64,000 nt of DNA from Candidatus Bathyarchaeota archaeon A05DMB-3 (lineage in GTDB: Archaea > Thermoproteota > Bathyarchaeia > Bathyarchaeales > Bathycorpusculaceae): positions 62,001 through 126,000 of the forward strand of contig JABFQN010000002.1 of the NCBI GenBank assembly GCA_019685555.1, read 5' to 3'. Both the position numbers and the translations under genes were made by a program. Positions 1-64,000 of this stretch are shown one piece after another (within the stretch, counting starts at the first letter, position 1; each line of letters begins with the position of its first letter). The notes beneath the pieces were generated by a model. That model did not search any database. It had not been told where the DNA came from and was given only the letters and a program-made list of their open reading frames with translations.

Positions 1-163
1 TCCCCATTCATTCTTCTGCTTTTCCTTTACAATTTTGGTTATTGAAGGATGTTGCCGTGCAAGTTAATAAGTGTTAAGCGTAAGCCTCCCAGCATAAAAT
101 ATCCCATGTCATAATAAAACCTTAAAAGTCATCCACAAATAGAGTTGAAGGGGGACGACCTAA

Positions 164-676
164 ACGGGTTACATTTACCTTTACACTGGAACAGGCGGTG
201 GAAAAACAACTAACGCTTTAGGTTTAGCTCTGCGTTCTGTTGGGCATAAACGCAAAGTCATAATAATCCAGTTTCTTAAATGGTGGAAAAACACCGGCGA
301 ATACAAAATCCGAAAGCTATTGGCACCTCACTATGAAATCTATCAGTTCGGTAGAAAAGGTTGGCATGGACTCAGCAATTTAGGCGAAGAAGACAAGAAA
401 CTGGCAGAAAAAGCGCTAATTTTTGCAGAGAAAGTGGTTAGAGAAAAAAAGCCGCACTTGCTGGTTTTAGACGAAATCAACCTAGCCCTACACTGCAAAC
501 TGTTAGACATAAAAGAAGTCTTACAATTTTTAGACAAAATTCCAAGAAAAACAGACGTTGTTTTAACTGGAAGATTTGCACCTAAAGAGCTCATTGAAAG
601 GGCTGATTTCGTAAACGAAATAGTTGACGTTAAGCATCCGGAAGAAACAGTTACGACAAAAGGAATACAATACTAA
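164..676 (+). CDS. cobA: Cob(I)alamin adenosyltransferase, CobA/BtuR type, apparent ACG start
   Basis: Transfers the 5'-deoxyadenosyl group from ATP to cob(I)alamin in adenosylcobalamin synthesis or salvage. The P-loop reads GTGGGKTT close to the N-terminus, and the later VLDEIN and LTGR motifs are typical of the CobA/CobO family. The product is about 170 aa, normal for archaeal members. An in-frame TAA ends at 163 and no ATG, GTG or TTG lies between it and the P-loop, while the codon right after it is ACG followed by GYIYLYTG, which is how the family begins if ACG is read as Met. A purine-rich GAAGGGGGA sits 8 bases upstream. A TTG at 320 would delete the P-loop. Its 3' end overlaps convergent rps6e by 4 nt. 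Function is confident; the start is inferred. Confidence 0.88.
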   Translation, partial: TGYIYLYTGTGGGKTTNALGLALRSVGHKRKVIIIQFLKWWKNTGEYKIRKLLAPHYEIYQFGRKGWHGLSNLGEEDKKLAEKALIFAEKVVREKKPHLLVLDEINLALHCKLLDIKEVLQFLDKIPRKTDVVLTGRFAPKELIERADFVNEIVDVKHPEETVTTKGIQY

Positions 677-1044
677 CTTTCAGCCCTTTTTCCCTTTAGT
701 TTCTCGACAATCTTTACGTTAATCTGGACAATTTCATCTGTTATAACGTTTCCACGAACCTTCTTTCGCCTTCTTTCCCCTTTCTTCTGCGGGTTAAACC
801 CCACTCCACCGCTTAATACAACGCTCCTGCGCACTCCTCCATGGACATTAGGTCGCATGGGAAAACCATCCTTATCAGAACCACCAGTTATCTGTACTTT
901 AAATCCAGACAAGCCAAGAATCGCCCCGTCAATCACGTCGCCTATCTTTTTACCAATCAAGGGAGCTGCCCGCGCATCTTCCAACTCAACAGTTTTTGAA
1001 GTTCCATCTTCGGAATCAGATACTATAACCTTGAACTTAGCCAT
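673..1044 (-). CDS. rps6e: Small ribosomal subunit protein eS6
   Basis: Archaeal/eukaryotic-type ribosomal protein S6e of the 30S subunit. The protein begins MAKFKVIVSD and contains the conserved GGSDKDGFPMRP segment and the GERRRKKVRGN basic stretch characteristic of the family. Length (123 aa) matches the archaeal proteins. I chose the Met before AKFKV rather than a start 24 bases upstream, because homologues begin there and the extra residues MPWRVPSQ are not conserved. It converges with the cobalamin adenosyltransferase gene, sharing 4 nt at the 3' ends. Confidence 0.95.
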   Translation of the reverse strand: MAKFKVIVSDSEDGTSKTVELEDARAAPLIGKKIGDVIDGAILGLSGFKVQITGGSDKDGFPMRPNVHGGVRRSVVLSGGVGFNPQKKGERRRKKVRGNVITDEIVQINVKIVEKLKGKRAES

Positions 1045-1289
1045 TTGACTCGGTACTCTCCAAGGCAAATATGAAAGTAGTTTAACATCTAACTATTAAG
1101 GGTTATGAAGCCCTCCGCCTGCTTGCGTTTTGTCAGCGGACGCATTTGTTGTTAAAAAGCTAAAGGAAAATGTCGAAATATGAGGGAGTTCAAAAGACTT
1201 AGCATGCTATAATTGGTGGCTAACCCTCTGTCGCTTTGTAAATATGGCGTCGAACGGAAAATTTGGTGGTAAAGTTTTAATTTTACATT

Positions 1290-2495
1290 TTGTTGGTTTT
1301 TCCGCTTATGTGGAGGTTAGGTTTCCTATTCCATGAAATGGCGTTTGGCTTACTTTCAATTTTCCTTCCTCTTTATATTATAACCCTCAATGGATCATTG
1401 CTTGACTTAGGCATAATAACTTCGACTGCCTTGTTTTTGACTATTCCTGCATCCTTCTTTTGGGGCTATATGTGCGATAAAACAAGACGTTATAAGCGTT
1501 ACATCCTAATTTCATTTCTATCTTCATCTATAATCCTTTGTTTAACCGCTTTTTCAACAAGCATAAGCTTGCTGATAATCCTCTATGCAATTATGGCTGT
1601 TTTCCATGTTGCCCATGAACCTCCCAAAAACGTGTTGATAGCCGAACTTTACTCGAGGGATAAATGGGAAAAATCATTCGCCCTTTATGAAGGGTTGACG
1701 GAGCTAGGATGGCTTATTGGCCTACTAATAGGAACTTTTGTATCGTTTGCCGGCTTTGATGCAAAAGCAACCTTGCTGACCTGCTGCACCTTAAACTTTT
1801 TAGCATTTATCCATTCAGCAATTTTCCTTACAGATCCCCTTTTGGTGTTTGAAAGGGGTTTAGTCAACATAGAAAAAAGCGTAGAGTTCACTTATAAAGG
1901 TGTGACATTAGCCTCAAAGGCTCTGGACGGATTTCCCATTTACGAAGACCTTAAAACGGAAAACCTTTATGCTTTCTGCTGCGGTTTAGTATTCTTCTCG
2001 TTTGCTACAAGCACTTTGTTCACGCCTTTGCCCATTTTCTTCTCTAAAAACCTCTCTTTGTCAGCGAGTATGGTTTTCGCCGTGTACATTTTAAATTCAA
2101 GTGCGGGTGTTGTTGGATATTTTACAGCGACCAACAAACAATACACGCAAGAGAAACGAACAAGTTTACTAAAAATAGTCTTATTTCGAAGTATCTTAAC
2201 CTTTCTGCTAGCCTCTTTCACGATAATAGGAATTTACACATCAATGTTGGCTGCATTGATTTTAGCACTCATGGGTTTTGCATACGCCTTATACCATGTT
2301 CGCGTTTTATCCCTGTCCATGGAGCTAATTCCTGCTGGAAAAGCCGGATTGTTCGATGTTCTTGTCAGTTTAGGTAGTGCCGGAGGCGCTTTTCTAGGTC
2401 CTTTTCTAGCTCAAACTTATGATTTTGTATGTGTGTTCCTTTTGGCGGGAGCAATTTTCTTTCTTGCCTATGTGACTTTTCGAATATTCTCTTGA
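1290..2495 (+). CDS. Major facilitator superfamily transporter
   Basis: Integral membrane protein of about 400 aa with roughly twelve hydrophobic segments. The loop after segment 2 has the MFS-type pattern GYMCDKTRRYKR, equivalent to the GxxxDRxGRR signature between TM2 and TM3. A longer polar stretch near the middle (about residues 180-225) separates two six-helix halves. The substrate cannot be told from sequence. The first possible start is TTG at 1290; the ATG at 1308 (MWRLGFL) is equally possible. It stands alone, upstream of a convergent C1-metabolism gene, so context does not point to a cargo. Confidence 0.8.
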   Translation: MLVFPLMWRLGFLFHEMAFGLLSIFLPLYIITLNGSLLDLGIITSTALFLTIPASFFWGYMCDKTRRYKRYILISFLSSSIILCLTAFSTSISLLIILYAIMAVFHVAHEPPKNVLIAELYSRDKWEKSFALYEGLTELGWLIGLLIGTFVSFAGFDAKATLLTCCTLNFLAFIHSAIFLTDPLLVFERGLVNIEKSVEFTYKGVTLASKALDGFPIYEDLKTENLYAFCCGLVFFSFATSTLFTPLPIFFSKNLSLSASMVFAVYILNSSAGVVGYFTATNKQYTQEKRTSLLKIVLFRSILTFLLASFTIIGIYTSMLAALILALMGFAYALYHVRVLSLSMELIPAGKAGLFDVLVSLGSAGGAFLGPFLAQTYDFVCVFLLAGAIFFLAYVTFRIFS

Positions 2496-2558
2496 GGGTT
2501 TAAATGGTTTTGATAGTAAACGTTAATATGTGAAGCTCACAGCTTGCATGATCCTGGT

Positions 2559-4016
2559 TTATTCTACGTGGACTCTGTATACGTCTATGTCTTCCCGCAT
2601 TTCCGGCGTCAACTCGAGGAATTCTCTTACTGAACGCTCAATATCCCTAGACTGCGTCACATAACGCCCAACAACAATTATATCCGCCCCTTTTTCCAAG
2701 GCTTCCTTTGCTGTTTCTGGAACTATCCCGCCTGCTACAGCTATGAGAAATTTTTTGTCTTTAAAGGCTTGCCTAAGCTCTTGAATTAGCTCCAAGCCTA
2801 TAGTTCTTCCAGTTTCCTCATCGATTCCTCTATGAATTACAATGATATCTGGAAAATCTCTAAGTGTTTTAAGCTTCTTAACAGGGTCTTCGACGTTAAG
2901 CATGTCTACTGCAGCGTATATTCCAAGCCTTTTCGCCTCGTAAATGAAAGCATTAAGGGTTTCTTGTGGCGCCAACCCAGCAGCTATGACGCCGTCAGCT
3001 GTTTCCTCGTAAGCAACATCCACCTCAACTTTTCCAACATCAAGGGTTTTCAAATCTGCCATGAAAAATATGTCCCTAGACACTTCGCGGAGCTCGCTTA
3101 TCGCCTTTGTCCCGTAACGTTTTATGAGGGGCGTTCCAGCCTCCAGTATTATTCTGTCGCTCCTCGGAATCTGCATTATAATCTTCTTAGTTCTCTCCAA
3201 GTCAGGTATGTCAAGGGAAATCTGTAGGTATGGCGGCCTCCAGAGGCGAGGCACCTTATAGCCCAACATTGGATGCTTAGCCCTATCCTTGTCGTAGAAA
3301 ACCTTCTCCAGCGAAGGATATCTCGCCATTGCCCTTTTTAGGGCTAACTTTGTTGCACTGTAATTGTAATGATATATTTTTCGGGAATCACTCGCCTTTG
3401 GATGAACGAAAACGCTACAAACCACAACCCAATCGTCAACCTTATCCTTCGGAATCACGCCTTCTTCAACAGCATCTGCAATTGCTTTAGCAACAGCAGC
3501 CTGCGCCGGACCAAAAACCTTGCCTGCATCCTCCAAATTCTTAACAGTAACCTTGGGCACAAGCAAAGTGTGGGGTTTAGGTGGAAGATTAGGTCTTATG
3601 ACCGCCAAAAGCGGCGTGTGCCCCATAGAAAGATGAGCTAAACCATTGGCAAAAGCCTCTCCTACAGGGCCATCTTTGTCACCTATAAGGAGGTCTATAT
3701 GGGCAACTTCGTTACCTTCTCCGACAAATGCCTCACCAATAAGATACGTATATCCCCCAGAAGGCTGCCGAGCCCCCGACACTTCAACAGCAGAAACAGC
3801 CCTAACAGCCTCTTCAAAGTCGACATTAAACTCCCTAAGCCAAGAATACAACGTATCCCTATGAACCCCCAATATTTTAGCCGTACCAGAAATAGTTGGC
3901 TTCGCCGACCTACCCGACAAAAGACTTCGAGCCTCAGCCTCTTTTCTAGCAGCATCCGACAATATTCTGACGAATTCTTCCTTCGTTTCAGGTTTTTTCA
4001 CATCTCTTTCCGACAT
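2559..4016 (-). CDS. HTH domain fused to bifunctional Fae-Hps (formaldehyde-activating enzyme / hexulose-6-phosphate synthase)
   Basis: Three parts are visible. Residues ~1-95 carry a Fis-like helix-turn-helix (ISGTAKILGVHRDTLYSWLREF, about 42-63). Residues ~97-255 are Fae (GEAFVGEGNEVAHIDLLIG, then GHTPLLAVI and the NLPPKPHTLLVPKV segment), which condenses formaldehyde with tetrahydromethanopterin. Residues ~265-485 are 3-hexulose-6-phosphate synthase (LEAGTPLIKRYG, FMADLKTLD, VVGRYVTQSRD), linking ribulose-5-phosphate and formaldehyde, in archaea mainly used to make pentose phosphates. The Fae-Hps fusion is a known archaeal architecture; normal Fae starts near residue 90 here, so the HTH is an addition. 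Reading is uninterrupted from the ATG. Autoregulation is inferred from the HTH and from repeats upstream. Confidence 0.93.
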   Translation of the reverse strand: MSERDVKKPETKEEFVRILSDAARKEAEARSLLSGRSAKPTISGTAKILGVHRDTLYSWLREFNVDFEEAVRAVSAVEVSGARQPSGGYTYLIGEAFVGEGNEVAHIDLLIGDKDGPVGEAFANGLAHLSMGHTPLLAVIRPNLPPKPHTLLVPKVTVKNLEDAGKVFGPAQAAVAKAIADAVEEGVIPKDKVDDWVVVCSVFVHPKASDSRKIYHYNYSATKLALKRAMARYPSLEKVFYDKDRAKHPMLGYKVPRLWRPPYLQISLDIPDLERTKKIIMQIPRSDRIILEAGTPLIKRYGTKAISELREVSRDIFFMADLKTLDVGKVEVDVAYEETADGVIAAGLAPQETLNAFIYEAKRLGIYAAVDMLNVEDPVKKLKTLRDFPDIIVIHRGIDEETGRTIGLELIQELRQAFKDKKFLIAVAGGIVPETAKEALEKGADIIVVGRYVTQSRDIERSVREFLELTPEMREDIDVYRVHVE

Positions 4017-4050
4017 TCACCAGCACTTGAGAGAGTATCTGTTCAAAGAC

Positions 4051-4060
4051 TTATTTAAAT
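4051..4060 (-). promoter_or_regulatory. TATA box of the HTH-Fae-Hps gene
   Basis: On the reverse strand this reads ATTTAAATAA, a good archaeal TATA element centred about 40 bases upstream of the ATG at 4016. That places the expected transcription start about 14 bases before the start codon. The bases just upstream, where the TFB recognition element sits, are part of an 11-bp direct repeat described separately. Confidence 0.55.
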
Positions 4061-4157
4061 TTGTCGGATAAAATTTCCAAGAAGTTGCCAAAACACGTAG
4101 AGTTTTCGGCAAATCGCATGTTTCAGCGCATAACATGTGTATGTTTTTTGTCGGATA
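4060..4157. repeat. Pair of 11-bp direct repeats, candidate operator of the HTH-Fae-Hps gene
   Basis: TTTGTCGGATA occurs at 4060-4070 and again at 4147-4157, 87 bases apart, inside a 171-base intergenic region. The proximal copy abuts the TATA box and covers the expected BRE position of the HTH-Fae-Hps promoter. Binding by the HTH domain is inference only. Confidence 0.4.
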
Positions 4158-4187
4158 GCGCCTAGCAGTGCAGGAATGAGTTTGCAT

Positions 4188-4592
4188 TTATTTTTCAGCT
4201 ATTAATGGATGAACCAACTGATTACAGTAGGGACAATGAACCAGTGCTTTGTCTCCCACAGCCCTCCACTTCTTTTTGCAGAAGGGGCATTGATACCAAA
4301 CAGTTTTTCCAGGCACAACAAGCCATTGGCGACTCAGAAGCCATAATACCACTCCTGAAACTAGCATAACGTCTCCTAGAATAACAAGGTATATGAGTCT
4401 GAACTCAAACGCTTGGCTGATGGTTATTTTCTCTGTCCAAAGAAGCGATAAAAATGTTGAAAAAGGGTCTGTGCTTGAAGAAATTTGGGGGTAGGTTTTC
4501 AACAAAGTTCCTAAAAGTGCAATTATCCCTATTAGGCAGAGCGTTAAGCTAAGCGCATACACTGACTTTTGTTTGCGAAGAACTCTCCTCAT
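4188..4592 (-). CDS. Two-helix membrane protein with C-terminal zinc ribbon
   Basis: Unrecognised 134-aa protein. A basic N-terminus (MRRVLRKQK) leads into a hydrophobic helix at about residues 12-32, followed by a polar loop and a second helix at about 62-85. The last 40 residues hold two Cys pairs, CPFCKKKW and CPYCNQLVHP, forming a likely zinc ribbon. By the positive-inside rule both termini would be cytoplasmic. It lies 17 bases downstream of the coiled-coil gene on the same strand and may be cotranscribed with it. No function can be assigned. Confidence 0.65.
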   Translation of the reverse strand: MRRVLRKQKSVYALSLTLCLIGIIALLGTLLKTYPQISSSTDPFSTFLSLLWTEKITISQAFEFRLIYLVILGDVMLVSGVVLWLLSRQWLVVPGKTVWYQCPFCKKKWRAVGDKALVHCPYCNQLVHPLIAEK

Positions 4593-4609
4593 TTAAGCTC
4601 CTAACCTTT

Positions 4610-4930
4610 TTATGCTGGCATAGCAGCTTCGGCGATTCTTGTTTCCCATTCAGAATATTGTCTTCGAACTTCGCTTTTGAGAAAATCAATTTCTGAGCGA
4701 AGTCTCCTCTTGGATTCCGGCGCTAAATCCTTAGATTTCGCTATATCTTCCTCCATCTTCAATATTTCTTTTTCCGCATTGTGCTTCATTTCCTTGGTTT
4801 TCTTCAGCAAATCCACCCTAGCCTTTTCAATCTTCTCAAACTGATTCTTTACATCCTTCACTTTTTTAGTCAAATTCTCCTTTATCTTATCCAGTTTCTC
4901 TCTGTACTCCCGCTCAGAAGGGCCTCCCAT
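4610..4930 (-). CDS. Small charged coiled-coil protein
   Basis: Unrecognised 106-aa protein. Nearly its whole length is Lys/Glu-rich with heptad-like spacing (residues ~8-95), predicting one long helix or an antiparallel coiled coil broken around LAPESKRR. No signal peptide, Cys or catalytic motif. It sits just upstream of the zinc-ribbon membrane gene on the same strand and downstream of the tRNA-Glu gene. The ATG is the only sensible start. Confidence 0.6.
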   Translation of the reverse strand: MGGPSEREYREKLDKIKENLTKKVKDVKNQFEKIEKARVDLLKKTKEMKHNAEKEILKMEEDIAKSKDLAPESKRRLRSEIDFLKSEVRRQYSEWETRIAEAAMPA

Positions 4931-5015
4931 CTAACCCACCGTAAATTTGTCTTTCATCGTGATACTTAATAAACTTTATTATCTAACAATCTGTAAACAA
5001 CAAAGTAAAATTTAA

Positions 5016-5090
5016 TGCTCCGGCCGGGATTTGAACCCGGGTCCGCGGCTCGAGAGGCCGCTATACTTGGCCGGACTATACTACCGGAGC
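5016..5090 (-). tRNA. tRNA-Glu (CTC)
   Basis: On the reverse strand a 75-nt cloverleaf is visible: acceptor GCTCCGG pairs with CCGGAGC and is followed by discriminator A. The anticodon arm is GCGGC-CTCTCGA-GCCGC, giving anticodon CTC, and the T arm contains GGTTCAAAT. No CCA is encoded and no intron is present. It is in tandem with tRNA-Gly on the same strand. Confidence 0.95.
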
Positions 5091-5147
5091 CCCGTTATTA
5101 CACCGTAACATTCACAGTCAACTTCTATTAATTTGCTTTCCTCTTAG

Positions 5148-5220
5148 TGCGGCCGCCGGGATTTGAACCCGGGTCGCCGGCTCGGGAGGCCGAAGTCCTA
5201 CCAGGCTAGACTACGGCCGC
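5148..5220 (-). tRNA. tRNA-Gly (CCC)
   Basis: Reverse-strand cloverleaf of 73 nt. Acceptor GCGGCCG pairs with CGGCCGC, the D stem is GTC/GAC, and the anticodon arm TCGGC-CTCCCGA-GCCGG gives anticodon CCC. The T arm contains GGGTTCAAATCCC, discriminator A, no encoded CCA, no intron. Confidence 0.95.
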
Positions 5221-5291
5221 AGCAAAAGGAAGATAGCCCACTTAAACTTTTATCCATTACTCTCCTAGTATTTGTTGAAAGAGGAGTAAAA

Positions 5292-6443
5292 ATGGGAACG
5301 CTTAAGTCTGGCATCTATTTTTTGCAGGGAAGTGAAGCCTGCGCTGAAGCCGCTATTATGGTGGGGTGTCGGTTTTTCGCTGGATACCCCATAACGCCAG
5401 CTACCGAGATTGCAGAGCATATGGCAAAGCGTCTTCCACAAATTGGCGGTATAGCCATCCAGATGGAGGATGAGATAGCCTCTATAGGGGCGGTTATAGG
5501 CGCCAGTTGGGCTGGAGCAAAAGGGATGACTGCGACTTCTGGACCGGGCTTTAGCCTCATGCAGGAAAGTATAGGCTACGCCTTTATGACTGAAACTCCA
5601 TGCGTAATAGTGGATGTGCAGAGGGCTGGGCCAAGCACTGGGCAAGCTACAAAATGTGGGCAAGGCGACGTTATGCAGTCTCGATGGGGGACGCATGGCG
5701 ATTATTCTGCTGTAGTGCTTTCGCCAAACTCTGTGCAGGAAATGTTCGATTTGACCGTAAGAGCTTTCAATCTTGCCGAGAAATATCGCACACCAGTCGT
5801 TTTACTTTCAGATGAAGTAACCGCCCACATGCGCGAGCGAGTTGTAATACCGCCAATAAAAAAAGTGGAAATAATTAACAGAAAAAAGCCTAAGCGCGGC
5901 GACAAAGCCTTTTTTGGCTTGGAAGAGGTTCCCCCAATGCCCTCTGTAGGCGAAGGCTTTAATGTTGCTGTTACCGGGTCAACCCACAATGAGTATGGGA
6001 TACGGTTTACGGCTGACCCGCTTGTGCATAGAAAACTTGTGGAAAGGCTCAACGGAAAAATCCAGAATCATATTGGCGAAATCGCAGATGTGGAAAGCTA
6101 CAAAATCGATGATTGCCAGATAGGAATAGTCTCCTACGGTTGCACATCTAGGGCAATATACGATGTGATTGAGGCGGCTGAAACAAAAGGGGTAAAGGTA
6201 GGCTATGTAAGGCTTAAAACCCTCTGGCCCTTCCCAGACGAAATCATAAAAAAACTTGCAGAAACAGCCAACAAAATAATAGTTCCAGAAATGAACTTGC
6301 GCCAAATATTCTATGAAGTGAAAAGGGCTGCAGAAGGGCAAGCACAGGTTATACCCATGAACAAGATTGGAGGCGGAGAACTAATAACCCCTGAAGAGCT
6401 ACTGGACAAAATTTTAGAGGAGGCTAAGAAAGGAAATGACTGA
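5292..6443 (+). CDS. korA: 2-oxoacid:ferredoxin oxidoreductase alpha subunit (KorA type)
   Basis: Alpha subunit of a thiamine-diphosphate 2-oxoacid:ferredoxin oxidoreductase, best matched to the 2-oxoglutarate enzyme that makes succinyl-CoA, CO2 and reduced ferredoxin. Family hallmarks are GYPITPATEIAEHMA near the N-terminus, the MEDEIASIGAVIGASWAGAK segment and TSGPGFSLM. I start at the ATG preceded by GAGGAG; a longer frame reaching back to 5163 would run through the tRNA-Gly gene. The 383-aa length fits KorA. The 3' end overlaps korB by 8 nt, so translation is probably coupled. Substrate choice (2-oxoglutarate versus another 2-oxoacid) is by family resemblance and the presence of sucCD elsewhere in the window. 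Confidence 0.9.
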   Translation: MGTLKSGIYFLQGSEACAEAAIMVGCRFFAGYPITPATEIAEHMAKRLPQIGGIAIQMEDEIASIGAVIGASWAGAKGMTATSGPGFSLMQESIGYAFMTETPCVIVDVQRAGPSTGQATKCGQGDVMQSRWGTHGDYSAVVLSPNSVQEMFDLTVRAFNLAEKYRTPVVLLSDEVTAHMRERVVIPPIKKVEIINRKKPKRGDKAFFGLEEVPPMPSVGEGFNVAVTGSTHNEYGIRFTADPLVHRKLVERLNGKIQNHIGEIADVESYKIDDCQIGIVSYGCTSRAIYDVIEAAETKGVKVGYVRLKTLWPFPDEIIKKLAETANKIIVPEMNLRQIFYEVKRAAEGQAQVIPMNKIGGGELITPEELLDKILEEAKKGND

Positions 6444-7266
6444 AGCCTTCTCTGTTAAGCAGTACCTTAGGGATTTGAAACTACCATTTTGCCCGGGCTG
6501 CGGAGCGTTCACTGTAATTAACGCTTTTCTAAAGGCTGTTTACGAATCGGGTTATACAGATTTAAGCAAATTCGTTTTCTGCAGTGGAATTGGCTGTTCA
6601 TCATGGATTCCCTCACCATATTTTAAGGCGGATTCCATTCACACCCTCCACGGCAGAAGCATACCAGTAGCGACGGGTGTTAAGCTCATGCGTCCAAACC
6701 TAAATGTCGTTGTCTTCGGCGGAGACGGCGACATAGTTGGAATAGGCCTAAGCCATTTCATACATGCTGCGAGAAGAAACCTAGATGTTCTCGTCATAAT
6801 GGTAAATAACATGATTTACGGAATGACTGGAGGCCAAGTCGCACCAACAACGCCCTTCAAAACAAAAACAACAACAACTCCCTATGGAAGCTTTGAACAC
6901 CCCCTTGACGCAGCAAAACTAGCCGTTACAGCAGGAGCCAACTATGCTGCACGATGGACAACCGCCCACCAAAACGAACTAAAAGAAGCTGTAAAAAAGG
7001 CGCTTGAAATGAAAGGCTTCCGATTTATTGAAGTGGTAAGCCAATGCCCAACAGCCTTTGGAAGAAGAGCAGGCTTTAAAGATGCTGGAGAAATGGTCAG
7101 ATGGTTTAAGGTGAACTCCATAACAATAAAGCAAACGAAAAACCTAAACGAAGAAGATATCGCCAAAAAAATAGTTGTAGGCGAATTCATTCAAAAAAGG
7201 CGTCCGACCCTAATAGAAACAATTTACAACACAATAAAGGAGGCACAAAAAACTGAAGAAAACTGA
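6436..7266 (+). CDS. korB: 2-oxoacid:ferredoxin oxidoreductase beta subunit (KorB type)
   Basis: Thiamine-diphosphate-binding subunit. The FCPGCGAF motif lies near the N-terminus and the ThDP/Mg motif GDGDIVGIG...VNNMIYGMTGGQ is complete at about residues 95-133. Length (276 aa) is typical of the small beta subunit that carries one Fe-S cluster. It starts inside the end of korA and is followed by korC without a real gap. No ferredoxin-like delta subunit is present in the cluster, as in three-subunit Kor enzymes. Confidence 0.92.
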   Translation: MTEAFSVKQYLRDLKLPFCPGCGAFTVINAFLKAVYESGYTDLSKFVFCSGIGCSSWIPSPYFKADSIHTLHGRSIPVATGVKLMRPNLNVVVFGGDGDIVGIGLSHFIHAARRNLDVLVIMVNNMIYGMTGGQVAPTTPFKTKTTTTPYGSFEHPLDAAKLAVTAGANYAARWTTAHQNELKEAVKKALEMKGFRFIEVVSQCPTAFGRRAGFKDAGEMVRWFKVNSITIKQTKNLNEEDIAKKIVVGEFIQKRRPTLIETIYNTIKEAQKTEEN

Positions 7267-7798
7267 AATAAGAATATGCGGACTAGGCGGCCAAGGGGTG
7301 GTCCTAGCTGGCCAAATTTTAGGCAAAGCCGCAGCATACAATGGGAAAAATGTTGTGCAAACCCAAAGTTATGGAGCAGAAGCCAGAGGAACAACAGCAA
7401 AAAGCGAAGTAATAATATCAGAAGACAAAATAGGTTTCCCCATAGTTAGAAAATGCGACATACTGATAGCAATGAGCCAAGAAGCTCTAGAGAAAAACAT
7501 AGAGGACTTAAAGGAAGGCGGTACTCTTCTGATCGACACAAGCATGGTGAAAAATATACCTAAAGCTAACGCAAAAATTTACACAGCTCCAGCTACAGAA
7601 ATTGCAGAAAAAAGTTTTGGACAAAAAATTTATGCAAATATGGTGGTTTTAGGGGCATTGAACAAACTGACTAAAGTGGTTTCGGAAGAGGCTATTGAAA
7701 AGGCAATCAAAGATATATTTCCTGAAATTGTGGCTTTAACAAATTTACAAGCATATAAAAAGGGAAAGGGAACCGTGAAACTCTACCGTAAGAATTGA
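7253..7798 (+). CDS. korC: 2-oxoacid:ferredoxin oxidoreductase gamma subunit (KorC type), apparent CTG start
   Basis: Gamma subunit of the enzyme formed with korA and korB. The defining N-terminal motif GLGGQGVVLAGQILGKAA is present, then GAEARGTTAKSEVIIS, typical of KorC. In frame, a TAA at 7235-7237 is followed by no ATG, GTG or TTG before this motif. The only near-start codon is CTG at 7253, giving MKKTEIRICGLGGQG, preceded by AAAGGAGG with 9 bases spacing. The GTG at 7298 would remove the GLGGQG motif. The gene overlaps the korB end by 14 nt and the convergent wHTH gene by 16 nt. Function is confident; initiation at CTG is inferred. Confidence 0.88.
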   Translation: MKKTEIRICGLGGQGVVLAGQILGKAAAYNGKNVVQTQSYGAEARGTTAKSEVIISEDKIGFPIVRKCDILIAMSQEALEKNIEDLKEGGTLLIDTSMVKNIPKANAKIYTAPATEIAEKSFGQKIYANMVVLGALNKLTKVVSEEAIEKAIKDIFPEIVALTNLQAYKKGKGTVKLYRKN

Positions 7799-8013
7799 AT
7801 TTTCTGTATTTCAGCAATTTGGAGAAAATGGTGTCCCTTTTCCGTTACAATGTACGTTCTTCTTTCAGTGATGGCGAGATAACCGCAGCTTATTAAATAG
7901 TTAAGGTACTTTTTTGTTTGGACATAATTTAAGTTGGCGCTTTCCATTATCTGTGTCTTTTTTGCCTCTCTTCTCATCTTAACAGCTTTCAATATGTCGC
8001 TCACTATGGTCAT
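7783..8013 (-). CDS. Small archaeal winged-helix protein
   Basis: A 76-aa protein starting MTIVSDILKAV, with the pattern of archaeal single-domain winged-helix regulators: helix 1 (SDILKAVKMRREA), a helix-turn-helix (KTQIMESANLNYVQTKKYLNYLISCGYL) and a beta wing (RTYIVTEKGHHFL). I use the internal Met at 8013 because the 24 residues upstream are not domain-like. It converges with korC, overlapping by 16 nt, so antisense interplay is possible. Target genes unknown. Confidence 0.7.
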   Translation of the reverse strand: MTIVSDILKAVKMRREAKKTQIMESANLNYVQTKKYLNYLISCGYLAITERRTYIVTEKGHHFLQIAEIQKIQFLR

Positions 8014-8244
8014 TCTGTCTCGGTACTTGAACTCTTTAATTAGTTGGGAAGAGGGAAACGAAGGGAAAAAAGTTATATAAACCATAAGTTCCCCCGAAAA
8101 GTAATTATTAGGTGGTAATAGGATATTTATCTTTCTGTTAGAATGTTAAGCTGAACAATAGTGGAGGCAAAATTGTTATTTCTTATTTTTAGATAATTAC
8201 TGATTACTGAGTTGCATTTAATGTCGATTTGAATAGGTGGAAAG

Positions 8245-9330
8245 TTGTTGGTAAGAAAAATTACATATGCTGCCGCTGGCGTTGATAGAGAATTGAGGGC
8301 TAAAGCGAAAAAGGCTCTGTTTTCTCTGCAGCGGACTTACTCTTTCAGTCGCTATGGCAGGGTAGTTCGGCTTCCATATGGGTGTGTTCTTCCTTTTCGC
8401 GACGGCTGTTGTTTGGATCTTGTGATTGAAGGTGTGGGTACAAAAGTGCTTGTTGCGCAGTTGGCTGGCAAATATGACTCTATTGGCATTGATGGTGTGG
8501 CGATGGCTGTTAATGATGTTATTCGCTCTGGTGCAAGACCCTTAGCTGTTGCGGATAATATTCATGCTCAAATTTCAGAGCCAGCTTTGGTTAGGGAGTG
8601 GATGAAGGGAATAGTGAAGGGTGCTGTTGAAGCTGAATGTGTTGTGCCAAGCGGTGAGATCGGTGATGTGGCGGAACTGATTAGGGGTTTGGTTGAGGGG
8701 AAAGGTTTTGACATGGTTTTTGCTGCGGTGGGTGAGGTTTCTAGCGGAAAATTGATAACTGGTAGGGGAATAAAACCAGACGATGTTATAATCGGTTTGC
8801 GTAGTTCTGGGATTCACAGCAACGGTGTGACTCTTGCGCGGAGAATTCTTTTCAAGGAATGGGGTGGAAAATATGAACCTTACGATGTTCCAGAGCCATT
8901 AGATAGGGAAGTGGTTTACACTGTTCTGGAGCCAACTAAAATTTATGTTAAACCCCTTCTGGGTGTTGCGGAAAAAGTGAAGGTTAAGGCTGCTGTGCAC
9001 ATTACTGGTGACGCTTACCTTAAATTTGAACGCTTGGCGTTATTTTCGAAAGGCGTAGGCTTCGAATTTAACAACTTTAAACCGCAACCCATTTTTGATT
9101 TAATCCAGAAAACTGCCATGGAGCTCGGCGGCAAAATAGCCGATGAGGAAATGTTTAAAACTTTCAACATGGGATGGGGCTTTGCTGTTGTAGTGGACGA
9201 AGCTGACAAGGATAAAGCCATAGATGCTTTGGAAAAGTCTGGAGCGGAGGCTGAAGAAATAGGACGCGTGACAGACAAGCCTGGAATCAAAATTTTCCAT
9301 AAGGGCAAGAAGATTATTCTGAAGAGATAA
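8245..9330 (+). CDS. purM: Phosphoribosylformylglycinamidine cyclo-ligase (AIR synthetase)
   Basis: Converts FGAM and ATP to 5-aminoimidazole ribonucleotide, step five of de novo purine synthesis. The sequence shows YAAAGVD near the N-terminus, DLVIEGVGTKVLVAQ, GIDGVAMAVNDVIRSGARP and SSGIHSNGVTLAR, all PurM landmarks. Length 361 aa is normal. Two adjacent TTG codons (8245, 8248) could start it; AGGTGG at 8235-8240 is better spaced for 8248. It heads a forward cluster purM-purS-purL-purQ, with 57 bases before purS. Confidence 0.93.
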   Translation: MLVRKITYAAAGVDRELRAKAKKALFSLQRTYSFSRYGRVVRLPYGCVLPFRDGCCLDLVIEGVGTKVLVAQLAGKYDSIGIDGVAMAVNDVIRSGARPLAVADNIHAQISEPALVREWMKGIVKGAVEAECVVPSGEIGDVAELIRGLVEGKGFDMVFAAVGEVSSGKLITGRGIKPDDVIIGLRSSGIHSNGVTLARRILFKEWGGKYEPYDVPEPLDREVVYTVLEPTKIYVKPLLGVAEKVKVKAAVHITGDAYLKFERLALFSKGVGFEFNNFKPQPIFDLIQKTAMELGGKIADEEMFKTFNMGWGFAVVVDEADKDKAIDALEKSGAEAEEIGRVTDKPGIKIFHKGKKIILKR

Positions 9331-9387
9331 ACCTTTGCAATTTAGTTGGCGAAAGCGTTTAAATCCCGTCGAGAATAAGACTAGCCT

Positions 9388-9639
9388 ATGAAATACCGTT
9401 TAAAAGTTGAGGTTAGTTTAAAACCAAGTCATAGCGACCCTGAAGGCGAGACTGCAGCGCGTTTGTTAAGGGAGCTTGGCTATAAGGTTGAAGGGGTGAA
9501 CGTGAGCAAAGCCTATAATATCCTTATTGAAGCGAGTTCGCGGGAAGAAGCCTTTGCAAAGGCTGAAGAAATGTGTAGGAGGCTTTTGGCTAACCCAACA
9601 AAGGATAATTACACTATTGTGGTTGAGGAAGAAAAATGA
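9388..9639 (+). CDS. purS: FGAM synthase subunit PurS
   Basis: Small subunit of the three-part phosphoribosylformylglycinamidine synthase (PurS-PurL-PurQ). The 83-aa protein has the PurS fold pattern: YRLKVEVSLKP, then DPEGETAARLLRELGY and a C-terminal strand. It probably assembles PurL with PurQ and channels ammonia. Its stop codon overlaps the purL start (ATGA), indicating translational coupling. Confidence 0.93.
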   Translation: MKYRLKVEVSLKPSHSDPEGETAARLLRELGYKVEGVNVSKAYNILIEASSREEAFAKAEEMCRRLLANPTKDNYTIVVEEEK

Positions 9640-12017
9640 ATGTAGGCCTCTATATTCACAAAAACACGCCTTTTCCGCTTTTCGAAATAAACCTTCGTGA
9701 GGCTTCACGCCAGCAGCTCCTAGTTATCAGCCAAGAACTAGGGTTAGGTCTAAACCTTCAAGAAATGGAAACTGTGCAACAGTATTTTCGAGGAAAAAGG
9801 CGAAACCCCACGGATGTAGAGCTTCAGACTATAGGCCAAACATGGTCTGAACATTGCTTCCACAAAACCTTCAAGGGAATTATAAAGTTTAAGGGAAAAG
9901 AGATTGACAGTCTTTTCAAAACTTACATTATGAAAGCGACAAAGGAAATCGATCCTCGATGGTGCTTTTCTGTTTTTGAGGATAATGCTGGCATAATACG
10001 TTTTGACAAGGATTATGGGATAGCCGTTAAAGTGGAAACCCACAATCATCCCTCTGCTATTGAGCCTTTCGGCGGCGCTGCAACAGGAGTCGGCGGCGTT
10101 ATCCGCGATATTCTAGGTGTGTGGGCAGACCCGATTGCATGTACTGATGTTTTGGGCTTCGGTCCACTAAGCTATCCATATGAGAAGCTTCCCCAAGGTG
10201 TTAAGCATCCGAGATACATTTACATGGGTGTGGTGGCGGGCATAGGTCATTATGGCAACAACATGGGTATTCCAACAGTTAACGGCGCCATATACTTTGA
10301 TGAAAGCTACACTGGAAACGTTGTTGTCTATTGTGGATGCATAGGAGTGTTGCCGCTGAAAAAGTTTAAGCGGAACGCCAAGCCGGGGGACATAATAGTG
10401 CTGGCTGGTGGGAAAACATGCCGAGACGGAATTCACGGTGTAACCTTCGCCTCTGCAGAGCTAACCGAAAAATCCGAAGAAGTTTCAAGGCCCGCGGTTC
10501 AAATTGCGAACCCTATCGAGGAGGAAAAGCTGAAAAGGGCCATAATCGCCATCAGAGACCGTGAACTGGCCTCAGCGATAACGGATCTTGGCGGAGGCGG
10601 GCTTTCATCTGCTGTTGGTGAAACTGCGAAAAGATTCAACTGCGGCGCTGTCGTTTGGCTTGAAAAGGTTCCTCTTAAATATCCTGGGTTGGCTCCGTGG
10701 GAAATTTACATTTCCGAGTCCCAAGAGAGAATGCTTTTGGCTGTTCCGCCGGAAAACTTGGGTCATGTTTTGGAGGTTTTCAGAGAAGAGGATGTTGAGG
10801 CAACAGCCATTGGGAAATATACTGAGGATGAGATTCTGCAACTTTTCTACATGGATGAGAAGGTTGCGGAAATTGACATTTCCTTTCTTTTCGAGCCGCC
10901 GAGGGTTGTGCGAGCTGCCGAATACGAGTCGCTAAAGTTTGAGGAGCCAAACTTTCCAAAGCCTAAAAATTTAACTGAGATTTTGATGCGTTTGTTGGCT
11001 TCGCCTAATGTTGCCAGTAGAGAAAGTGTCATAAGAACTTATGATCATGAGGTGAAGGGCAACACTGTTCTTAAGCCGCTCCATGGCGAGTATGGAGGAC
11101 CCAACGATGCTGCAGTGCTTAAACCCCTTAAAGATTCTTGGAGGGGTATAGCTGTCTCCTGCGGCATGAACCCGAGTTATGGGCGAATAGACCCTTATTG
11201 GATGGCGGCTTCTGCTATAGATGAGGCTATAAGGAATAATGTGGCGGTGGGCGGCAGAAGAATAGCCCTTCTGGACAATTTCACGTGGGGAAGCCCTGAA
11301 AAGCCTGAAAGGCTTGGCAGCCTCGTTAGGGCTTGTGAGGCTTGTTACCGCTTCGCCAAAGCTTTCAAAACACCCTTCATATCTGGGAAGGATAGCCTCT
11401 ACAACGAGTCCCCATTGGGTCCTGTGACGCCGACGCTCTTAATAACCGCCATAGGGATTGTTCCAGATGTTCGAATCGCAGTTTCAATGGATGTTAAAAC
11501 TCCCGGCAACTCCATCTACATTGTTGGAAGAACATACCGCGAACTTGGCGGATCAGAATATTATAGGCTTAACGGTTTTATTGGGAATTCTGTGCCGAAG
11601 GTTCGGCCGGGTCAAGCTAGGAGAACTTTTAAGGCTTTAATTCAAGCCATTGACTTAGGGCTTGTTAGTGCTTGTCATGATTTGTCTGAAGGTGGTTTGG
11701 CGGGTGCGGTGGCGGAGATGGCTTTTTCCGGCGGCTATGGGGCGGAGATTGATTTGCGAAAGGTTCCTGTTGATAACTTGAAGAGGGATGATTTTGTATT
11801 GTTTTCGGAGTCTAACAGTCGCTTCCTAGTTGAAGTTCCAGAAAAATGTGAAAGGGATTTTGAGGCTGTGATGAGAGGTGCTGTTTGCGCGAAAATTGGG
11901 AAAGTTACAAAAACACCGAGGCTGTGCGTTTACGGGTTGAATGGCGATGTTGTTGTCGACGCAGCCATTAGCGAGTTGTTAGCGTGTTGGAAAAGCCTTC
12001 TAAGCGAAGGTGTCTAA
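9636..12017 (+). CDS. purL: FGAM synthase subunit PurL (small type)
   Basis: Synthetase subunit that aminates FGAR to FGAM using ATP and ammonia supplied by PurQ. Visible signatures are TWSEHCFHKTFKG, the metal/ATP segment VKVETHNHPSAIEPFGGAATGVGG, the central GEYGGPNDAAVL segment and CHDLSEGGL in the second half. About 793 aa is the size of the small PurL used with separate PurS and PurQ. The 5' end overlaps purS by 4 nt and the 3' end overlaps purQ by 8 nt. Confidence 0.95.
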   Translation: MNVGLYIHKNTPFPLFEINLREASRQQLLVISQELGLGLNLQEMETVQQYFRGKRRNPTDVELQTIGQTWSEHCFHKTFKGIIKFKGKEIDSLFKTYIMKATKEIDPRWCFSVFEDNAGIIRFDKDYGIAVKVETHNHPSAIEPFGGAATGVGGVIRDILGVWADPIACTDVLGFGPLSYPYEKLPQGVKHPRYIYMGVVAGIGHYGNNMGIPTVNGAIYFDESYTGNVVVYCGCIGVLPLKKFKRNAKPGDIIVLAGGKTCRDGIHGVTFASAELTEKSEEVSRPAVQIANPIEEEKLKRAIIAIRDRELASAITDLGGGGLSSAVGETAKRFNCGAVVWLEKVPLKYPGLAPWEIYISESQERMLLAVPPENLGHVLEVFREEDVEATAIGKYTEDEILQLFYMDEKVAEIDISFLFEPPRVVRAAEYESLKFEEPNFPKPKNLTEILMRLLASPNVASRESVIRTYDHEVKGNTVLKPLHGEYGGPNDAAVLKPLKDSWRGIAVSCGMNPSYGRIDPYWMAASAIDEAIRNNVAVGGRRIALLDNFTWGSPEKPERLGSLVRACEACYRFAKAFKTPFISGKDSLYNESPLGPVTPTLLITAIGIVPDVRIAVSMDVKTPGNSIYIVGRTYRELGGSEYYRLNGFIGNSVPKVRPGQARRTFKALIQAIDLGLVSACHDLSEGGLAGAVAEMAFSGGYGAEIDLRKVPVDNLKRDDFVLFSESNSRFLVEVPEKCERDFEAVMRGAVCAKIGKVTKTPRLCVYGLNGDVVVDAAISELLACWKSLLSEGV

Positions 12018-12837
12018 CATGAAACGTGAAGAGATAAAAGTCTGTATTCTGCGAGTAGGCGGAACCAACTGCGACGCTGAAACCCAAACAGCCTTTGAGG
12101 CTTTAGGTGTCCAAGCCGAAGTTTTGCATGTTAACGAAGTTGTTAAGCGCCGAAACCTCCTTGAGTATGACGCCCTAGTCTTTCCTGGCGGCTTTTCCTT
12201 CGGCGACTATGTGCGGGCTGGTGTCATTTGGGCTAAGTGGATACTTGCAAAGCTTGGGAAAGAACTGAAATCCTTTGTTGAAGAAGGCCGCCCTATTCTT
12301 GGCATTTGCAACGGTTTTCAAGTGCTTGTTGAGGCGGGTTTCCTTCCAGCCTTTGAAGGGATAACGCCATATCCAGAAGCAGCTCTGGCCACAAACTATC
12401 CGCCTGGATATAATTGTCGTTGGGTTTACATAAAACATGAAAACAGTGGCAAGTGTATATTTACATGGAAGATTCCGAAAGGGAGAGTTCTGCGCATGCC
12501 AGTAGCTCATTCAGAGGGCAGATTCCTGTTCCCGAAGGAAAAGGAAAGGCAGTTTTTGGAGAGGCTTTACGAGAACGACCAGCTAGTTTTCCGGTACAGT
12601 GACAAAAATGGCGATTATGCTGAAGGGAGTTTCCCAATAAACCCAAACGGTTCTTTCCACGACATAGTTGGCATATGTAACCCGGAAGGAACAGTTTTCG
12701 GTTTAATGCCTCATCCGGAGAGAGCCTTCTATTGGTGGCAGCAGCCAGACTGGACAAGGCAAATGCTGATGCCTCAATGCGGCGATGGAAAACTAATCTT
12801 CGAAAGCTTAGTTGAATATTTAGAGAAGAAGTTTTAG
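12010..12837 (+). CDS. purQ: FGAM synthase glutaminase subunit PurQ
   Basis: Class I glutamine amidotransferase that supplies ammonia to PurL. The nucleophile elbow GICNGFQVL holds the catalytic Cys, and MPHPERAF holds the catalytic His. GGFSFGDYVRAG is the PurQ-specific segment. About 275 aa, close to the family size. A GTG at 12010 or the ATG at 12019 can start it. The 3' end overlaps the convergent PfkB kinase gene by 18 nt. Confidence 0.95.
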   Translation: MSNMKREEIKVCILRVGGTNCDAETQTAFEALGVQAEVLHVNEVVKRRNLLEYDALVFPGGFSFGDYVRAGVIWAKWILAKLGKELKSFVEEGRPILGICNGFQVLVEAGFLPAFEGITPYPEAALATNYPPGYNCRWVYIKHENSGKCIFTWKIPKGRVLRMPVAHSEGRFLFPKEKERQFLERLYENDQLVFRYSDKNGDYAEGSFPINPNGSFHDIVGICNPEGTVFGLMPHPERAFYWWQQPDWTRQMLMPQCGDGKLIFESLVEYLEKKF

Positions 12838-13737
12838 CTCTTCAATGCGTGGAAGGCCTGTTCTTGCGCCCATTTTCATTATGCACTTTGAAGCCACAAA
12901 ATTGCCGATTTTGCCGCATTCATATAATGGTTTTCCATTTATCAAACCGTAGAGGAATCCTGCGCAGAAGGCATCGCCAGCGCCTGTTGTGTCAACAACT
13001 TGCACTTTAAAGGCTTCTATATGGTGTTTTTCTTTCCCATCTGTGACGTAGCATCCTCTGCTGCCAAGTTTAACAGCAACTATTTTTGCTCCCATTTTCA
13101 AAAGGGTTTCAGCGCCTGCAACGTAATCCTTTTCTCCAGTTAAAAGCGCAATTTCTTTTGCATTAGGCATTAAAACAAAGCTTCTAGTTAAAATAGGGCT
13201 TAGGGTTTTCAAGCCTTTCCTTGCATAAAGCTCTCCGGGGTCCAGACTTATTTTAACGTTTTTGGGAAGATTTTCCACAAGCCTTTTTTGAGTTTCGAAG
13301 GATTTTTCTCCAACAAAGGATGTTAGGTGAAGAATTTTTGTTTCATAAGCGTATTTTTTGTTTACTTCTTCAAATTCTATCGTGTCGTTTACTCCTGAGT
13401 CTACGTATAGGGCTCGTTCTCCTTTTTGGTCAACGAAACCCATGACGACGCCGCTTCTTCCAGTTTTCACTTTTACAATGCCCCTCGTGTCCGCGCCTTC
13501 CCTACAGAAATCCTCTATCAGCATTTTTCCTTCTCTGTCGCCTGCAACTTTCCCAATAAAGCCTACTCTGCAGCCGAGTCTTGCTAATCCGACGATGGTG
13601 TTGGCGGCTGAGCCTCCGCAAGTTTCTTCGCAGCTTATTATGAAGCCTTCTTCTTCTGGTCCGGCTATCTTGTTCACTTTGTAGAGTTTGTCCACGTTTA
13701 GGGCTCCGAAGCCCACTACATCAAAAAGGCGTTTCAT
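12820..13737 (-). CDS. PfkB-family carbohydrate/nucleoside kinase
   Basis: Ribokinase-fold sugar or nucleoside kinase. The N-terminal [11 protein letters not shown], the [16 protein letters not shown] signature and the C-terminal [17 protein letters not shown] (catalytic Asp and anion hole) are complete in about 305 aa. The substrate cannot be assigned. It overlaps ftr by 4 nt and is transcribed after it, so the two are one unit, between two purine gene blocks. A ribose, nucleoside or pentose role linked to purine or C1 metabolism is only a guess from context. Confidence 0.87.
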
Positions 13738-14645
13738 GGGAACAGCTCACGCAAATAAATCTTATAATCGCCAAGCTTCCCGCCATAGTTTCCCGCAGAA
13801 ATTCCAACAACGCTTTTAATGGTTAAAGCCGCCTCTACGCCAGCCTTCATAGCCCTTTTAACGGCTTCCAATGAAACACCGTTAATCACTATTTCGGGAA
13901 TGTATTTCACGTCTTCTGGAACCTTTGACTCTTTGCCCAAACGCTTTTTCAATGATGGGCAGTAGAGGTGGTTTGTGGTGGGGCCTATCCATGGATAACG
14001 GGTTTCAGGTTTTGAACCAGCAGAACAAACGTCAAAGGGTGTTACAACGCCTTCAACAGTGTGGATGGCTTCTAACGCTTTTGCTCCGGCTTCTTTGACG
14101 GCTTCCTTTGTTTTGCACATTATCCAGAAGTTTGCCCCCATAACACCCCGTGCATAGCCTAAAAATCGTTCTATCAAAAAGTCTGGAACCATTATTGGCA
14201 CAACGATAATTTCGCGTCCATAACGCCTTTCCACCCACTCATAACCGTCGCCACAGTGGCCCACCCGTTCCATCATGTCAATCTTGCCCAAAGCATTTGT
14301 CAAAGCGTCAAAAACAGCCGTGAAAGGTTTTACAAGAATGTCTTGGCGTATCCGATAGGAGAGTTCAATTTCAAACTTTTTAAGGGATTCTGAAAAGGGT
14401 TTTTTGGGGTCTATTCCTCCCCAGAACTGGAGCACCACGCCCTTGCGGTTGTCTGGTGTCGCCTTTTCGCTTAGCCACTTTTCTATTCCACCTTCAACCC
14501 GTCCAATGACTATGGATGGTGTGGCTGTTGCATGCAGAGCAGCCTTACTTAGGGTTTCATCATCGTCTGCCGTAACAATTATTCGGCAGTAGACGCCCTC
14601 AAAAGCCTCGGCGTAAGTGTTCTCTACAAAGGTTTCTTTAACCAA
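13734..14645 (-). CDS. ftr: Formylmethanofuran:tetrahydromethanopterin formyltransferase
   Basis: Transfers the formyl group between formylmethanofuran and tetrahydromethanopterin in the archaeal C1 (methyl branch) pathway. The start [19 protein letters not shown] matches the Ftr N-terminus, and the [17 protein letters not shown] and [22 protein letters not shown] regions are family-like. Length 303 aa is normal for the cytosolic homotetrameric enzyme. The next methanopterin enzymes (Mch, Mtd, Mer) are not in this window, but Fae-Hps near 3 kb uses the same cofactor. It is transcribed upstream of, and overlaps, the PfkB kinase gene. Confidence 0.93.
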
Positions 14646-14678
14646 ACTGCAGTCTCCCCCAGCCCTTTGTTTTGTGAG

Positions 14679-15656
14679 TTACTTTACTTTGTTGATTTCA
14701 GTTATTAAATCTTCAACCCTAATATACGCCATGGACAACTGGAAGCGATCTTGTTCTATTGGAGTTTGGTAAATATGATAGAATCTGTCATTTACAATTA
14801 TGCTTGTTGAGCCTGCCGGAAGCTGCTCATAGTTTTTGTCTTGGAAAAAGTTATTCTTCACAGCGTTCCAATATTCAAAATTCTCTGACGAGTATAGGTC
14901 GTAGCATGTTCCATCATATATTCCCAGCATCATGTACCACTTTGAATCCAAATAGAACAGCGTCGGATTCTCGAGGGTGCCTGTTACCGCGATTTTCTCA
15001 TAGTTCCAGTATGTTCCAAGGGTTTTGGCGGTTGCCAAATGCACCTCATATTTTGCGGCTGATATTAGCATGTAATAGGTTTCTTCCACTTTTATTATGT
15101 ATGGATCCCAGCCGAGATTTGGAGCCAATGGGTCCGGCATACCTTGCACTGTTAAATATCCATAGTCTGTGAAGGTTGGCGGGTTTTTAATGTCTGTTCC
15201 AACGGCTAGCCCCAACCTTGCAAGGCGAACGCCTTTTTCAACCGTGTTTTTCCAGTCGCTGTAGTACAGATAGAATTTTCCATCGTCTGGATTGTATATG
15301 CAGTAAGGCGCTATTTTTCCATCCATCTGTGTGGGTGTGAAGCCAACAAAATTGTAGTTGTGCAAATCCTTGGTCCTCGCAACACCAGTAAGCCGCTTGT
15401 CGTCTGCTTTAAAGACTGATATTACAATGTAATAGAAGCCTTCATTGTCTCTAAAAACCGTGGGGTTTGGGTATCGCACAAACTCTGGGTCTTTTACGCT
15501 GTGCATGTTCGGTATGTTTATGATTATGGCGCCGCAGTAAACCCACTTTGTTGGCTTTTTTCTAACTGTTAAGTAAAAAACTGCGGCGGTCGCTGTAAGA
15601 GCAACAATTATGAGGATTACTGCAATCATCCATCTGCGTTTGCCTGACGAGACCAA
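14679..15656 (-). CDS. Membrane-anchored GH43-like beta-propeller protein
   Basis: An N-terminal basic stretch and hydrophobic helix (about residues 9-30) make a signal anchor. The rest resembles five-bladed beta-propeller glycosidases of the GH43/GH32 type: repeated units such as YPNPTVFRDNEGFYYIVIS, DGKFYLYYSDW, WDPYIIKVEETYYMLIS and ENPTLFYLDSKWYMMLG. Several Asp/Glu in these blades are candidates for catalysis, but I cannot name the triad. Likely extracellular glycan hydrolase or binding protein. It sits 3 bases after the HAD gene on the same strand, an odd position for a secreted protein in a purine block. Confidence 0.65.
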   Translation of the reverse strand: MVSSGKRRWMIAVILIIVALTATAAVFYLTVRKKPTKWVYCGAIIINIPNMHSVKDPEFVRYPNPTVFRDNEGFYYIVISVFKADDKRLTGVARTKDLHNYNFVGFTPTQMDGKIAPYCIYNPDDGKFYLYYSDWKNTVEKGVRLARLGLAVGTDIKNPPTFTDYGYLTVQGMPDPLAPNLGWDPYIIKVEETYYMLISAAKYEVHLATAKTLGTYWNYEKIAVTGTLENPTLFYLDSKWYMMLGIYDGTCYDLYSSENFEYWNAVKNNFFQDKNYEQLPAGSTSIIVNDRFYHIYQTPIEQDRFQLSMAYIRVEDLITEINKVK

Positions 15657-15659
15657 CTT

Positions 15660-16742
15660 TTATCCGAGCCTTCCTACGACCTCGCCTCTTACGGTTTTAC
15701 GAAAAGTTGTGCTTTCCCTTATCAGCCTTTCCATATTATCCGCCTTCACAACCTCAACTGAGGGCAGTTTGCCACCTTGCACGCTAAGAAACGCTTCTTT
15801 GAGTTTGGTGTTTACATCAACCCTTCTAAGTGTGGAGACGCTCCAATTTTCCACAAGCTCCATTACTCCTCTTTTGCCATATTTGCAGAAAACCTCTGCC
15901 AGCACAGCAGTTACAAGCGCATTTTCAGCCATAACGGCGATTTCCGCCTCTCTAACGGCGTATTCATTACCGTTGAAGGATATGGTTAAACCGCCCCCTT
16001 GGCGCACTGTTTTGAAGGCTTCAACGTCTGTTATGCTGTCGCCTACATAAACCACGTTTGAAAGGCTTAAACCCAGCTTTTCGGCTATTTGCCGGACAGC
16101 CTCTGCCTTTTCATGTCCGCCTATGGGGTTAACCTCTTTGAAGATTCTTCCAATTTCCATTTTTGCTATCTCATGCCAGAAGATTTCGTCAAGGCGTCGT
16201 ATCGCCTGCCTATGCTTTTCTGAAAAATCCTCAATAGTTTTTGCGCTCGACGGGATTTCGATGACTGGCATTTTTGCTATTTCAACCGCCAACTCTTTAA
16301 GCCTAGCCTTTTCCTTTTCCTGCAGCCCATACTTGTCGATTTCAACTTTTGTGCAATAGGCGTTTTCGCATGGAAAGTTTATGGCGTGGCACAACGCCTC
16401 AATATAATGCTCGTAGCTTGTGCTAACTATGTAGGCGACAGCTAACTCCTGTATAAATCCGAGACTCTCCTTCACTTTTGGAATTAAAACAAGGGTTTTA
16501 GCTGAAAAACTCCGCATTTTAATGTCGGTGACGCCGTAAGCCTTGAGAAATGGCAGTATAAGCCTTAAAGTGTCGCCTGCCTTGTAGCTTGGTCTTTTTA
16601 AAACCTCTGCTAGCACGTCGTCGTATCTACTTATCACAGTGTAGAAGCGTTCGCCGTTAGGCACATAATAGGATGTTAATTCGAAAGCATTATCGTTTTT
16701 TGAGATTGGACCTTCGCAGTCTGAAATAAACGCCTTTTTCAT
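15660..16742 (-). CDS. Archaeal HAD-superfamily hydrolase-like protein
   Basis: HAD motifs are visible: motif I FISDCEGPISKND (the second Asp is replaced by Glu, giving DCE rather than DxD), motif II STSYEHY, and motif III/IV GGHEKAEAVRQ...VVYVGDSITDVEAF. It resembles the archaeal HAD group that includes proteins annotated as energy-converting hydrogenase A subunit R (COG4030-like); no hydrogenase genes are here, so that name would mislead. It overlaps purD by 4 nt and is transcribed after it, suggesting a housekeeping or phosphatase role linked to nucleotide synthesis. The substrate is unknown. Confidence 0.75.
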   Translation of the reverse strand: MKKAFISDCEGPISKNDNAFELTSYYVPNGERFYTVISRYDDVLAEVLKRPSYKAGDTLRLILPFLKAYGVTDIKMRSFSAKTLVLIPKVKESLGFIQELAVAYIVSTSYEHYIEALCHAINFPCENAYCTKVEIDKYGLQEKEKARLKELAVEIAKMPVIEIPSSAKTIEDFSEKHRQAIRRLDEIFWHEIAKMEIGRIFKEVNPIGGHEKAEAVRQIAEKLGLSLSNVVYVGDSITDVEAFKTVRQGGGLTISFNGNEYAVREAEIAVMAENALVTAVLAEVFCKYGKRGVMELVENWSVSTLRRVDVNTKLKEAFLSVQGGKLPSVEVVKADNMERLIRESTTFRKTVRGEVVGRLG

Positions 16743-18160
16743 TTTCGTTTCCTAAGCTCCTCCATGTGGCGGATGCTTTTTTCAATGTGCTGTTTTGAGG
16801 CTATGTCTGTTCTGTACCAAAGGGCTCCCCCTTTTATGGCGTTTATGCCCTCTAAGGAAATTTTTCTGGCAGCTTCTATGCTTTCGCCTATGCCTACAAC
16901 GGCTACGGCTCTAGATTTTAAAGCGTAAACTTGGCTGTTGCGTAGCTCCATAGATGCTGGGTAAACGCGGATTTTGTCGCCGTGTTTTCTGTTCAGTTCA
17001 TAAGCCTCTGTTAAGTCTACTGGTGTGTCAACCTCCGCCTTGTTTACTTGTTCCGGGTAAGCCTCTTCGAAACCGCCATAGTTTGGAGGCACTTTGTAGG
17101 TTACAACCGTAGCAGCCTTCTCAATTTTTATGCTGGTTAGGTTTCCTTCAACAATTTTGAAGCAGACATCTACAAAATCGTCTTTTAAAATTGGCAAAAT
17201 GTTTATTATCTCCGGGTCTCCGGGGCGGCTGTTGTTTTCAAGGATTTTAGGCTGTTTGCCAGTGTGCATAAACGCCACGTAGAACGGGATTCCCCGTAAT
17301 GCTTGGTTATCGGAGGCTTTCCACTTTTCAAAAACTCTGTTAACAATTTCAACCTCTTTCTTTCTGTCCGCCTTTGTCATGAAAGGCAAAACTTCGCCAG
17401 AATCTTTGTAAGAGCCCATCCCACCAGTGTTGGGTCCCTTATCGCCGTCAAAGGCACGCTTATAATCCCTTGTTTCTGGGAGCGACACTATGTGTTTGCC
17501 GTCGCAGAAGGCTTGAAAGCTGGATTCTTCGCCGTCTATTTTCTCCTCCACTATGACAACGCCGTGCTTGAGGTTTTCCCAAAAATGCTCGAAAAGCTGC
17601 TCGCGGGTTTTGAAATGGTCTCCCCACACGCCAACGCCTTTTCCCGCTGCTGGCTTGTCGGGCTTCACCACTGCCAAGTTTTCCAACTCGTCCAGCCACT
17701 TGTAAAGGGCTTTTTGCGCTTCTCCTCTCGTCTTATAATCTTCTGGTTTGAAGATTTTAAAGCGGGGATTTACCTCTGGAACTGTTTCTTCAAAGAGTAG
17801 GCGCTGCTGAACTTTGCTTGCTTCTATGGCGTATTTCCTTGTTGGACAAATCATGGGTATGCTGGTGTGTTTTTCAACAACGTCGCGGACGTCCTCTATT
17901 ATGGGCTTTTCCGGACCCACTATGCCAAAGTCTATTCGGTCTTTATGGGCTTCGGCGAACTTGCATATGTCCTCCACGTTTAAGTCTGGTATAACCACGT
18001 GTTGGGTTGCCTTTTTCACGTTGAAGGGGTTTCGCTGTTTGTCAGCCACATAAACCTCAACATTGTAGTTTTGGCTTCGCGTGAAAGCATCAATCATGGC
18101 TGTTTCTCGCGCACCATAGGAGACGACAAGTATGCCAACCCTTTCTACCAAAGCATCCAC
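16739..18160 (-). CDS. purD: Phosphoribosylamine-glycine ligase (GAR synthetase)
   Basis: ATP-grasp enzyme making glycinamide ribonucleotide from phosphoribosylamine, glycine and ATP. Key segments: GPEKPIIEDV, the ATP-grasp lysine region VVKPDKPAAGKGVGVW, EEKIDGEESSFQAFCDG, GDKGPNTGGMGSY and ENNSRPGDPEIINILP. The 473-aa length is a little longer than bacterial PurD (about 430) but the domains are complete. It lies 43 bases after purF on the same strand and overlaps the HAD gene. Confidence 0.94.
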   Translation of the reverse strand: MDALVERVGILVVSYGARETAMIDAFTRSQNYNVEVYVADKQRNPFNVKKATQHVVIPDLNVEDICKFAEAHKDRIDFGIVGPEKPIIEDVRDVVEKHTSIPMICPTRKYAIEASKVQQRLLFEETVPEVNPRFKIFKPEDYKTRGEAQKALYKWLDELENLAVVKPDKPAAGKGVGVWGDHFKTREQLFEHFWENLKHGVVIVEEKIDGEESSFQAFCDGKHIVSLPETRDYKRAFDGDKGPNTGGMGSYKDSGEVLPFMTKADRKKEVEIVNRVFEKWKASDNQALRGIPFYVAFMHTGKQPKILENNSRPGDPEIINILPILKDDFVDVCFKIVEGNLTSIKIEKAATVVTYKVPPNYGGFEEAYPEQVNKAEVDTPVDLTEAYELNRKHGDKIRVYPASMELRNSQVYALKSRAVAVVGIGESIEAARKISLEGINAIKGGALWYRTDIASKQHIEKSIRHMEELRKRK

Positions 18161-18203
18161 CTTTAAAGGCTAAGATGCCAGAAGGCTCTAATCTATTTTG
18201 CCA

Positions 18204-19706
18204 CTAACACTTGTCAAAGATTTCTGAAATCTCGTAAAGCCTTCCAGTCTCCTCGTAACCCTCCAAAAACCTCTTCCGCATTTCATCCGCGATTCTCTGG
18301 GCTAAAGGTGTCGGATACTCGCCAGTTATACATCCTAAGCATAACTCGTCTTTTCTGAAGCCCGTAGCCCTCACAAGTCCGTCGATTGACTGGTAACAAA
18401 CAGCATCCGCCCCTATGATTTTGGCTATTTCATCTGGCGCGTGTTTTGCGCCTATTAGTTGGCCGTAGGTTGCCATGTCAATTCCGTAAAAGCATGGGCC
18501 AATTATGCGGGGAAACGTTACAAACATGTAAACTTTTTTTGCGCCCATCCTGCGAAGTTTTTCAATGGTAACCCTTGTTGTGTCGCCGCGCACAATGCTG
18601 TCATCCACCACTATAACCTTTTTCCCCTTCACCTTTGAAGCTAGAATGTTGATTTTCTTGTCTATGGTAGCGTAACGCTCCCTCTCAAGGAGGATGAAAG
18701 CGCGTTCTGTTACATAGCGATGTCTTCTAGTGGCTCTTTCCCAACGCAAACCAGACTCTTCATGAACTCCGAAAGCTGCATCGTCGCCTGTTTCCGGCAT
18801 GGAAATAACCATATCGGCATCTTTCACAACTTCGGGGTTTTCTCTGACGAGGTTCCTGCCAAACTCCTCACGAATCTCATAAACATGCTTATCATCAAAA
18901 AAGGAGTCTGGTCTGGCGAAATAGGCGAATTCAAAAGCACAAAAAGCCTTTCGGTCTTTTGCCAGTTTCACTCTACTAAAACCATTTTCTGACACTGTTA
19001 CAAACTCACCGGGCTCCACCTCAAAGTCTCTGTAAAAGCCATTTATATCCAACCCCACAGTTTCGGATGAAAAGGCGTAAATGTCTTTATCTGCACTGTG
19101 GCCAGCGCATAGGGGTCTTATTCCATAGGGGTCTTTAAAGGCGAAAAATCTTCCATCTTTCGTTATTCCAGTCACTGAAAAGGCGCCTTCAATTTCTTCC
19201 ATGCAGGTTTTTACAGCTTCCTCAAGGTTTTTCCCTTTTGTCAAATTGATTAAGAGTTTGTGGCATATTAGGTCGGCGTCACTTCCATAAGAAAAGCCTG
19301 GAAAATCCTCGCTTATCTCTTTTTTAAGCTGAACCGTGTTAACAACGTTTCCATTAAAGGAAATAGCAAGTTTTAAACCACTTTTCGAAGCTGTAACTGG
19401 CTGCGTTCCTTCAATTAGGGATTTCTCATCCGTTTTTCCAGAAGTTGTATACCTAACATTGCCTATTCCAACGTGTCCAGGCAACCGTCCAAACCATTCG
19501 TGGATGGCGCTTGCCCTAATTTTCGGAACAAGATCTAGACTTCTATGAATGTAAAATTCACCATTTAAAAACGTTAGGAAACCGTGGGACTGATGCCCTC
19601 TGTGGTTTTGAGCTCTCAAACCCCAATAAATGTAAGGAAATACGGACTGTTTTTTGAGGTTTATTGCACCGAAGACTCCGCATGCTATTTTGAGATGCTC
19701 TCCCAT
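18204..19706 (-). CDS. purF: Amidophosphoribosyltransferase
   Basis: First committed step of purine synthesis: PRPP and glutamine to phosphoribosylamine. The N-terminal nucleophile Cys is at residue 9 (ACGVFGAI), so a short propeptide must be removed. The glutaminase domain includes HRGHQSHGF, GNVRYTTSG and SFNGNVVN; the PRPP loop reads VIVVDDSIVRGDTT. C-terminal Cys residues in ELCLGCITGEYP agree with the Fe-S type PurF. The first gene of a reverse run purF-purD-HAD-GH43-like; a TATA-like TTTATTTAAA lies about 45 bases upstream on the same strand. Confidence 0.95.
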   Translation of the reverse strand: MGEHLKIACGVFGAINLKKQSVFPYIYWGLRAQNHRGHQSHGFLTFLNGEFYIHRSLDLVPKIRASAIHEWFGRLPGHVGIGNVRYTTSGKTDEKSLIEGTQPVTASKSGLKLAISFNGNVVNTVQLKKEISEDFPGFSYGSDADLICHKLLINLTKGKNLEEAVKTCMEEIEGAFSVTGITKDGRFFAFKDPYGIRPLCAGHSADKDIYAFSSETVGLDINGFYRDFEVEPGEFVTVSENGFSRVKLAKDRKAFCAFEFAYFARPDSFFDDKHVYEIREEFGRNLVRENPEVVKDADMVISMPETGDDAAFGVHEESGLRWERATRRHRYVTERAFILLERERYATIDKKINILASKVKGKKVIVVDDSIVRGDTTRVTIEKLRRMGAKKVYMFVTFPRIIGPCFYGIDMATYGQLIGAKHAPDEIAKIIGADAVCYQSIDGLVRATGFRKDELCLGCITGEYPTPLAQRIADEMRKRFLEGYEETGRLYEISEIFDKC

Positions 19707-19921
19707 GTCTGGGGATAAGAAGACGGTTGTTTATCAACTTTTATGACAAGTTTAAATAAAATCGTTAAAAAGAAGACGTAGCCTAAAATTCTGGGCGCCC
19801 TTTGGAAACCTAGAGAGGCTAGCGTATTTGTTAAGCCAAACCAGCCAAAAATATAACTCGCCGAAATTCTTCTGAAAATCTAGAGGGGGTAGACTGCTAT
19901 TGGCTTTTCCAGCAACCAAAA

Positions 19922-21241
19922 TTATGGTGTAAGCCTAAACTTGTCCCTAGGATATAAAGTAGCTTCCCTAATGTTCTTTCTACCAGTCAACATCATGGTC
20001 AGCCTTTCCAAGCCAATAGCCCAACCAGCATGGGGCGGCATACCATAATCAAAGGCTTGCAAGTGATACTTGAAGGATTCCGGGTTTAATCCCTTTTCTT
20101 TTAGCCGTTTTATGAGAAGCTCTTTTGAAGCTATTCTCGTTCCGCCAGAGGCAAGTTCAATCCAACGCCACATGAAGTCGAACCCTTCGCAGAGTTCCGG
20201 ATTGTCGTCTTTTGGTTTTATGTAAAAGGCTTTGGACTGCGTGGGCCAATCAGTTATAAAGTAGAAGTATGGGTGGATTTTGCCCAGTGTTCTGAAGGCT
20301 GGTGTTGGTATATCCTCGCCCCATGGAATTTCTACGCCTTCCTTCCTCAAGTCTTCTAGCACCATATCATATGTTAACCGTTTGAAGGGTGTTTCAGGCA
20401 CTTCAAGTTTGTAGTTCAGCAAAGCCAACTCCCTTCGGCATTTTTCATTTACCACTTTGCATGTGTGTTGCATAAGCTGCTCCAGCAATTGCATCACGTC
20501 CTCCGCTTTGGCAAAGGCTTGTTCGATGTCTATTGAGACAAACTCGCTTAGATGTCGGCGAGTATGCGATTCCTCAGCCCTGAAAAATGGGCCTACTTCG
20601 AAAACTCTTTCGAGACTTATGACCAATTGCTCTTTATACAGTTGGGGGCTTTGCGCTAGGAAGGCTTTCCTTTCAAAATAGTCCACTGGAAATAGGGCTG
20701 CGCCGCCTTCCGTAGCTGAAGCTATTATGCGGGGAGTGTGAACTTCTATGAAGCCTCTTTCGAAAAGGAAATCTCGTATTACTTCGACAGCTGTGTGCTG
20801 AATTTTAAAAACTGCAATGTTTTCTTCACGGCAAAGGTCTAATGGGCGGGCGTCCAAACGAACTTCAAGCTTTGCCGGCACCTTTCCAATTATGTCTATT
20901 GGCAGTTGAGGTGAGGCTGTGCTGAAAACTTTAACCTCTTTCGGTATAACTTCGACCCCTCTAGGCGTAATCTCGGTCTTCTTCACGATGCCTTTCACGC
21001 CGATGCTGTACCTCTTCTGCAAGGCCTCAGCCTTCGACAAGACTTCGCTGCAGACTTTTTTCCGTGGAACAGTGATTTGCACAGTGCCTTCTCTGTCCTG
21101 CAATATTATGAAACGGATTCCACCTAAGTCCCTAATTTCTTGAACCCAACCGAAGAGGGTGACTTCTTGTCCGTCAAGTTCTGGGCGAACTTCAGCGGAG
21201 TAGTGGGTTCTCCGCCAGTCTCCAATTGAATCCAGTTTCAT
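19922..21241 (-). CDS. aspS: Aspartyl-tRNA synthetase (archaeal type)
   Basis: Class IIb synthetase charging tRNA-Asp (many archaeal forms also charge tRNA-Asn). The N-terminal OB-fold anticodon domain shows VTLFGWVQEIRDLGG. The catalytic core has motif 2 FFRAEESHTRRHLSEF and motif 3 GWAIGLERLTMMLTGRKNI. Length 439 aa is the compact archaeal form, without the bacterial insertion domain. Discriminating versus non-discriminating use cannot be decided here; no Gat amidotransferase gene is in the window. Confidence 0.95.
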   Translation of the reverse strand: MKLDSIGDWRRTHYSAEVRPELDGQEVTLFGWVQEIRDLGGIRFIILQDREGTVQITVPRKKVCSEVLSKAEALQKRYSIGVKGIVKKTEITPRGVEVIPKEVKVFSTASPQLPIDIIGKVPAKLEVRLDARPLDLCREENIAVFKIQHTAVEVIRDFLFERGFIEVHTPRIIASATEGGAALFPVDYFERKAFLAQSPQLYKEQLVISLERVFEVGPFFRAEESHTRRHLSEFVSIDIEQAFAKAEDVMQLLEQLMQHTCKVVNEKCRRELALLNYKLEVPETPFKRLTYDMVLEDLRKEGVEIPWGEDIPTPAFRTLGKIHPYFYFITDWPTQSKAFYIKPKDDNPELCEGFDFMWRWIELASGGTRIASKELLIKRLKEKGLNPESFKYHLQAFDYGMPPHAGWAIGLERLTMMLTGRKNIREATLYPRDKFRLTP

Positions 21242-21255
21242 TGGTTCACGCTCAA

Positions 21256-21786
21256 TCAGTCGGTAAACTCCACCCGCAATATCATATTGCGAACTTTACG
21301 GGCAATCTCCTTTAAAGCCTTTACATCAAAAGGAGGCTGCCTACCCCCCTTCTTCCTCAAAATAACTCTGGTTTCAGTTGTTCCGTCGGGCAGCCAAATA
21401 GTGTTAATGGTAACAATGCCTAACGGAGCAAATAAATCCTCCAAAAACTTTCTATCATCAACCCCATACTCTAAAACACGTATGGCTTTTCCAGTTTTTT
21501 CTCCCAAAGCCCTAATAATTTTCCCTCCATAGCCTAAAAGGCGGGGCACATCACCCTTGCCAACAAGTATAGCTAAAGTTTTTCCAGCATCCACAGCCTT
21601 GTAAAAATAAACGTTTTGAAGAGAAGGATAAGTTTCTTCCAGTGATAAAAGTAAACGGGCAATTTTCAAATCCAGCTCTGTCACTTCGCCAGATTTAACC
21701 TTCTCTGAGCACTTTTGGCATAGTATTCCACTTTTTAAACAGAAGCTGCATAATACTGTTTTCACCTTGGAAAGCGCCCTCCACAA
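21256..21786 (-). CDS. Zinc-finger plus KH-domain RNA-binding protein, archaeal NusA-like
   Basis: 176-aa protein starting with a Cys-rich segment (CSFCLKSGILCQKC, about residues 13-26), a probable zinc site, followed by a KH-type RNA-binding region with the GxxG-like loop LLGYGGKIIRALGEKTG (about 83-100). The C-terminal basic region resembles archaeal NusA-type KH proteins. It is 14 bases upstream of aspS on the same strand, so it is probably cotranscribed. A role in transcription elongation or RNA binding is likely but not shown. Confidence 0.7.
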   Translation of the reverse strand: MWRALSKVKTVLCSFCLKSGILCQKCSEKVKSGEVTELDLKIARLLLSLEETYPSLQNVYFYKAVDAGKTLAILVGKGDVPRLLGYGGKIIRALGEKTGKAIRVLEYGVDDRKFLEDLFAPLGIVTINTIWLPDGTTETRVILRKKGGRQPPFDVKALKEIARKVRNMILRVEFTD

Positions 21787-21834
21787 ATAAAGGAGGGGCG
21801 GCGGAGCTTTGAAATTTTTATTCGAAGTTTTTGT

Positions 21835-22113
21835 TTAGCGTTCCAGTGTTATTTCGATGGTGCTGACGTTTGTGGGCGTGCCACCCTCTTCTCTGGGTGC
21901 CACCTGCTCTGTTCCAATGCCCACTTTCTTTACCTTAACGTCTGGTAGAAACCTGCGCCTTACGACTTCAACGACGTCGACTGCTCGGCTTATGGCTCTT
22001 CCTCTAGCTTTTACATTTACTTCTTTTGCTCCGCCGTGGAAGAGGGTTATGCAAGCCAGTACATAGTTCATTACTGGCTTTCTCCCGATCAACACTGAGT
22101 TGCTTTCTGACAT
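21835..22113 (-). CDS. albA: Alba chromatin / RNA-binding protein
   Basis: Small dimeric DNA- and RNA-binding protein of archaeal chromatin. The N-terminus [17 protein letters not shown] holds the conserved Lys of the IGxKPxMNYV motif, followed by [21 protein letters not shown], the DNA-facing helix. About 92 aa, family-typical. I begin at the Met before SESNSV; an ATG five codons earlier is possible. It is the first of a reverse run with the KH protein and aspS. Confidence 0.95.
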
Positions 22114-22308
22114 TTTGTACCGCCTCACTCCTTGTTCTCACATTTTCTGTGGCTTCATAACCATTTTTCTCGATAAATAAATATGTTGCGGTTTTAAGTT
22201 CTAGTGGCAAAAGCTTTTGAAGCAGTAATAGGCATGGTTCTGCTAAATGCTTAAATAACCTATACCATTGTAAAACTAAACTTAATAAAAGGTTAAGAAG
22301 CGTTAACC

Positions 22309-22767
22309 TTGGAAGCCCTTACAAAACGTTCAATCCAGCTGCTTAAACTGCTTTATGAGAAGGGGAAAATGACAAGCACGTATTCTACGCATATTAGGCA
22401 AAACGACTTGGCAAAGGAGTTGGGCATAAGCAGACAAGCCTTAAATCTCCACCTAAAAAGACTGAGAAACCTAAACTACATAAGAACTGGAAGAGGCTTC
22501 ATAGACGTTACAGAAAAAGGACTAAACGCTCTTGGGTTTTCCTCCACACCAGCCTTCATATTCATAAAGGTTTCTCCCAGCAAAAGAAGCGAAGTTTACA
22601 GAAAAATTAGGGAAATTGCCCTCCAAAGGGCTTTTAGAGTGGCAGGCGACGTAGACGCCATACTTGTTGTTGACAGAGACAAGCTTAACGAAATTTTAAG
22701 AAGATTATCTGAGATTGAAGGCGTAAAAGATACAAGGTCTTATGTGGCTATAGAATCCCTAAAGTAA
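22309..22767 (+). CDS. HTH regulator with C-terminal Lrp-like (RAM) domain
   Basis: 152-aa protein, TTG start. Residues ~1-70 form a winged helix with the recognition segment NDLAKELGISRQALNLHLKRLRNLNYI. Residues ~80-150 (AFIFIKVSPSKRSEVYRKIREI...VAGDVDAILVVDRDKLNEIL) look like an Lrp/AsnC effector domain. It lies only 14 bases upstream of sucC on the same strand, so it may be the local regulator of succinyl-CoA synthetase; Lrp-type proteins often sense amino acids or related metabolites. Confidence 0.78.
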   Translation: MEALTKRSIQLLKLLYEKGKMTSTYSTHIRQNDLAKELGISRQALNLHLKRLRNLNYIRTGRGFIDVTEKGLNALGFSSTPAFIFIKVSPSKRSEVYRKIREIALQRAFRVAGDVDAILVVDRDKLNEILRRLSEIEGVKDTRSYVAIESLK

Positions 22768-22781
22768 ACGAGGAGAAATTC

Positions 22782-23918
22782 ATGAAGCTTCTCGAATATG
22801 AGGCTAAGAAAATCCTTGCAAAATACGGCATCCCAACGCCCAGAGGCGATTTGGCAACAAACACTGCTCAAGCCTGTGAAATAGCCAAAAACCTAAAACC
22901 TCCAATTGCTATAAAAGCGCAAGTCCCAGTGGCTGGAAGGGGAAAAGCTGGCGGAATACTCTTTGTTGACTCTGTTGCAGAGGTTGAAAAAGCCGCGGAA
23001 AAACTTTTCAGCGTGCAGATAAAGGGTTTTCCAGTTCGAAGCCTATGGATTGAAGAGAGGATATATGCTGAAAAAGAACTTTATTTTGGCGTGACGGTTG
23101 ATAGGCTTAACAAGGGTTATGTTGTTATTGCGTCGGCTGAAGGTGGAATGGAGATAGAGGAAGTTGCAGCGAAAACTCCAGGAAAAGTCATAAGATTTCC
23201 GCTAAAAGCGCCATATGGCTTTAGACCATATCACGCTCGGCAAATAGCCAAACGTATGGGGTACACTGAAAACCAGCTTTCCACACTTGCAAACATTTTC
23301 TACAACCTATACAAAGCCGGAATGTATTATGACGCGGAGTTAATTGAAATGAATCCCCTTGTCGAAACTTCTGACGGAAACTTTTTGGCAGTTGACGCCC
23401 GCATAATAATCGATGATAATGCACTGTTTCGCCACCCAGAATTCAAAGGAAGAGTTTTAGAAAGTGAACTTTCCCCCCAAGAGGTTGAGGCGGCGAGAAA
23501 TGATTTGGCATATGTTAAGCTTGACGGGAATATAGGAGTTATAGGCAACGGCGCTGGACTTGTAATGGCAACATTAGACGCCATACAACTCTACGGAGGC
23601 AAACCCGCAAACTTCCTTGATGTCGGCGGCGGGGCTCCTTCAGAAAAAATAGCAGCAGCCCTAAAGATAGTGTTTTCAGACCCCGCTGTGAAAGCCCTCT
23701 TCATAAACATTCTAGGCGGAATAACCCGCTGTGACGAAGTTGCAAGGGGCATCCTTAAAGCTAAAGAAAAACTAGGCATCAAAAAACCAATGGTTATACG
23801 ATTGGTAGGAACAAACGAGGAAGAAGGAAAACAAATCTTGATGGAAGCTGGGATCCCCGTGCTGGATAGCATGGAAGAAGCAGCACATCAAGTGGTGGAA
23901 ATCGTAAAGGGAACGTGA
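22782..23918 (+). CDS. sucC: Succinyl-CoA synthetase (ADP-forming) beta subunit
   Basis: ATP-grasp subunit that, with SucD, converts succinyl-CoA, ADP and Pi to succinate, CoA and ATP. Begins [22 protein letters not shown], with the ATP-grasp [16 protein letters not shown] and the C-terminal [17 protein letters not shown] and [13 protein letters not shown] segments. Length 378 aa is typical. An RBS-like GAGGAG precedes the ATG. Together with korABC it makes a two-step 2-oxoglutarate-to-succinate segment with substrate-level ATP formation. Confidence 0.95.
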
Positions 23919-23922
23919 AACA

Positions 23923-24798
23923 ATGGGTATAATAGTTAACAAAAACACAAAAGCAATAGTTCAAGGCATAACCGGAACCCAGGGAAGCTTCCACACTAAG
24001 CTCATGCTGGAATATGGGACACAGATTGTGGGGGGCGTAACGCCTGGAAAAGGCGGAACAAGAGTCCACGGAGTTCCCGTGTACGACACTGTTGAAGAAG
24101 CCGTAGAAAAACACACAGCAAACGCGTCGATAATTTTTGTTCCAGCACCCTTCGCGGCAGACGCAGCACTAGAAGCATTAGAAAACGGGATTAAAACAGT
24201 TGTTATAATCACCGAACACATCCCCGTGAAAGATTCAATAAATGTTATGGCTTATGCCAATCAAGTCGGCGCTACAGTAATTGGTCCCAACACGCCGGGA
24301 ATAATAACACCTGAAGAATGTAAACTCGGCATAATGCCAGCCCACATATTCAAATCAGGAAACGTTGGAATGGTTTCAAGAAGTGGAACATTAACTTATG
24401 AAATAGCCGCTGGCTTAACCAAACGACAACTGGGTCAATCCACATGCGTTGGTCTGGGCGGAGACCCGATAGTAGGGTTAAACTTTATAGATGTTCTGAA
24501 ACTTTTTGAAAAAGACCCCCAAACAGAAGCCGTAACCATTATAGGAGAAATTGGCGGAAACCTTGAGGAACTTGCAGCAGAATACATAGCCACAGAAGAC
24601 TATCCAAAACCTGTTGTTGCCTTCATAGCTGGGCGTTCCGCCCCGCCTGGAAAACGTATGGGGCATGCAGGTGCTATAATAATGGGTAAAGCTGGAACTG
24701 CTGAAAGCAAGATTGAAGCTTTCCAGAAGGCGAATGTTGAAGTAGCAGAAAAGCCAAGTGACGTAGCTTTGTTGTTGGAAAGGCTGCTGAAACAGTGA
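23923..24798 (+). CDS. sucD: Succinyl-CoA synthetase (ADP-forming) alpha subunit
   Basis: Partner of SucC. The CoA-binding N-terminus shows [21 protein letters not shown] and [21 protein letters not shown] is conserved, and the phosphorylated His lies in MGHAGAII near the C-terminus. 291 aa, full length. Four bases separate it from sucC, so the subunits are coordinately made. Confidence 0.95.
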
Positions 24799-24856
24799 CA
24801 AAAAGTATATTTGACCGTTTCTTATGTGTGTTGTAACTGCGAGAGGAATAAACGCT

Positions 24857-25018
24857 ATGCCCATAATGGATCCGCTCAAAAAAACTTTAGCTCAGCAGCG
24901 TAGGCTTTATATGAAAATCTGCAGAGAATGTGGTGCACGCAACGCTGCATCGGCAGTTAAATGCAGAAAATGCCGCAGCAAAAACCTCCGCTGGAAGAAA
25001 AGAGAAATAGTTAAGTAA
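24857..25018 (+). CDS. rpl40e: Large ribosomal subunit protein eL40
   Basis: 53-aa zinc-binding ribosomal protein. The four-Cys motif CRECGARN...CRKCRSKNLR and the basic C-terminus match L40e, which in eukaryotes is the ubiquitin-fused protein. I start at MPIMDP; a longer frame adds eleven non-conserved residues. It follows sucD by about 60 bases. Confidence 0.93.
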   Translation: MPIMDPLKKTLAQQRRLYMKICRECGARNAASAVKCRKCRSKNLRWKKREIVK

Positions 25019-25142
25019 TGAAAATGGCATTTCTTTGCATTTTTCAAGGTAATTACCACCTAATTATCGGTTTTAAGGTGTAATTTGTTGGCTTGTAAGA
25101 AAAAAGCAATCAAGAAGAAGTAAAAATATAACTCCCTTATTT

Positions 25143-25757
25143 TTATAGAATTTTAAACAATGTTTCGATGTTAAAGAATGTATTCGCACATCCATTTTTC
25201 AGTAAAGGAATTGCTTGGCCAGCCACATTCATTTGATACAATGCCTCTCCAGCTAGCCTTAACTCTTCACCGCAAGCAACTCCAACGACACCTTCATAAT
25301 GCTTAAGCTTTAAAATCTTCGAGATACAGGAACCGCCAGGCAAGATATAAACGTCGTAACCCTTCATTTCAGCAACAGATGCGGCTCTGTTAATCAAACA
25401 ATCCGGAGAACAGTGAGCGCAAACATAGGATGGAATATCCTGCTCAAATTTTGCCTTACAACGGTTGTCCATAAATTTTCTGGAACAATGCGGCAGAAAA
25501 AGCGCCCTTTTCCTTGTTTTTCTAAACTTTTTCCTTTCTAAAAAGTTCCTTGCTTCCATATCCACCAAGTCCTCCAAAAGCTGGACAGCGTCAGACAAAT
25601 TGAGACCTGTCATCTCTTCGATTCTAAACTTTCTAATAATGTCTTGCATGGTGTTGCCAACTTTTCTGTGCATTCTCTTTTCATAACTGATTTTGGCTAT
25701 TTCTGTGAAAAAGAATCGCGGTATTCTTGAAAGGTCAAATGTGAATTTATATGGCAT
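25143..25757 (-). CDS. DUF116-like cysteine-rich protein
   Basis: 204-aa protein resembling the DUF116 family found in archaea and some anaerobic bacteria. The Cys pattern LFLPHCSRKF...RCKAKF...CAHCSPDCLI and the later PGGSCISKILK and ACGEELR are the recognisable parts; the Cys residues could bind iron-sulfur or zinc. N-terminal 30 residues are hydrophobic/aromatic but not a clear membrane helix. Function unknown. Convergent with L40e, leaving a 124-base AT-rich gap with an imperfect inverted repeat. Confidence 0.7.
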   Translation of the reverse strand: MPYKFTFDLSRIPRFFFTEIAKISYEKRMHRKVGNTMQDIIRKFRIEEMTGLNLSDAVQLLEDLVDMEARNFLERKKFRKTRKRALFLPHCSRKFMDNRCKAKFEQDIPSYVCAHCSPDCLINRAASVAEMKGYDVYILPGGSCISKILKLKHYEGVVGVACGEELRLAGEALYQMNVAGQAIPLLKNGCANTFFNIETLFKIL

Positions 25758-25849
25758 AACTAGAACAATAGATAAACAAACCTTTAAAATTAACCCTTCT
25801 TATTTAGATAGTTAGTCTCAAACTTAGGAAAGTTGAGGGGGCTTAACAA

Positions 25850-26257
25850 GTGGGTTTATTAGATTTCTTCAGGAGGAAGGAAAAGAAAGAAGAGGCTAAA
25901 ACTGCAACGGAATCTCAGAGACAGATGACCGAGCTTGAAAAACTTTGCGGCGATGACAAAGAAACCTACGAGGCTTTACTTAACACCATGTTCCTTGATC
26001 CCCAAAAGATAGGCGTTTCAATGAAAGAGGCAGTTGAAAACGCCAAAAAATTTGAAAAAGAGAAGGATTTGACAAGAGCAAGAGTGTGGTATCAAATTGC
26101 AGGGGGACTAGCAATTTACGAGGGCGACGTTGAAAAAGTTGTCGAGTACTTTGGCAAATGCGAGAAACTCTCTGGTGCAAGCTACCCAATTTTAAAGAAT
26201 CCTGAAAAAGCTGTAGCCAAAGCTCAAGAGTATTACGAGAAGTTTCTAAAATCTTAA
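25850..26257 (+). CDS. Hypothetical helical protein, TPR-like
   Basis: 135-aa protein with GTG start and GAGGGGG upstream. Charged N-terminus (MGLLDFFRRKEKKEE), then alpha-helical repeats resembling TPR units: KEAVENAKKFEKEKDLTRARVWYQIAGGLAIYEGDVEKVVEYFGKCEKLSG. No catalytic motif and no signal. Codon use resembles the neighbours. Not recognised; possibly a scaffold for protein interaction. Confidence 0.62.
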   Translation: MGLLDFFRRKEKKEEAKTATESQRQMTELEKLCGDDKETYEALLNTMFLDPQKIGVSMKEAVENAKKFEKEKDLTRARVWYQIAGGLAIYEGDVEKVVEYFGKCEKLSGASYPILKNPEKAVAKAQEYYEKFLKS

Positions 26258-26295
26258 TTCGCAAAAGACCATTGTAATACGCGTGTCATTTCTTT

Positions 26296-26718
26296 TTATT
26301 TTTCTTTCTCTTCTGTATAGCCTAATAGTTCTCTTAATGATTTTACCTCTTCTCGCAGCATGTTTACTTCACTTTCAAGTGCGCTGACTCTTGACTCCGC
26401 TGCCTTCTTCAGTTTTTCAATTTCAACCATTAAATTTGCCCGTTCAGTTTCAAGAGTTTTTATTTTTTCCCGCAAGTTTTTCAGGGTCTGCATAAGCTCC
26501 CCCTTTATTACCTTAATTCTTTCAACCATATTTTTAATGCTTACTGTCTCTTCAGCCTTTTCCTCCAATTTTACGGCAGTTCTGAACCTTGCTTTGCAGC
26601 TAGGGCATTCAAAAATTCCCATAAGCTTAGCTGCGCCTTCCGCTGGTCTTCGCGGAGAAACAGTCCAAGTCTTAACTGGAGCAATCACTTCATTCCCGCA
26701 TTTTGGGCATTTTACCAA
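26296..26718 (-). CDS. Zinc-ribbon plus coiled-coil protein
   Basis: 140-aa protein. An N-terminal zinc ribbon uses CPKCGNEV and CPSCKARFRT (about residues 4-45), separated by a basic loop TVSPRRPAEGAAK. Residues ~58-135 are a long heptad-rich coiled coil. The design suggests a nucleic-acid-binding or adaptor protein. It is divergent from a second small coiled-coil gene 100 bases away. Confidence 0.68.
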   Translation of the reverse strand: MVKCPKCGNEVIAPVKTWTVSPRRPAEGAAKLMGIFECPSCKARFRTAVKLEEKAEETVSIKNMVERIKVIKGELMQTLKNLREKIKTLETERANLMVEIEKLKKAAESRVSALESEVNMLREEVKSLRELLGYTEEKEK

Positions 26719-26817
26719 ACCACAACCCTATTATAACTAAAGCTTTAGAGACTAAAATGTGTTTTGTAGCAAATTATTAATCCACAGAGGTACGTTACAA
26801 TTAAATTGGTGGTGTAA

Positions 26818-27096
26818 ATGCAAGTTATTGAAATGAAAGCTAAACTCGAGGAGAAAATCAAAGCCTTAGAAGAGGAAAAACGCGTACTTCTAGAGGAAAG
26901 GGATAAGCTTAAGGAGATTTTAGAGTTAAGCGAAAAAGCAAAAGAACTAGAAATAGAAGTTAACAAACTTAAGGATGAGATAAAAACTCTAAGAGATAAA
27001 ATCCCCAAAGACTTACTTAAGGAACTTAGCAAAACCCTTTCTCCCCTAATAAGTGAAACGGAAAAAGAAGAATTGGAGGAAGAAAAACTTTTATGA
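26818..27096 (+). CDS. Small coiled-coil protein
   Basis: 92-aa protein made almost entirely of Glu/Lys/Leu heptads (residues ~3-65), ending in a very acidic tail. GGTGGT lies 5 bases upstream of the ATG. It lies divergent from the zinc-ribbon coiled-coil gene; the two helices could pair with one another, but that is speculation. No recognised family. Confidence 0.55.
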   Translation: MQVIEMKAKLEEKIKALEEEKRVLLEERDKLKEILELSEKAKELEIEVNKLKDEIKTLRDKIPKDLLKELSKTLSPLISETEKEELEEEKLL

Positions 27097-27114
27097 AATG
27101 CGCATTTCTGCCAC

Positions 27115-28074
27115 TCAAATGCTTATATCAAACATCAAACGTTCAACAAGTTCTTTGTAACGGTTTCGAATAGTAACTTCAGTCACTTGTGCTATTTCGG
27201 CAATTTCCCTCTGCGTTTTTCTTTCGCCCGTCAGCACTGAAGCTATGTAGCTTGCTGCAGCCGCTATGCCTGTCGGGCCCCTTCCGGATGTAAGCTTTAA
27301 CTCTTTGGCAGCCGCCAAAATTTTGTGGGCTATTTCCTCAACTTTACCCTGCATTGTTAACTGATTTGAGAATTTGGTTATGTACTGGCTTGGTTTTAAT
27401 GGTGGAATAAAGTAGTTCAACTCCTTTATTAGAAAGCGGTAACTTCGTCCCACCTCTTTTTTATTCACGTTTGAAGCTTGAGCTATCTCTTCAAGGGTTC
27501 TTGGCAACCCACACTGCCTACAAGCCAGATAGATAGCCGCGGATGTTACTCCTTGAATGGATCTTCCACGTATGAGTCTTTCTTTAACGGCTTTTCTATA
27601 GATTAAAGAGGCGGTTTCCAGAATGTTTTTCGGCAAATTCAAGTTGTTAGAAATTTTTGTTATTTCCGACAGTGCAAAGGCGAGGTTGCGTTCCGTTGCA
27701 TCTGAGACTCTTATGCGGCGTTGCCATTTTCTGAGACGGTAAACTTGAGCTTTTTGTCCCGGAGACAATCCTTTTCCATAAATGTCCCGGTCGTGCCAGT
27801 CAATCATTGTGGATAAGCCTTTATCGTGAATAGTGTAGGTTAAGGGTGCTCCAACCCGTGTTCTTTTGGCTCTTTGCTCGTCGTCAAAGGCTCTCCATTC
27901 GGGTCCTCTATCCGCTATTTTCGCGGCTATCACATAACCGCAATCCATACAAACAAGTTCTGCGCATTCGTAATCGCGCATAAGCCTTGTGCTACCGCAC
28001 TCTGGACATGATTGTATTTTGGAATGTTGAGTATGTAAGGTGGGTTTCGCATCCTCAATCTCCGCATCACTCAT
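27115..28074 (-). CDS. tfb: Transcription initiation factor B (TFB)
   Basis: Archaeal TFIIB homologue that bridges TBP-DNA and RNA polymerase. N-terminal zinc ribbon CPECGST...CMDCGYVI, the B-finger/linker region [20 protein letters not shown], and two cyclin repeats (about 120-205 and 215-305) with [11 protein letters not shown] and the C-terminal [12 protein letters not shown] helix that reads the BRE. 319 aa, full size. Directly follows gar1, a pairing found in many archaea. Confidence 0.96.
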
Positions 28075-28320
28075 TTACTTTTCCCTTCTCTTTTTCGAGG
28101 GGAGCACGTATAACACCTTATTCACTAAAACTTCGAGTTTGGAGATTTTTGGTTTAACCGCCACGTAAGGCGAGGAAACTGGACCGAAAATGTCGAAAAC
28201 TTCTCCCACAGTCTTTAAATTCTCGTCCACTACGGTTTCGCCTATTTTTGGGGTGTTCTCGATTTTAACTATAATATTTTTACTTGAACTTATGTGAAAC
28301 ACTCGACCTAACCTAATCAA
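28075..28320 (-). CDS. gar1: H/ACA ribonucleoprotein subunit Gar1
   Basis: 81-aa RNA-guided pseudouridylation complex protein. The beta-barrel core pattern is seen in LGRVFHISSSKNIIVKIENTPKIGETVVDENLKTVGEVFDIFGPVSSPYVAVKP, of which the KTVGEVFDIFGPV segment is the most diagnostic. Basic C-terminus. Its stop is directly followed by the tfb start, so both genes are cotranscribed. Confidence 0.9.
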   Translation of the reverse strand: MIRLGRVFHISSSKNIIVKIENTPKIGETVVDENLKTVGEVFDIFGPVSSPYVAVKPKISKLEVLVNKVLYVLPSKKRREK

Positions 28321-28482
28321 CCTTTTAAATTCCCCTCGAAAAACAAAGGTTTCAAACGAGACATATTATTTAAATCTTTCTACGTTGCTTTGCGTAGAGA
28401 AAAGGAGTTTTTATTCCATCGTAGTCGAAACATTCATAAATAGGTGTTGTTGATAAAGACTGTGCATTTAAGGGTGAGGCTT

Positions 28483-28863
28483 ATGTCCAAACCATTCTAT
28501 GTAAAATTTGAAGTTCCGAAGGAAGTTGCAGATGCGGCCTATGAAGCCCTACAAATAGCATCAAAAACGGGCACTGTACGGAAAGGCACAAACGAGACAA
28601 CTAAAGCTGTTGAGAGAGCGCAGGCGAAACTCGTGGTTATTGCGGAAGATGTTGACCCGCCGGAGGTTGTAGCCCATTTGCCACTTCTATGCGAGGAGAG
28701 GAAAGTACCCTACATTTATGTTCCTAGCAAAGAAAAACTGGGGAACGCTGTTGGAATAGATGTTTCCGCCGCCTCGGCATGCATAGTCAACGAAGGAGAC
28801 GCTGGAGGACTAATTAAGGAGATAATTAAGAGGATTGAGCAAGTTAGGAAAGGAACCAAGTAA
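28483..28863 (+). CDS. rpl7ae: Ribosomal protein eL8 / L7Ae, kink-turn binding
   Basis: Binds kink-turns in 23S rRNA, C/D and H/ACA guide RNAs and RNase P. The diagnostic [40 protein letters not shown] and the [13 protein letters not shown] stretch are intact. I begin at [12 protein letters not shown]; an extension of 13 codons upstream is less likely. The stop codon overlaps the start of rps28e (TAATG). Confidence 0.95.
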
Positions 28864-29096
28864 TGAGCAGAGAAAAAGAAACAGCAGCATCGGAAGAAGA
28901 GCTAACCCCAGCGGAAGTCATCCAAGTCATCGGACGGACTGGTGTAACCGGAGAAATAACACAAGTGAGGGTTAGAATTTTAGAAGGAAAAGACAAAGGG
29001 CGCATAATAACCCGCAACGTTAAAGGACCTGTGCGCGTACAAGACATTTTAATGCTTAGGGAAACTGAAAGGGAAGCAAAGAAAATAACACGATGA
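28863..29096 (+). CDS. rps28e: Small ribosomal subunit protein eS28
   Basis: 77-aa 30S protein with the OB-fold S28e core [28 protein letters not shown] and the typical [23 protein letters not shown]-terminus. The acidic N-terminal 15 residues are an archaeal-type extension. Overlaps rpl7ae by 1 nt and precedes rpl24e; the L7Ae-S28e-L24e order is a classic archaeal arrangement. Confidence 0.95.
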
Positions 29097-29128
29097 TGTG
29101 GCAATAAACATTTTGGAGGATGACGCTG

Positions 29129-29326
29129 TTGCCTAAACCTAGGAAATGCTCGTTTTGCGGCAACGAGTTTCCAGCGGGCACTGGCATGATGTACGTTAAA
29201 AATGAGGGGTCAATCTTTTGGTTCTGTTCAAGCAAATGTAGAAAAAACTCTTTGAAACTTAAGAGAGACGCGCGGAAACTCAAATGGACAACATACTTCG
29301 GTAAAGAAGAGAAAGGTAAGGCTTAA
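29129..29326 (+). CDS. rpl24e: Large ribosomal subunit protein eL24
   Basis: Zinc-finger ribosomal protein: CSFCGNEFPAGTGMMYV...FWFCSSKCRKN is the family pattern. I choose the TTG at 29129, giving MPKPRKCSFCG as in homologues, because GGAGG at 29115-29119 is 9 bases from it. The ATG at 29120 directly abuts that GGAGG and adds three residues. Nucleoside diphosphate kinase, which often follows in archaea, is absent here. Confidence 0.94.
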   Translation: MPKPRKCSFCGNEFPAGTGMMYVKNEGSIFWFCSSKCRKNSLKLKRDARKLKWTTYFGKEEKGKA

Positions 29327-29334
29327 ACATAAAT

Positions 29335-30861
29335 TCATGTTTCTTTAAGTACTATTCTTTCCCATAAAGGCTTGTTTTGGATACACCCTATGTCTGGTGC
29401 CTTAACATTGCCGTTAAAATAGCCATAGGCTCTTGCTCTGCATCCTCCGCAAATGTACTTGTCTGGGCAGTTTCCGCATCCTACTTCTTTGCCGTTTACA
29501 ATGTATGTTTCTAGGTTTTCCCTTACCCGTAACTGCCAAAGCAATGGGTCATTATCCCATAACCTTTCAAAACTGTCCTTTAACATGTTGCCTAAAACTG
29601 TGTTATCATTTGTTGGGAAGAAGACACATGGTTTTATGTCACCATTAGGCTCTATCGCACAATATAGGCGGCCCGCACCGCAACCACCAAGAAAATTCGC
29701 AACATTTTCCACACCCTTTTTTGCGGCATAATGCGCCTCCACCATGAATTTTTGCCCTATTTGTTGAGACAGTTCCTTTGTAACGCTTGCGTATTGGGGG
29801 CAAGTGCTAAAGAATCGATCTACCTTGATGCTGGACTTTCCAGTTTTTAGTTCCTCCTCTTTAGCCTGCAAGTATAAGCTAATTATTTCTTTACCTATGG
29901 CTTGTAAAACATAGAGCCTCTCATCCGGAGTTAAATCAAGTTCCACATGGATTTTTGCTCGTCCCGTTGGAATATAATTGAAATGCATGAATCGAACGCC
30001 TAAATCTTTAGCCAACTGTAGGATCTTCTCTGTTTCCGCAAAATTATCCTTGTGTAAAACTGTTGCAATACACGTGTCTATGCCCTCTTCCACACAGTTT
30101 TTAACGCCTTTAACTGCCTTTTCAAAGGCGCCAGGTATACCTCTAAACTCGTCGTGCACCGCTGAGGATGCACCATCTATGCTTATCTCTACATAATCCA
30201 CTCCAACATCCTTAACTCTTTTGGCGTTGTCCTTTGTCAACAAGGTTCCATTGGAGGCTATGCTGACATATGGAATGTGCTTTTTGGCATAGGCTGCCAC
30301 CTCAAAGAAATCCTTTCTTGCGAGGGGTTCGCCTCCGCTGAAAGAGAGCGCTGGTAACCCTACACCAGCAATTTTTGAAAGTATGTCAACAACTTGTTTC
30401 GCTTCATCTGTCGACAGTTCTGGAAGTTTTCCACTTCCAGCATCTTCATAACAGTGTTTACATTTCAAATTGCATTTATACGTAAAGTTCCAAACAACTT
30501 CAAAGGGACCGGCAGGCACAAAAGGTATACGTATGCCATATTTTTCTATACCTTTCATCATTAAACCAAAGCCTTTAAACCACGCCCCTCCATATTTGTC
30601 TTTAACAAACTGATTCCGCATGAAATCCTTATCCGCCTTCAAAAGGCGGCTTCCAACCTCATAGAAAGGCTTTGCAATGTTACGACTTATATGTTGGCAT
30701 GTGGGACAAAGGGATATAGGTTCACCTAAAAAATCCTTTAACGAATTCAGAAGCAAACTTCCATCTTTGGGGCATTCTACATCAAATCGGCTAATAAGCC
30801 CCTTCAATAGCGGGTTAACAGCCACCGAAAGCAAAGCGTTTTCTACGGAGTCCATTTGCAT
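29335..30861 (-). CDS. Radical SAM protein with SPASM domain
   Basis: 508-aa enzyme. Residues ~1-120 are an N-terminal extension with a Cys pair (CPTCQHI). The radical SAM core starts with CNLKCKHC (4Fe-4S/SAM site) and continues with FSGGEPLARKDF and SISIDG-like strands. The C-terminal SPASM region has CGAGRLYC...KPCVFF...CGNCPDKYICGGCRARAYGY with enough Cys for two auxiliary clusters. It resembles peptide- or cofactor-maturing radical SAM enzymes. No obvious precursor peptide lies next to it; the divergent 76-aa gene is the only small candidate. Convergent with rpl24e. Confidence 0.85.
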   Translation of the reverse strand: MQMDSVENALLSVAVNPLLKGLISRFDVECPKDGSLLLNSLKDFLGEPISLCPTCQHISRNIAKPFYEVGSRLLKADKDFMRNQFVKDKYGGAWFKGFGLMMKGIEKYGIRIPFVPAGPFEVVWNFTYKCNLKCKHCYEDAGSGKLPELSTDEAKQVVDILSKIAGVGLPALSFSGGEPLARKDFFEVAAYAKKHIPYVSIASNGTLLTKDNAKRVKDVGVDYVEISIDGASSAVHDEFRGIPGAFEKAVKGVKNCVEEGIDTCIATVLHKDNFAETEKILQLAKDLGVRFMHFNYIPTGRAKIHVELDLTPDERLYVLQAIGKEIISLYLQAKEEELKTGKSSIKVDRFFSTCPQYASVTKELSQQIGQKFMVEAHYAAKKGVENVANFLGGCGAGRLYCAIEPNGDIKPCVFFPTNDNTVLGNMLKDSFERLWDNDPLLWQLRVRENLETYIVNGKEVGCGNCPDKYICGGCRARAYGYFNGNVKAPDIGCIQNKPLWERIVLKET

Positions 30862-30927
30862 TAGTGGTCCCTTTTCATACTTATGTATCCGACGACAAAC
30901 CCCTTATAATTTTTCCCAGCGCAGCAT

Positions 30928-30939
30928 TGATATATATCA
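30928..30939. promoter_or_regulatory. TATA-containing 12-bp palindrome between divergent genes
   Basis: TGATATATATCA is a perfect 12-bp palindrome in the 156-base space between the radical SAM gene and the 76-aa gene. It can act as the TATA box for the radical SAM gene (about 70 bases upstream of its ATG). TTGATACA a few bases downstream resembles a half copy. Confidence 0.35.
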
Positions 30940-31017
30940 TTTGTTGATACATTTCAAGCGTTGAAGGAACTGTTTTATTAAGATACGCGATAAATACGCG
31001 TAAAAGAGGGAAACCAC

Positions 31018-31248
31018 ATGGGCGCAAAAAACAGGAAAACACAAAGAAAAATAAACCTTCTAGAAATGTCTGACACAGAAAAAGCGAAAATTATTGAGCA
31101 GCTTAAACAAAACCTACGCCGGTCCATAAGCGAAGCAAAACTATGGAAAGCCTTACTCCAATATGAAACGGTTACAGTAAACGGGCAAGTGGTGTTTTCT
31201 GGGGAAGACTCCTTGAATGGTCTATTGATGCCAAAAACTAATCTATAA
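31018..31248 (+). CDS. Small basic hypothetical protein
   Basis: 76-aa protein. Basic N-terminus (MGAKNRKTQRKINLLEMS) followed by a helical segment DTEKAKIIEQLKQNLRRSISEAKLWKALLQ and a short C-terminal tail. A GAGGG lies about 10 bases before the ATG. No Cys and no known domain. Divergent from the SPASM radical SAM gene; whether it is connected, for example as a substrate, is untested and the lack of Cys argues weakly against it. Confidence 0.5.
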   Translation: MGAKNRKTQRKINLLEMSDTEKAKIIEQLKQNLRRSISEAKLWKALLQYETVTVNGQVVFSGEDSLNGLLMPKTNL

Positions 31249-31338
31249 TACGGGTAGAAGAGAATTCCATAAGACTCTTATAGCAATTTCACGAATAATA
31301 TTTTTTGCAAAAGAAAATGGAGAGGAGAGATTTTCGAT

Positions 31339-33984
31339 ATGTTAAGTGTATCTTATGGCTTTAGACGCGGTTTAAACATGCAAGGAATTGTACTTTCAGC
31401 GATTCTGGCGATATCAATTTTCGTGGCAGTTGCGCCAGCAGCCTTTAACTCCATGAATGGGCTAACGCCCAACGCTGTTCAAAAAATAACAAAGGACGTG
31501 GTCGAAGCAATGCAAACCGCAGATGCTGCCGAACAGGTAAACGTTATTGTTCAAACAACAAATAATGCCGAAGTTGCAAAGGCAATCGAGGAGCTAGGCG
31601 GGCAAGTTTCAATAACATATGAAAGCGTTGAAGCGTTGGCGGCTTCTATACCTGCGCGTAATCTTTTGAGACTCGCCTCGAACAGTCGCGTGGGACGGAT
31701 ATACAAGGATACCATTAGGGAGTTGTGCTACAGCGGTGCGATAACCGAGAATCTAAAATACACTGTTCCACGTGATCCTGTTACGGGTGAACCTGTTCTT
31801 GCTGATGAGCTTGAAGGAGTAGAAGTTGAGCCCATCGCAATAGAGGATATCGCTTCTGTTGAACCTGGGATATACACAAACACCGAGTTGACTGGTGCCA
31901 GCGCTGTTTGGGACGAAACCGCTGGCGCGGGCAGCGTGGTTGTTATTATTGACACTGGAGTTTGGGCTGCTTCCCCTTTGCTTGTCGGAAATGTGATTGG
32001 CGGAATTGACATAAGCCCAGACGTTGGAACACCATATGAAGGATGGGATGCCACAACAAACCACTATCACGGAACCGCATGCGCCCACCTACTTGCAGCC
32101 CACGCTTTACTAAGATTTGCAGCTGGGCATCCATGGGGGGAGGCAATCTTTAACTACGATCCTGTTGGGACCTGGAGAGATGCAGCTGGACGCGTTAATG
32201 TTTATTGCTTTGGAATCGCTCCAGCGGCTTCCATATACGCCATAAAAGTGTTCCCCCACACTGGGGCTGGAGTGCCCTCATCAATTATAATGCAAGCAAT
32301 AGACATAGCAATACAAATGAAAGTAAGTGGAACATTGGACGTAGACGTTATTAGCATGAGCCTCGGCGGTGGAATAGGCGCGGACGGTGAAGACCCAGAG
32401 GACCTGTTGGTTGATGCCGCAACAGAGGCTGGAATAACCGTTGTTGCGGCAGCTGGAAACGAAGGACCAGCCCTATTAAGAGTAGCGTCACCCGGTAGTG
32501 CAAAAACCGCGATAACAGTTGGCGCAGCGATGGACCCAATTCATGAGTGGGTATTCGGTGACATATACTTCTGGGCTTACTATGGGCAACCAGCTGGAAA
32601 TGGCCTCGGTGATGACCTTTGGTATCCGCATGATTACATGGCTATAGTTGACTTCAGCAGCAGAGGACCATCCGCAGACGGAAGACTAAAGCCTGAAGTT
32701 GTTGCCACTGGTTCATGGTGCTTCCTTGGGCTATTCCCAGACGGCCGCATAAGGTTGGGTGGAGGCACATCCTTCTCAACACCCCAAGTTGCCGGAGTTG
32801 CCGCATTACTCAATTCCTACATAGAAGCGAATGAGTTACCCTATGGACCAAAAGAGATAAAGCAAGCCACAATAGACGGTGCAGTGCCAATTCCAGGATT
32901 CACAGCAGAGGAGCAAGGCGCGGGCTATGTTAACGCAGTAAACGCCCTAAACGTCATAAAGTCTGGCACCTTTGGAACCCTTCCAACCACATGGCCCCAC
33001 CACATCGGCGACATATGGTTCCCACCAATAGAAGTAACATGCCTATGCAACGGAAAGGCAACGTTTACCAATATAGTGCTAGAGCCAGCCAAATACCAGT
33101 ACTTCGCCTTCTGGGTCTCAAGCGAAGTTGACGCAATCAAAATCACACTATCCGACGTGGTCCTAGCCGACCCAGAACAACAAAACCCACTCTGGGGCGA
33201 CGCAGGAGTAATATATCTAAGCACAGCTGAAAGAGGCGGCGCAGACAGCTACTACTTCTATGGCTTATACTTCTTTGGAGACGGCGAAATCCTGCTAACA
33301 TCCGATGTTCCACTTGAACCCGGTGTAGTGAGGCTTGCACTTGCAGGTGACTTCTCAAGCTACAATCCCGTGACCGTAGGAAAACTAACAGTTGAAGTGA
33401 CAGAAGTATGGGTTGGAAGCATCGACAAAAAAGTTATCCTATACAACAGCGGTGTCCCAACACAAGCCTTAGTGGAAGTCTACCCTGGAAAAATTGAAGG
33501 ATACTACGGAACAGTTAAACAAGGAGAAACAGACGTATACACATTCAAGATAAAGGACACTAACGGCTTCGCCTTTGTATTCCTATACTGGTACCGCGAC
33601 TGGACAAAGTGGGCCACAAGCGACCTAGACCTAATAATAATCAACCCAGACGGCTCACTAAACGTGGACGGCGCAACCCTAGCCTCACCGGAAGTAGCAA
33701 CGCTGTCAGCCGGACCCGGAGAATACACAATACTCGTAGACGGATACCAAGTATACTTTGACAAAACAGAATACTATTACTTGGAAATAGTGTACCTTGC
33801 CGACACAACACCGCTATGGTCTTCGCCGTTAATAAACCTGAAATGCATGGCATTTGTCCAATCACCAAAATACGGAGTAGCCGTTGTCTGGCTATACAAC
33901 GCCGACTTTGACGCATGGTACATCGGCGGGTTTGCAAACCTCGCCAAAATGCCAAAAGGATGCAAAGGCGCCTTCGCAATTTAA
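31339..33984 (+). CDS. Secreted subtilisin-like serine protease (S8)
   Basis: 881-aa exported protease. Signal segment at about residues 14-36 (GIVLSAILAISIFVAVAPAA), then an I9-like propeptide (QVNVIVQTTNN...LAASIPARNLLRLA). The triad is Asp205 (IIDTG), His244 (HYHGTACAH) and Ser478 (GGTSFSTPQVAG), with oxyanion Asn374 (AAGNEGP). The C-terminal ~340 residues are beta-rich and contain a PPC-like module (GTVKQGETDVYTFKIKDTNG...DLDLIIINPDG). No C-terminal membrane anchor is seen. Likely degrades external proteins, suiting a protein-fermenting lifestyle. Confidence 0.92.
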   Translation: MLSVSYGFRRGLNMQGIVLSAILAISIFVAVAPAAFNSMNGLTPNAVQKITKDVVEAMQTADAAEQVNVIVQTTNNAEVAKAIEELGGQVSITYESVEALAASIPARNLLRLASNSRVGRIYKDTIRELCYSGAITENLKYTVPRDPVTGEPVLADELEGVEVEPIAIEDIASVEPGIYTNTELTGASAVWDETAGAGSVVVIIDTGVWAASPLLVGNVIGGIDISPDVGTPYEGWDATTNHYHGTACAHLLAAHALLRFAAGHPWGEAIFNYDPVGTWRDAAGRVNVYCFGIAPAASIYAIKVFPHTGAGVPSSIIMQAIDIAIQMKVSGTLDVDVISMSLGGGIGADGEDPEDLLVDAATEAGITVVAAAGNEGPALLRVASPGSAKTAITVGAAMDPIHEWVFGDIYFWAYYGQPAGNGLGDDLWYPHDYMAIVDFSSRGPSADGRLKPEVVATGSWCFLGLFPDGRIRLGGGTSFSTPQVAGVAALLNSYIEANELPYGPKEIKQATIDGAVPIPGFTAEEQGAGYVNAVNALNVIKSGTFGTLPTTWPHHIGDIWFPPIEVTCLCNGKATFTNIVLEPAKYQYFAFWVSSEVDAIKITLSDVVLADPEQQNPLWGDAGVIYLSTAERGGADSYYFYGLYFFGDGEILLTSDVPLEPGVVRLALAGDFSSYNPVTVGKLTVEVTEVWVGSIDKKVILYNSGVPTQALVEVYPGKIEGYYGTVKQGETDVYTFKIKDTNGFAFVFLYWYRDWTKWATSDLDLIIINPDGSLNVDGATLASPEVATLSAGPGEYTILVDGYQVYFDKTEYYYLEIVYLADTTPLWSSPLINLKCMAFVQSPKYGVAVVWLYNADFDAWYIGGFANLAKMPKGCKGAFAI

Positions 33985-34033
33985 AACTTCCAGCCTTACC
34001 CCTTCTTTTTCTGTTTCTAAAACCCTTTAGTAG

Positions 34034-34164
34034 TAGCGGGGGGTCGATTTGAACGACCGATCTCTGGGTTATGAGCCCAGCGGGTTAATCTTTACCTGGC
34101 GACAGTAGCGTTCTTCAAACACTTCAGGGCGCCACTAGTCGCCATCTGGCTACCCCACCCCGCT
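34034..34164 (-). tRNA. Initiator tRNA-Met (CAT) with D-arm intron
   Basis: Reverse strand. Acceptor AGCGGGG pairs with CCCCGCT, giving the A1:U72 pair of archaeal initiators; the anticodon arm CTGGG-CTCATAA-CCCAG shows the three G:C pairs and anticodon CAT; T arm GGTCG-TTCAAAT-CGACC; discriminator A; CCA not encoded. The exons match initiator tRNA except for about 54 extra bases in the D arm, after GGGTAGCCAG. Removing them leaves a 77-nt tRNA similar to known archaeal initiators. Confidence 0.9.
34092..34145 (-). other. Intron in the D arm of initiator tRNA-Met
   Basis: Reading the reverse strand, GCC pairs with GGU, flanked by 3-nt bulges AGA and AAA, and the inner helix is UGGCGAC/GUCGCCA (7 bp) extended by UGGCG/CGCUA. 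This is a near bulge-helix-bulge, but the central helix has 3 pairs rather than 4. Cutting after the second bulge base removes 54 nt. A repeated AGAT at the borders leaves the exact junction uncertain by about 2 nt. Confidence 0.7.
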
Positions 34165-34257
34165 ATTTTATGCTGGGATAAACTTTCTTAAATCCTTTTA
34201 GGAAAACCCGGAAACCTTTATTATCTCAATCGGTGTTTTCGATGGTGGGCGAAGCCT

Positions 34258-34902
34258 ATGGACAAGCCATATTTCCGCGAAATTTTCACTCCAATGCTTG
34301 AAAACCCGATATTTGTTCAAGGGCTGCCCGGGTTCGGCAACGTCGGTAAGATTGCTGTTCATCTTTTGATAAGGTTTTGTGGAGCCAAGCCTTTTGCGGA
34401 GTTGTATGCTCCCTATTTTCCGGATTATGTTTCTGTTGATTCTGGTGGTGTTTGCCGCTTGCCCAAATATGAGTTTTATGCTGCACCTATGGAAAAGAAT
34501 GATTTTATAATAATGACTGGGGATACGCAGCCGTCTTTCGAGGATGTTGTTGCACATTATGAACTGTGCGGCGATATACTTGATTTTGTCGCTAAATATG
34601 GCTGCAACCTTGTAATAACCATGGGCGGGGTTCCTTCGTCGGAAAATACGGCGCGGGTTTATGTTGCTGCCACTTCACCGAGGCTTGCCGTTGATTTTAT
34701 GGAGAAGGGCGCCGTAATCTATGGGAAGGGCCGTATTGTGGGCGCCACGGGACTGATGCTTGGGATGGCTAAGGAGCGTGGTTTAGAGGGCATATGTCTA
34801 TTAGGGGCTACAACGGGTTTTAGGGCGGATCGTGGAGCTGGGTTTTCAGTTTTTAAGTTCCTTATGAAGGCGCTTGGGAACGAGGTGAAAGAAGGGTTAT
34901 AA
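34258..34902 (+). CDS. PAC2-family protein (proteasome assembly chaperone-like)
   Basis: 214-aa protein of the PAC2 family (COG2047 type in archaea, formerly annotated as ATP-grasp). Begins with NPIFVQGLPGFGNVGKIAVHLLI, the diagnostic glycine-rich segment, then ITMGGVPSSENTARVYVAATS and IVGATGLMLGMAKERGLEGICLLGAT. Archaeal members are thought to assist proteasome assembly. GGTGGGCGAAG precedes the ATG. It stands between the initiator tRNA gene and a small membrane protein. Confidence 0.85.
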   Translation: MDKPYFREIFTPMLENPIFVQGLPGFGNVGKIAVHLLIRFCGAKPFAELYAPYFPDYVSVDSGGVCRLPKYEFYAAPMEKNDFIIMTGDTQPSFEDVVAHYELCGDILDFVAKYGCNLVITMGGVPSSENTARVYVAATSPRLAVDFMEKGAVIYGKGRIVGATGLMLGMAKERGLEGICLLGATTGFRADRGAGFSVFKFLMKALGNEVKEGL

Positions 34903-34931
34903 GGGAAAACATTAATTTATGCGAAACGTTT

Positions 34932-35186
34932 GTGAATTGTTGGAATGGTGAAAAATTGGGCGCAGGGAAGAAATCCTCTGGGTTTGATTTGAATTCAAAG
35001 TTTTGGAAAACTTTCCTTGTATTGCTTGCTATGGGGCTAATGTTTGTCGGTCCCACTTATGCTGTTCTTGCACTTTGGAAGGTTCTGGATTTGGATTATA
35101 CATTGTCGATGGTTTCGGGTTTTTCTTTGTTCGTGGTTGGCTTGGCGCTTCTGCTGTTTCTTATCAATAGGAAGGTTATTTCCTAA
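34932..35186 (+). CDS. Small two-helix membrane protein
   Basis: 84 aa from the GTG, or 76 aa from the TTG at 34956, which has GGTGA close upstream and gives MGAGKKSSGF. Two hydrophobic helices at about residues 27-47 and 57-79 joined by a short loop (ALWKVLDLDYT). No recognised family. Thirty bases after the PAC2 gene on the same strand, so possibly cotranscribed. Confidence 0.55.
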   Translation: MNCWNGEKLGAGKKSSGFDLNSKFWKTFLVLLAMGLMFVGPTYAVLALWKVLDLDYTLSMVSGFSLFVVGLALLLFLINRKVIS

Positions 35187-35310
35187 GTGTGTATTGCGCC
35201 TCATATGCCCTTAGGGAGCATTATCCTTTCAGCATGTTAGTTCTTCATTGGAAATGAAATAGTTAGGAAGTTGTCAGAAGGGGTTGGTGCTGTTTCCGTA
35301 TAGGAGCAAA

Positions 35311-35325
35311 GCATATAAGATATGC
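35311..35325. promoter_or_regulatory. Inverted repeat overlapping the TATA box of the RHH-like gene
   Basis: GCATAT-AAG-ATATGC is a perfect 6-bp inverted repeat with a 3-base spacer. It contains TATAAG about 26 bases upstream of the ATG at 35343, the spacing expected for a leaderless archaeal transcript. A repressor bound here would block TBP, fitting autoregulation by the RHH-like product. Confidence 0.45.
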
Positions 35326-35342
35326 TGAAAGATATATCATTT

Positions 35343-35924
35343 ATGCAAGAAGATAGAGAGAAAATCGAAGAAATCCTAAACAAAGAAAAGGCTTCAACAA
35401 AAAGGACAACAATAATCCTTGATAAAGAAGAACGAGAATTCATCGACAAACTAATCCAAGAGGGGAAGGAGGCGGGCATAAAACCGCTCATTTCCAAAAT
35501 GCTTGATGTTTATCGAAGTATGATGATTTATGATTGGCGTTTCCCAGGAGAATGCTACTGTGGAATAAGTCGCATGGCCTTCATAAACATAGAACTTGTA
35601 AACATTTTAATCAAAAATATTCCAGAAGAGAAATGGCGGGATGTTGGAAAGAAAATGGGAGAAGCGGCCAGAGTCTCCATGGAGGCAACCCTCGGCATCC
35701 AAACCACAAATCAGGAAAAGTGGCAGGAAGTTTTTAAACGCCTAAGAGTTCAAGGGTTTGGGGATTTTTACCTTAAAGATAAGTACATCCTCATAAAGGC
35801 ACCATTCATCAGCGAACCAGAAATTTGGGCTGGTTTTCTGGAAAGTTTGCTCGGTGTGGAATTGGATATTAAGACGCCTACTGCGCCTTTGGTTTTTGAG
35901 ATTAAGTCTCAAGCAAATATGTAG
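35343..35924 (+). CDS. Ribbon-helix-helix-like regulator with unknown C-terminal domain
   Basis: 193 aa from the ATG at 35343 (an upstream ATG at 35322 lies within the palindrome). The segment KRTTIILDKEEREFIDKLIQEG...KPLISKMLDVYRSM, about residues 24-60, looks like a ribbon-helix-helix DNA-binding unit. The remaining ~130 residues (from YDWRFPGECYCGISRMAF) form a separate alpha/beta domain that I do not recognise. The start is supported by a TATA element 26 bases upstream. Likely a ligand- or partner-responsive repressor. Confidence 0.6.
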   Translation: MQEDREKIEEILNKEKASTKRTTIILDKEEREFIDKLIQEGKEAGIKPLISKMLDVYRSMMIYDWRFPGECYCGISRMAFINIELVNILIKNIPEEKWRDVGKKMGEAARVSMEATLGIQTTNQEKWQEVFKRLRVQGFGDFYLKDKYILIKAPFISEPEIWAGFLESLLGVELDIKTPTAPLVFEIKSQANM

Positions 35925-35995
35925 AAGAAGAGTTTAGGGGTTTAACGGAAGCTTTAAATGATTTTGTTATTTTAATATGAAAATAGTGAATAGAA

Positions 35996-36286
35996 TTGCG
36001 GAAGCAGCAGTTTAACGGACACAAAATATGTGAAGCCCTAAGTGACCCCACAAGGACAAAGATTCTCGGATACTTGATTAAAGAGTATCCAGAAGCCCGC
36101 ACCATTGGTGAAATAGAGAAGGTTTTATCGAAACCAGTTTCAGCCACAACCATATCCTTCCATCTGAAAAAGCTTCGGGAGGCAGGGTTAATAACAACCG
36201 ACGGACATAAAAGGGGATTTAGAGCTGCGCGAAGAACTATAAACATAGGGTTTAACAATGACGGTTTCCATGTGAAGGAGGAATAA
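35996..36286 (+). CDS. ArsR-like winged-helix regulator
   Basis: 96-aa protein, TTG start. The sequence CEALSDPTRTKILGYLIKEYPEARTIGEIEKVLSKPVSATTISFHLKKLREAGLITTDGHKRGFR follows the ArsR winged-helix pattern (in order: ALSDPTR, recognition helix, wing). No metal-binding Cys motif (ELCVCD) is present, so metal sensing is unlikely. It ends 14 bases before the AmrS-type radical SAM gene on the same strand and may control it. Confidence 0.72.
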   Translation: MRKQQFNGHKICEALSDPTRTKILGYLIKEYPEARTIGEIEKVLSKPVSATTISFHLKKLREAGLITTDGHKRGFRAARRTINIGFNNDGFHVKEE

Positions 36287-36300
36287 GTACGCGTGAGGCT

Positions 36301-37338
36301 ATGCTTTACGAAAAGCTGGAGAATAAGAAGGTTAAATGCAACTTATGCGGTAGAAGATGCACCATAAAAGACGGTGGAACTGGTTTCTGTCTTGTAAGGA
36401 AAAACGAAGGCGGAAGCTTATACACGCTCGTTTATGGGAAAGCCATTTCTGCTTGTGTAGACCCTATTGGGAAGAAGCCTCTTTCCCATTTCAATCCCGG
36501 GGCTTTAGTCATGTCGATTGCCACTGTTGGATGTAACTTTCGCTGCCAGTTCTGCGACAATTGGATGATAAGTCAAGAAAAGAAGATTGCCGGCAGAGAT
36601 TTTCCGCCGGAAGAAGTCGTTAAAGCTACAAGGGACAATGGCTGTCAAGGGATAAGCTACACCTACACAGAGCCCACTATATTTTTCGAGTACGCCTATG
36701 AAACAGCGAAACTCGCCCGCCAAGTGGGTTTCTTTAACACTTTTGTCACAAATGGATATATGACGCCTGAAGCTGTCAAAACCATAGCACCATATCTAGA
36801 CGCGGCAACTGTGGACTTTAAGGGCGGCGGCGACCCGGAATTTTACAAGAGTTTCTCAGCTGTGCCTTCCGTTGACCCCATTTTTGAGTGCTTGAAGGAG
36901 ATGAAGCGCAACGGCATCCACATAGAAATTACAAATCTGGTTGTGCCAAAGATAGGCGACTCGATAGATAAAATTAAAGAACTTGCGACTTGGATAAGGG
37001 AGGTGCTTGGCAAAGACACCCCCTTCCATCTGCTCCGCTTCCATCCAGATTATAGGCTTACGGATATCTCGTCAACACCCATCCAAACTTTAGAAAAAGC
37101 CTATGCAGCGGCCAAAAGCGCCGGCTTAAACTTTGTCTATATCGGGAATGTTCCAGGGCACCCCGCAGAAAACACCCATTGTCCAAGCTGCAATGAACTC
37201 TTGATTAAACGGTTCAGTTTTGAAATTACAAAATGGAACTTGACAAAGGATATGCGCTGCCCCGTTTGTGGGCAGGAAATACCAATTAAAGGAAAACTGC
37301 ACCCAAGTGGATACACGTATCCATACGCCCTATTCTAA
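36301..37338 (+). CDS. amrS: AmmeMemoRadiSam-type radical SAM enzyme (AmrS-like)
   Basis: 345-aa radical SAM protein related to pyruvate-formate-lyase activating enzymes. An N-terminal Cys motif CNLCGRRCTIKDGGTGFC, then the cluster motif CNFRCQFC, YTYTEPTIFFEYA and TNGYMTPE match AmmeMemoRadiSam radical SAM proteins. A C-terminal zinc-ribbon (CPSCNELL...CPVCGQE) is present. The usual partners AmrA and AmrB (Memo-like) are not adjacent; the modified substrate is unknown. The frame could also start 12 bases earlier. Confidence 0.85.
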   Translation: MLYEKLENKKVKCNLCGRRCTIKDGGTGFCLVRKNEGGSLYTLVYGKAISACVDPIGKKPLSHFNPGALVMSIATVGCNFRCQFCDNWMISQEKKIAGRDFPPEEVVKATRDNGCQGISYTYTEPTIFFEYAYETAKLARQVGFFNTFVTNGYMTPEAVKTIAPYLDAATVDFKGGGDPEFYKSFSAVPSVDPIFECLKEMKRNGIHIEITNLVVPKIGDSIDKIKELATWIREVLGKDTPFHLLRFHPDYRLTDISSTPIQTLEKAYAAAKSAGLNFVYIGNVPGHPAENTHCPSCNELLIKRFSFEITKWNLTKDMRCPVCGQEIPIKGKLHPSGYTYPYALF

Positions 37339-37481
37339 CGCCTATCCCATTATATTTTAGGCCTTTTGAATGGTGGAAAACTAGAGAGTAGAGTCTGCTA
37401 TTGGTTTGAATTTTCCTCAAAAAATGAATAGAAAAGCACATTTTATCTTAAAGGTTTGTTAAATACATTATTAGAAAAATC

Positions 37482-38573
37482 ATGTGGCGTTATCTACGTC
37501 CAGACGCTGTGGCAGTGTTAAACGATAAGTTGGCAAGAAAAAGCCTAGCTAGGTATTTTGCTGTAATACAAAATGAGAAATTGGCTAAATTTCAACTAGC
37601 CAAAAAGCTTCCAGCGGATTTTAAAGAAAACGAATCCCTAGAAGAGCTGTGGCAGAAGCATGCAGTGCTTACGCAGAGTTTCCGTGCATTTGAAAAAGAG
37701 GTTGATGCAAGGCAAAAAAGTTTGGGGGATATCCCAAACCCTGAAAAGTCTTATTTAGACCTTAAAATTGAAATTGCAAAGCGAATCCTTGAGAAATGCC
37801 ACTTTTGCATCCGAAAATGCGGGGTCAATAGGATTAAAGGTGAGCGAGGTTTCTGCAAATGCGGAACCGAGATAACGGTTTCCAGCATTTTTGAACACAT
37901 GGGCGAAGAACCAGAGCTTGTCCCTTCTGGAACCATATTCACAATGGGATGCACGATGCGCTGCAAGCACTGCCAAAACTGGTCCATATCTCAATGGGTA
38001 GAAAGGGGCGAAATCTACACGCCGGAAAAGCTGGCGAAAGAAGTTGAATCCTTACATAGAAGCGGATGCAGAAACGCAAACCTCGTCGGAGGCGAACCAA
38101 CCCCATGGCTGGAACATTGGCTTGAAACCTTTAGAAATGTACACGTGAACATACCGGTTGTCTGGAACTCCAACACTTATTACAGTCCTGAAACCGCCAA
38201 ACTTTTAGCCGGATTTGCAGACGTTTACCTACTGGATTTTAAGTATGGACCTGGAAACTGCGCTGAGAGGATTTCTGAGGCTCCGAACTACTGGAAAGTC
38301 TGCACCCATAACCATTTGGTCGCCAAGGAATATGGCGAACTTATAATCCGCGTTTTAGTTTTGCCGGGGCATCTGGAATGTTGCACAAAGCCTATACTGA
38401 ACTGGATTGCTGAAAATCTTGGCAAAGAAACGAGGGTAAACGTAATGTTCCAATATAGGCCGGAGTGGCAGGCATACGAAATTCCAGAGCTGCGGCGGAG
38501 ATTAACAAGGGATGAAATGGAAAAGGCGGTTAGGCTTGCGAGGGAGGCTGGATTAGCAAACTTTATAACATAG
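37482..38573 (+). CDS. PflX-like radical SAM protein (COG1313 type)
   Basis: 363-aa protein with about 100 residues of helical N-terminus, then CHFCIRKCGVNRIKGERGFCKC, the cluster motif CTMRCKHCQNW, VGGEPTPWLEHWLE and a C-terminal PEWQAYEIPELRRRLT segment. This matches the PflX/COG1313 group, uncharacterised radical SAM enzymes related to glycyl-radical activases. No glycyl radical enzyme is nearby. A TATA-like element lies in the 143-base upstream gap. Confidence 0.82.
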   Translation: MWRYLRPDAVAVLNDKLARKSLARYFAVIQNEKLAKFQLAKKLPADFKENESLEELWQKHAVLTQSFRAFEKEVDARQKSLGDIPNPEKSYLDLKIEIAKRILEKCHFCIRKCGVNRIKGERGFCKCGTEITVSSIFEHMGEEPELVPSGTIFTMGCTMRCKHCQNWSISQWVERGEIYTPEKLAKEVESLHRSGCRNANLVGGEPTPWLEHWLETFRNVHVNIPVVWNSNTYYSPETAKLLAGFADVYLLDFKYGPGNCAERISEAPNYWKVCTHNHLVAKEYGELIIRVLVLPGHLECCTKPILNWIAENLGKETRVNVMFQYRPEWQAYEIPELRRRLTRDEMEKAVRLAREAGLANFIT

Positions 38574-38638
38574 GCTTGGCTCTAATCGAAAGCTATTTCT
38601 TAGAGCCCGCTCTCTTCTAGAGGCAGAAAGTGGTTTAA

Positions 38639-38845
38639 ATGCCTTATTGTCCAGAATGCGGCGGAGAAATGCGCTACATAATAGCCACTAAACACTTTGT
38701 ATGCCAAAGCTGCGGACTTTCTGTCACTCAACAAGAGCTCATTGAACTGAGGGAAAAGCTGAAGTCTCCTGTTGAAAATGGTGAAGAGGAAAAGGAGAAA
38801 CGAAGAAAGGAATACTTGAAGTGGTGGCTTAGCAAGAAAAAGTAG
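38639..38845 (+). CDS. Small zinc-ribbon protein
   Basis: 68 aa. CPECGGEMRYI and CQSCGLSVT form a four-Cys zinc ribbon at residues 4-28; the rest is a highly charged helix ending in KWWLSKKK. The pattern resembles TFIIB/TFIIS-like ribbons but the protein is too short for those. It follows the PflX-like gene by 65 bases. Confidence 0.62.
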   Translation: MPYCPECGGEMRYIIATKHFVCQSCGLSVTQQELIELREKLKSPVENGEEEKEKRRKEYLKWWLSKKK

Positions 38846-38979
38846 CCGCTTTTAAAAGCTAACGTCCCTTTTATTAGCTTATGCTATTTTAGCTAATTTT
38901 GCCAAGCGCGTCAGACTAGCCAATACAACAGCACGCGCTAGGAATTGCTTTCCTATAGCAGTTCACGGCTATTGTAGTT

Positions 38980-39915
38980 CTACTGTTCTCCTTCACTTTC
39001 TTTTTGCTCAACTTTTCCAGTCTTCGATGCTTTTGCGAGAGCGGTGAGTCCAATGATCTCTCCTTTCACGATGTCCATGGGTACGGCGAAAACGATGGTG
39101 TTACTTTGGTCATAACTTATGTCTTCTAAACTTGCCAACGTGCGCAAATACAATGCTCGGCTGCTCATCTGCTGCACAGCCTTCTCTAAGTTGGCAGCAG
39201 CAATTAGTTCACCTTCACTCTTAATTATTACAGCTCTCTTTTCGCGTTCAGCTTCCGCTTGCCTTGCAATGACACGTTTCATATCTTCAGGTAACTCCAC
39301 GTTCTGCAACTTTACAGAAATTATGTCGACACCCCAATCTTGCGTTTCTTCCTCCACCACTTTCCCAATTCTTTCTGCAATTTCCTCCCGACGTGTAAGC
39401 AGTTCGTCCAATTCAACGCTGCCAACAACATCACGCATGGTTGTCTGCGCTTGTTTCATAACGCTTTCCCATAAGTTTCTAATGTTAATTAGGCTATCTT
39501 TCGTGTTTACCACTTTGACGAAAACAACGGCGTCGATGCTAACACTGATGTTATCCTTAGTCATAACCTCCTGCCTCGAAACATCCAAAGTCACAATACG
39601 TTTATCCTGCTTCAGAAAACTCTCAAAAAACGGCCACTTGAAAAAAAGCCCTGGACCCACAAGTCTTTGGAACTTGCCAAAGCGAAGTACAATGGCTTCC
39701 TCCCACTCTTTGTTAATGGCTACCGTTGTGGGCAGAAGTACCGCAGAAATCACTGCAATGAAAAGTGGCAGAGCAGCTGCTGGTGAAGGCACAAATAACA
39801 CCGCAAGTATGGCGAATACCACAGCGATAAACAAAAAGAAAACGAAAGGCATAGGCGAACCTGAATATTCTTGGCTTTTTTCAAGTTTTCTTCCGGATTC
39901 TTCCACTTTCATCAA
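38980..39915 (-). CDS. SPFH/stomatin-like membrane protein
   Basis: 311-aa protein. Hydrophobic segments at about residues 22-45 and 47-66 anchor it. The SPFH domain follows: EEAIVLRFGKFQRLVGPGLFFKWPFFES, RIVTLDVSRQEVMTKDNISVSIDAVVFVKV and the LDELLTRREEIAERIGKVVEEETQDWGVDI helix, then an Ala/Glu-rich coiled coil. Stomatins organise membrane microdomains and often pair with an NfeD-like protease partner, not seen here. Acidic C-terminal tail. Confidence 0.88.
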   Translation of the reverse strand: MMKVEESGRKLEKSQEYSGSPMPFVFFLFIAVVFAILAVLFVPSPAAALPLFIAVISAVLLPTTVAINKEWEEAIVLRFGKFQRLVGPGLFFKWPFFESFLKQDKRIVTLDVSRQEVMTKDNISVSIDAVVFVKVVNTKDSLINIRNLWESVMKQAQTTMRDVVGSVELDELLTRREEIAERIGKVVEEETQDWGVDIISVKLQNVELPEDMKRVIARQAEAEREKRAVIIKSEGELIAAANLEKAVQQMSSRALYLRTLASLEDISYDQSNTIVFAVPMDIVKGEIIGLTALAKASKTGKVEQKESEGEQ

Positions 39916-40060
39916 CTCCCCTCCGGATTTTTAATGTTCACATGCTTATGCTCATAAGGTTATCGACTAATTGGCGCGCGCGTTAGAATGCTGCCAAGTT
40001 TAAGTGGCTTAGCGAACAGCATAAAAGGTTAAGTTTCTCTCTTCTTTTGCAGAGGCGTAA

Positions 40061-40894
40061 ATGGTGGTAGATATGAGTGTGCAGATGGAAATAGTCTGCG
40101 TTGGCAACGAACTTTTGATAGGAAAAACATTGAACACAAATGCTCAATGGCTTGCAAAACGCGCAACTTCGCTGGGAATAGCTGTTAAGAGAATAACGGT
40201 TGTAGGCGACGATGTTGAAGAAATCGCAAACGCCCTACGCGAAGCAATACAGCGTAAACCCCGCTTTATAATAACCACCGGCGGGTTAGGTCCCACCTTT
40301 GACGATAAAACGTTGGAGGGAATAGCAAACGCTCTAAACCGTAAACTTGAACTTAACAACAAAGCCCTGCAAATGATTAAGGAAAAGTATGAGGTGTACG
40401 TTAAAGCTGGCAGAATAGGCTCTGCAGAATTAACACCCCACAGAGTTAAAATGGCAAAACTTCCAGAAGGAGCAGAACCGCTACCGAACTTCGTAGGCAC
40501 AGCGCCGGGAGTGCAAATAAAGGTTGGCAATACCGACATAATCGCGTTGCCAGGTGTTCCATCGGAAATGGAAGCCATCTTCGACAGCTCTGTGGCAGGT
40601 ATGCTTAAGAAAGAGGCTGGGAATATAATGTTCTTCGAAGCCAATCTATATGCAGACAACATTGTAGAATCAACTTTGGCTCCGTTAATTGACATAGCAA
40701 TGCATGACAACCCTTACGTCTACATAAAATCTCATCCAAGGGGCGAGGAGAAAAAGCCGCACATCGAAATTCACTTGTCGACAACGGCGAAAGACTCGAA
40801 AACTGCAAAGGACCGTTTGGGAAAAGTCATGATTCAGCTTTCTGAGCTAATAAAGGAGAAAGGCGGAAAAGTTAAAACTTTTAAAAGCCTCTGA
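40061..40894 (+). CDS. CinA-like / molybdopterin-binding-fold protein (COG1058)
   Basis: 277-aa protein of the MoaB/MogA-like fold seen in the N-terminal half of CinA: CVGNELLIGKTLNTNAQWLA, TTGGLGPTFDDKTLEGIA and ALPGVPSEMEAIF. Archaeal stand-alone members are annotated as nicotinamide mononucleotide deamidase-related or ADP-ribose pyrophosphatase-related. The C-terminal CinA deamidase domain is absent, so pyridine nucleotide salvage is a possibility and not shown. ATG at 40073 (after GGTGGT) is a good alternative start. Confidence 0.85.
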   Translation: MVVDMSVQMEIVCVGNELLIGKTLNTNAQWLAKRATSLGIAVKRITVVGDDVEEIANALREAIQRKPRFIITTGGLGPTFDDKTLEGIANALNRKLELNNKALQMIKEKYEVYVKAGRIGSAELTPHRVKMAKLPEGAEPLPNFVGTAPGVQIKVGNTDIIALPGVPSEMEAIFDSSVAGMLKKEAGNIMFFEANLYADNIVESTLAPLIDIAMHDNPYVYIKSHPRGEEKKPHIEIHLSTTAKDSKTAKDRLGKVMIQLSELIKEKGGKVKTFKSL

Positions 40895-40909
40895 GGCAGA
40901 ATTTATTGG

Positions 40910-40972
40910 GGTTGCGATGAGGGGAGGCTAGACTCTGATTGATGATTGAAAATCCGGGTGTCCAGAGCAACC
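40910..40972 (+). ncRNA. Candidate C/D box guide RNA
   Basis: A 63-nt unit closed by the exact stem GGTTGC/GCAACC. Inside, in order: box C-like GCGATGA (one mismatch to RTGATGA), 14 nt, D' CTGA, C' TTGATGA, 17 nt, then CAGA at the D position (one mismatch). Size and order fit archaeal C/D box sRNAs, but both terminal boxes are imperfect. It occupies the intergenic space after the CinA-like gene. Targets were not sought. Confidence 0.35.
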
Positions 40973-41051
40973 TTTCTAATGCGTTTTTCTGCTACTGATT
41001 AACGGTTCATAAGAGCCATAAATCAGTTTATAAAAAATCCTCTGAGGCAAA

Positions 41052-42188
41052 ATGAAACTAAAACTCCTCATAACGCTTATAACGGTTACAGCTTTAATCG
41101 CAGTTTCAAGTTTACCGCAACCTTGCCTGTCTAACGGCTACACACTCTCATACAATCTCTTAGAAAGTCCTATAGGGTCAAAACAGTATAAGCTGAACAT
41201 TGTTGTTCCGGGGTCACTCTACGAATATTATAACGGGAAAGACCACAAGCAAGTTTCAGTTAGAGACTTTGCCAAATTCGTTACTCCATACGCTTTGCAG
41301 CCCGTCGCAGATAGGCTCCGAGAAATATACAGCAATCACGAAGACTTTGCAAACGGGGTTTTAATGATTGTACATCAAATACCCTACAGCGTAACTTTAC
41401 CAGCCAAATACCCCATAGAAACAATGGTTGAAAACTGTGGAGACTGTGACCTATTCAGCTATATTGCCGCCTCCATAATGAAAGCCGGAGGGCTTGACGT
41501 GGTGCTTCTTTATTATGAAGAACAAACTCACATGAATATTGGCGTGAATCTTCCCCATGCACCTCGTTACGCCAGAACTCCAGTCTTTTTTGTAACTTAC
41601 AATGATATCCGCTATTATGTGGCTGAATGCACAGGTGACGATTGGAAAAACGGCTGGAGGGTTGGCGAGTGCCCACAAAACCTAATGCAGGAGACCCCTC
41701 AAATAATCGCGCTTGAAAATTGTGAAGAATGGACTCCAGGACAAGTGTCCGCAAGCTACGAGACTTTGCTTCAATCAACAATATCTCTGGTTGCTTCATC
41801 AATCTTTGTCATTCAAGGAAGTACTATTACGCTTTCTGGACAACTTTCGCCGAGACTTCAAAACAAGCCAGTAACGATTTATGTTCGAGAGGGCGGCTCC
41901 CCTTGGGGCATATTAGGTATTACCGAAACCGATTCAAGCGGAAAATTTTCGTATGTATGGAGTGTTAATGGAACTGGAATATGCCAGCTTCGAGCAAGCT
42001 GGTCTGGAGATGAAAAATATGCTGGGGCAGACAGCCCGGTTATAGGCATAACAGTTCTATCATCATTCTTTATTTTGCTTTCAACGGTTACGGCGGTTTT
42101 GGTTTGTGCGGGTGTTTTAGTATTTCTCATGTCAGCGCAAAGGCATTATGATGTTGAGGAGCCGAAGCTTCCCGACATCCCTCCTTAG
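41052..42188 (+). CDS. Secreted transglutaminase-like protein with Ig-like domain and C-terminal anchor
   Basis: 378 aa. Signal peptide at residues 1-27 (LLITLITVTALIAVSSLPQPCLS). A transglutaminase-like core shows VENCGDCDLFSYIAASIMKAGG (likely Cys nucleophile) and EQTHMNIGVNL (His), then an Asp-containing YVAECTGDDW. Residues ~245-335 resemble an Ig-like domain (GSTITLSGQLSPRLQNKPVTIYVREGG...WSGDEKYAGADSP). A transmembrane helix near 338-362 and a short cytoplasmic tail follow. Probably a surface peptidase or cross-linking enzyme; catalytic competence is inferred. Confidence 0.78.
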   Translation: MKLKLLITLITVTALIAVSSLPQPCLSNGYTLSYNLLESPIGSKQYKLNIVVPGSLYEYYNGKDHKQVSVRDFAKFVTPYALQPVADRLREIYSNHEDFANGVLMIVHQIPYSVTLPAKYPIETMVENCGDCDLFSYIAASIMKAGGLDVVLLYYEEQTHMNIGVNLPHAPRYARTPVFFVTYNDIRYYVAECTGDDWKNGWRVGECPQNLMQETPQIIALENCEEWTPGQVSASYETLLQSTISLVASSIFVIQGSTITLSGQLSPRLQNKPVTIYVREGGSPWGILGITETDSSGKFSYVWSVNGTGICQLRASWSGDEKYAGADSPVIGITVLSSFFILLSTVTAVLVCAGVLVFLMSAQRHYDVEEPKLPDIPP

Positions 42189-42259
42189 CTAAAGAAAAGC
42201 TTTTACCCGCCAACCTTTGCTTGTAATCTCATAAGCATTTATCCTAGAGAAGTGGTGAA

Positions 42260-43021
42260 ATGTTCCTTGTCTTTATCATTGGAACCGCTGGATCTGGAAA
42301 ATCTGCACTTACCGCCGCTTTCAGCGAATGGTTAAAAATGTCAAAACAAGACGTTGCAATCGTAAATTTGGATCCTGGCGCCTTAACTCTCCCATACACA
42401 CCGGACATTGATGCTCGTGACTACGTGAGTGTGGAAAGGTTGATGGATGAGTATGGTTTAGGACCAAATGGCGCGTTAATAATGGCTGCTGATTTGCTTG
42501 CAGAGGATGTTGAGAACATTTCAAAAGAAATTGAGGATTTAAAATCCGACATTGTCTTAGTTGATACTCCGGGGCAGATGGAGTTGTTTGCTTTCAGAGC
42601 CAGCGGACCTTACATAGCCAGCGAACTTACAAGGGAGCCAAAAGCCATAGTTTATCTTTTCGACGCTGTTTTTTCGCTTAATCCTTTAAACTATGTTTCA
42701 AACCTCTTCCTTTCCGCAGCTGTTTACAATCGCTTTCTTTTACCTCAACTGCATGTGCTTTCAAAATGTGATTTGCTCTCCGAAGAGGATGTCAACAAAA
42801 TTGTGGATTGGTCGGCTAATCCAAACGCCTTAGAAAACGCCATTGAGCAAAAGCTTGAGGGGACGAAACGCCTTCTCAGCAGAAACATGATGAAGGCGAT
42901 TCACCAACTTGGCCTAAAGTTTCTACTAATACCCGCTTCCGCGAAAACAAACGAGGGGATGGTGAATCTTAACATGGCACTAGAGCGAATACTCACTGGA
43001 GGAGACAAATACACGTATTAA
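42260..43021 (+). CDS. GPN-loop GTPase
   Basis: 253-aa homodimeric GTPase. P-loop GTAGSGKSALT, the G2/G3 region NLDPGALTLPYTPDIDARDYV, the GPN insertion GLGPNGALI, G3 DTPGQMELF and G4-like SKCDLL are complete. Eukaryotic relatives help assemble RNA polymerase II; the archaeal role is unclear. Terminates 6 bases before the convergent HTH gene. Confidence 0.93.
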   Translation: MFLVFIIGTAGSGKSALTAAFSEWLKMSKQDVAIVNLDPGALTLPYTPDIDARDYVSVERLMDEYGLGPNGALIMAADLLAEDVENISKEIEDLKSDIVLVDTPGQMELFAFRASGPYIASELTREPKAIVYLFDAVFSLNPLNYVSNLFLSAAVYNRFLLPQLHVLSKCDLLSEEDVNKIVDWSANPNALENAIEQKLEGTKRLLSRNMMKAIHQLGLKFLLIPASAKTNEGMVNLNMALERILTGGDKYTY

Positions 43022-43027
43022 AGGTCT

Positions 43028-43657
43028 TTAACAGTCGTCGAGGAGAGTCCACGTTGCAGCCACAATTCCATGTTCAGCTAAATCTAATGTGTCAGCACCA
43101 CTAATCACAACTACGTCATTTTCTTCCGGCTGCAAAAGCTTAACAATTTTTTCCGCTGTGGCTGGAAAATCTCTTGCAAAATTGTCGCTTACCGATGGGA
43201 TGATAAGGCGTCCCTCTCTAAATATTATTGTTATGGCGCCTTTCGCCCCTATCTTAACTGCAGCATCACGCTGCTCTATTCCAGACCTAATTTTGTGTCC
43301 ACAATTTTTGGCTAACACTGCGAAGTTGTGTTTTGCATGAGTAAGCCCGTTTTCTCCAATTTCAATTTTTTTCTGGAAGACTTTTTTATATTCCTCCCAA
43401 AGTCTTAGCCCTTTTGTCGTAAGTTTGCATCCCATTTTTGATGTTGAAAGTAATCCAGCTTCTCTTAATCTATTAATTATTGTGCGGGCAGCACCTTGTC
43501 CAACATTCAGTTCCACAGCAAGTTTGGTGCGACCTATAGGTTTCTCAGCTACAAGCTCCATAGCCCGCAGTATGTGTAAAACCGAAAAGGTTGGCGCTGG
43601 TCCGGGCGCTTTCTCTCTTGCAGTTTTTTCTAAAAACTGTTTAACTTTATGAGCCAT
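43028..43657 (-). CDS. HTH protein with unknown archaeal C-terminal domain (DUF4443-like)
   Basis: 209 aa. An N-terminal winged helix (FSVLHILRAMELVAEKPIGRTKLAVELNVGQGAARTIINRLREAGLLST, about residues 23-73) followed by a linker helix and an alpha/beta domain (GAKGAITIIFREGRLIIPSVSDNF...DDVVVISGADT-like end). The layout resembles archaeal DUF4443 proteins, but I hold that match loosely. Probably a small-molecule-responsive transcription factor. Convergent with the GPN GTPase gene. Confidence 0.65.
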   Translation of the reverse strand: MAHKVKQFLEKTAREKAPGPAPTFSVLHILRAMELVAEKPIGRTKLAVELNVGQGAARTIINRLREAGLLSTSKMGCKLTTKGLRLWEEYKKVFQKKIEIGENGLTHAKHNFAVLAKNCGHKIRSGIEQRDAAVKIGAKGAITIIFREGRLIIPSVSDNFARDFPATAEKIVKLLQPEENDVVVISGADTLDLAEHGIVAATWTLLDDC

Positions 43658-43735
43658 GAGGGTTTCACAATTATAGTTCGCACTCTTGTATTAAAAATAT
43701 TTAACTTTTAAAGTGGAAATAGATGCTGTCTTACT

Positions 43736-44134
43736 TTATCTTTTAGCATAATACTCTCTTACAACGCCAGCTGTCAATGCAACAAGGCCTATTGCTAGCA
43801 AGTATAACAGGGGGTAGATGAAGATTGAAAGCATTGATTCATAGGTTATTGTTTGCGGTAGCTGAGGGGAGAAGAACACTGCAATCCACATTATAATAAA
43901 GGTTGTAATACATCCCATACCCAGACCCACAGACAACCCATGTATAAAGCCGCTTCTATCCTGGTTCTCCATTTTTGGCTTGCTTATTTCCTTCTCTTCT
44001 CTATGCTCTATTTCTTTTTCAGCAAAAGGGCTCTCTCCTTCGACAAACTCTTGAGTCTCCTGCTCTATTTCTTGTTCTTCCAAGGGTTCTTCACTAAACT
44101 GCGTTTCTTCGAGTTCTTCTTGTTCGCTTTCCAT
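43736..44134 (-). CDS. Acidic two-helix membrane protein
   Basis: 132 aa. The first ~55 residues are extremely acidic (Glu-rich, low complexity), followed by KPKMENQDRSG and two membrane helices at about 66-88 and 103-124. The tail is VREYYAKR. No family recognised. It could be a charged cytoplasmic tether on a membrane hairpin. Codon use is ordinary for the region. Confidence 0.6.
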   Translation of the reverse strand: MESEQEELEETQFSEEPLEEQEIEQETQEFVEGESPFAEKEIEHREEKEISKPKMENQDRSGFIHGLSVGLGMGCITTFIIMWIAVFFSPQLPQTITYESMLSIFIYPLLYLLAIGLVALTAGVVREYYAKR

Positions 44135-44233
44135 GTTAATCGCCTTTCTTGTGATTTGTTAGATGAATTAATAAAACTATTCAATTCTGGATTATTATTT
44201 GCAATAAGAATTTAAGATTCAAAATTTTGAAAT

Positions 44234-44494
44234 TTATTTTGATTCAAGTTTTGGCGTTAATTTTTCTATGGCGTTTTTAAGCTTGTTCCACTCATCCAAG
44301 TTTCTTATGTTAAACTTATGTTTCCGTTTCCAAGTACCGTTTCTGTTTTGCCAAAGATACAATCCTATAGAGCGTCTCCCAAAGGATTCGAATACAACTA
44401 TGGCTTCCCACCATTTTTCACTTTTAAAAATTGTTACGTAGTCTACAACTTTGTAGAATTCTGATATGGGCAGTTTTTCGCTGGTCTCAGCCAT
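44234..44494 (-). CDS. Small hypothetical protein, aromatic-rich
   Basis: 86 aa with several Trp/Tyr in a beta-rich core (YVTIFKSEKWWEAIVVFESFGRRSIGLYLWQNRNGTWKRKHKFNIRN) and a helical C-terminus. The pattern suggests a small beta-sheet fold, perhaps nucleic acid or partner binding. No signal, no Cys. Lies 45 bases downstream of mat on the same strand, so it may be read from the same transcript. Confidence 0.58.
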   Translation of the reverse strand: MAETSEKLPISEFYKVVDYVTIFKSEKWWEAIVVFESFGRRSIGLYLWQNRNGTWKRKHKFNIRNLDEWNKLKNAIEKLTPKLESK

Positions 44495-44539
44495 AAGCTT
44501 CGCCTTTATCCAGAGTTGGCAGTTTCTATAATAAATGTT

Positions 44540-45748
44540 TTAGCATATTGCTATCTTACCTTGGGCTAGTTCCATGCAGAACTTATCTATGTTCTCTAAC
44601 TCATATTCTAAGACTGCTGCTATTTTACTTCTAACTTTATCTATAGAGCTATTCTCCTCCATAACCACTTGAGCTGCGGCGATGGCTGGCTGGTCTATTG
44701 GTCGCCCGATTTCGCTTAATAGCCAAATATAAACTTCTTCCAACTCTGGCACTTCTTTACGGACATGTTGAGCGACTCTAAAAGTTAGAACATTATAGAT
44801 TTTTCCAACATGACTTACTGGATTTTTTCCCGCCGCCGCCTCTGAACAGAACGGTCTATTCAACGATATTAATCCATTTACACGGTTTCCTCTGCCCACT
44901 TGTCCAGAGTCTCCGCTGTCTGCACTGGTTCCTAAAACTGTTAAGTAGACTCCTCCAACGCCTCTGCCTCCTACATCTAACGTGTTTAACTGAATGTTTA
45001 TGCTTCCAAAGTTAGTGTTTGACCTAACAAATGTGTTGATTTCTTCCAGAATTTTCGCCTTCTTGCTAAAGTATTCTTCTTCGCTGCTGATGTAGCGGTC
45101 TACAAAAGCCATTGATATTGTCAAGTTTAGGTTGTTGTTGTTTCTTAAACCCATCACCTTTATATCCTCACCAGATTCTGGAAAACGTTGCTTAAACTCC
45201 TTAGAATTCAGGAACTGCTCCGTTTTCAAGACAATTTTCTCCGTTCTAGTCATGGGAGCGTAACCCACGGCAGCCGAAGTGTCATTGGCGCCTAAAACTT
45301 TTCCTCTTCGCTTGAAAATGTCCACAAGCCCTGCTGAACCTGTTTTTAGCTCTACTTGATACTTTACATGGTTCTCTGGGTCTACGAAACGCATGTTTTT
45401 CTTGAACCACTCTTTTGCAACATTTACGGCTATTTCTTCCACATCTATTTTTGTACCGTTAAAATCTGTTGTGGCTCTGTCGCCGAAAACAAAGAGCATA
45501 GGTTGCTTAACAAATCCTCCGCCGAATCTGATTTCAGATTGTCCAGCGACAAGCAGTGACTTGTCAACATTATAATGCAATATTGTACCTGCCTTTTGCA
45601 GATACTCTCTGTTCAGTCGAAGGGAAATCTGCTCCATAACTGCGTCGCAAATATAGTCTGGATGTCCTAAGCCCTTTCTCTCAACTATTTCAAGCCTCTG
45701 CTCCTCGAGGGGCGTTTGCCTTAATCTTTCAACAATTATGTTCCTCAA
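44540..45748 (-). CDS. mat: Archaeal S-adenosylmethionine synthetase
   Basis: Makes SAM from methionine and ATP. This is the divergent archaeal form: VERKGLGHPDYICDAVMEQIS near the N-terminus, FGGGFVKQPMLFVFGDRATT, GANDTSAAVGYAPMT and TSADSGDSGQVGRGNRVNGLI. The 402-aa length is normal. It is divergent from an HTH-CBS gene sharing a 99-base promoter region, and metE-like genes lie 13 kb away. CBS domains commonly bind adenosyl ligands including SAM, so control of mat by that neighbour is plausible. Confidence 0.96.
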   Translation of the reverse strand: MRNIIVERLRQTPLEEQRLEIVERKGLGHPDYICDAVMEQISLRLNREYLQKAGTILHYNVDKSLLVAGQSEIRFGGGFVKQPMLFVFGDRATTDFNGTKIDVEEIAVNVAKEWFKKNMRFVDPENHVKYQVELKTGSAGLVDIFKRRGKVLGANDTSAAVGYAPMTRTEKIVLKTEQFLNSKEFKQRFPESGEDIKVMGLRNNNNLNLTISMAFVDRYISSEEEYFSKKAKILEEINTFVRSNTNFGSINIQLNTLDVGGRGVGGVYLTVLGTSADSGDSGQVGRGNRVNGLISLNRPFCSEAAAGKNPVSHVGKIYNVLTFRVAQHVRKEVPELEEVYIWLLSEIGRPIDQPAIAAAQVVMEENSSIDKVRSKIAAVLEYELENIDKFCMELAQGKIAIC

Positions 45749-45817
45749 CTTAAGCCTCCACTGCAGTGAAGTTTTCAGTTTTATGCGGGAAAGTAAATAT
45801 ATACTTTGCTGTATCAG

Positions 45818-45846
45818 TTTTATATTTGAAAATAACCGGTGGTTAT
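45818..45846 (+). promoter_or_regulatory. TATA box plus palindromic operator candidate at the HTH-CBS gene
   Basis: TTTATATTT at 45818-45826 sits about 26 bases before the TTG at 45848, as for a leaderless transcript. Between them ATAACC-GGT-GGTTAT (45832-45846) is a perfect 6-bp inverted repeat with a 3-base spacer, covering the expected initiation region. A second weak palindrome, AAGTA-N6-TACTT at 45791-45806, overlaps the expected TATA region of divergent mat. Confidence 0.5.
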
Positions 45847-45847
45847 A

Positions 45848-46381
45848 TTGTTAATAACTGGCTCCACCATCCGAAAATTGAGGCTTGAAGCGAAACTCAC
45901 GCAGAAAAAACTGGCAGAGCTTGTTGGAGTTTCACAAGCACACATAGCAAAAATAGAGCAAGGAAAGGTTGACCCTAGACTTTCAACTGTCAACAAGATT
46001 CTACGAGTTTTGACGGAAAGCAAAGAAAAGAGATGTAAAGACATAATGACTCGGGGAGTGATTTTTGCGAAACTCGATGATAGTGTTTTAAAAGTAAGCG
46101 AAATTATGGTTCGCCACGCAATTTCCCAGATGCCAGTGCTTAACAAAGGGAAAGTTGTAGGCACCATAACCGAGGAGAGCATAATCAGAAAGCTAAGTTC
46201 CAACATTGCTGAGGAAAAAGTTGAGAGGGTTATGGATCCTCCGTTGCCAATGGTTTCTGAAGATACAAGTATAAGCGCAATTCGCCCCTTGCTTGAGAGG
46301 CGGCAAGGAGTTTTAGTCGCAAAGGGCAAAAGGATTGTTGGAATAATGACACGTTCAGACCTCTTGAAAACTATAGGGTGA
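45848..46381 (+). CDS. XRE-type HTH regulator with two CBS domains
   Basis: About 178 aa. Residues ~4-58 are an XRE helix-turn-helix (IRKLRLEAKLTQKKLAELVGVSQAHIAKIEQGKVDPRL); residues ~65-178 are a CBS pair (DIMTRGVIFAKLDDSVLKVSEIMVRHAISQMPVL and VMDPPLPMVSEDTSISAIRPLLERRQGVLVAKGKRIVGIMTRSDLL). I prefer the TTG at 45848 because it lies 26 bases from the TATA box; GTG at 45839 would begin inside the palindrome. CBS pairs bind adenine nucleotides or SAM. Its stop is 6 bases before the DHH gene. Confidence 0.86.
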   Translation: MLITGSTIRKLRLEAKLTQKKLAELVGVSQAHIAKIEQGKVDPRLSTVNKILRVLTESKEKRCKDIMTRGVIFAKLDDSVLKVSEIMVRHAISQMPVLNKGKVVGTITEESIIRKLSSNIAEEKVERVMDPPLPMVSEDTSISAIRPLLERRQGVLVAKGKRIVGIMTRSDLLKTIG

Positions 46382-46387
46382 AACACT

Positions 46388-47560
46388 ATGTCTTTGCAAA
46401 ATTTTAAGCAATATGCCGAACATACAATTGCACTGCTTAGAAAGGAGTCTCCTAAAAAAGTCTTTATAGTTCATCACGATGATGCTGACGGATTATGCTC
46501 AGCTGCGATAACCCAGAGGGCTTTAGAGCGCGAGGGAATAATCACTGAAACCTTCTGTTTAGAGAAAGTCTACACAGAAGTGATAGCCAATTTACATTCC
46601 ACAGAAGGGCAAACAATCTTCTATGTTGATATAGGTTCATCACATGCAGACTTAATCTCAAAACTCAATGAAAGAAAAAACTTAACCATAATATTAGACC
46701 ACCACGACCCAAAACCATCAATGGATTCTAAAGTCTTAGACTTAAACTTGGAAAATTTTGGGTTTAAGGGTGAAACCGACTTTTCGGGGGCTACATGCTG
46801 CTATCTTTTTGCAAAAGCGTTGAATGAACAAAACAGTGATTTGGGCTATTTGGCTTTGGTGGGAAGCAGCGAAATTCCAGGTGGTTTTAAATCCCTAAAC
46901 AAAATGGTTCTGCAAGAAGCATTAGAGAAAGGTTTTGTTCACAAGAAGGGTAAAAGCCTAGAAATCCCGCGCCTAGGGGTCAAAATTGACGCTTTGTTCT
47001 CTAAACTTCAGATTCTCGGAGCAGTAGGCTATTATGAGGGCGGTCCGGAATTGGGGATAAAAGCGTGCTTAGAAGGAATCGACAAGGAAATAGATGAGAA
47101 AATAAATGTTTTAGAGGAAAGGCGGAAGAACGTTAACCGAAGGCTTTTGGGAAGACTTTACCATGAAAGACTTAAAGAAACAAAGCACATTCAATGGTTC
47201 GATGCTGAAGATATGTATGCAGGTATGGGAACAAAAGTAATTGGACAGTTCTGCTCCTTCCTCTCATATCAGATGCGCTTAGTAAAACCCAACAAGTATA
47301 TCCTAGGGTTTGTTAATGTGCCGCCGGAAATTCCAAAATGGGGAAAACTCAAAGAAAACTTTGCAAAGGCTTCCATAAGAGTCCCAAAGCCCATGCAAAA
47401 AATGATTGAAGAAGGAAAACTACCAGGAGCAGTAAACCTTTTAGACGAGGCCTCCAAAGGTTTTGGAATGGCTGACGGACACCAATATGCAGCAAACGTC
47501 GTTCTGCCTTTTGCTAAAAAGCTGGAACTTTTAGAAAATGCTGAGCGAACACTGGGCTAG
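46388..47560 (+). CDS. DHH-family phosphoesterase (archaeal RecJ-like)
   Basis: 390 aa. The DHH fold motifs are HHDDADGLCSAAIT (motif I), DIGSSHADLI (motif II) and ILDHHDPKP (motif III, giving the family name), with a C-terminal region holding the GMADGHQYAANV segment that resembles the DHHA1 signature. Archaeal RecJ-like proteins act as single-strand nucleases or as GINS partners; oligonucleotide degradation is also possible. It follows the HTH-CBS gene closely and may share its promoter. Confidence 0.84.
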   Translation: MSLQNFKQYAEHTIALLRKESPKKVFIVHHDDADGLCSAAITQRALEREGIITETFCLEKVYTEVIANLHSTEGQTIFYVDIGSSHADLISKLNERKNLTIILDHHDPKPSMDSKVLDLNLENFGFKGETDFSGATCCYLFAKALNEQNSDLGYLALVGSSEIPGGFKSLNKMVLQEALEKGFVHKKGKSLEIPRLGVKIDALFSKLQILGAVGYYEGGPELGIKACLEGIDKEIDEKINVLEERRKNVNRRLLGRLYHERLKETKHIQWFDAEDMYAGMGTKVIGQFCSFLSYQMRLVKPNKYILGFVNVPPEIPKWGKLKENFAKASIRVPKPMQKMIEEGKLPGAVNLLDEASKGFGMADGHQYAANVVLPFAKKLELLENAERTLG

Positions 47561-47568
47561 GTAACGCT

Positions 47569-48957
47569 TTAAAAGCCCGCCTTAAGCGGATTACGGGGCT
47601 TCATAATCTCCCTTAGGAGCACTGTGGCATATGAACCGCGATAAAGCATAAAACTCACAACTACCTTCTTCTTATGCGGATTTACCTCATCTCCTGATAT
47701 TTTGTTTAGGGAAAAACCTTTCAGAGGAGCCAAAGCAGTGCGCAACCCTCCTTTTAGACTTAGTTCCGGCATCCCTTTTATCTTAAAGTTTTCCAGAGAC
47801 ACGCCTTCCTCTTCCAAAACATGTTTTTCATTTTCTCCTTGCACACCCTGGGAGAGTTTTTGCCTAAAACCAGCTAATGGAAGAGCCAAAAACATTTTTC
47901 CAAGTTTTAATGCCTTTTTGATTTCGGAAATGTTTTCTTGGCTTGCAATCTTGTATTTCGATATGTTCGGCAATCCTGAAGCTTCAACGCCTACGACATA
48001 ATCTCCAAATTCAACTCTATTCAGTTGAAGCCCTTGAGCTATTCTTCTGCTTAAAATTTTGTTGAAAAGATAAGCCTGATAAGCTTGTGGGAAAAGTGTG
48101 CACAGTTTTGCTGGCAACCGCCTAAATGCTCCTACAAAGTCATTTGGTTTTTTCGCTAGATGCCACAGCATCAAACGTTCGTGATGCAATTTTTTAGGAA
48201 ACTCTTTCAAGGCTTTTTTAAAATCTTGAGTATGCCATAATTTTTCTCGAGCTTTTCTGGATTCCGGGTGCTCGTTTGGACTTGGTTTTGCAAGGAAAAG
48301 CATGGCGGCTTTTCGAAATTTTCCTTTAATCAACGCTTTTCCCACAAGATGCGTTATTGGACGTATTGTTCCAAACCTTTGATGCCCAAAAAAGTTGGGC
48401 GCGCCGCCTAACGCTTCAAGTTCCCCAACAACTTTGGATACTCGATGTTTTATATCCGCTTCAGAGTGGCTCACAGCATGCACCACAATCCTAAAATTGT
48501 TTCCAAGAATGTAATATGATGAAAGCTTAGCGTGAAAAAAGCGTATTGGACGGATTTCTATATCATTGATTTTTACCTTTTTAATGGCTTCTGGTGTAAC
48601 CCCTTCAATTGTTACGTGTTGTGCGGTAAGGGCATTGGCATCCTTTATTCCAGCGATGTGAATTTGCTGCGGACTTATACCCAGCTGCTGCGCAACAGCC
48701 CTAACAGCCTGAAAATCATCCCAGTTTCGCTTAACCAGGACACACAACAAGCGCCGCTGCACGAAAGGCGAGGGCGGTGTTTCACGTACTTGCAACTGCA
48801 GTTTTGCTGAGGGATATATTTCCGCCTTTAAACCATCCACAAGCACTTCTTCAACCATAAAGTCTTCGGGAAACTGCCTTATCACTCCTCCAATGCCTAA
48901 GGTGCTGGTGGCATAAACCTCAATTCCGATGTTTTTCTCCAATTTTGAAACAAACAA
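47569..48957 (-). CDS. truD: tRNA pseudouridine synthase TruD
   Basis: Forms pseudouridine 13 in tRNA in bacteria (and related Pus7 sites). The catalytic motif GIKDANALTAQHVTIEGV holds the Asp, with the TruD-specific NFFGHQRFGTIRPITHLVG segment and the C-terminal LRGSYATVLLREIMKP-like end. 462 aa, longer than bacterial TruD, normal for archaea. Last gene of a reverse run that begins with the Zn-ribbon/EF-1beta genes. Confidence 0.94.
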   Translation of the reverse strand: MFVSKLEKNIGIEVYATSTLGIGGVIRQFPEDFMVEEVLVDGLKAEIYPSAKLQLQVRETPPSPFVQRRLLCVLVKRNWDDFQAVRAVAQQLGISPQQIHIAGIKDANALTAQHVTIEGVTPEAIKKVKINDIEIRPIRFFHAKLSSYYILGNNFRIVVHAVSHSEADIKHRVSKVVGELEALGGAPNFFGHQRFGTIRPITHLVGKALIKGKFRKAAMLFLAKPSPNEHPESRKAREKLWHTQDFKKALKEFPKKLHHERLMLWHLAKKPNDFVGAFRRLPAKLCTLFPQAYQAYLFNKILSRRIAQGLQLNRVEFGDYVVGVEASGLPNISKYKIASQENISEIKKALKLGKMFLALPLAGFRQKLSQGVQGENEKHVLEEEGVSLENFKIKGMPELSLKGGLRTALAPLKGFSLNKISGDEVNPHKKKVVVSFMLYRGSYATVLLREIMKPRNPLKAGF

Positions 48958-48976
48958 GAATAAACCCCAAATAGAC

Positions 48977-49366
48977 CTAAAAAAGCGGCAGTTTTCCCGT
49001 TAATTTATCTACAATTTCCACTGGGGCTGGGCCTATCCCCAAACATGTTATCGTGCCGGGAGGGATTTCGGTAAGTCCGCAGTCAGTTATTAGAGCGCAC
49101 GGCAACCCTAATTTATTCGCTTGTTTTTCCAGTTCTAAAAGTTCTTTTTCGCCTTTGACTTTGACAACTATTTTGCATTGTCCCTCATTAAGCCAAGCTT
49201 TAAACCATTGTTTATGGTGTTTTCGGGCTGCTTCAGATGCAGAAACCGCCGCATGTCCAGATTGGGCTGCTATTTTGCCCTTGCTCATTTTTAAATCGGA
49301 ACGGAATGCGATTACCTGCTTATAATGGAACTCGCTCATGTTGTCTTCAACCGTTTCAGTGCTCAT
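48977..49366 (-). CDS. pth2: Peptidyl-tRNA hydrolase, archaeal/eukaryotic type (Pth2)
   Basis: Recycles peptidyl-tRNA. The family core is intact: YKQVIAFRSDLKMSKGKIAAQSGHAAVSA, then GQCKIVVKVKGEKELLELEKQA, LITDCGLTEIPPGTITCLGIGPAP. I start at MSTETVEDNM (49366), 10 bases after the ggr stop; a longer frame overlaps ggr. Met at 49339 is also possible. Next gene is truD on the same strand. Confidence 0.95.
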   Translation of the reverse strand: MSTETVEDNMSEFHYKQVIAFRSDLKMSKGKIAAQSGHAAVSASEAARKHHKQWFKAWLNEGQCKIVVKVKGEKELLELEKQANKLGLPCALITDCGLTEIPPGTITCLGIGPAPVEIVDKLTGKLPLF

Positions 49367-49376
49367 TTTAAAAACT

Positions 49377-50606
49377 TTAACCTTTAAGTTTTTGTTGAAA
49401 GTAAGCCATGAAAAAGTAGGCAAATGAAGCTATAATCCTCGGATTCCAACATGCCCTAAGCATAGTTTGCCCTTGGAAATCTATTTCCTTCAAATCTTTG
49501 AAACTTTCGTTAACATGGATTTTTCTGCAGAAGCCTACAAAACTGTCTAACTTTTTATCCGATATTCTATCCAACATTCTCCTAGCCTCAAGCATAACCT
49601 TAACGTCAAAGCCTATAAGTTTCATGAAACGTTTTTGGTATATGCTGAGAAATTTGGAAGAGAAGTCTTTTTTGTTTAATGCTTCTGCTACCACATCTGC
49701 TGCGACCTTTGCGCAGTTCAAACCAAATATAACCCCGCCACCTGTGGTGGGTTTTACTTGAGATGCTGTGTCACCCACTGCGAGAAAGCCGTCAGAATAT
49801 GCTTTTGGTAATGGGCCGCTAAGGGGTATTGGGTGAAAAGACTCTCGCATGATTTTTGCTCTTTGAAGTTTCTTAGAAGCCGCTGGATGTCTTTTCATTA
49901 GTTTCTGCAAAAGAGTTTTGGGGTTTCCAACTCTGGCGCCCAGCCCAACCTTCGCTTTGTCTTCTCCTTTGGGAATAAGCCAAGCGTAGAAACCAGGCGT
50001 GTAATTGTTTCCTAGAAAAACCTCAACCACATCGGACTCAAGGTCCTTAACGTTTTCAACTTCAGCATTAACACAATTAACAAAGCTCTCTCTACGAGGC
50101 GAGGCTAAACCAGCTTGCCTCAAAATTCTATAAGCTGTTCCCTCAGCATCCACAACCAAACTGCTAAAAAACTTGACGGTTTCCCCTTTCTGTTTTACCA
50201 GAACGCCTTTTACGAAGCTTTCTTTGGTGATTAAAGATTCAACCCGTGAACTCAAGCAGTAGCGGACACCAGTTTTTTCAGCTAAACGCGAAATATGCTT
50301 GTCAAATAGTGCACGGTTAACGGCGCATGTTATTGCTGAGGCAAACCGAACTGAAAATTCTAAGCCGTTTGGCGAGTAAATTTTCGCTCCGTAAAAAATG
50401 TTTTCAATGATTCCTCTAGGCAGCGGATAAAGTTCCAAATTTTTTAGGCTGTTAATGCTTAAGTGCCCTGCGCAGTGGCATGGAACGCCGATTTCGCTAT
50501 GCTCTTCAAAAACCGTTACGTTGACGCCCTTTTTCGCCATGTTCAAGGCGCAGAAAGAGCCACAAGGCCCGCCTCCAACAACTGCTACATCTGCGAAATT
50601 TTTCAT
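49377..50606 (-). CDS. Geranylgeranyl reductase family FAD-dependent oxidoreductase
   Basis: Saturates geranylgeranyl chains of archaeal lipids or works on related isoprenoids. The Rossmann dinucleotide motif VAVVGGGPCGSFCALNMA is at the N-terminus, followed by EIGVPCHCAGHLS and the FAD segment GFLAVGDTASQVKPTTGGGVIFGL. About 409 aa. I use the Met before KNFADVAV rather than the one seven codons upstream, as it directly precedes the FAD motif. It precedes pth2 with 10 bases between. Confidence 0.9.
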   Translation of the reverse strand: MKNFADVAVVGGGPCGSFCALNMAKKGVNVTVFEEHSEIGVPCHCAGHLSINSLKNLELYPLPRGIIENIFYGAKIYSPNGLEFSVRFASAITCAVNRALFDKHISRLAEKTGVRYCLSSRVESLITKESFVKGVLVKQKGETVKFFSSLVVDAEGTAYRILRQAGLASPRRESFVNCVNAEVENVKDLESDVVEVFLGNNYTPGFYAWLIPKGEDKAKVGLGARVGNPKTLLQKLMKRHPAASKKLQRAKIMRESFHPIPLSGPLPKAYSDGFLAVGDTASQVKPTTGGGVIFGLNCAKVAADVVAEALNKKDFSSKFLSIYQKRFMKLIGFDVKVMLEARRMLDRISDKKLDSFVGFCRKIHVNESFKDLKEIDFQGQTMLRACWNPRIIASFAYFFMAYFQQKLKG

Positions 50607-50642
50607 GTGTTGGCACGTTAAAACCATGTCTATTGGCGCTTG

Positions 50643-50870
50643 TTACGTTATAAGTTCAACTCTTTTCTTCCCGCGTGCAAGTGATGTTGCACGTATTTTC
50701 CCAGCAATTTCAAGCCGCATGAGCAGCTCGTTAAAGTCTTTAAAACCTAAATCTTTGTATTCTTCGGTTAAGTATTCGAAAAGTTCCGTGTCAGTCATGG
50801 CTCCCTTCTTTTTCAGTACTTCCAGTACAGCATAATATGTTGGATGGGTTTTCCAAATTTTTATAGGCAT
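50643..50870 (-). CDS. Small winged-helix-like protein
   Basis: 75 aa. The pattern YYAVLEVLKKKGAMTDTELFEYLTEEYKDLGFKDFNELLMRLEIAGKIRATSLARGKKRVELI fits a compact winged helix of the archaeal PadR/ScpB-like style. It lies 12 bases after cdc48 on the same strand and before ggr, so it is likely in the operon. A regulatory or structural role is possible; nothing more can be said. Confidence 0.7.
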   Translation of the reverse strand: MPIKIWKTHPTYYAVLEVLKKKGAMTDTELFEYLTEEYKDLGFKDFNELLMRLEIAGKIRATSLARGKKRVELIT

Positions 50871-50882
50871 GGCGCTTCTCTC

Positions 50883-53054
50883 CTATGCCACTGGTGTGGC
50901 TGGCTTTTGCACTTGTCTAACTTGCTGCATGAAACTCTTATACCACTTTTCCATGTCCGGCGTAATCGATGGGCCTATTCTCTTCAAGGCTTCTTCAAAA
51001 TCTTTCATTGTAACTTCCTTCGCGTTTACATCCCTTCTTAACGCTTGCATAGCTGCTTCTCTACATAAAGCCTCTATGTCAGCGCCTGAATAATTCTTGG
51101 TTATTGCCGTCAAGTTTTCTAGGCTTACATCTTTAGCCAACGGCATGTCCTTTGTATATATTTTGAATATTTGAAGGCGGCTTTTCTCGTCTGGTTCTGG
51201 CACATATATTAGCCTATCAAACCTTCCTGGACGGAGCACTGCCGGGTCAACAATGTCTGGCCTGTTTGTTGCTGCTATCACGACGACATCTTCTAAAGTT
51301 ACTATGCCATCCATCTCTGTTAGAAGTTGGCTTATTACTCGTTCTGTTACTCCACTGTCTGCAAAGCCTAATCCTCGACGGGGCACAAGGGAATCTATCT
51401 CGTCGAAGAATATAACGGCTGGAGCCGCCATTCTTGCTTTTCTGAAAACTTCTCTTATAGCTTTTTCAGATTCTCCAACCCATTTTGAAAAGACTTCCGG
51501 TCCTTTAATTGTTATGAAGTTGGCTTCGCTTTCTGTGGCTACAGCTCTAGCCAACAATGTTTTACCGCAGCCAGGAGGCCCATAAAGCAGTATTCCTTTA
51601 GGCGGCTTTATCCCCAACCTTTTAAAGATTTCAGGGTTTTTCAAAGGCCATTCAACGGCTTCTTTAAGCTCTTGTTTAACTTCTTCCAGTCCACCTATGT
51701 CCTCCCAATGCACTGTTGGCACTTCGATGTATACTTCACGCATGGCGGTCGGTGTAACCTCTTTGTAGGCGTTTAGGAAGTCTTCCATTTTCACCTCCAT
51801 TTTCTCCAGAACTTCAGGTGGTATGCGTTCTTCTTCAAGGTTTATTTGCGGGAGATACCGCCTTAATGCTTTCATGGCGGTTTCTCTGCAAAGTGCTGCC
51901 AAATCTGCACCTGTATATCCATGGGTCATTTCCGCAAGCTTCTTAAGGTCTACGTCTTCAGCTAGCGGCATTCCCCGCGTGTGAATCTGAAGAATTTCAT
52001 ATCTTCCCTGCTTGTCTGGCACGCCTATCTCTATTTCTCTATCAAATCTTCCAGGTCTGCGGAGCGCTGGGTCTAAAGCGCTGGGTCTGTTTGTCGCCCC
52101 TATTACTATAACGTTTCCCCTTCCAGACAAACCATCCATTAAGGCTAGAAGTTGCGCCACCACACGCCTTTCAACTTCACCTGTGACCTCTTCTCGTTTT
52201 GGCGCTATGGCGTCTAACTCGTCGATGAATATTATGCTTGGAGCGTTTTGCTGGGCTTGTTGGAAGATTTCTCTAAGCCTAGCCTCAGATTCTCCATAAA
52301 ACTTGCTCATTATTTCTGGCCCGTTTATGGAGAAGAAATTTGCTTCCGACTCATTTGCCACAGCCCTAGCCAACAACGTTTTGCCGCAGCCCGGAGGCCC
52401 GTGTAGTAGAACTCCTTTTGGGGGTTCTATGCCGAGTCTCTGGAAAAGCTCTGGGTGTCTCAGCGGGAGCTCCACCATTTCCCTTACTCTTTGGATTTCT
52501 TCGTGTAATCCGCCTATGTCTTCGTATGTTGTTCTTGGCACTCCTTTTCCTTCTGGTGCTGGTTCACTTAAAATTGTCAATCGTGTTTCGGCTGTAACCT
52601 TTACAATGCCATGGGGTCGGGTTTTTGTCACTACGAAGGGTATGGCGTGTCCAAGCATCATAACAAGCGTTGTGTCTCCTTCGACGAGAGTTCTCTCCAT
52701 TAAACGGTTTTTAACAAAGTTTGTGAAGTCTTCGTCAACGTTTAAGCGCATATCAACTGGCGCAAGGGTCACGTTTAAGGCTTCCTTAACCTTTGCTGGT
52801 CTTACAATGACGTATTCGTTTATGGCTACCCCCGCGTTTTTGCGTGTAAAACCATCTATGCGTATCATGTCGCGGTTTTGGTCTTCGCTGTAAGCTGGCC
52901 ACGCTATGGCTGATGTGGTTCTTTTTCCAACGATTTCTATTACGTCGCCTGCGCTTATGCCCAGCTTCTGCATGGTTCTCTGGTCTATTCTGGCGATTCC
53001 TCTTCCAACATCTCGCTGTCTTGCATCTCCAACGCGAAGTTGAACTTCACTCAC
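50883..53054 (-). CDS. cdc48: AAA+ ATPase Cdc48/VAT
   Basis: Hexameric unfoldase acting with the archaeal proteasome. The N-domain (double-psi barrel, residues ~1-180) starts [21 protein letters not shown]. Two AAA domains follow, each with Walker [16 protein letters not shown] and Walker B ([24 protein letters not shown]), and arginine-finger regions [19 protein letters not shown] and [19 protein letters not shown]. 723 aa, normal. Ends QKPATPVA, lacking an obvious hydrophobic-tyrosine docking tail. Confidence 0.96.
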
Positions 53055-53123
53055 CTAAAACCCTTCCATAAACAAGTTGCTCTGTTTCGAAACAAGTCTA
53101 ATTCCTATATAAAGGTTTAACCT

Positions 53124-53399
53124 CTATCTGCTGGTTCGCCTAACCATTAGTGTCTGTATTTGGCTTATTTCGCTTATATGTTCAAGCCTTTTTTCAAGCT
53201 CTTCAAGCACGCCCGTCTTATCCTCTGGAATTTTGATTGCACATATTAAGGCGTTTAACCCGAAGGCTATTGGTTCTTCGCCATACCCGTAGACTGTGGC
53301 AAATTCTGGAAGAGATTCCTCAATTTTCTTTTTCAAATCGTCAAAGTTTACGGTTATGTCTTTCGGAAATATCTTATATGAGATTACAACGCTTCCCGT
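53124..53399 (-). CDS. Elongation factor 1-beta (aEF-1beta), apparent ACG start
   Basis: Nucleotide exchange factor for aEF-1alpha. The 91-aa protein shows VVISYKIFPKDITVNFDDLKKKIEESL, YGYGEEPIAFGLNALICAIKIPED and a C-terminal QIQTLMVRR strand, the full aEF-1beta domain. Homologues start M-G-x-V directly before this. Here the equivalent codon is ACG at 53397-53399 (T-G-S-V-V), with AAGGAGGG ending 9 bases upstream. The nearest canonical in-frame start is TTG at 53429, upstream of that Shine-Dalgarno and within the Zn-ribbon gene. Family call is strong; the ACG start is inferred. Confidence 0.85.
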   Translation of the reverse strand, partial: TGSVVISYKIFPKDITVNFDDLKKKIEESLPEFATVYGYGEEPIAFGLNALICAIKIPEDKTGVLEELEKRLEHISEISQIQTLMVRRTSR

Positions 53400-53415
53400 T
53401 TCCCTTTTCCCTCCT

Positions 53416-53604
53416 TTATGGTCCCACAAAGCCACATTTAGGACACTTATATGGACGCCCAAACTTTCTACATTTTTCACATCGCCTTATCAAGATTTCC
53501 CCACAGTTTGGACATAGAAACTTTGTGGCTTCAGATCCCGGCAGGATTGGCTTACCACAGCTTGTGCATGTAACCAAAGTTATTGTAGCTGTTCTTTCAG
53601 TCAT
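53416..53604 (-). CDS. Zinc-ribbon RNA-binding-like protein (COG2888 type)
   Basis: 62 aa with four CxxC pairs: [24 protein letters not shown] and CPKCGFVG, giving two zinc ribbons. This small protein commonly precedes aEF-1beta in archaea, and does so here with its stop 17 bases before the proposed ACG start. Presumed translation-associated. ATG start after a weak purine tract. Confidence 0.88.
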
Positions 53605-53760
53605 TTTTATTCCTCGTTGATGTAATGGTTGTAAGTTGTTAACCCTACTTATATCTTATATGGTGTGGAGCATGCAGAATAAGCCTAGCTGATGAATGTC
53701 CAGATGGTGCAAAACTTTTATTCTTTTACTTCCGCTTTTAGAATTAGGGCGCGTAAAAGG

Positions 53761-54795
53761 TTGGGTGTTAATCTCCGCGATTTGGTTCCGAAAACCACTG
53801 TTAGGCTTGAGGATTTAAGTGGAAAATCTATCGCGATAGACGCTTATAACGCGCTTTATCAGTTTTTGGCAATAATTCGCCAGCCAGACGGCACCCCTTT
53901 AAAAGATAGTAGTGGGCGCATCACAAGCCATTTAAGCGGTTTGCTTTATAGAACAAGCAATCTTGTAGAGTTGGGAATTAAGCCCATCTACGTTTTTGAT
54001 GGGGTTCCGCCAGCCTTAAAGGAGGTTGAAATCAAGAGGCGTATGAGGGCTAAAGAAGAAGCCTTAATAAAGTATGAACAGGCTTTGAAAGAGGGCAAAA
54101 TTGAAGAAGCACGAATGTATGCGCAAGCTACTTCACGTCTTAAGGATTATATGGCTGAGGACAGCAAACGCCTTTTGGATCTAATGGGGATTCCTTGGAT
54201 TCAAGCTCCAAGCGAAGGAGAAGCCCAAGCAGCCCATGTTGTTAAACAGGGAGACGCAGACTACTGTGCAAGCCAAGACTACGACAGCCTCCTCTTCGGC
54301 GCACCGAGACTTATAAGAAACGTCACAATTTCTGGAAAGAGAAAGCTTCCGGGGAAAAATGTTTACGTTGAGGTTGTGCCCGAGGTCGTTGAGCTTGAGG
54401 GAGTTTTAAAGGAATGTGGAATAACTTATGAGCAGCTGATAGACGTAGGAATCCTTGTGGGCACGGATTTTAACCCTGAAGGCGTGAAAGGACTAGGACC
54501 TAAAACTGCTTTAAAGCTTATAAAGGAACATGGAAGTCTGGAAGACGCTCTGCCTTACATTAAAAATGCTGAGTTTCCAGTTGAACCGCGTAGAATTAAG
54601 GAAATTTTCCTGCGTCCAAAGGTTACAGACAATTATAAGATAGATTGGAGGGAGCCTGACGTGAATGGTGTTGTAGACTTTATTTGTAGGGAGAGAGACT
54701 TTTCAGAAGACCGTGTGAGAAAAGCCTTAGAAAAGATGCAGAAAGGAATAACCAAGCTCAAGGGAAAAACAACTCTGGAGAAATGGTTCGGATAA
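53761..54795 (+). CDS. fen: Flap endonuclease 1
   Basis: Structure-specific 5' flap nuclease for Okazaki fragment maturation and repair. Begins (L)GVNLRDLVPK, with N-region SIAIDAYNALYQFL, FDGVPPALKEVE, I-region PSEGEAQAAHVVKQGDADYCASQDYDSLLFG and the helix-hairpin-helix NPEGVKGLGPKTALKLI. A PCNA-binding-like TTLEKWF ends the protein. I take TTG at 53761 as start (344 aa) because FEN1 proteins begin MGVNLRDL; a longer frame would add 23 non-conserved residues. Confidence 0.95.
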   Translation: MGVNLRDLVPKTTVRLEDLSGKSIAIDAYNALYQFLAIIRQPDGTPLKDSSGRITSHLSGLLYRTSNLVELGIKPIYVFDGVPPALKEVEIKRRMRAKEEALIKYEQALKEGKIEEARMYAQATSRLKDYMAEDSKRLLDLMGIPWIQAPSEGEAQAAHVVKQGDADYCASQDYDSLLFGAPRLIRNVTISGKRKLPGKNVYVEVVPEVVELEGVLKECGITYEQLIDVGILVGTDFNPEGVKGLGPKTALKLIKEHGSLEDALPYIKNAEFPVEPRRIKEIFLRPKVTDNYKIDWREPDVNGVVDFICRERDFSEDRVRKALEKMQKGITKLKGKTTLEKWFG

Positions 54796-54861
54796 GTGGA
54801 CATAGGAAATCTTTAATCCACCTTACGCTGATAAAACAGTCTTTCTAAAAGGTGAAAGAAG

Positions 54862-56160
54862 ATGAACAGTCAAATAACGCTTCCCGTGAATGAGCTCCCC
54901 AAAAACTGGTACAACATTTTGCCAGATTTACCTGAACCACTTCCCCCTCCCAAAGAGCCTGAAACTGGTCCCTCGCGGATGGAGTTTTTGTCCAGAACTA
55001 TGATTAAGGAATGTTTAAGGCAAGAAATGGCAAACGAACGTTGGATTCCAATTCCAGAGGAAATTCGCGAGCTTTATGTTCACATGGGTAGACCTAGACC
55101 TCTTTATCGCGCAAAAAGACTTGAAAGACGTTTGGGGCTTAAGAGGGTTAGGCTCTACTATAAGCGGGAGGATTTGTCTCCAACGGGTTCTCATAAAACT
55201 AACACAGCGGTCGCCCAAGCATATTATGCCATGAAAGAGGGGAAAACAACCTTAACAACCGAGACTGGTGCCGGACAGTGGGGAACAGCACTTGCTTATG
55301 CAGCTAGACTTTTAGACCTAGAATGTGTGATTTTTTGGGTTAAATCCGTTTACGACTGGAAAATTGACAGAAGAACTTTGATGAAGCTTTTAGGAGCTAA
55401 GGTTTATGCTTCACCAAGCCAACAAACGGAAATCGGCAGAGAGGTTTTCTCAAAGAACCCTGAACATCCGGGTTCTTTGGGGATTGCAATTTCAGAAGGT
55501 TTAGAATATGCAGAGACACACAGGGATTCAGTGTACTGTCTAGGGTCAGTTTTGAACCATGTGCTTATGCATCAATCGATAATTGGACTGGAAACCATAA
55601 AACAGTTCGAAATTGTAGATGAAAAACCCGACTTGATAGTGGGCTGTCTTGGAGGTGGCTCAAATTTTGGCGGCATAGCCTTGCCCTTCATCGGCGAAGT
55701 CTTACAGGGTAAACGAGAATGTGAATTTCTGGCGGCTCAGTCGCTTGCAGCGCCAAACCTTGTTAAAGGCGAATACCGTTACGACTTTTGCGATGTGGCT
55801 GAACACACTCCGCTCTTAAAAATTTACACTTTGGGTCATAAGATTGAGATGCCGCCGATAAAGGCTGACGGTTTAAGGTATCATGCAGCTGCTCCGATAA
55901 TAAGCCTTTTAAGACATCACAACATTGTGAAAGCAGTAGCCTATCCAACCGACGAGAGGGCGATTTTCGAAGCTGCAAGGCTTTTCCTTCAAAGCGAGGG
56001 ATGGCTGCCCGCCCCAGAATCTAGTTATGCCATTCGTGCTGGGGTGGATGAAGCCTTAAAAGCTGAAAAGGTTGGTGTTGAAAAAGTGATATGTATGAAT
56101 ATTAGTGGGCATGGTTTCCTAGACATTGCAGCCTATAAGGAAAAGTTAGGAATAAACTAA
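54862..56160 (+). CDS. trpB: Tryptophan synthase beta-like protein (TrpB2 type)
   Basis: PLP enzyme condensing indole with serine. The PLP lysine lies in SPTGSHKTNTAVAQAYYA; the phosphate loop is GCLGGGSNFGG; the C-terminus has SGHGFLD. The long N-terminus (WYNILPDLPEPLPPP...) and about 432 aa length are marks of the TrpB2 group, which is often not paired with TrpA. No other trp gene is nearby, so it probably salvages indole or works with a remote TrpA. RBS AAGGTGAAAG precedes the ATG. Confidence 0.93.
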   Translation: MNSQITLPVNELPKNWYNILPDLPEPLPPPKEPETGPSRMEFLSRTMIKECLRQEMANERWIPIPEEIRELYVHMGRPRPLYRAKRLERRLGLKRVRLYYKREDLSPTGSHKTNTAVAQAYYAMKEGKTTLTTETGAGQWGTALAYAARLLDLECVIFWVKSVYDWKIDRRTLMKLLGAKVYASPSQQTEIGREVFSKNPEHPGSLGIAISEGLEYAETHRDSVYCLGSVLNHVLMHQSIIGLETIKQFEIVDEKPDLIVGCLGGGSNFGGIALPFIGEVLQGKRECEFLAAQSLAAPNLVKGEYRYDFCDVAEHTPLLKIYTLGHKIEMPPIKADGLRYHAAAPIISLLRHHNIVKAVAYPTDERAIFEAARLFLQSEGWLPAPESSYAIRAGVDEALKAEKVGVEKVICMNISGHGFLDIAAYKEKLGIN

Positions 56161-56167
56161 TAGTTGT

Positions 56168-56873
56168 TTAAACTTTGTGTCCATAACATCCAGTTAAAGG
56201 GACAAAGGCGACACCGCCGAGGTTTTCCTGCCTAATTTTTCCATCAACTTCTTTTGTCACTTTTATTAGGCTTTGGAAGAAGTGGATGTTTCCGATGGGG
56301 ATAAGCATGATTCCGCTATGTTTTAACTGTTCAATTAAAGGTATTGGTATATCTGGGGCTGCGGCTGTCACAAGAATCCTATCATAAGGCGCTTTTTCCG
56401 AATATCCTAGGGAACCGTCGGCACAGATTATTGTTACACGGTCTCCGTATCCTGCCCTCATAATGTTTCTTCTAGCAAAATCGGCTAAACCTTCAATTAT
56501 CTCTACTGTGTAGACGTGTCCCCACTCGCTTCTTGGGGCACTGCTTGGAGCCACTATCTCAGCTATTGTGGCAGCGTGCCATCCTGAACCCGCGCCTACC
56601 TCGAGTACTTTATGGCCGGCTTCCAATTGGAGGGCTTCATTCATTATAGCTACCATGTTTCGCCTAGCCCAGCAGTAAAGCCGAGCTATGTGGCGCTGAA
56701 ACTGTTTGCCCAAAACCAATTGGAAGAGGCGTGTCCGCAGCACTGTATGATTGCATGTTTTCTGGCAGAAACTTTACCCGCGGCACAGCACGCATTGCTT
56801 TGATTACTTTTGTGGAGCGGAGAATTCCCTCTTTTATTAGGTTATCAACTAGTCTTTCCCAGTCTTTCTCCAA
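56168..56873 (-). CDS. pcm: Protein-L-isoaspartate O-methyltransferase, reading frame interrupted by a 31-nt intron
   Basis: Repairs isoaspartyl residues using SAM. The 5' part (TTG start) reads [30 protein letters not shown] then [16 protein letters not shown]; the 3' part, in another frame, reads [34 protein letters not shown], the SAM site. In the family these two join as SAPHMVAIM with nothing between. Exactly 31 nt must be removed, giving exons 56690-56873 and 56168-56658 and a 224-aa protein of normal length. Those 31 nt form a bulge-helix-bulge with the flanks. The gene follows glmS on the same strand and converges with trpB. If it is not spliced, the gene is a frameshifted pseudogene. 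Confidence 0.88.
56659..56689 (-). other. Bulge-helix-bulge intron in the pcm coding sequence
   Basis: Reverse-strand RNA: CGCC (56695-56692) pairs with GGCG (56664-56661) as a 4-bp central helix. The 5' bulge is ACA and the 3' bulge AAA, each 3 nt. The inner helix UAGCUCGGC/GCUGGGCUA has 9 pairs closed by loop UUUACU. Cutting each bulge after its second base releases 31 nt and joins CCAC to ACAUG, coding Pro-His-Met in frame. The outer helix is weak (one G-C pair). Confidence 0.85.
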
Positions 56874-56948
56874 CCTAAACGCACCAAGTTAAATAATTGT
56901 GGAATAAGCATTTAACACATTTGCATTTCAAAACTGAAGATGTGTTAT

Positions 56949-58778
56949 CTATTTTACAGTTACAGATTTTGCTAGGTTTCTCGGTTTATCTGGGTCATAT
57001 CCCTTTTCCACAGCCATATAATATGCCAGAAGCTGCAGCGGAACAGCAAACGGTATTGGAGACAAAACATCCGGGACCCCTTTCGGCACTTCCACATAAT
57101 CATCGGCAAGCTTCTTAACGTCTTCGTCGTCTTCTTCTATGATTGCTATTATGGAGGCTCCTCTAGCCTTCATTTCCATAATGTTTCCCACAACTGTCTT
57201 GTGGGTTTCATCTTTGGGGCATATGAAAACCACTGGAAAGCCCTGCTCAACAAGGCTTATTGGACCGTGTTTGCTTTCCCCAGCTGGGAAGGCTATGGAT
57301 GGAACGTAGGCTATTTCCATAAGTTTAAGTCTGCCTTCGTAGGCTGTGGCTGTGCTTATCCCCCGCCCCAAAAAGAAGAAAACTTCAGCGTCCTTGTATT
57401 TTTTCGCTATGCCTTTAACTTTATCTTCTTGTGTCGCAATCACTGTTTCAACAATATCTGGCAGCTTCTTTAACTTTGCATCTATAAAATCCATTTCATC
57501 CTGTGAAATTTTACCCCTTTTCTTTGCTAGTCTGAGGGCGAGTTGGGCGAGAACTGAAAGCTGGGATGTGAAAGTCTTTGTTGCGGCGACGCCGATTTCT
57601 GGTCCTGACTGTTGGCTTATGTATACTCTTGCAACTCTGGTTAAGGTGGAGCCTATAACGTTTGTTAATCCAAGTACTGTTGCTGCCCTTTGACGGGCGG
57701 TGTTCACTGCTGCAAGTGTGTCTGCTGTTTCGCCGGATTGGCTTACAGCTAAAATAGTGCTGTCGACGTTTACCGATTTTCCATGTTGTTCGATGAATTC
57801 CGAGGCTATCACGGGGTATGTGGCTAGATAGGCGAGTTTTGAGAACATGTAGGATGCTGCAAGACAAGCATGATAGGATGTTCCGCAAGCCACGAGGAAG
57901 ACTTCGCGAGCACGGTCAAGAAAAGTTGCCATCAAATCTAAATAGTGCTCTTGAAGTCTCAACGTGTTTCTTAAGCATATAGGCTGTTCGTGAATTTCTT
58001 TTAACATGAAATGTGGATAGCCTTGCTTAACAGCCATTTCAGGCGTCCAGTCGACGATTTTTGGTTCTCGTGTGATGAGGCTTGAATCTGCGATTTTTCT
58101 GATTTCGAAGCCTTCCATGGATAGGGTTACAAGTTCTCCATCTTCCATAATGACCGCTTTATTGGTTAGGGGTAGGAAAGCTGGAATGTCCGAGGCGCAG
58201 TACAACGCGTTTTCGCCTAATCCTATAACGAGGGGGCTCTCGTGTCTGGCGCACACTATTTTGTTAGGGTCTTTTGGAGAAATCACTGCTATGGCGTAAG
58301 AGCCCTCCAGTTTCCGAACGGTTTCAAGAACTGCATCTGCGAGACTTAGAAACGGATTGCCTTTTAAGGCTTCTTCAATTAGATGAGCAATGACTTCCGT
58401 ATCTGTTTTGGATACAAAAATGTGTCCTTTATTTTCTAATTCAAGCTTCAACTCGGCGAAATTCTCTATAATCCCATTGTGAACTACAGCTATCTGTCCG
58501 CTACAGTCAACATGCGGATGTGCATTAACCATCAAGGGTGCTCCATGGGTAGCCCATCTGGTGTGGCCGACGCCTATGCTTCCAGGCAAGTCATCAAGAT
58601 TGTGGATTTTATGAACTTCGTCTATTTTTCCCCCGTCCTTTTTAATGTAGAGTTTCCCATCGTGGATTGTTGCTTCGCCGACCGAGTCGTATCCCCTATA
58701 TTCAAGTCTTTTTAGGGCTTGATGTATTAGCGGCGCAGCACTTCCTTCCTTCAGAATGCAACCGAATATCCCGCACAT
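56949..58778 (-). CDS. glmS: Glutamine-fructose-6-phosphate aminotransferase
   Basis: Makes glucosamine-6-phosphate for glycan precursors. The N-terminal nucleophile is Cys2 (MCGIFGCILKEG); the glutaminase domain includes GVGHTRWATHG and AVVHNGIIENFAEL. Two SIS domains follow, with SQSGETADTLAAV and GRGISTATAYEGRLKLMEIAY, and the C-terminal PRNLAKSVTVK end is complete. 609 aa, full size. A long AT-rich region upstream holds TATA-like elements. Confidence 0.95.
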   Translation of the reverse strand: MCGIFGCILKEGSAAPLIHQALKRLEYRGYDSVGEATIHDGKLYIKKDGGKIDEVHKIHNLDDLPGSIGVGHTRWATHGAPLMVNAHPHVDCSGQIAVVHNGIIENFAELKLELENKGHIFVSKTDTEVIAHLIEEALKGNPFLSLADAVLETVRKLEGSYAIAVISPKDPNKIVCARHESPLVIGLGENALYCASDIPAFLPLTNKAVIMEDGELVTLSMEGFEIRKIADSSLITREPKIVDWTPEMAVKQGYPHFMLKEIHEQPICLRNTLRLQEHYLDLMATFLDRAREVFLVACGTSYHACLAASYMFSKLAYLATYPVIASEFIEQHGKSVNVDSTILAVSQSGETADTLAAVNTARQRAATVLGLTNVIGSTLTRVARVYISQQSGPEIGVAATKTFTSQLSVLAQLALRLAKKRGKISQDEMDFIDAKLKKLPDIVETVIATQEDKVKGIAKKYKDAEVFFFLGRGISTATAYEGRLKLMEIAYVPSIAFPAGESKHGPISLVEQGFPVVFICPKDETHKTVVGNIMEMKARGASIIAIIEEDDEDVKKLADDYVEVPKGVPDVLSPIPFAVPLQLLAYYMAVEKGYDPDKPRNLAKSVTVK

Positions 58779-58971
58779 TTGTAAGCCTCGTTGTCCTTTT
58801 GTAAGTTCTTGCCGTATTTTAGGGTTATTTTTATTTAATAAACATTTTTAAGAGAAAAATTTCAGTTCTAAAAATTTTTTATAATGGTTTTTCCGTTTTA
58901 TGCTAGCTATTTGAAGATAAGCTTTAACCGTTTTCCAATAGTTTTTAGAAAAAATTTATAATAGTTTATTT

Positions 58972-60126
58972 CTACGTCAACCTCTTCCTTGCCAGTTCAG
59001 CTCCCAAAACCATGTTTTTTAGCTTTGCAAAGCTTATTTCCCAAGTTCTTGTTCTTAAGCCGCAGTCTGTGCTTACATATATTCTGCTTGGGTCGCCGGT
59101 GATGTTTACGACGTGGAGGATTCTATCCCTTACAAGCTCTGGCGGTTCAATGAAGTCTGTGTGAACGTCTATAACTCCTAAACCGTATTTTCCGCGAAAG
59201 CCGTTATCCTCAAAAATTTTTAACTCCTTGTAACCCGCTCTTGTTTTGCCGATTCCTGTTTGTTTACTATCTCTGTTAGCAAATTCGAGGGCTAGTTGGC
59301 TACAATTACGCAGCTGGCTGGCATATTTCGCCAAGACTTCGTAGTTGCTGTAGCAGTTGTGGAGGCTAAAGGTGCAGTTAAAGCCTTTAACCGTTTCATT
59401 GAAAGCTTCCACAAACAGCTGCATCTCTTCTTCGGAAGGATTTGCTGTTGCTGCTGGTTCATCTATTTGAATCCATCTTGCTCCAGCCTTTACCAGTTTA
59501 TCTATTTCGGGTCTTGCAATTTCCTTTATTAAATCAAAGATGAACTCCCTTCTTGCTGCAGTTTTCCTCCGTTTGAAATCCCTTATTTGGCTGCTAGCTT
59601 TCTTTTCATAGTATTCGTTAAAAGTCCAGTCAACAAGCGTGTAGGGTCCTGTGAAGGGCACTTTTACTATTTTTTTAGTGTTTTCTTTTGTGAAAGCGAA
59701 CTCTTCAACATAGAAAGGTCTTATGTATTTTGGTGCGTCTATGCATGCGGCTTTGTTAAAATATCTGTAGTCAAAGGATTTTACATACCCTAAAAACTTG
59801 AAACCTTCTACATTTCTTATAACGTGTTCATACATTTCCGAGCGCCACTGTTCTCCATCAAAAACCACATCTAATCCAGCAACTTCAAAAAAGCGGATGG
59901 CAAACTTTGCGGACCATTGAATCAAAGCTTTTTTATCTGCTGGAGTTCGCGCTCCTTTTGTCAAAATTTTAACCAATTCTTCTAAATTTTCTATACCTAA
60001 CCTTTGTCCCCAGTTCACCGCTTCTGCTATTTCCTCTTTTGAAAGGATTTCACCCCTATAGCCTTTAACTCTCCATACTGGTTTAGCGAGGCTTCCTATC
60101 TCTTGCGTTGGAAAAAGCTTATTCAT
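58972..60126 (-). CDS. Core MetE-type methionine synthase (C-terminal catalytic domain protein)
   Basis: 384 aa, homologous to the catalytic C-terminal half of cobalamin-independent methionine synthase. Zinc ligands are seen as SLHNCYSN (His, Cys), LALEFANRD (Glu) and STDCGLRTR (Cys); the substrate segment KVPFTGPYTLVDWTFNEYY and QIDEPAATANPSEEE are also conserved. Archaeal core MetE proteins use methylcobalamin or a methyl-corrinoid protein rather than folate, tying methionine to the C1 pathway. It begins 1 base after the preceding MetE-like gene. Confidence 0.88.
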   Translation of the reverse strand: MNKLFPTQEIGSLAKPVWRVKGYRGEILSKEEIAEAVNWGQRLGIENLEELVKILTKGARTPADKKALIQWSAKFAIRFFEVAGLDVVFDGEQWRSEMYEHVIRNVEGFKFLGYVKSFDYRYFNKAACIDAPKYIRPFYVEEFAFTKENTKKIVKVPFTGPYTLVDWTFNEYYEKKASSQIRDFKRRKTAARREFIFDLIKEIARPEIDKLVKAGARWIQIDEPAATANPSEEEMQLFVEAFNETVKGFNCTFSLHNCYSNYEVLAKYASQLRNCSQLALEFANRDSKQTGIGKTRAGYKELKIFEDNGFRGKYGLGVIDVHTDFIEPPELVRDRILHVVNITGDPSRIYVSTDCGLRTRTWEISFAKLKNMVLGAELARKRLT

Positions 60127-60127
60127 T

Positions 60128-61114
60128 TTAGCTCAACCCGCTCTCAAGACGTTTCGTTACGTTACTAATAATTTTCATTTTCTCTTTCGCCCTTTCCCAC
60201 GGGAGAAATTCCAAGTCGCAGTTTGGGCATATGAAAACCTCGCATATTTTTGATGGGTAAATGGATTCAATTAGCTCTTCGGCAACTGTTGTAAGCTCTC
60301 TTTCATTTTCCACTAGAGAATTGCGAGCATCCACAAGCCCCAAAGCCACGCCCTTGTCGTCAAATGCGTATTCTTTTAGTTTTTCTAAGCTTGTCTCGTA
60401 TAGGTCTATCCCCAAATCGTCAACTGGGAAGTCTAAGGCATCAGGTAGAATTTGAGCGAAGTCTCCGAAGAATGTTTGTAAACACACCCTTGCTTTTACC
60501 CCTTTTACAGCTGTTTCTAAAGTGTTTTTAATGTCAACAAGCGTATCCTTAGAAATTGGCTCTTTGAAGGGATTATACACAAGCGCTGGCTCGCTTAGCT
60601 GAATGTATTTGAAACCTCTTTCAGCAAGAGTTTTAATTTCTTCTCTCAGAATTTCGGCATATTTAAACAACAATTCTGTCTCACTTTTGTAAAAATTGTT
60701 TTCAGAAAGTTTTGCAAATGTGTAGGGGGCTGGCAAAACTGCTTTCCACGGAAGGTTACTCGGCAAATATTCGGTGTATGTCATTTCTAAAGCTATGTCT
60801 TTTTCCCGCTGAAACTCTCCTAAAACTATGGGTTTTCTATAGAATGTGTTGTTGCTAAACCATCTGGCAAGGGCTCCAACTTTTACGCCTTTTAGGTTTT
60901 CAGTGAATGGTCTTAAGAGGTCTTGCCATTTAAGCATTCCATCTGTGATGTAGGTGAGCCCAGCTGAAACCTGCGCCTCTATAACTTCAATTATGGCTTC
61001 TTTGAGGGCTCTTTCCAGTTCTTCTTCGTTAACCTTTTTTCTGTCGTAGGCTCTAGTTGTTTCAATGAGCTTGCTTGGTCTTGGGAGGATTCCCGTGACA
61101 TAACATCCGATCAT
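60128..61114 (-). CDS. MetE N-terminal-domain-like protein
   Basis: 328 aa, similar in pattern to the N-terminal barrel of MetE and to its paralogues: ILPRPSKLIETTRAYDRKKVNEEEL, SAGLTYITDGMLKWQDLLRPF, VLPAPYTFAKLSE and QLSEPALVYNPFKEP. The zinc site is incomplete: the His-x-Cys position reads RVCLQTFFGD, while ICPNCDLEFLPW keeps a Cys pair. It may be a structural or methyl-donor-binding partner for the downstream protein. Stop codon and next ATG are 1 base apart. Divergent from an HTH gene. Confidence 0.82.
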   Translation of the reverse strand: MIGCYVTGILPRPSKLIETTRAYDRKKVNEEELERALKEAIIEVIEAQVSAGLTYITDGMLKWQDLLRPFTENLKGVKVGALARWFSNNTFYRKPIVLGEFQREKDIALEMTYTEYLPSNLPWKAVLPAPYTFAKLSENNFYKSETELLFKYAEILREEIKTLAERGFKYIQLSEPALVYNPFKEPISKDTLVDIKNTLETAVKGVKARVCLQTFFGDFAQILPDALDFPVDDLGIDLYETSLEKLKEYAFDDKGVALGLVDARNSLVENERELTTVAEELIESIYPSKICEVFICPNCDLEFLPWERAKEKMKIISNVTKRLESGLS

Positions 61115-61270
61115 TTATCCACATCCAACTTCTCAGATACATTTAGCATTTGCGTGGTGAATAGTAAAATCTAGAATAGGGTAGTTAAACCTTCAGTTTT
61201 GCGTTACTATCTTTTTTGTCTAAGGCAGACACTCAGCTATAATGAAAATTTTAATAATAGTAGCGCCTCT

Positions 61271-62251
61271 ATGCTTATGGAAACCATGGACAAAAAACTG
61301 TTGCTCCACGATGATGGTAAAACCCGTAGGGTTAAAGAGGTTACAGTGTTTGATGACCCGCAGAAACTCAAATTGATTTTGAACAAGCTTAGTTGGAGGA
61401 TTTTGACGATGCTTTCTGAAAGGGAGATGTATCCTCTGCAAATAGCCAAGGAACTGGGGATCCACGAGCAGAAAGTCTACTATCATGTAAGGAAACTGGC
61501 AAAAGCCGGAGCAATAACCGTTGCTCGCCAAGAAGGGAAAAAGGGAGCCATAGCCAAATATTACAGGGCAACTTCACCAGCCTTCGGAATAGAACTGCCC
61601 TACGGATATAAGGCAATAGAAAGGGTTTCGCCGACTTTGGTTAGTGAGCATGTTCAAAAATTCTTCGGAGAATTCATCGATGAAAACGGAATCTTTGATG
61701 GTAAAATAGTTGTGGGCAGCCCATTGCCTCATGGACCGTTTAAAACAAGCGCTAGGGATGGACATTATGCTTCTCATTTGGCTTTCTTTCTTGGACAGCT
61801 TGCCCGTATGCCTGAAGACTTTGCCATAAAGCTTGATGTGGATGTTAAAGCAGAGAAGGAAGAGAAGAACAACCTAATTCTTGTGGGCGGACCGGGAACA
61901 AACCTTCTGACACAGGAGTTGAATGATTATCTGCCAATAAAGTTTAACATGCAACCGTCAGAGCAAGGCTTCTTGTTCGGAGGGTTGATGTCGTCTAAGA
62001 CTAGACAAGTTTATACTGCTGATAATATTGGGATTGTGGCGAAAATTGTGAATCCATGGGATGCAAGTAAACGGGTCATAGTTTTGGCTGGAAACAAGGC
62101 TGTGGGCACAAAGGCATGTGTTTTGGCTTTAACAAACTTTTGGAAGGAAACCCTAAAAAAGTATAAGGGTGAAGACACGTTTGCGGTGGTTATTCAAGGT
62201 TTCGATTTAGACGGTGATGGAAAAGTGGATTCAATAGAGGTTCTGGAATAG
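61271..62251 (+). CDS. ArsR-like HTH protein with S-layer-like C-terminal domain
   Basis: About 326 aa from the ATG at 61271 (Met codons at 61277 and 61286 also fit). An ArsR-type winged helix (LNKLSWRILTMLSEREMYPLQIAKELGIHEQKVYYHVRKLAKAGAI) is at residues ~35-85. The C-terminal half has LILVGGPGTNLLTQELNDYL, NIGIVAKIVNPWDASKRVIVLAGNKAVGTKACVLAL and DLDGDGKVDSIEVLE, a pattern like archaeal S-layer domains, yet there is no signal peptide. It probably acts inside the cell as a regulator. Divergent from the metE pair. Confidence 0.75.
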   Translation: MLMETMDKKLLLHDDGKTRRVKEVTVFDDPQKLKLILNKLSWRILTMLSEREMYPLQIAKELGIHEQKVYYHVRKLAKAGAITVARQEGKKGAIAKYYRATSPAFGIELPYGYKAIERVSPTLVSEHVQKFFGEFIDENGIFDGKIVVGSPLPHGPFKTSARDGHYASHLAFFLGQLARMPEDFAIKLDVDVKAEKEEKNNLILVGGPGTNLLTQELNDYLPIKFNMQPSEQGFLFGGLMSSKTRQVYTADNIGIVAKIVNPWDASKRVIVLAGNKAVGTKACVLALTNFWKETLKKYKGEDTFAVVIQGFDLDGDGKVDSIEVLE

Positions 62252-62253
62252 CC

Positions 62254-62697
62254 ATGATAAAGGTTCGCGAAGCCGCTATAGAAGATTTGCCAGTCATAAT
62301 TGTGCTTATGAAAAAGAATAGTGAACCTTTAAACGAGGACTTAGCCGTGTTTTTTACAGCGAAAAATCCCAATGAGGAGTATAAGCTTTTTGTGGCCGAG
62401 AAAAACGGCAAAATAATTGGCTTTTCAAGGGTGCACTTTTATAGGTGGAACAAAAGTGCATACGCCATAAACCTACTTGTGGATTCTAAATATAGGCGAA
62501 AGGGAATAGGGACTCTTTTGCTAAAGACTATGGAAGGGTTTGCGAAAGAAAAGGGAGCAAGAGTTCTCATGTTTGACACGGCGATTGACAATATTCCAGC
62601 CTTAAATCTCTACTTTAAAAATGGCTTTAAAATCTGCGGTTACAACAATAAGCTTTACGATGATAAAACAGCATTGTACCTTGCCAAAGAACTGTAA
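62254..62697 (+). CDS. GNAT-family N-acetyltransferase
   Basis: 147 aa. The acetyl-CoA-binding motif reads LLVDSKYRRKGIGTLLLKTMEGFAKEKG (RxxGxG/A), followed by MFDTAIDNIPALNLYFKNGFK and a Tyr near the C-terminus. The substrate is unknown. The start lies 2 bases after the HTH gene stop, so the two are probably cotranscribed. Its end comes 25 bases before the DUF371 start. Confidence 0.88.
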   Translation: MIKVREAAIEDLPVIIVLMKKNSEPLNEDLAVFFTAKNPNEEYKLFVAEKNGKIIGFSRVHFYRWNKSAYAINLLVDSKYRRKGIGTLLLKTMEGFAKEKGARVLMFDTAIDNIPALNLYFKNGFKICGYNNKLYDDKTALYLAKEL

Positions 62698-62722
62698 TCC
62701 AACCAACAATGTGATGTTGTCT

Positions 62723-63148
62723 ATGAAAGCCATCGAAGTAATTAATGCTTTTGGTCATAAGAACATTAGGGCTGCTCACAAAACCACTTTAGAAATTACA
62801 AAGGAGGAAGAGTTATCGTTGATGGGTGACTGTGTTATTGCAGTTTCAGCGGATAAAGGCTTTTTAGAGCTTAATCCCGAGTTTAAGCGGTTTCTCCTCA
62901 CGGAAGGAGCGAAACTAACCATTTTAATTGATGCTGCTGGAGTAACTGACACCGTTCATGCCCTTGGTAGTCCCAAATTGGTTCTGACGCATCCGACAGA
63001 TTTGGTTGTTAGAAAAAGCAACCATATTTGTAGTAGGACGTTGGCGATACATGCAGATAAGGCTGCATGCAACCTTTCAAGGGAGCTTTTAGAAAAACTC
63101 CAAAACCCGAAACAGAGGGTCAAAATAACTTTAATAGTCGAAGTTTAA
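62723..63148 (+). CDS. DUF371 family archaeal protein
   Basis: About 141 aa from MKAIEVINAFGHKNI. Conserved-looking stretches: HKTTLEITKEEELSLMGDCVIAVSADKGF, FKRFLLTEGAKLTILIDAAG and LVVRKSNHICSRTLAIHADKAACNL, matching the archaeal DUF371 family. Function unknown; small beta-barrel-like fold expected. Earlier in-frame Met codons overlap the GNAT gene. Ends 4 nt inside the convergent trm5 gene. Confidence 0.82.
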   Translation: MKAIEVINAFGHKNIRAAHKTTLEITKEEELSLMGDCVIAVSADKGFLELNPEFKRFLLTEGAKLTILIDAAGVTDTVHALGSPKLVLTHPTDLVVRKSNHICSRTLAIHADKAACNLSRELLEKLQNPKQRVKITLIVEV

Positions 63149-64000
63149 CGTATTTCCACGTCTAATACGGCTTGCCACTCATAAGGGGCTGTTTCACGGA
63201 TAAATCTCGTGAAAAGAATTTTCTCCACTTTTCTCCCAAACTTTTTAATCTCTTTTGCGAATCGGACTTTCAAATTTTCTAAAGAATCTGACAAGCTGAC
63301 AAAATTGTAAAAGTGTATGATGCCGCCTTCGGGTTTTAATGCTTCACATGCTGTGCCTATAAACTCCATGGCTTTTTCCGGCAAATTCATGATTACGCGG
63401 TCTGCCACGCCGCGGAGTTGTTGCCTAACAATCTGTTTTGCGTCTCCCAAAATTGGGCGGACTTTTTCGCCAACTCTGTTTAGCCTAACATTTTTTTCTA
63501 GAAAGGCAATTGCGCTTGGGTTTATGTCTATGGCGTAAACCTTCACATTTTTATGGGTTTTGGCAATCAATATTGCGAAGGGTCCTACTCCGGCGAACAT
63601 GTCTATGACGGTTTCGCCTTCCTTGACAACGGATGTTACCCTTTTATGTTCGTTAGACAAGCGTGGTGAAAAGTATACGCGGGTTAGGTCCACGTAGTAT
63701 TTGCATCCGTGTTCTTTATGTATGGTTTCGGTTCTGTTTTCTCCGGCTATATGCGTGAATTCTCTTAAGCGGTATTTGCCCTTCACGGGTCCAGCTTTAG
63801 CCAAAACCGTTTGCACGTTTTTGTGGGATTGCATTATAGCGTTTCCTATTTCTGTTTTGTAGCGTTCCAGTTCTTGTGGAATTTCGATTATGGCTATGTC
63901 TCCGACAAAGTCTATTGCGCGGGGAAGGCTGCCTAACAAATGCGGTGGAAGTTTTCCATCTAAAATTTCCAACAATGTTGCTGGATGCTTTTTCCTTTCC
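63145..64000 (-). CDS. trm5: tRNA (guanine37-N1)-methyltransferase Trm5-like, 5' end beyond window
   Basis: SAM-dependent methylation of G37 in tRNA, a frame-keeping modification, or a related Taw2-type step. The frame is open to the right edge, so the N-terminus lies outside. Visible: LPRAIDFVGDIAIIEIPQEL, YYVDLTRVYFSPRLSNEHKRV, SAM motif VIDMFAGVGPFAILIAK, YAIDINPSAIAFLEKNVRLN and MNLPEKAMEFI (the NLP catalytic motif). This matches aTrm5; a TTG at 63975 is possible but would start inside the conserved N-terminal domain. Confidence 0.9.
   Translation of the reverse strand, partial: ERKKHPATLLEILDGKLPPHLLGSLPRAIDFVGDIAIIEIPQELERYKTEIGNAIMQSHKNVQTVLAKAGPVKGKYRLREFTHIAGENRTETIHKEHGCKYYVDLTRVYFSPRLSNEHKRVTSVVKEGETVIDMFAGVGPFAILIAKTHKNVKVYAIDINPSAIAFLEKNVRLNRVGEKVRPILGDAKQIVRQQLRGVADRVIMNLPEKAMEFIGTACEALKPEGGIIHFYNFVSLSDSLENLKVRFAKEIKKFGRKVEKILFTRFIRETAPYEWQAVLDVEIR

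Follow-up and report, generated by a model that had tools for sequence, protein, structure and literature searches.

The pcm locus in the window (the whole stretch of archaeal DNA that was analysed, 64,000 nucleotides) raises the question of how a complete enzyme can be produced from a gene whose reading frame is broken. The gene lies on the minus strand, with its TTG start at 56873 and its stop codon at 56168. It appears there as two overlapping open reading frames (56664-56873 and 56168-56743), with the break directly after Ser-Ala-Pro. Its product is protein-L-isoaspartate O-methyltransferase (PIMT), which makes pcm a protein-repair gene. The minus-strand sequence across the junction is GCG CCA C/A TAGCTCGGC TTTACT GCTGGGCTA GGCG AA/A C ATG GTA GCT ATA ATG, where the slashes delimit a segment of exactly 31 nt (56659-56689, minus strand) that brings an in-frame TAG when it is left in place. 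The upstream part of the gene (56690-56873, ending TCA GCG CCA C) and the downstream part (56168-56658, beginning AC ATG GTA and running to the stop) are both open. Scored separately against the PCMT family (Pfam PF01135) they reach 55.4 bits, for the N-terminal part of the domain, and 149.3 bits; only after excision of the 31 nt is the domain continuous, at 215.9 bits over residues 6-218. The restored peptide TVSAPHMVAIM is the same as in the solved PIMT structure 1jg1, and the interruption is placed in the most conserved part of the coding sequence. A search of the source genome with the spliced protein gave strong matches to the two exon pieces only, hence no intact second pcm is present.

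The 31-nt segment and its borders can be drawn as a bulge-helix-bulge (BHB) motif, the substrate of archaeal tRNA-splicing endonucleases. The central helix is formed by CGCC on the exon side (56692-56695, within the codons GCG CCA) and GGCG on the intron side (56661-56664). It is flanked on opposite strands by two 3-nt bulges, ACA (56689-56691) and AAA (56658-56660), and is followed by an inner helix of 9 bp, two of them G-U pairs, closed by a 6-nt loop (56665-56688); all these elements are on the minus strand. The cuts are predicted between 56690 and 56689 and between 56659 and 56658, so that each bulge is cut after its second residue; this joins CCA C to AC ATG and gives Pro-His-Met as in 1jg1. 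The preliminary description had claimed the frame break between SAPH and MVAIM with a 31-nt excess, the same helices, bulges and loop, and the return to frame upon canonical cutting; direct reading of the sequence bears out each of these points, and 1jg1 supports the junction. The probability of 13 pairs in this fixed register is about 5e-6 at the given composition, and the local fold of the region has z = -3.3. Rfam, including group I and group II introns, gave no match up to E = 1 across 56100-57000, and the core of a group I or II ribozyme is far larger than 31 nt.

The outer exonic helix of the canonical hBHBh' form is reduced at pcm to a single G-C pair with no covariation beyond it in the aligned relatives, which makes the motif a relaxed BHB. 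Heteromeric endonucleases (EndA) accept such motifs, which are usual in the cbf5 pre-mRNA [PMC2738675]; mRNA introns are thus not defined by the presence of an outer helix. Without constraints this one sequence folds 1.9 kcal/mol better through a GUUUC/GAAAC pairing that would supply such a helix, and this fold was rejected as the true structure on the grounds that the pairing shows no covariation in relatives. The BHB fold lies at most 2 kcal/mol from the minimum in 64 of the 67 intron-bearing loci described below.

The source genome encodes the enzymes that splicing of this kind would need. Two EndA genes (PF01974) are present, one with the catalytic His (L032, nearest PDB chains 2cv8 and 3p1z) and one without it (L033), together with RtcB (PF01139). 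A pair of one catalytic and one His-less subunit is typical of (alpha-beta)2 enzymes, which also act on relaxed motifs [PMC2738675]; subunit assembly and substrate range are here predicted from homology. We hold with high confidence that the pcm mRNA carries a 31-nt BHB intron of which the fate would be as follows: pcm would be transcribed with the intron in the pre-mRNA, a heteromeric tRNA-splicing endonuclease would cut each bulge after its second residue, RtcB would ligate the exons, and full PIMT would be translated from the spliced mRNA only. Cleavage, ligation and translation are steps that we infer from the sequence and the gene complement. A further role of the intron, such as gating of PIMT synthesis, is possible and putative.

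The spliced protein was used to search 100 relatives, and their DNA was fetched and the inserts delimited. Most of them have pcm split at exactly the same codon and the others have it intact. The delimited inserts come from 67 loci in 66 genomes of the window's order; they are 28-46 nt long, most often 31, and their lengths cover all three classes modulo 3. Excision opens the frame in all 67 (50 codons upstream and 155 downstream), and left unspliced every one of them runs into a stop within 17 codons. The His codon is restored in every intron-bearing relative, and the 3' bulge reads A-N-A in 67/67. In both exons the differences between relatives fall mostly on third codon positions (divergence per codon position 0.28/0.18/0.60 and 0.17/0.08/0.54). 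The comparison of relatives and a search for endonuclease genes of the heterotetrameric type had been proposed in the preliminary description as checks on the intron, with gene decay or a faulty assembly among the findings that would overturn it; the insert proved to be present or absent at one codon and variable in length, the two EndA genes and RtcB were found, and close relatives show open spliced frames and no decay.

Covariation was analysed in an alignment of 53 distinct pcm introns. The positions assigned to the BHB are paired in 93.7% of cells compared with 79.0% after shuffling, and the covariation score is 0.501 compared with 0.201, with none of 500 shuffles as high, a significance that is overstated since the aligned introns are related. 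The register control and the variety of pair types are independent of kinship: sliding the register by one destroys the signal, and the first inner pair, always paired, is found as UA, CG, GC and AU. Double changes occur in 8 of the 11 BHB pairs, and all seven inner pairs counted have changed on both sides. The central helix is paired in every intron-bearing genome (100% of the alignment) and the inner helix in 90%, with covariation. The intron-side strand GGCG is invariant apart from GGTG in 4/67, where it is accompanied on the exon side by GCA or by a G-U pair. The combination of GCA with GGTG, a compensatory change from G-C to A-U, is found in two genomes of the order (L028, L077) and again in a whole clade of another class (L190-L192, L194). 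The alanine codon that supplies the exon strand is GCG in 65 of 67 genes with the intron and in 12 of 21 without it (Fisher p = 2e-5, kinship ignored); the two remaining intron-bearing genomes, both with GGTG, have GCA.

The same genome offers an internal comparison in cbf5 (L215, G000:C13, about 32550-33266, minus strand), in which the sequence GGGA CUCU AG/A GGCUUAAAAGCGCC AGAG AA/A UCCC forms, at the codon for the catalytic Asp, a complete BHB whose outer helix has 4 bp. This predicted intron is 21 nt long and contains an in-frame TAA, its excision restores Leu-Asp-Pro, and its position is the one known experimentally from crenarchaeal cbf5 [PMC2738675]. The 31-nt intron does not belong with it, its gene being pcm. 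Introns in cbf5 could be delimited in many Bathyarchaeia relatives (18-36 nt, all with four central pairs), and as predicted from these sequences the range of the cbf5 intron extends beyond the crenarchaeal orders of its description. The cbf5 gene of one relative (L266 103-2466, minus strand, G021:C11) is broken at the Asp codon and has in addition a large in-frame insertion resembling an intein (CVPENTE, LAGLIDADG-like blocks, HNF, SNC).

In a blind scan for frame-restoring BHBs over 464 kb (32%) of the source genome, the highest-ranking short candidate with coding-like flanks was pcm (35.6), followed by cbf5 (30.0); the third (25.6) was unconvincing. Other candidates, e.g. L220:17693, L225:8141 and L216:14813, were rejected, since we judged them to be starts of genes, gene overlaps or a probable single-base frameshift. 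An endonuclease III-like ORF at L216 ~14813 (minus strand; G000:C28, ~36813) has an apparent single-base deletion, GTTTAGAA for GTTTTAGAA, and we judged its break to be a sequencing error or a true frameshift, not a BHB intron.

Other explanations of the pcm break were weighed against splicing. The ribosome might skip the hairpin by translational bypassing or frameshifting, the insert staying in the mRNA, and bypass systems do also show a hairpin between in-phase halves and a stop early in the insert. Matching take-off and landing triplets were, however, present in none of the 67 loci in the two registers tested, a bypass hairpin needs neither the helix between exon and intron nor the two kept 3-nt bulges, and cbf5 of the same genome has the same architecture at a position for which spliced cDNA is reported in crenarchaea [PMC2738675]; we regard bypassing as very improbable. 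Equally improbable in our view is a split gene, in which the second of two polypeptides would start at the ATG that follows the insert and assemble with the first. An ATG does stand directly 3' of the insert in the intron-bearing genes, and in a few of them GGTGA resembles a ribosome-binding site, but this Met is an ordinary conserved Met of PIMT, found also in intronless relatives and in 1jg1, the motif is GGCGA and not GGTGA in most loci, with GGTG tied to the exon-side GCA or G-U, and the conserved pairing of exon with intron would be left unexplained. An artefact of sequencing or assembly, or a pseudogene undergoing decay, has the smallest probability of all: the assemblies are derived from metagenomes and at least one likely single-base frameshift occurs elsewhere in the sampled genome (the endonuclease III-like ORF), but a frame-restoring insert shared at one position by 66 genomes of the order and by other classes, exons diverging mainly at third codon positions and the lack of an intact second pcm exclude both.

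The splicing of pcm proposed here has its closest counterpart in the cbf5 pre-mRNA of Desulfurococcales and Sulfolobales, with introns of 16-44 nt for which spliced cDNA has been reported [PMC2738675]. Both are short BHB introns in a coding gene with the cut placed between the second and third bulge residues, and they share the relaxed motif, the heteromeric endonuclease and lineage-specific loss [PMC2738675]; pcm differs in the gene, in the lineage (Bathyarchaeia and other classes) and in being known here from sequence. Apart from a Haloferax leader, cbf5 is described as the sole case of a BHB intron in an mRNA of archaea [PMC7714728]. The Haloferax mRNA is likewise a substrate of the archaeal splicing endonuclease, which acts on it at BHB sites, but these lie in the leader, outside the coding sequence, and no codon is restored [PMC7714728]. 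Archaeal tRNA and rRNA introns have the same motif and presumably the same enzymes, whereas at pcm coding exons contribute codon-constrained sequence to the central helix. Eukaryotic HAC1/XBP1 mRNAs are, as proposed for pcm, spliced by an endonuclease and a tRNA-type ligase with no spliceosome; their cuts are made by IRE1, not EndA, and are regulated by stress.

The preliminary description knew of no pcm intron of this sort, and in openly available full texts, to which the literature search was confined, we found no paper that brings together the BHB motif, archaea and isoaspartyl methyltransferase; priority is therefore provisional. We class the insert as a predicted archaeal pre-mRNA BHB intron in a new gene and lineage, and as far as we have found, cbf5 would be the only earlier case of a conserved intron spliced out of a protein-coding gene in archaea.

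A covariance model built from the pcm introns was run over 398 genomes of the phylum. It recovers the window intron with E of 4e-16, this sequence being itself among those used for building, and in the source genome it finds pcm only (next match at E ~0.85), so a mobile or repeated intron with a second copy there was rejected. Among the 398 genomes there were 45 matches, of which 43 were taken as pcm introns, a count that divergent introns escaping the model may affect. Matches in G291 and G083:C15, where there is no pcm, and in G006, where pcm is intronless, were discarded as fortuitous or as matching exon sequence only. Of the 398 genomes, 263 have a pcm-like match at E<=1e-12, which makes the intron a minority state in the phylum and a common one in the window's order. 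The intron is also found elsewhere in the class, in family f16, and in families f23, f24 and f33, which belong to other classes. Two soil Bathyarchaeota, L186 (BA_4) and L188 (BA_3), have pcm introns of 20 nt with a short inner helix, near the 16 nt of the shortest reported cbf5 introns. Those intron-bearing relatives that have names are Candidatus Bathyarchaeota; among them are M17C-01 and the Bathyarchaeum tardum genome M17C-73-01, and the B. tardum intron (L157/L158) is 30 nt long. Cultivation of B. tardum has been described [PMC10477458], and since this organism carries the pcm intron the proposed splicing is directly testable.

A protein tree of 111 rows requires 10 changes of state, with intronless groups nested within intron-bearing ones; it is a quick tree with many weak branches, and the starred branches alone force only 3 changes. 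The pattern fits an old gain of the intron followed by repeated exact loss, and horizontal transfer between classes is possible. As a tentative proposal, in which we place less than even confidence, the introns of pcm and cbf5 might both predate the split of several Thermoproteota classes and have persisted since then at strongly conserved codons, with clean loss on many occasions; splicing of coding genes by the tRNA machinery would then be ancient and still obligatory in much of the phylum, possibly with more genes beyond the 32% scanned.

A second such gene across dozens of uncultured genomes of several classes would mean that splicing of archaeal coding genes is no mere curiosity of crenarchaea, and gene callers likely list pcm and cbf5 of Bathyarchaeia as broken ORFs. 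The comparative set, with introns of 20-46 nt and clean losses, could help to establish how the tRNA endonuclease picks its targets among mRNAs and how, with no spliceosome, introns can arise and be lost with precision. As a separate observation, most genomes of genus g12 of family f1 (G011, G037, G047, G054, G058 and others) gave no clear pcm match in our searches, and the gene may have been lost in this genus.
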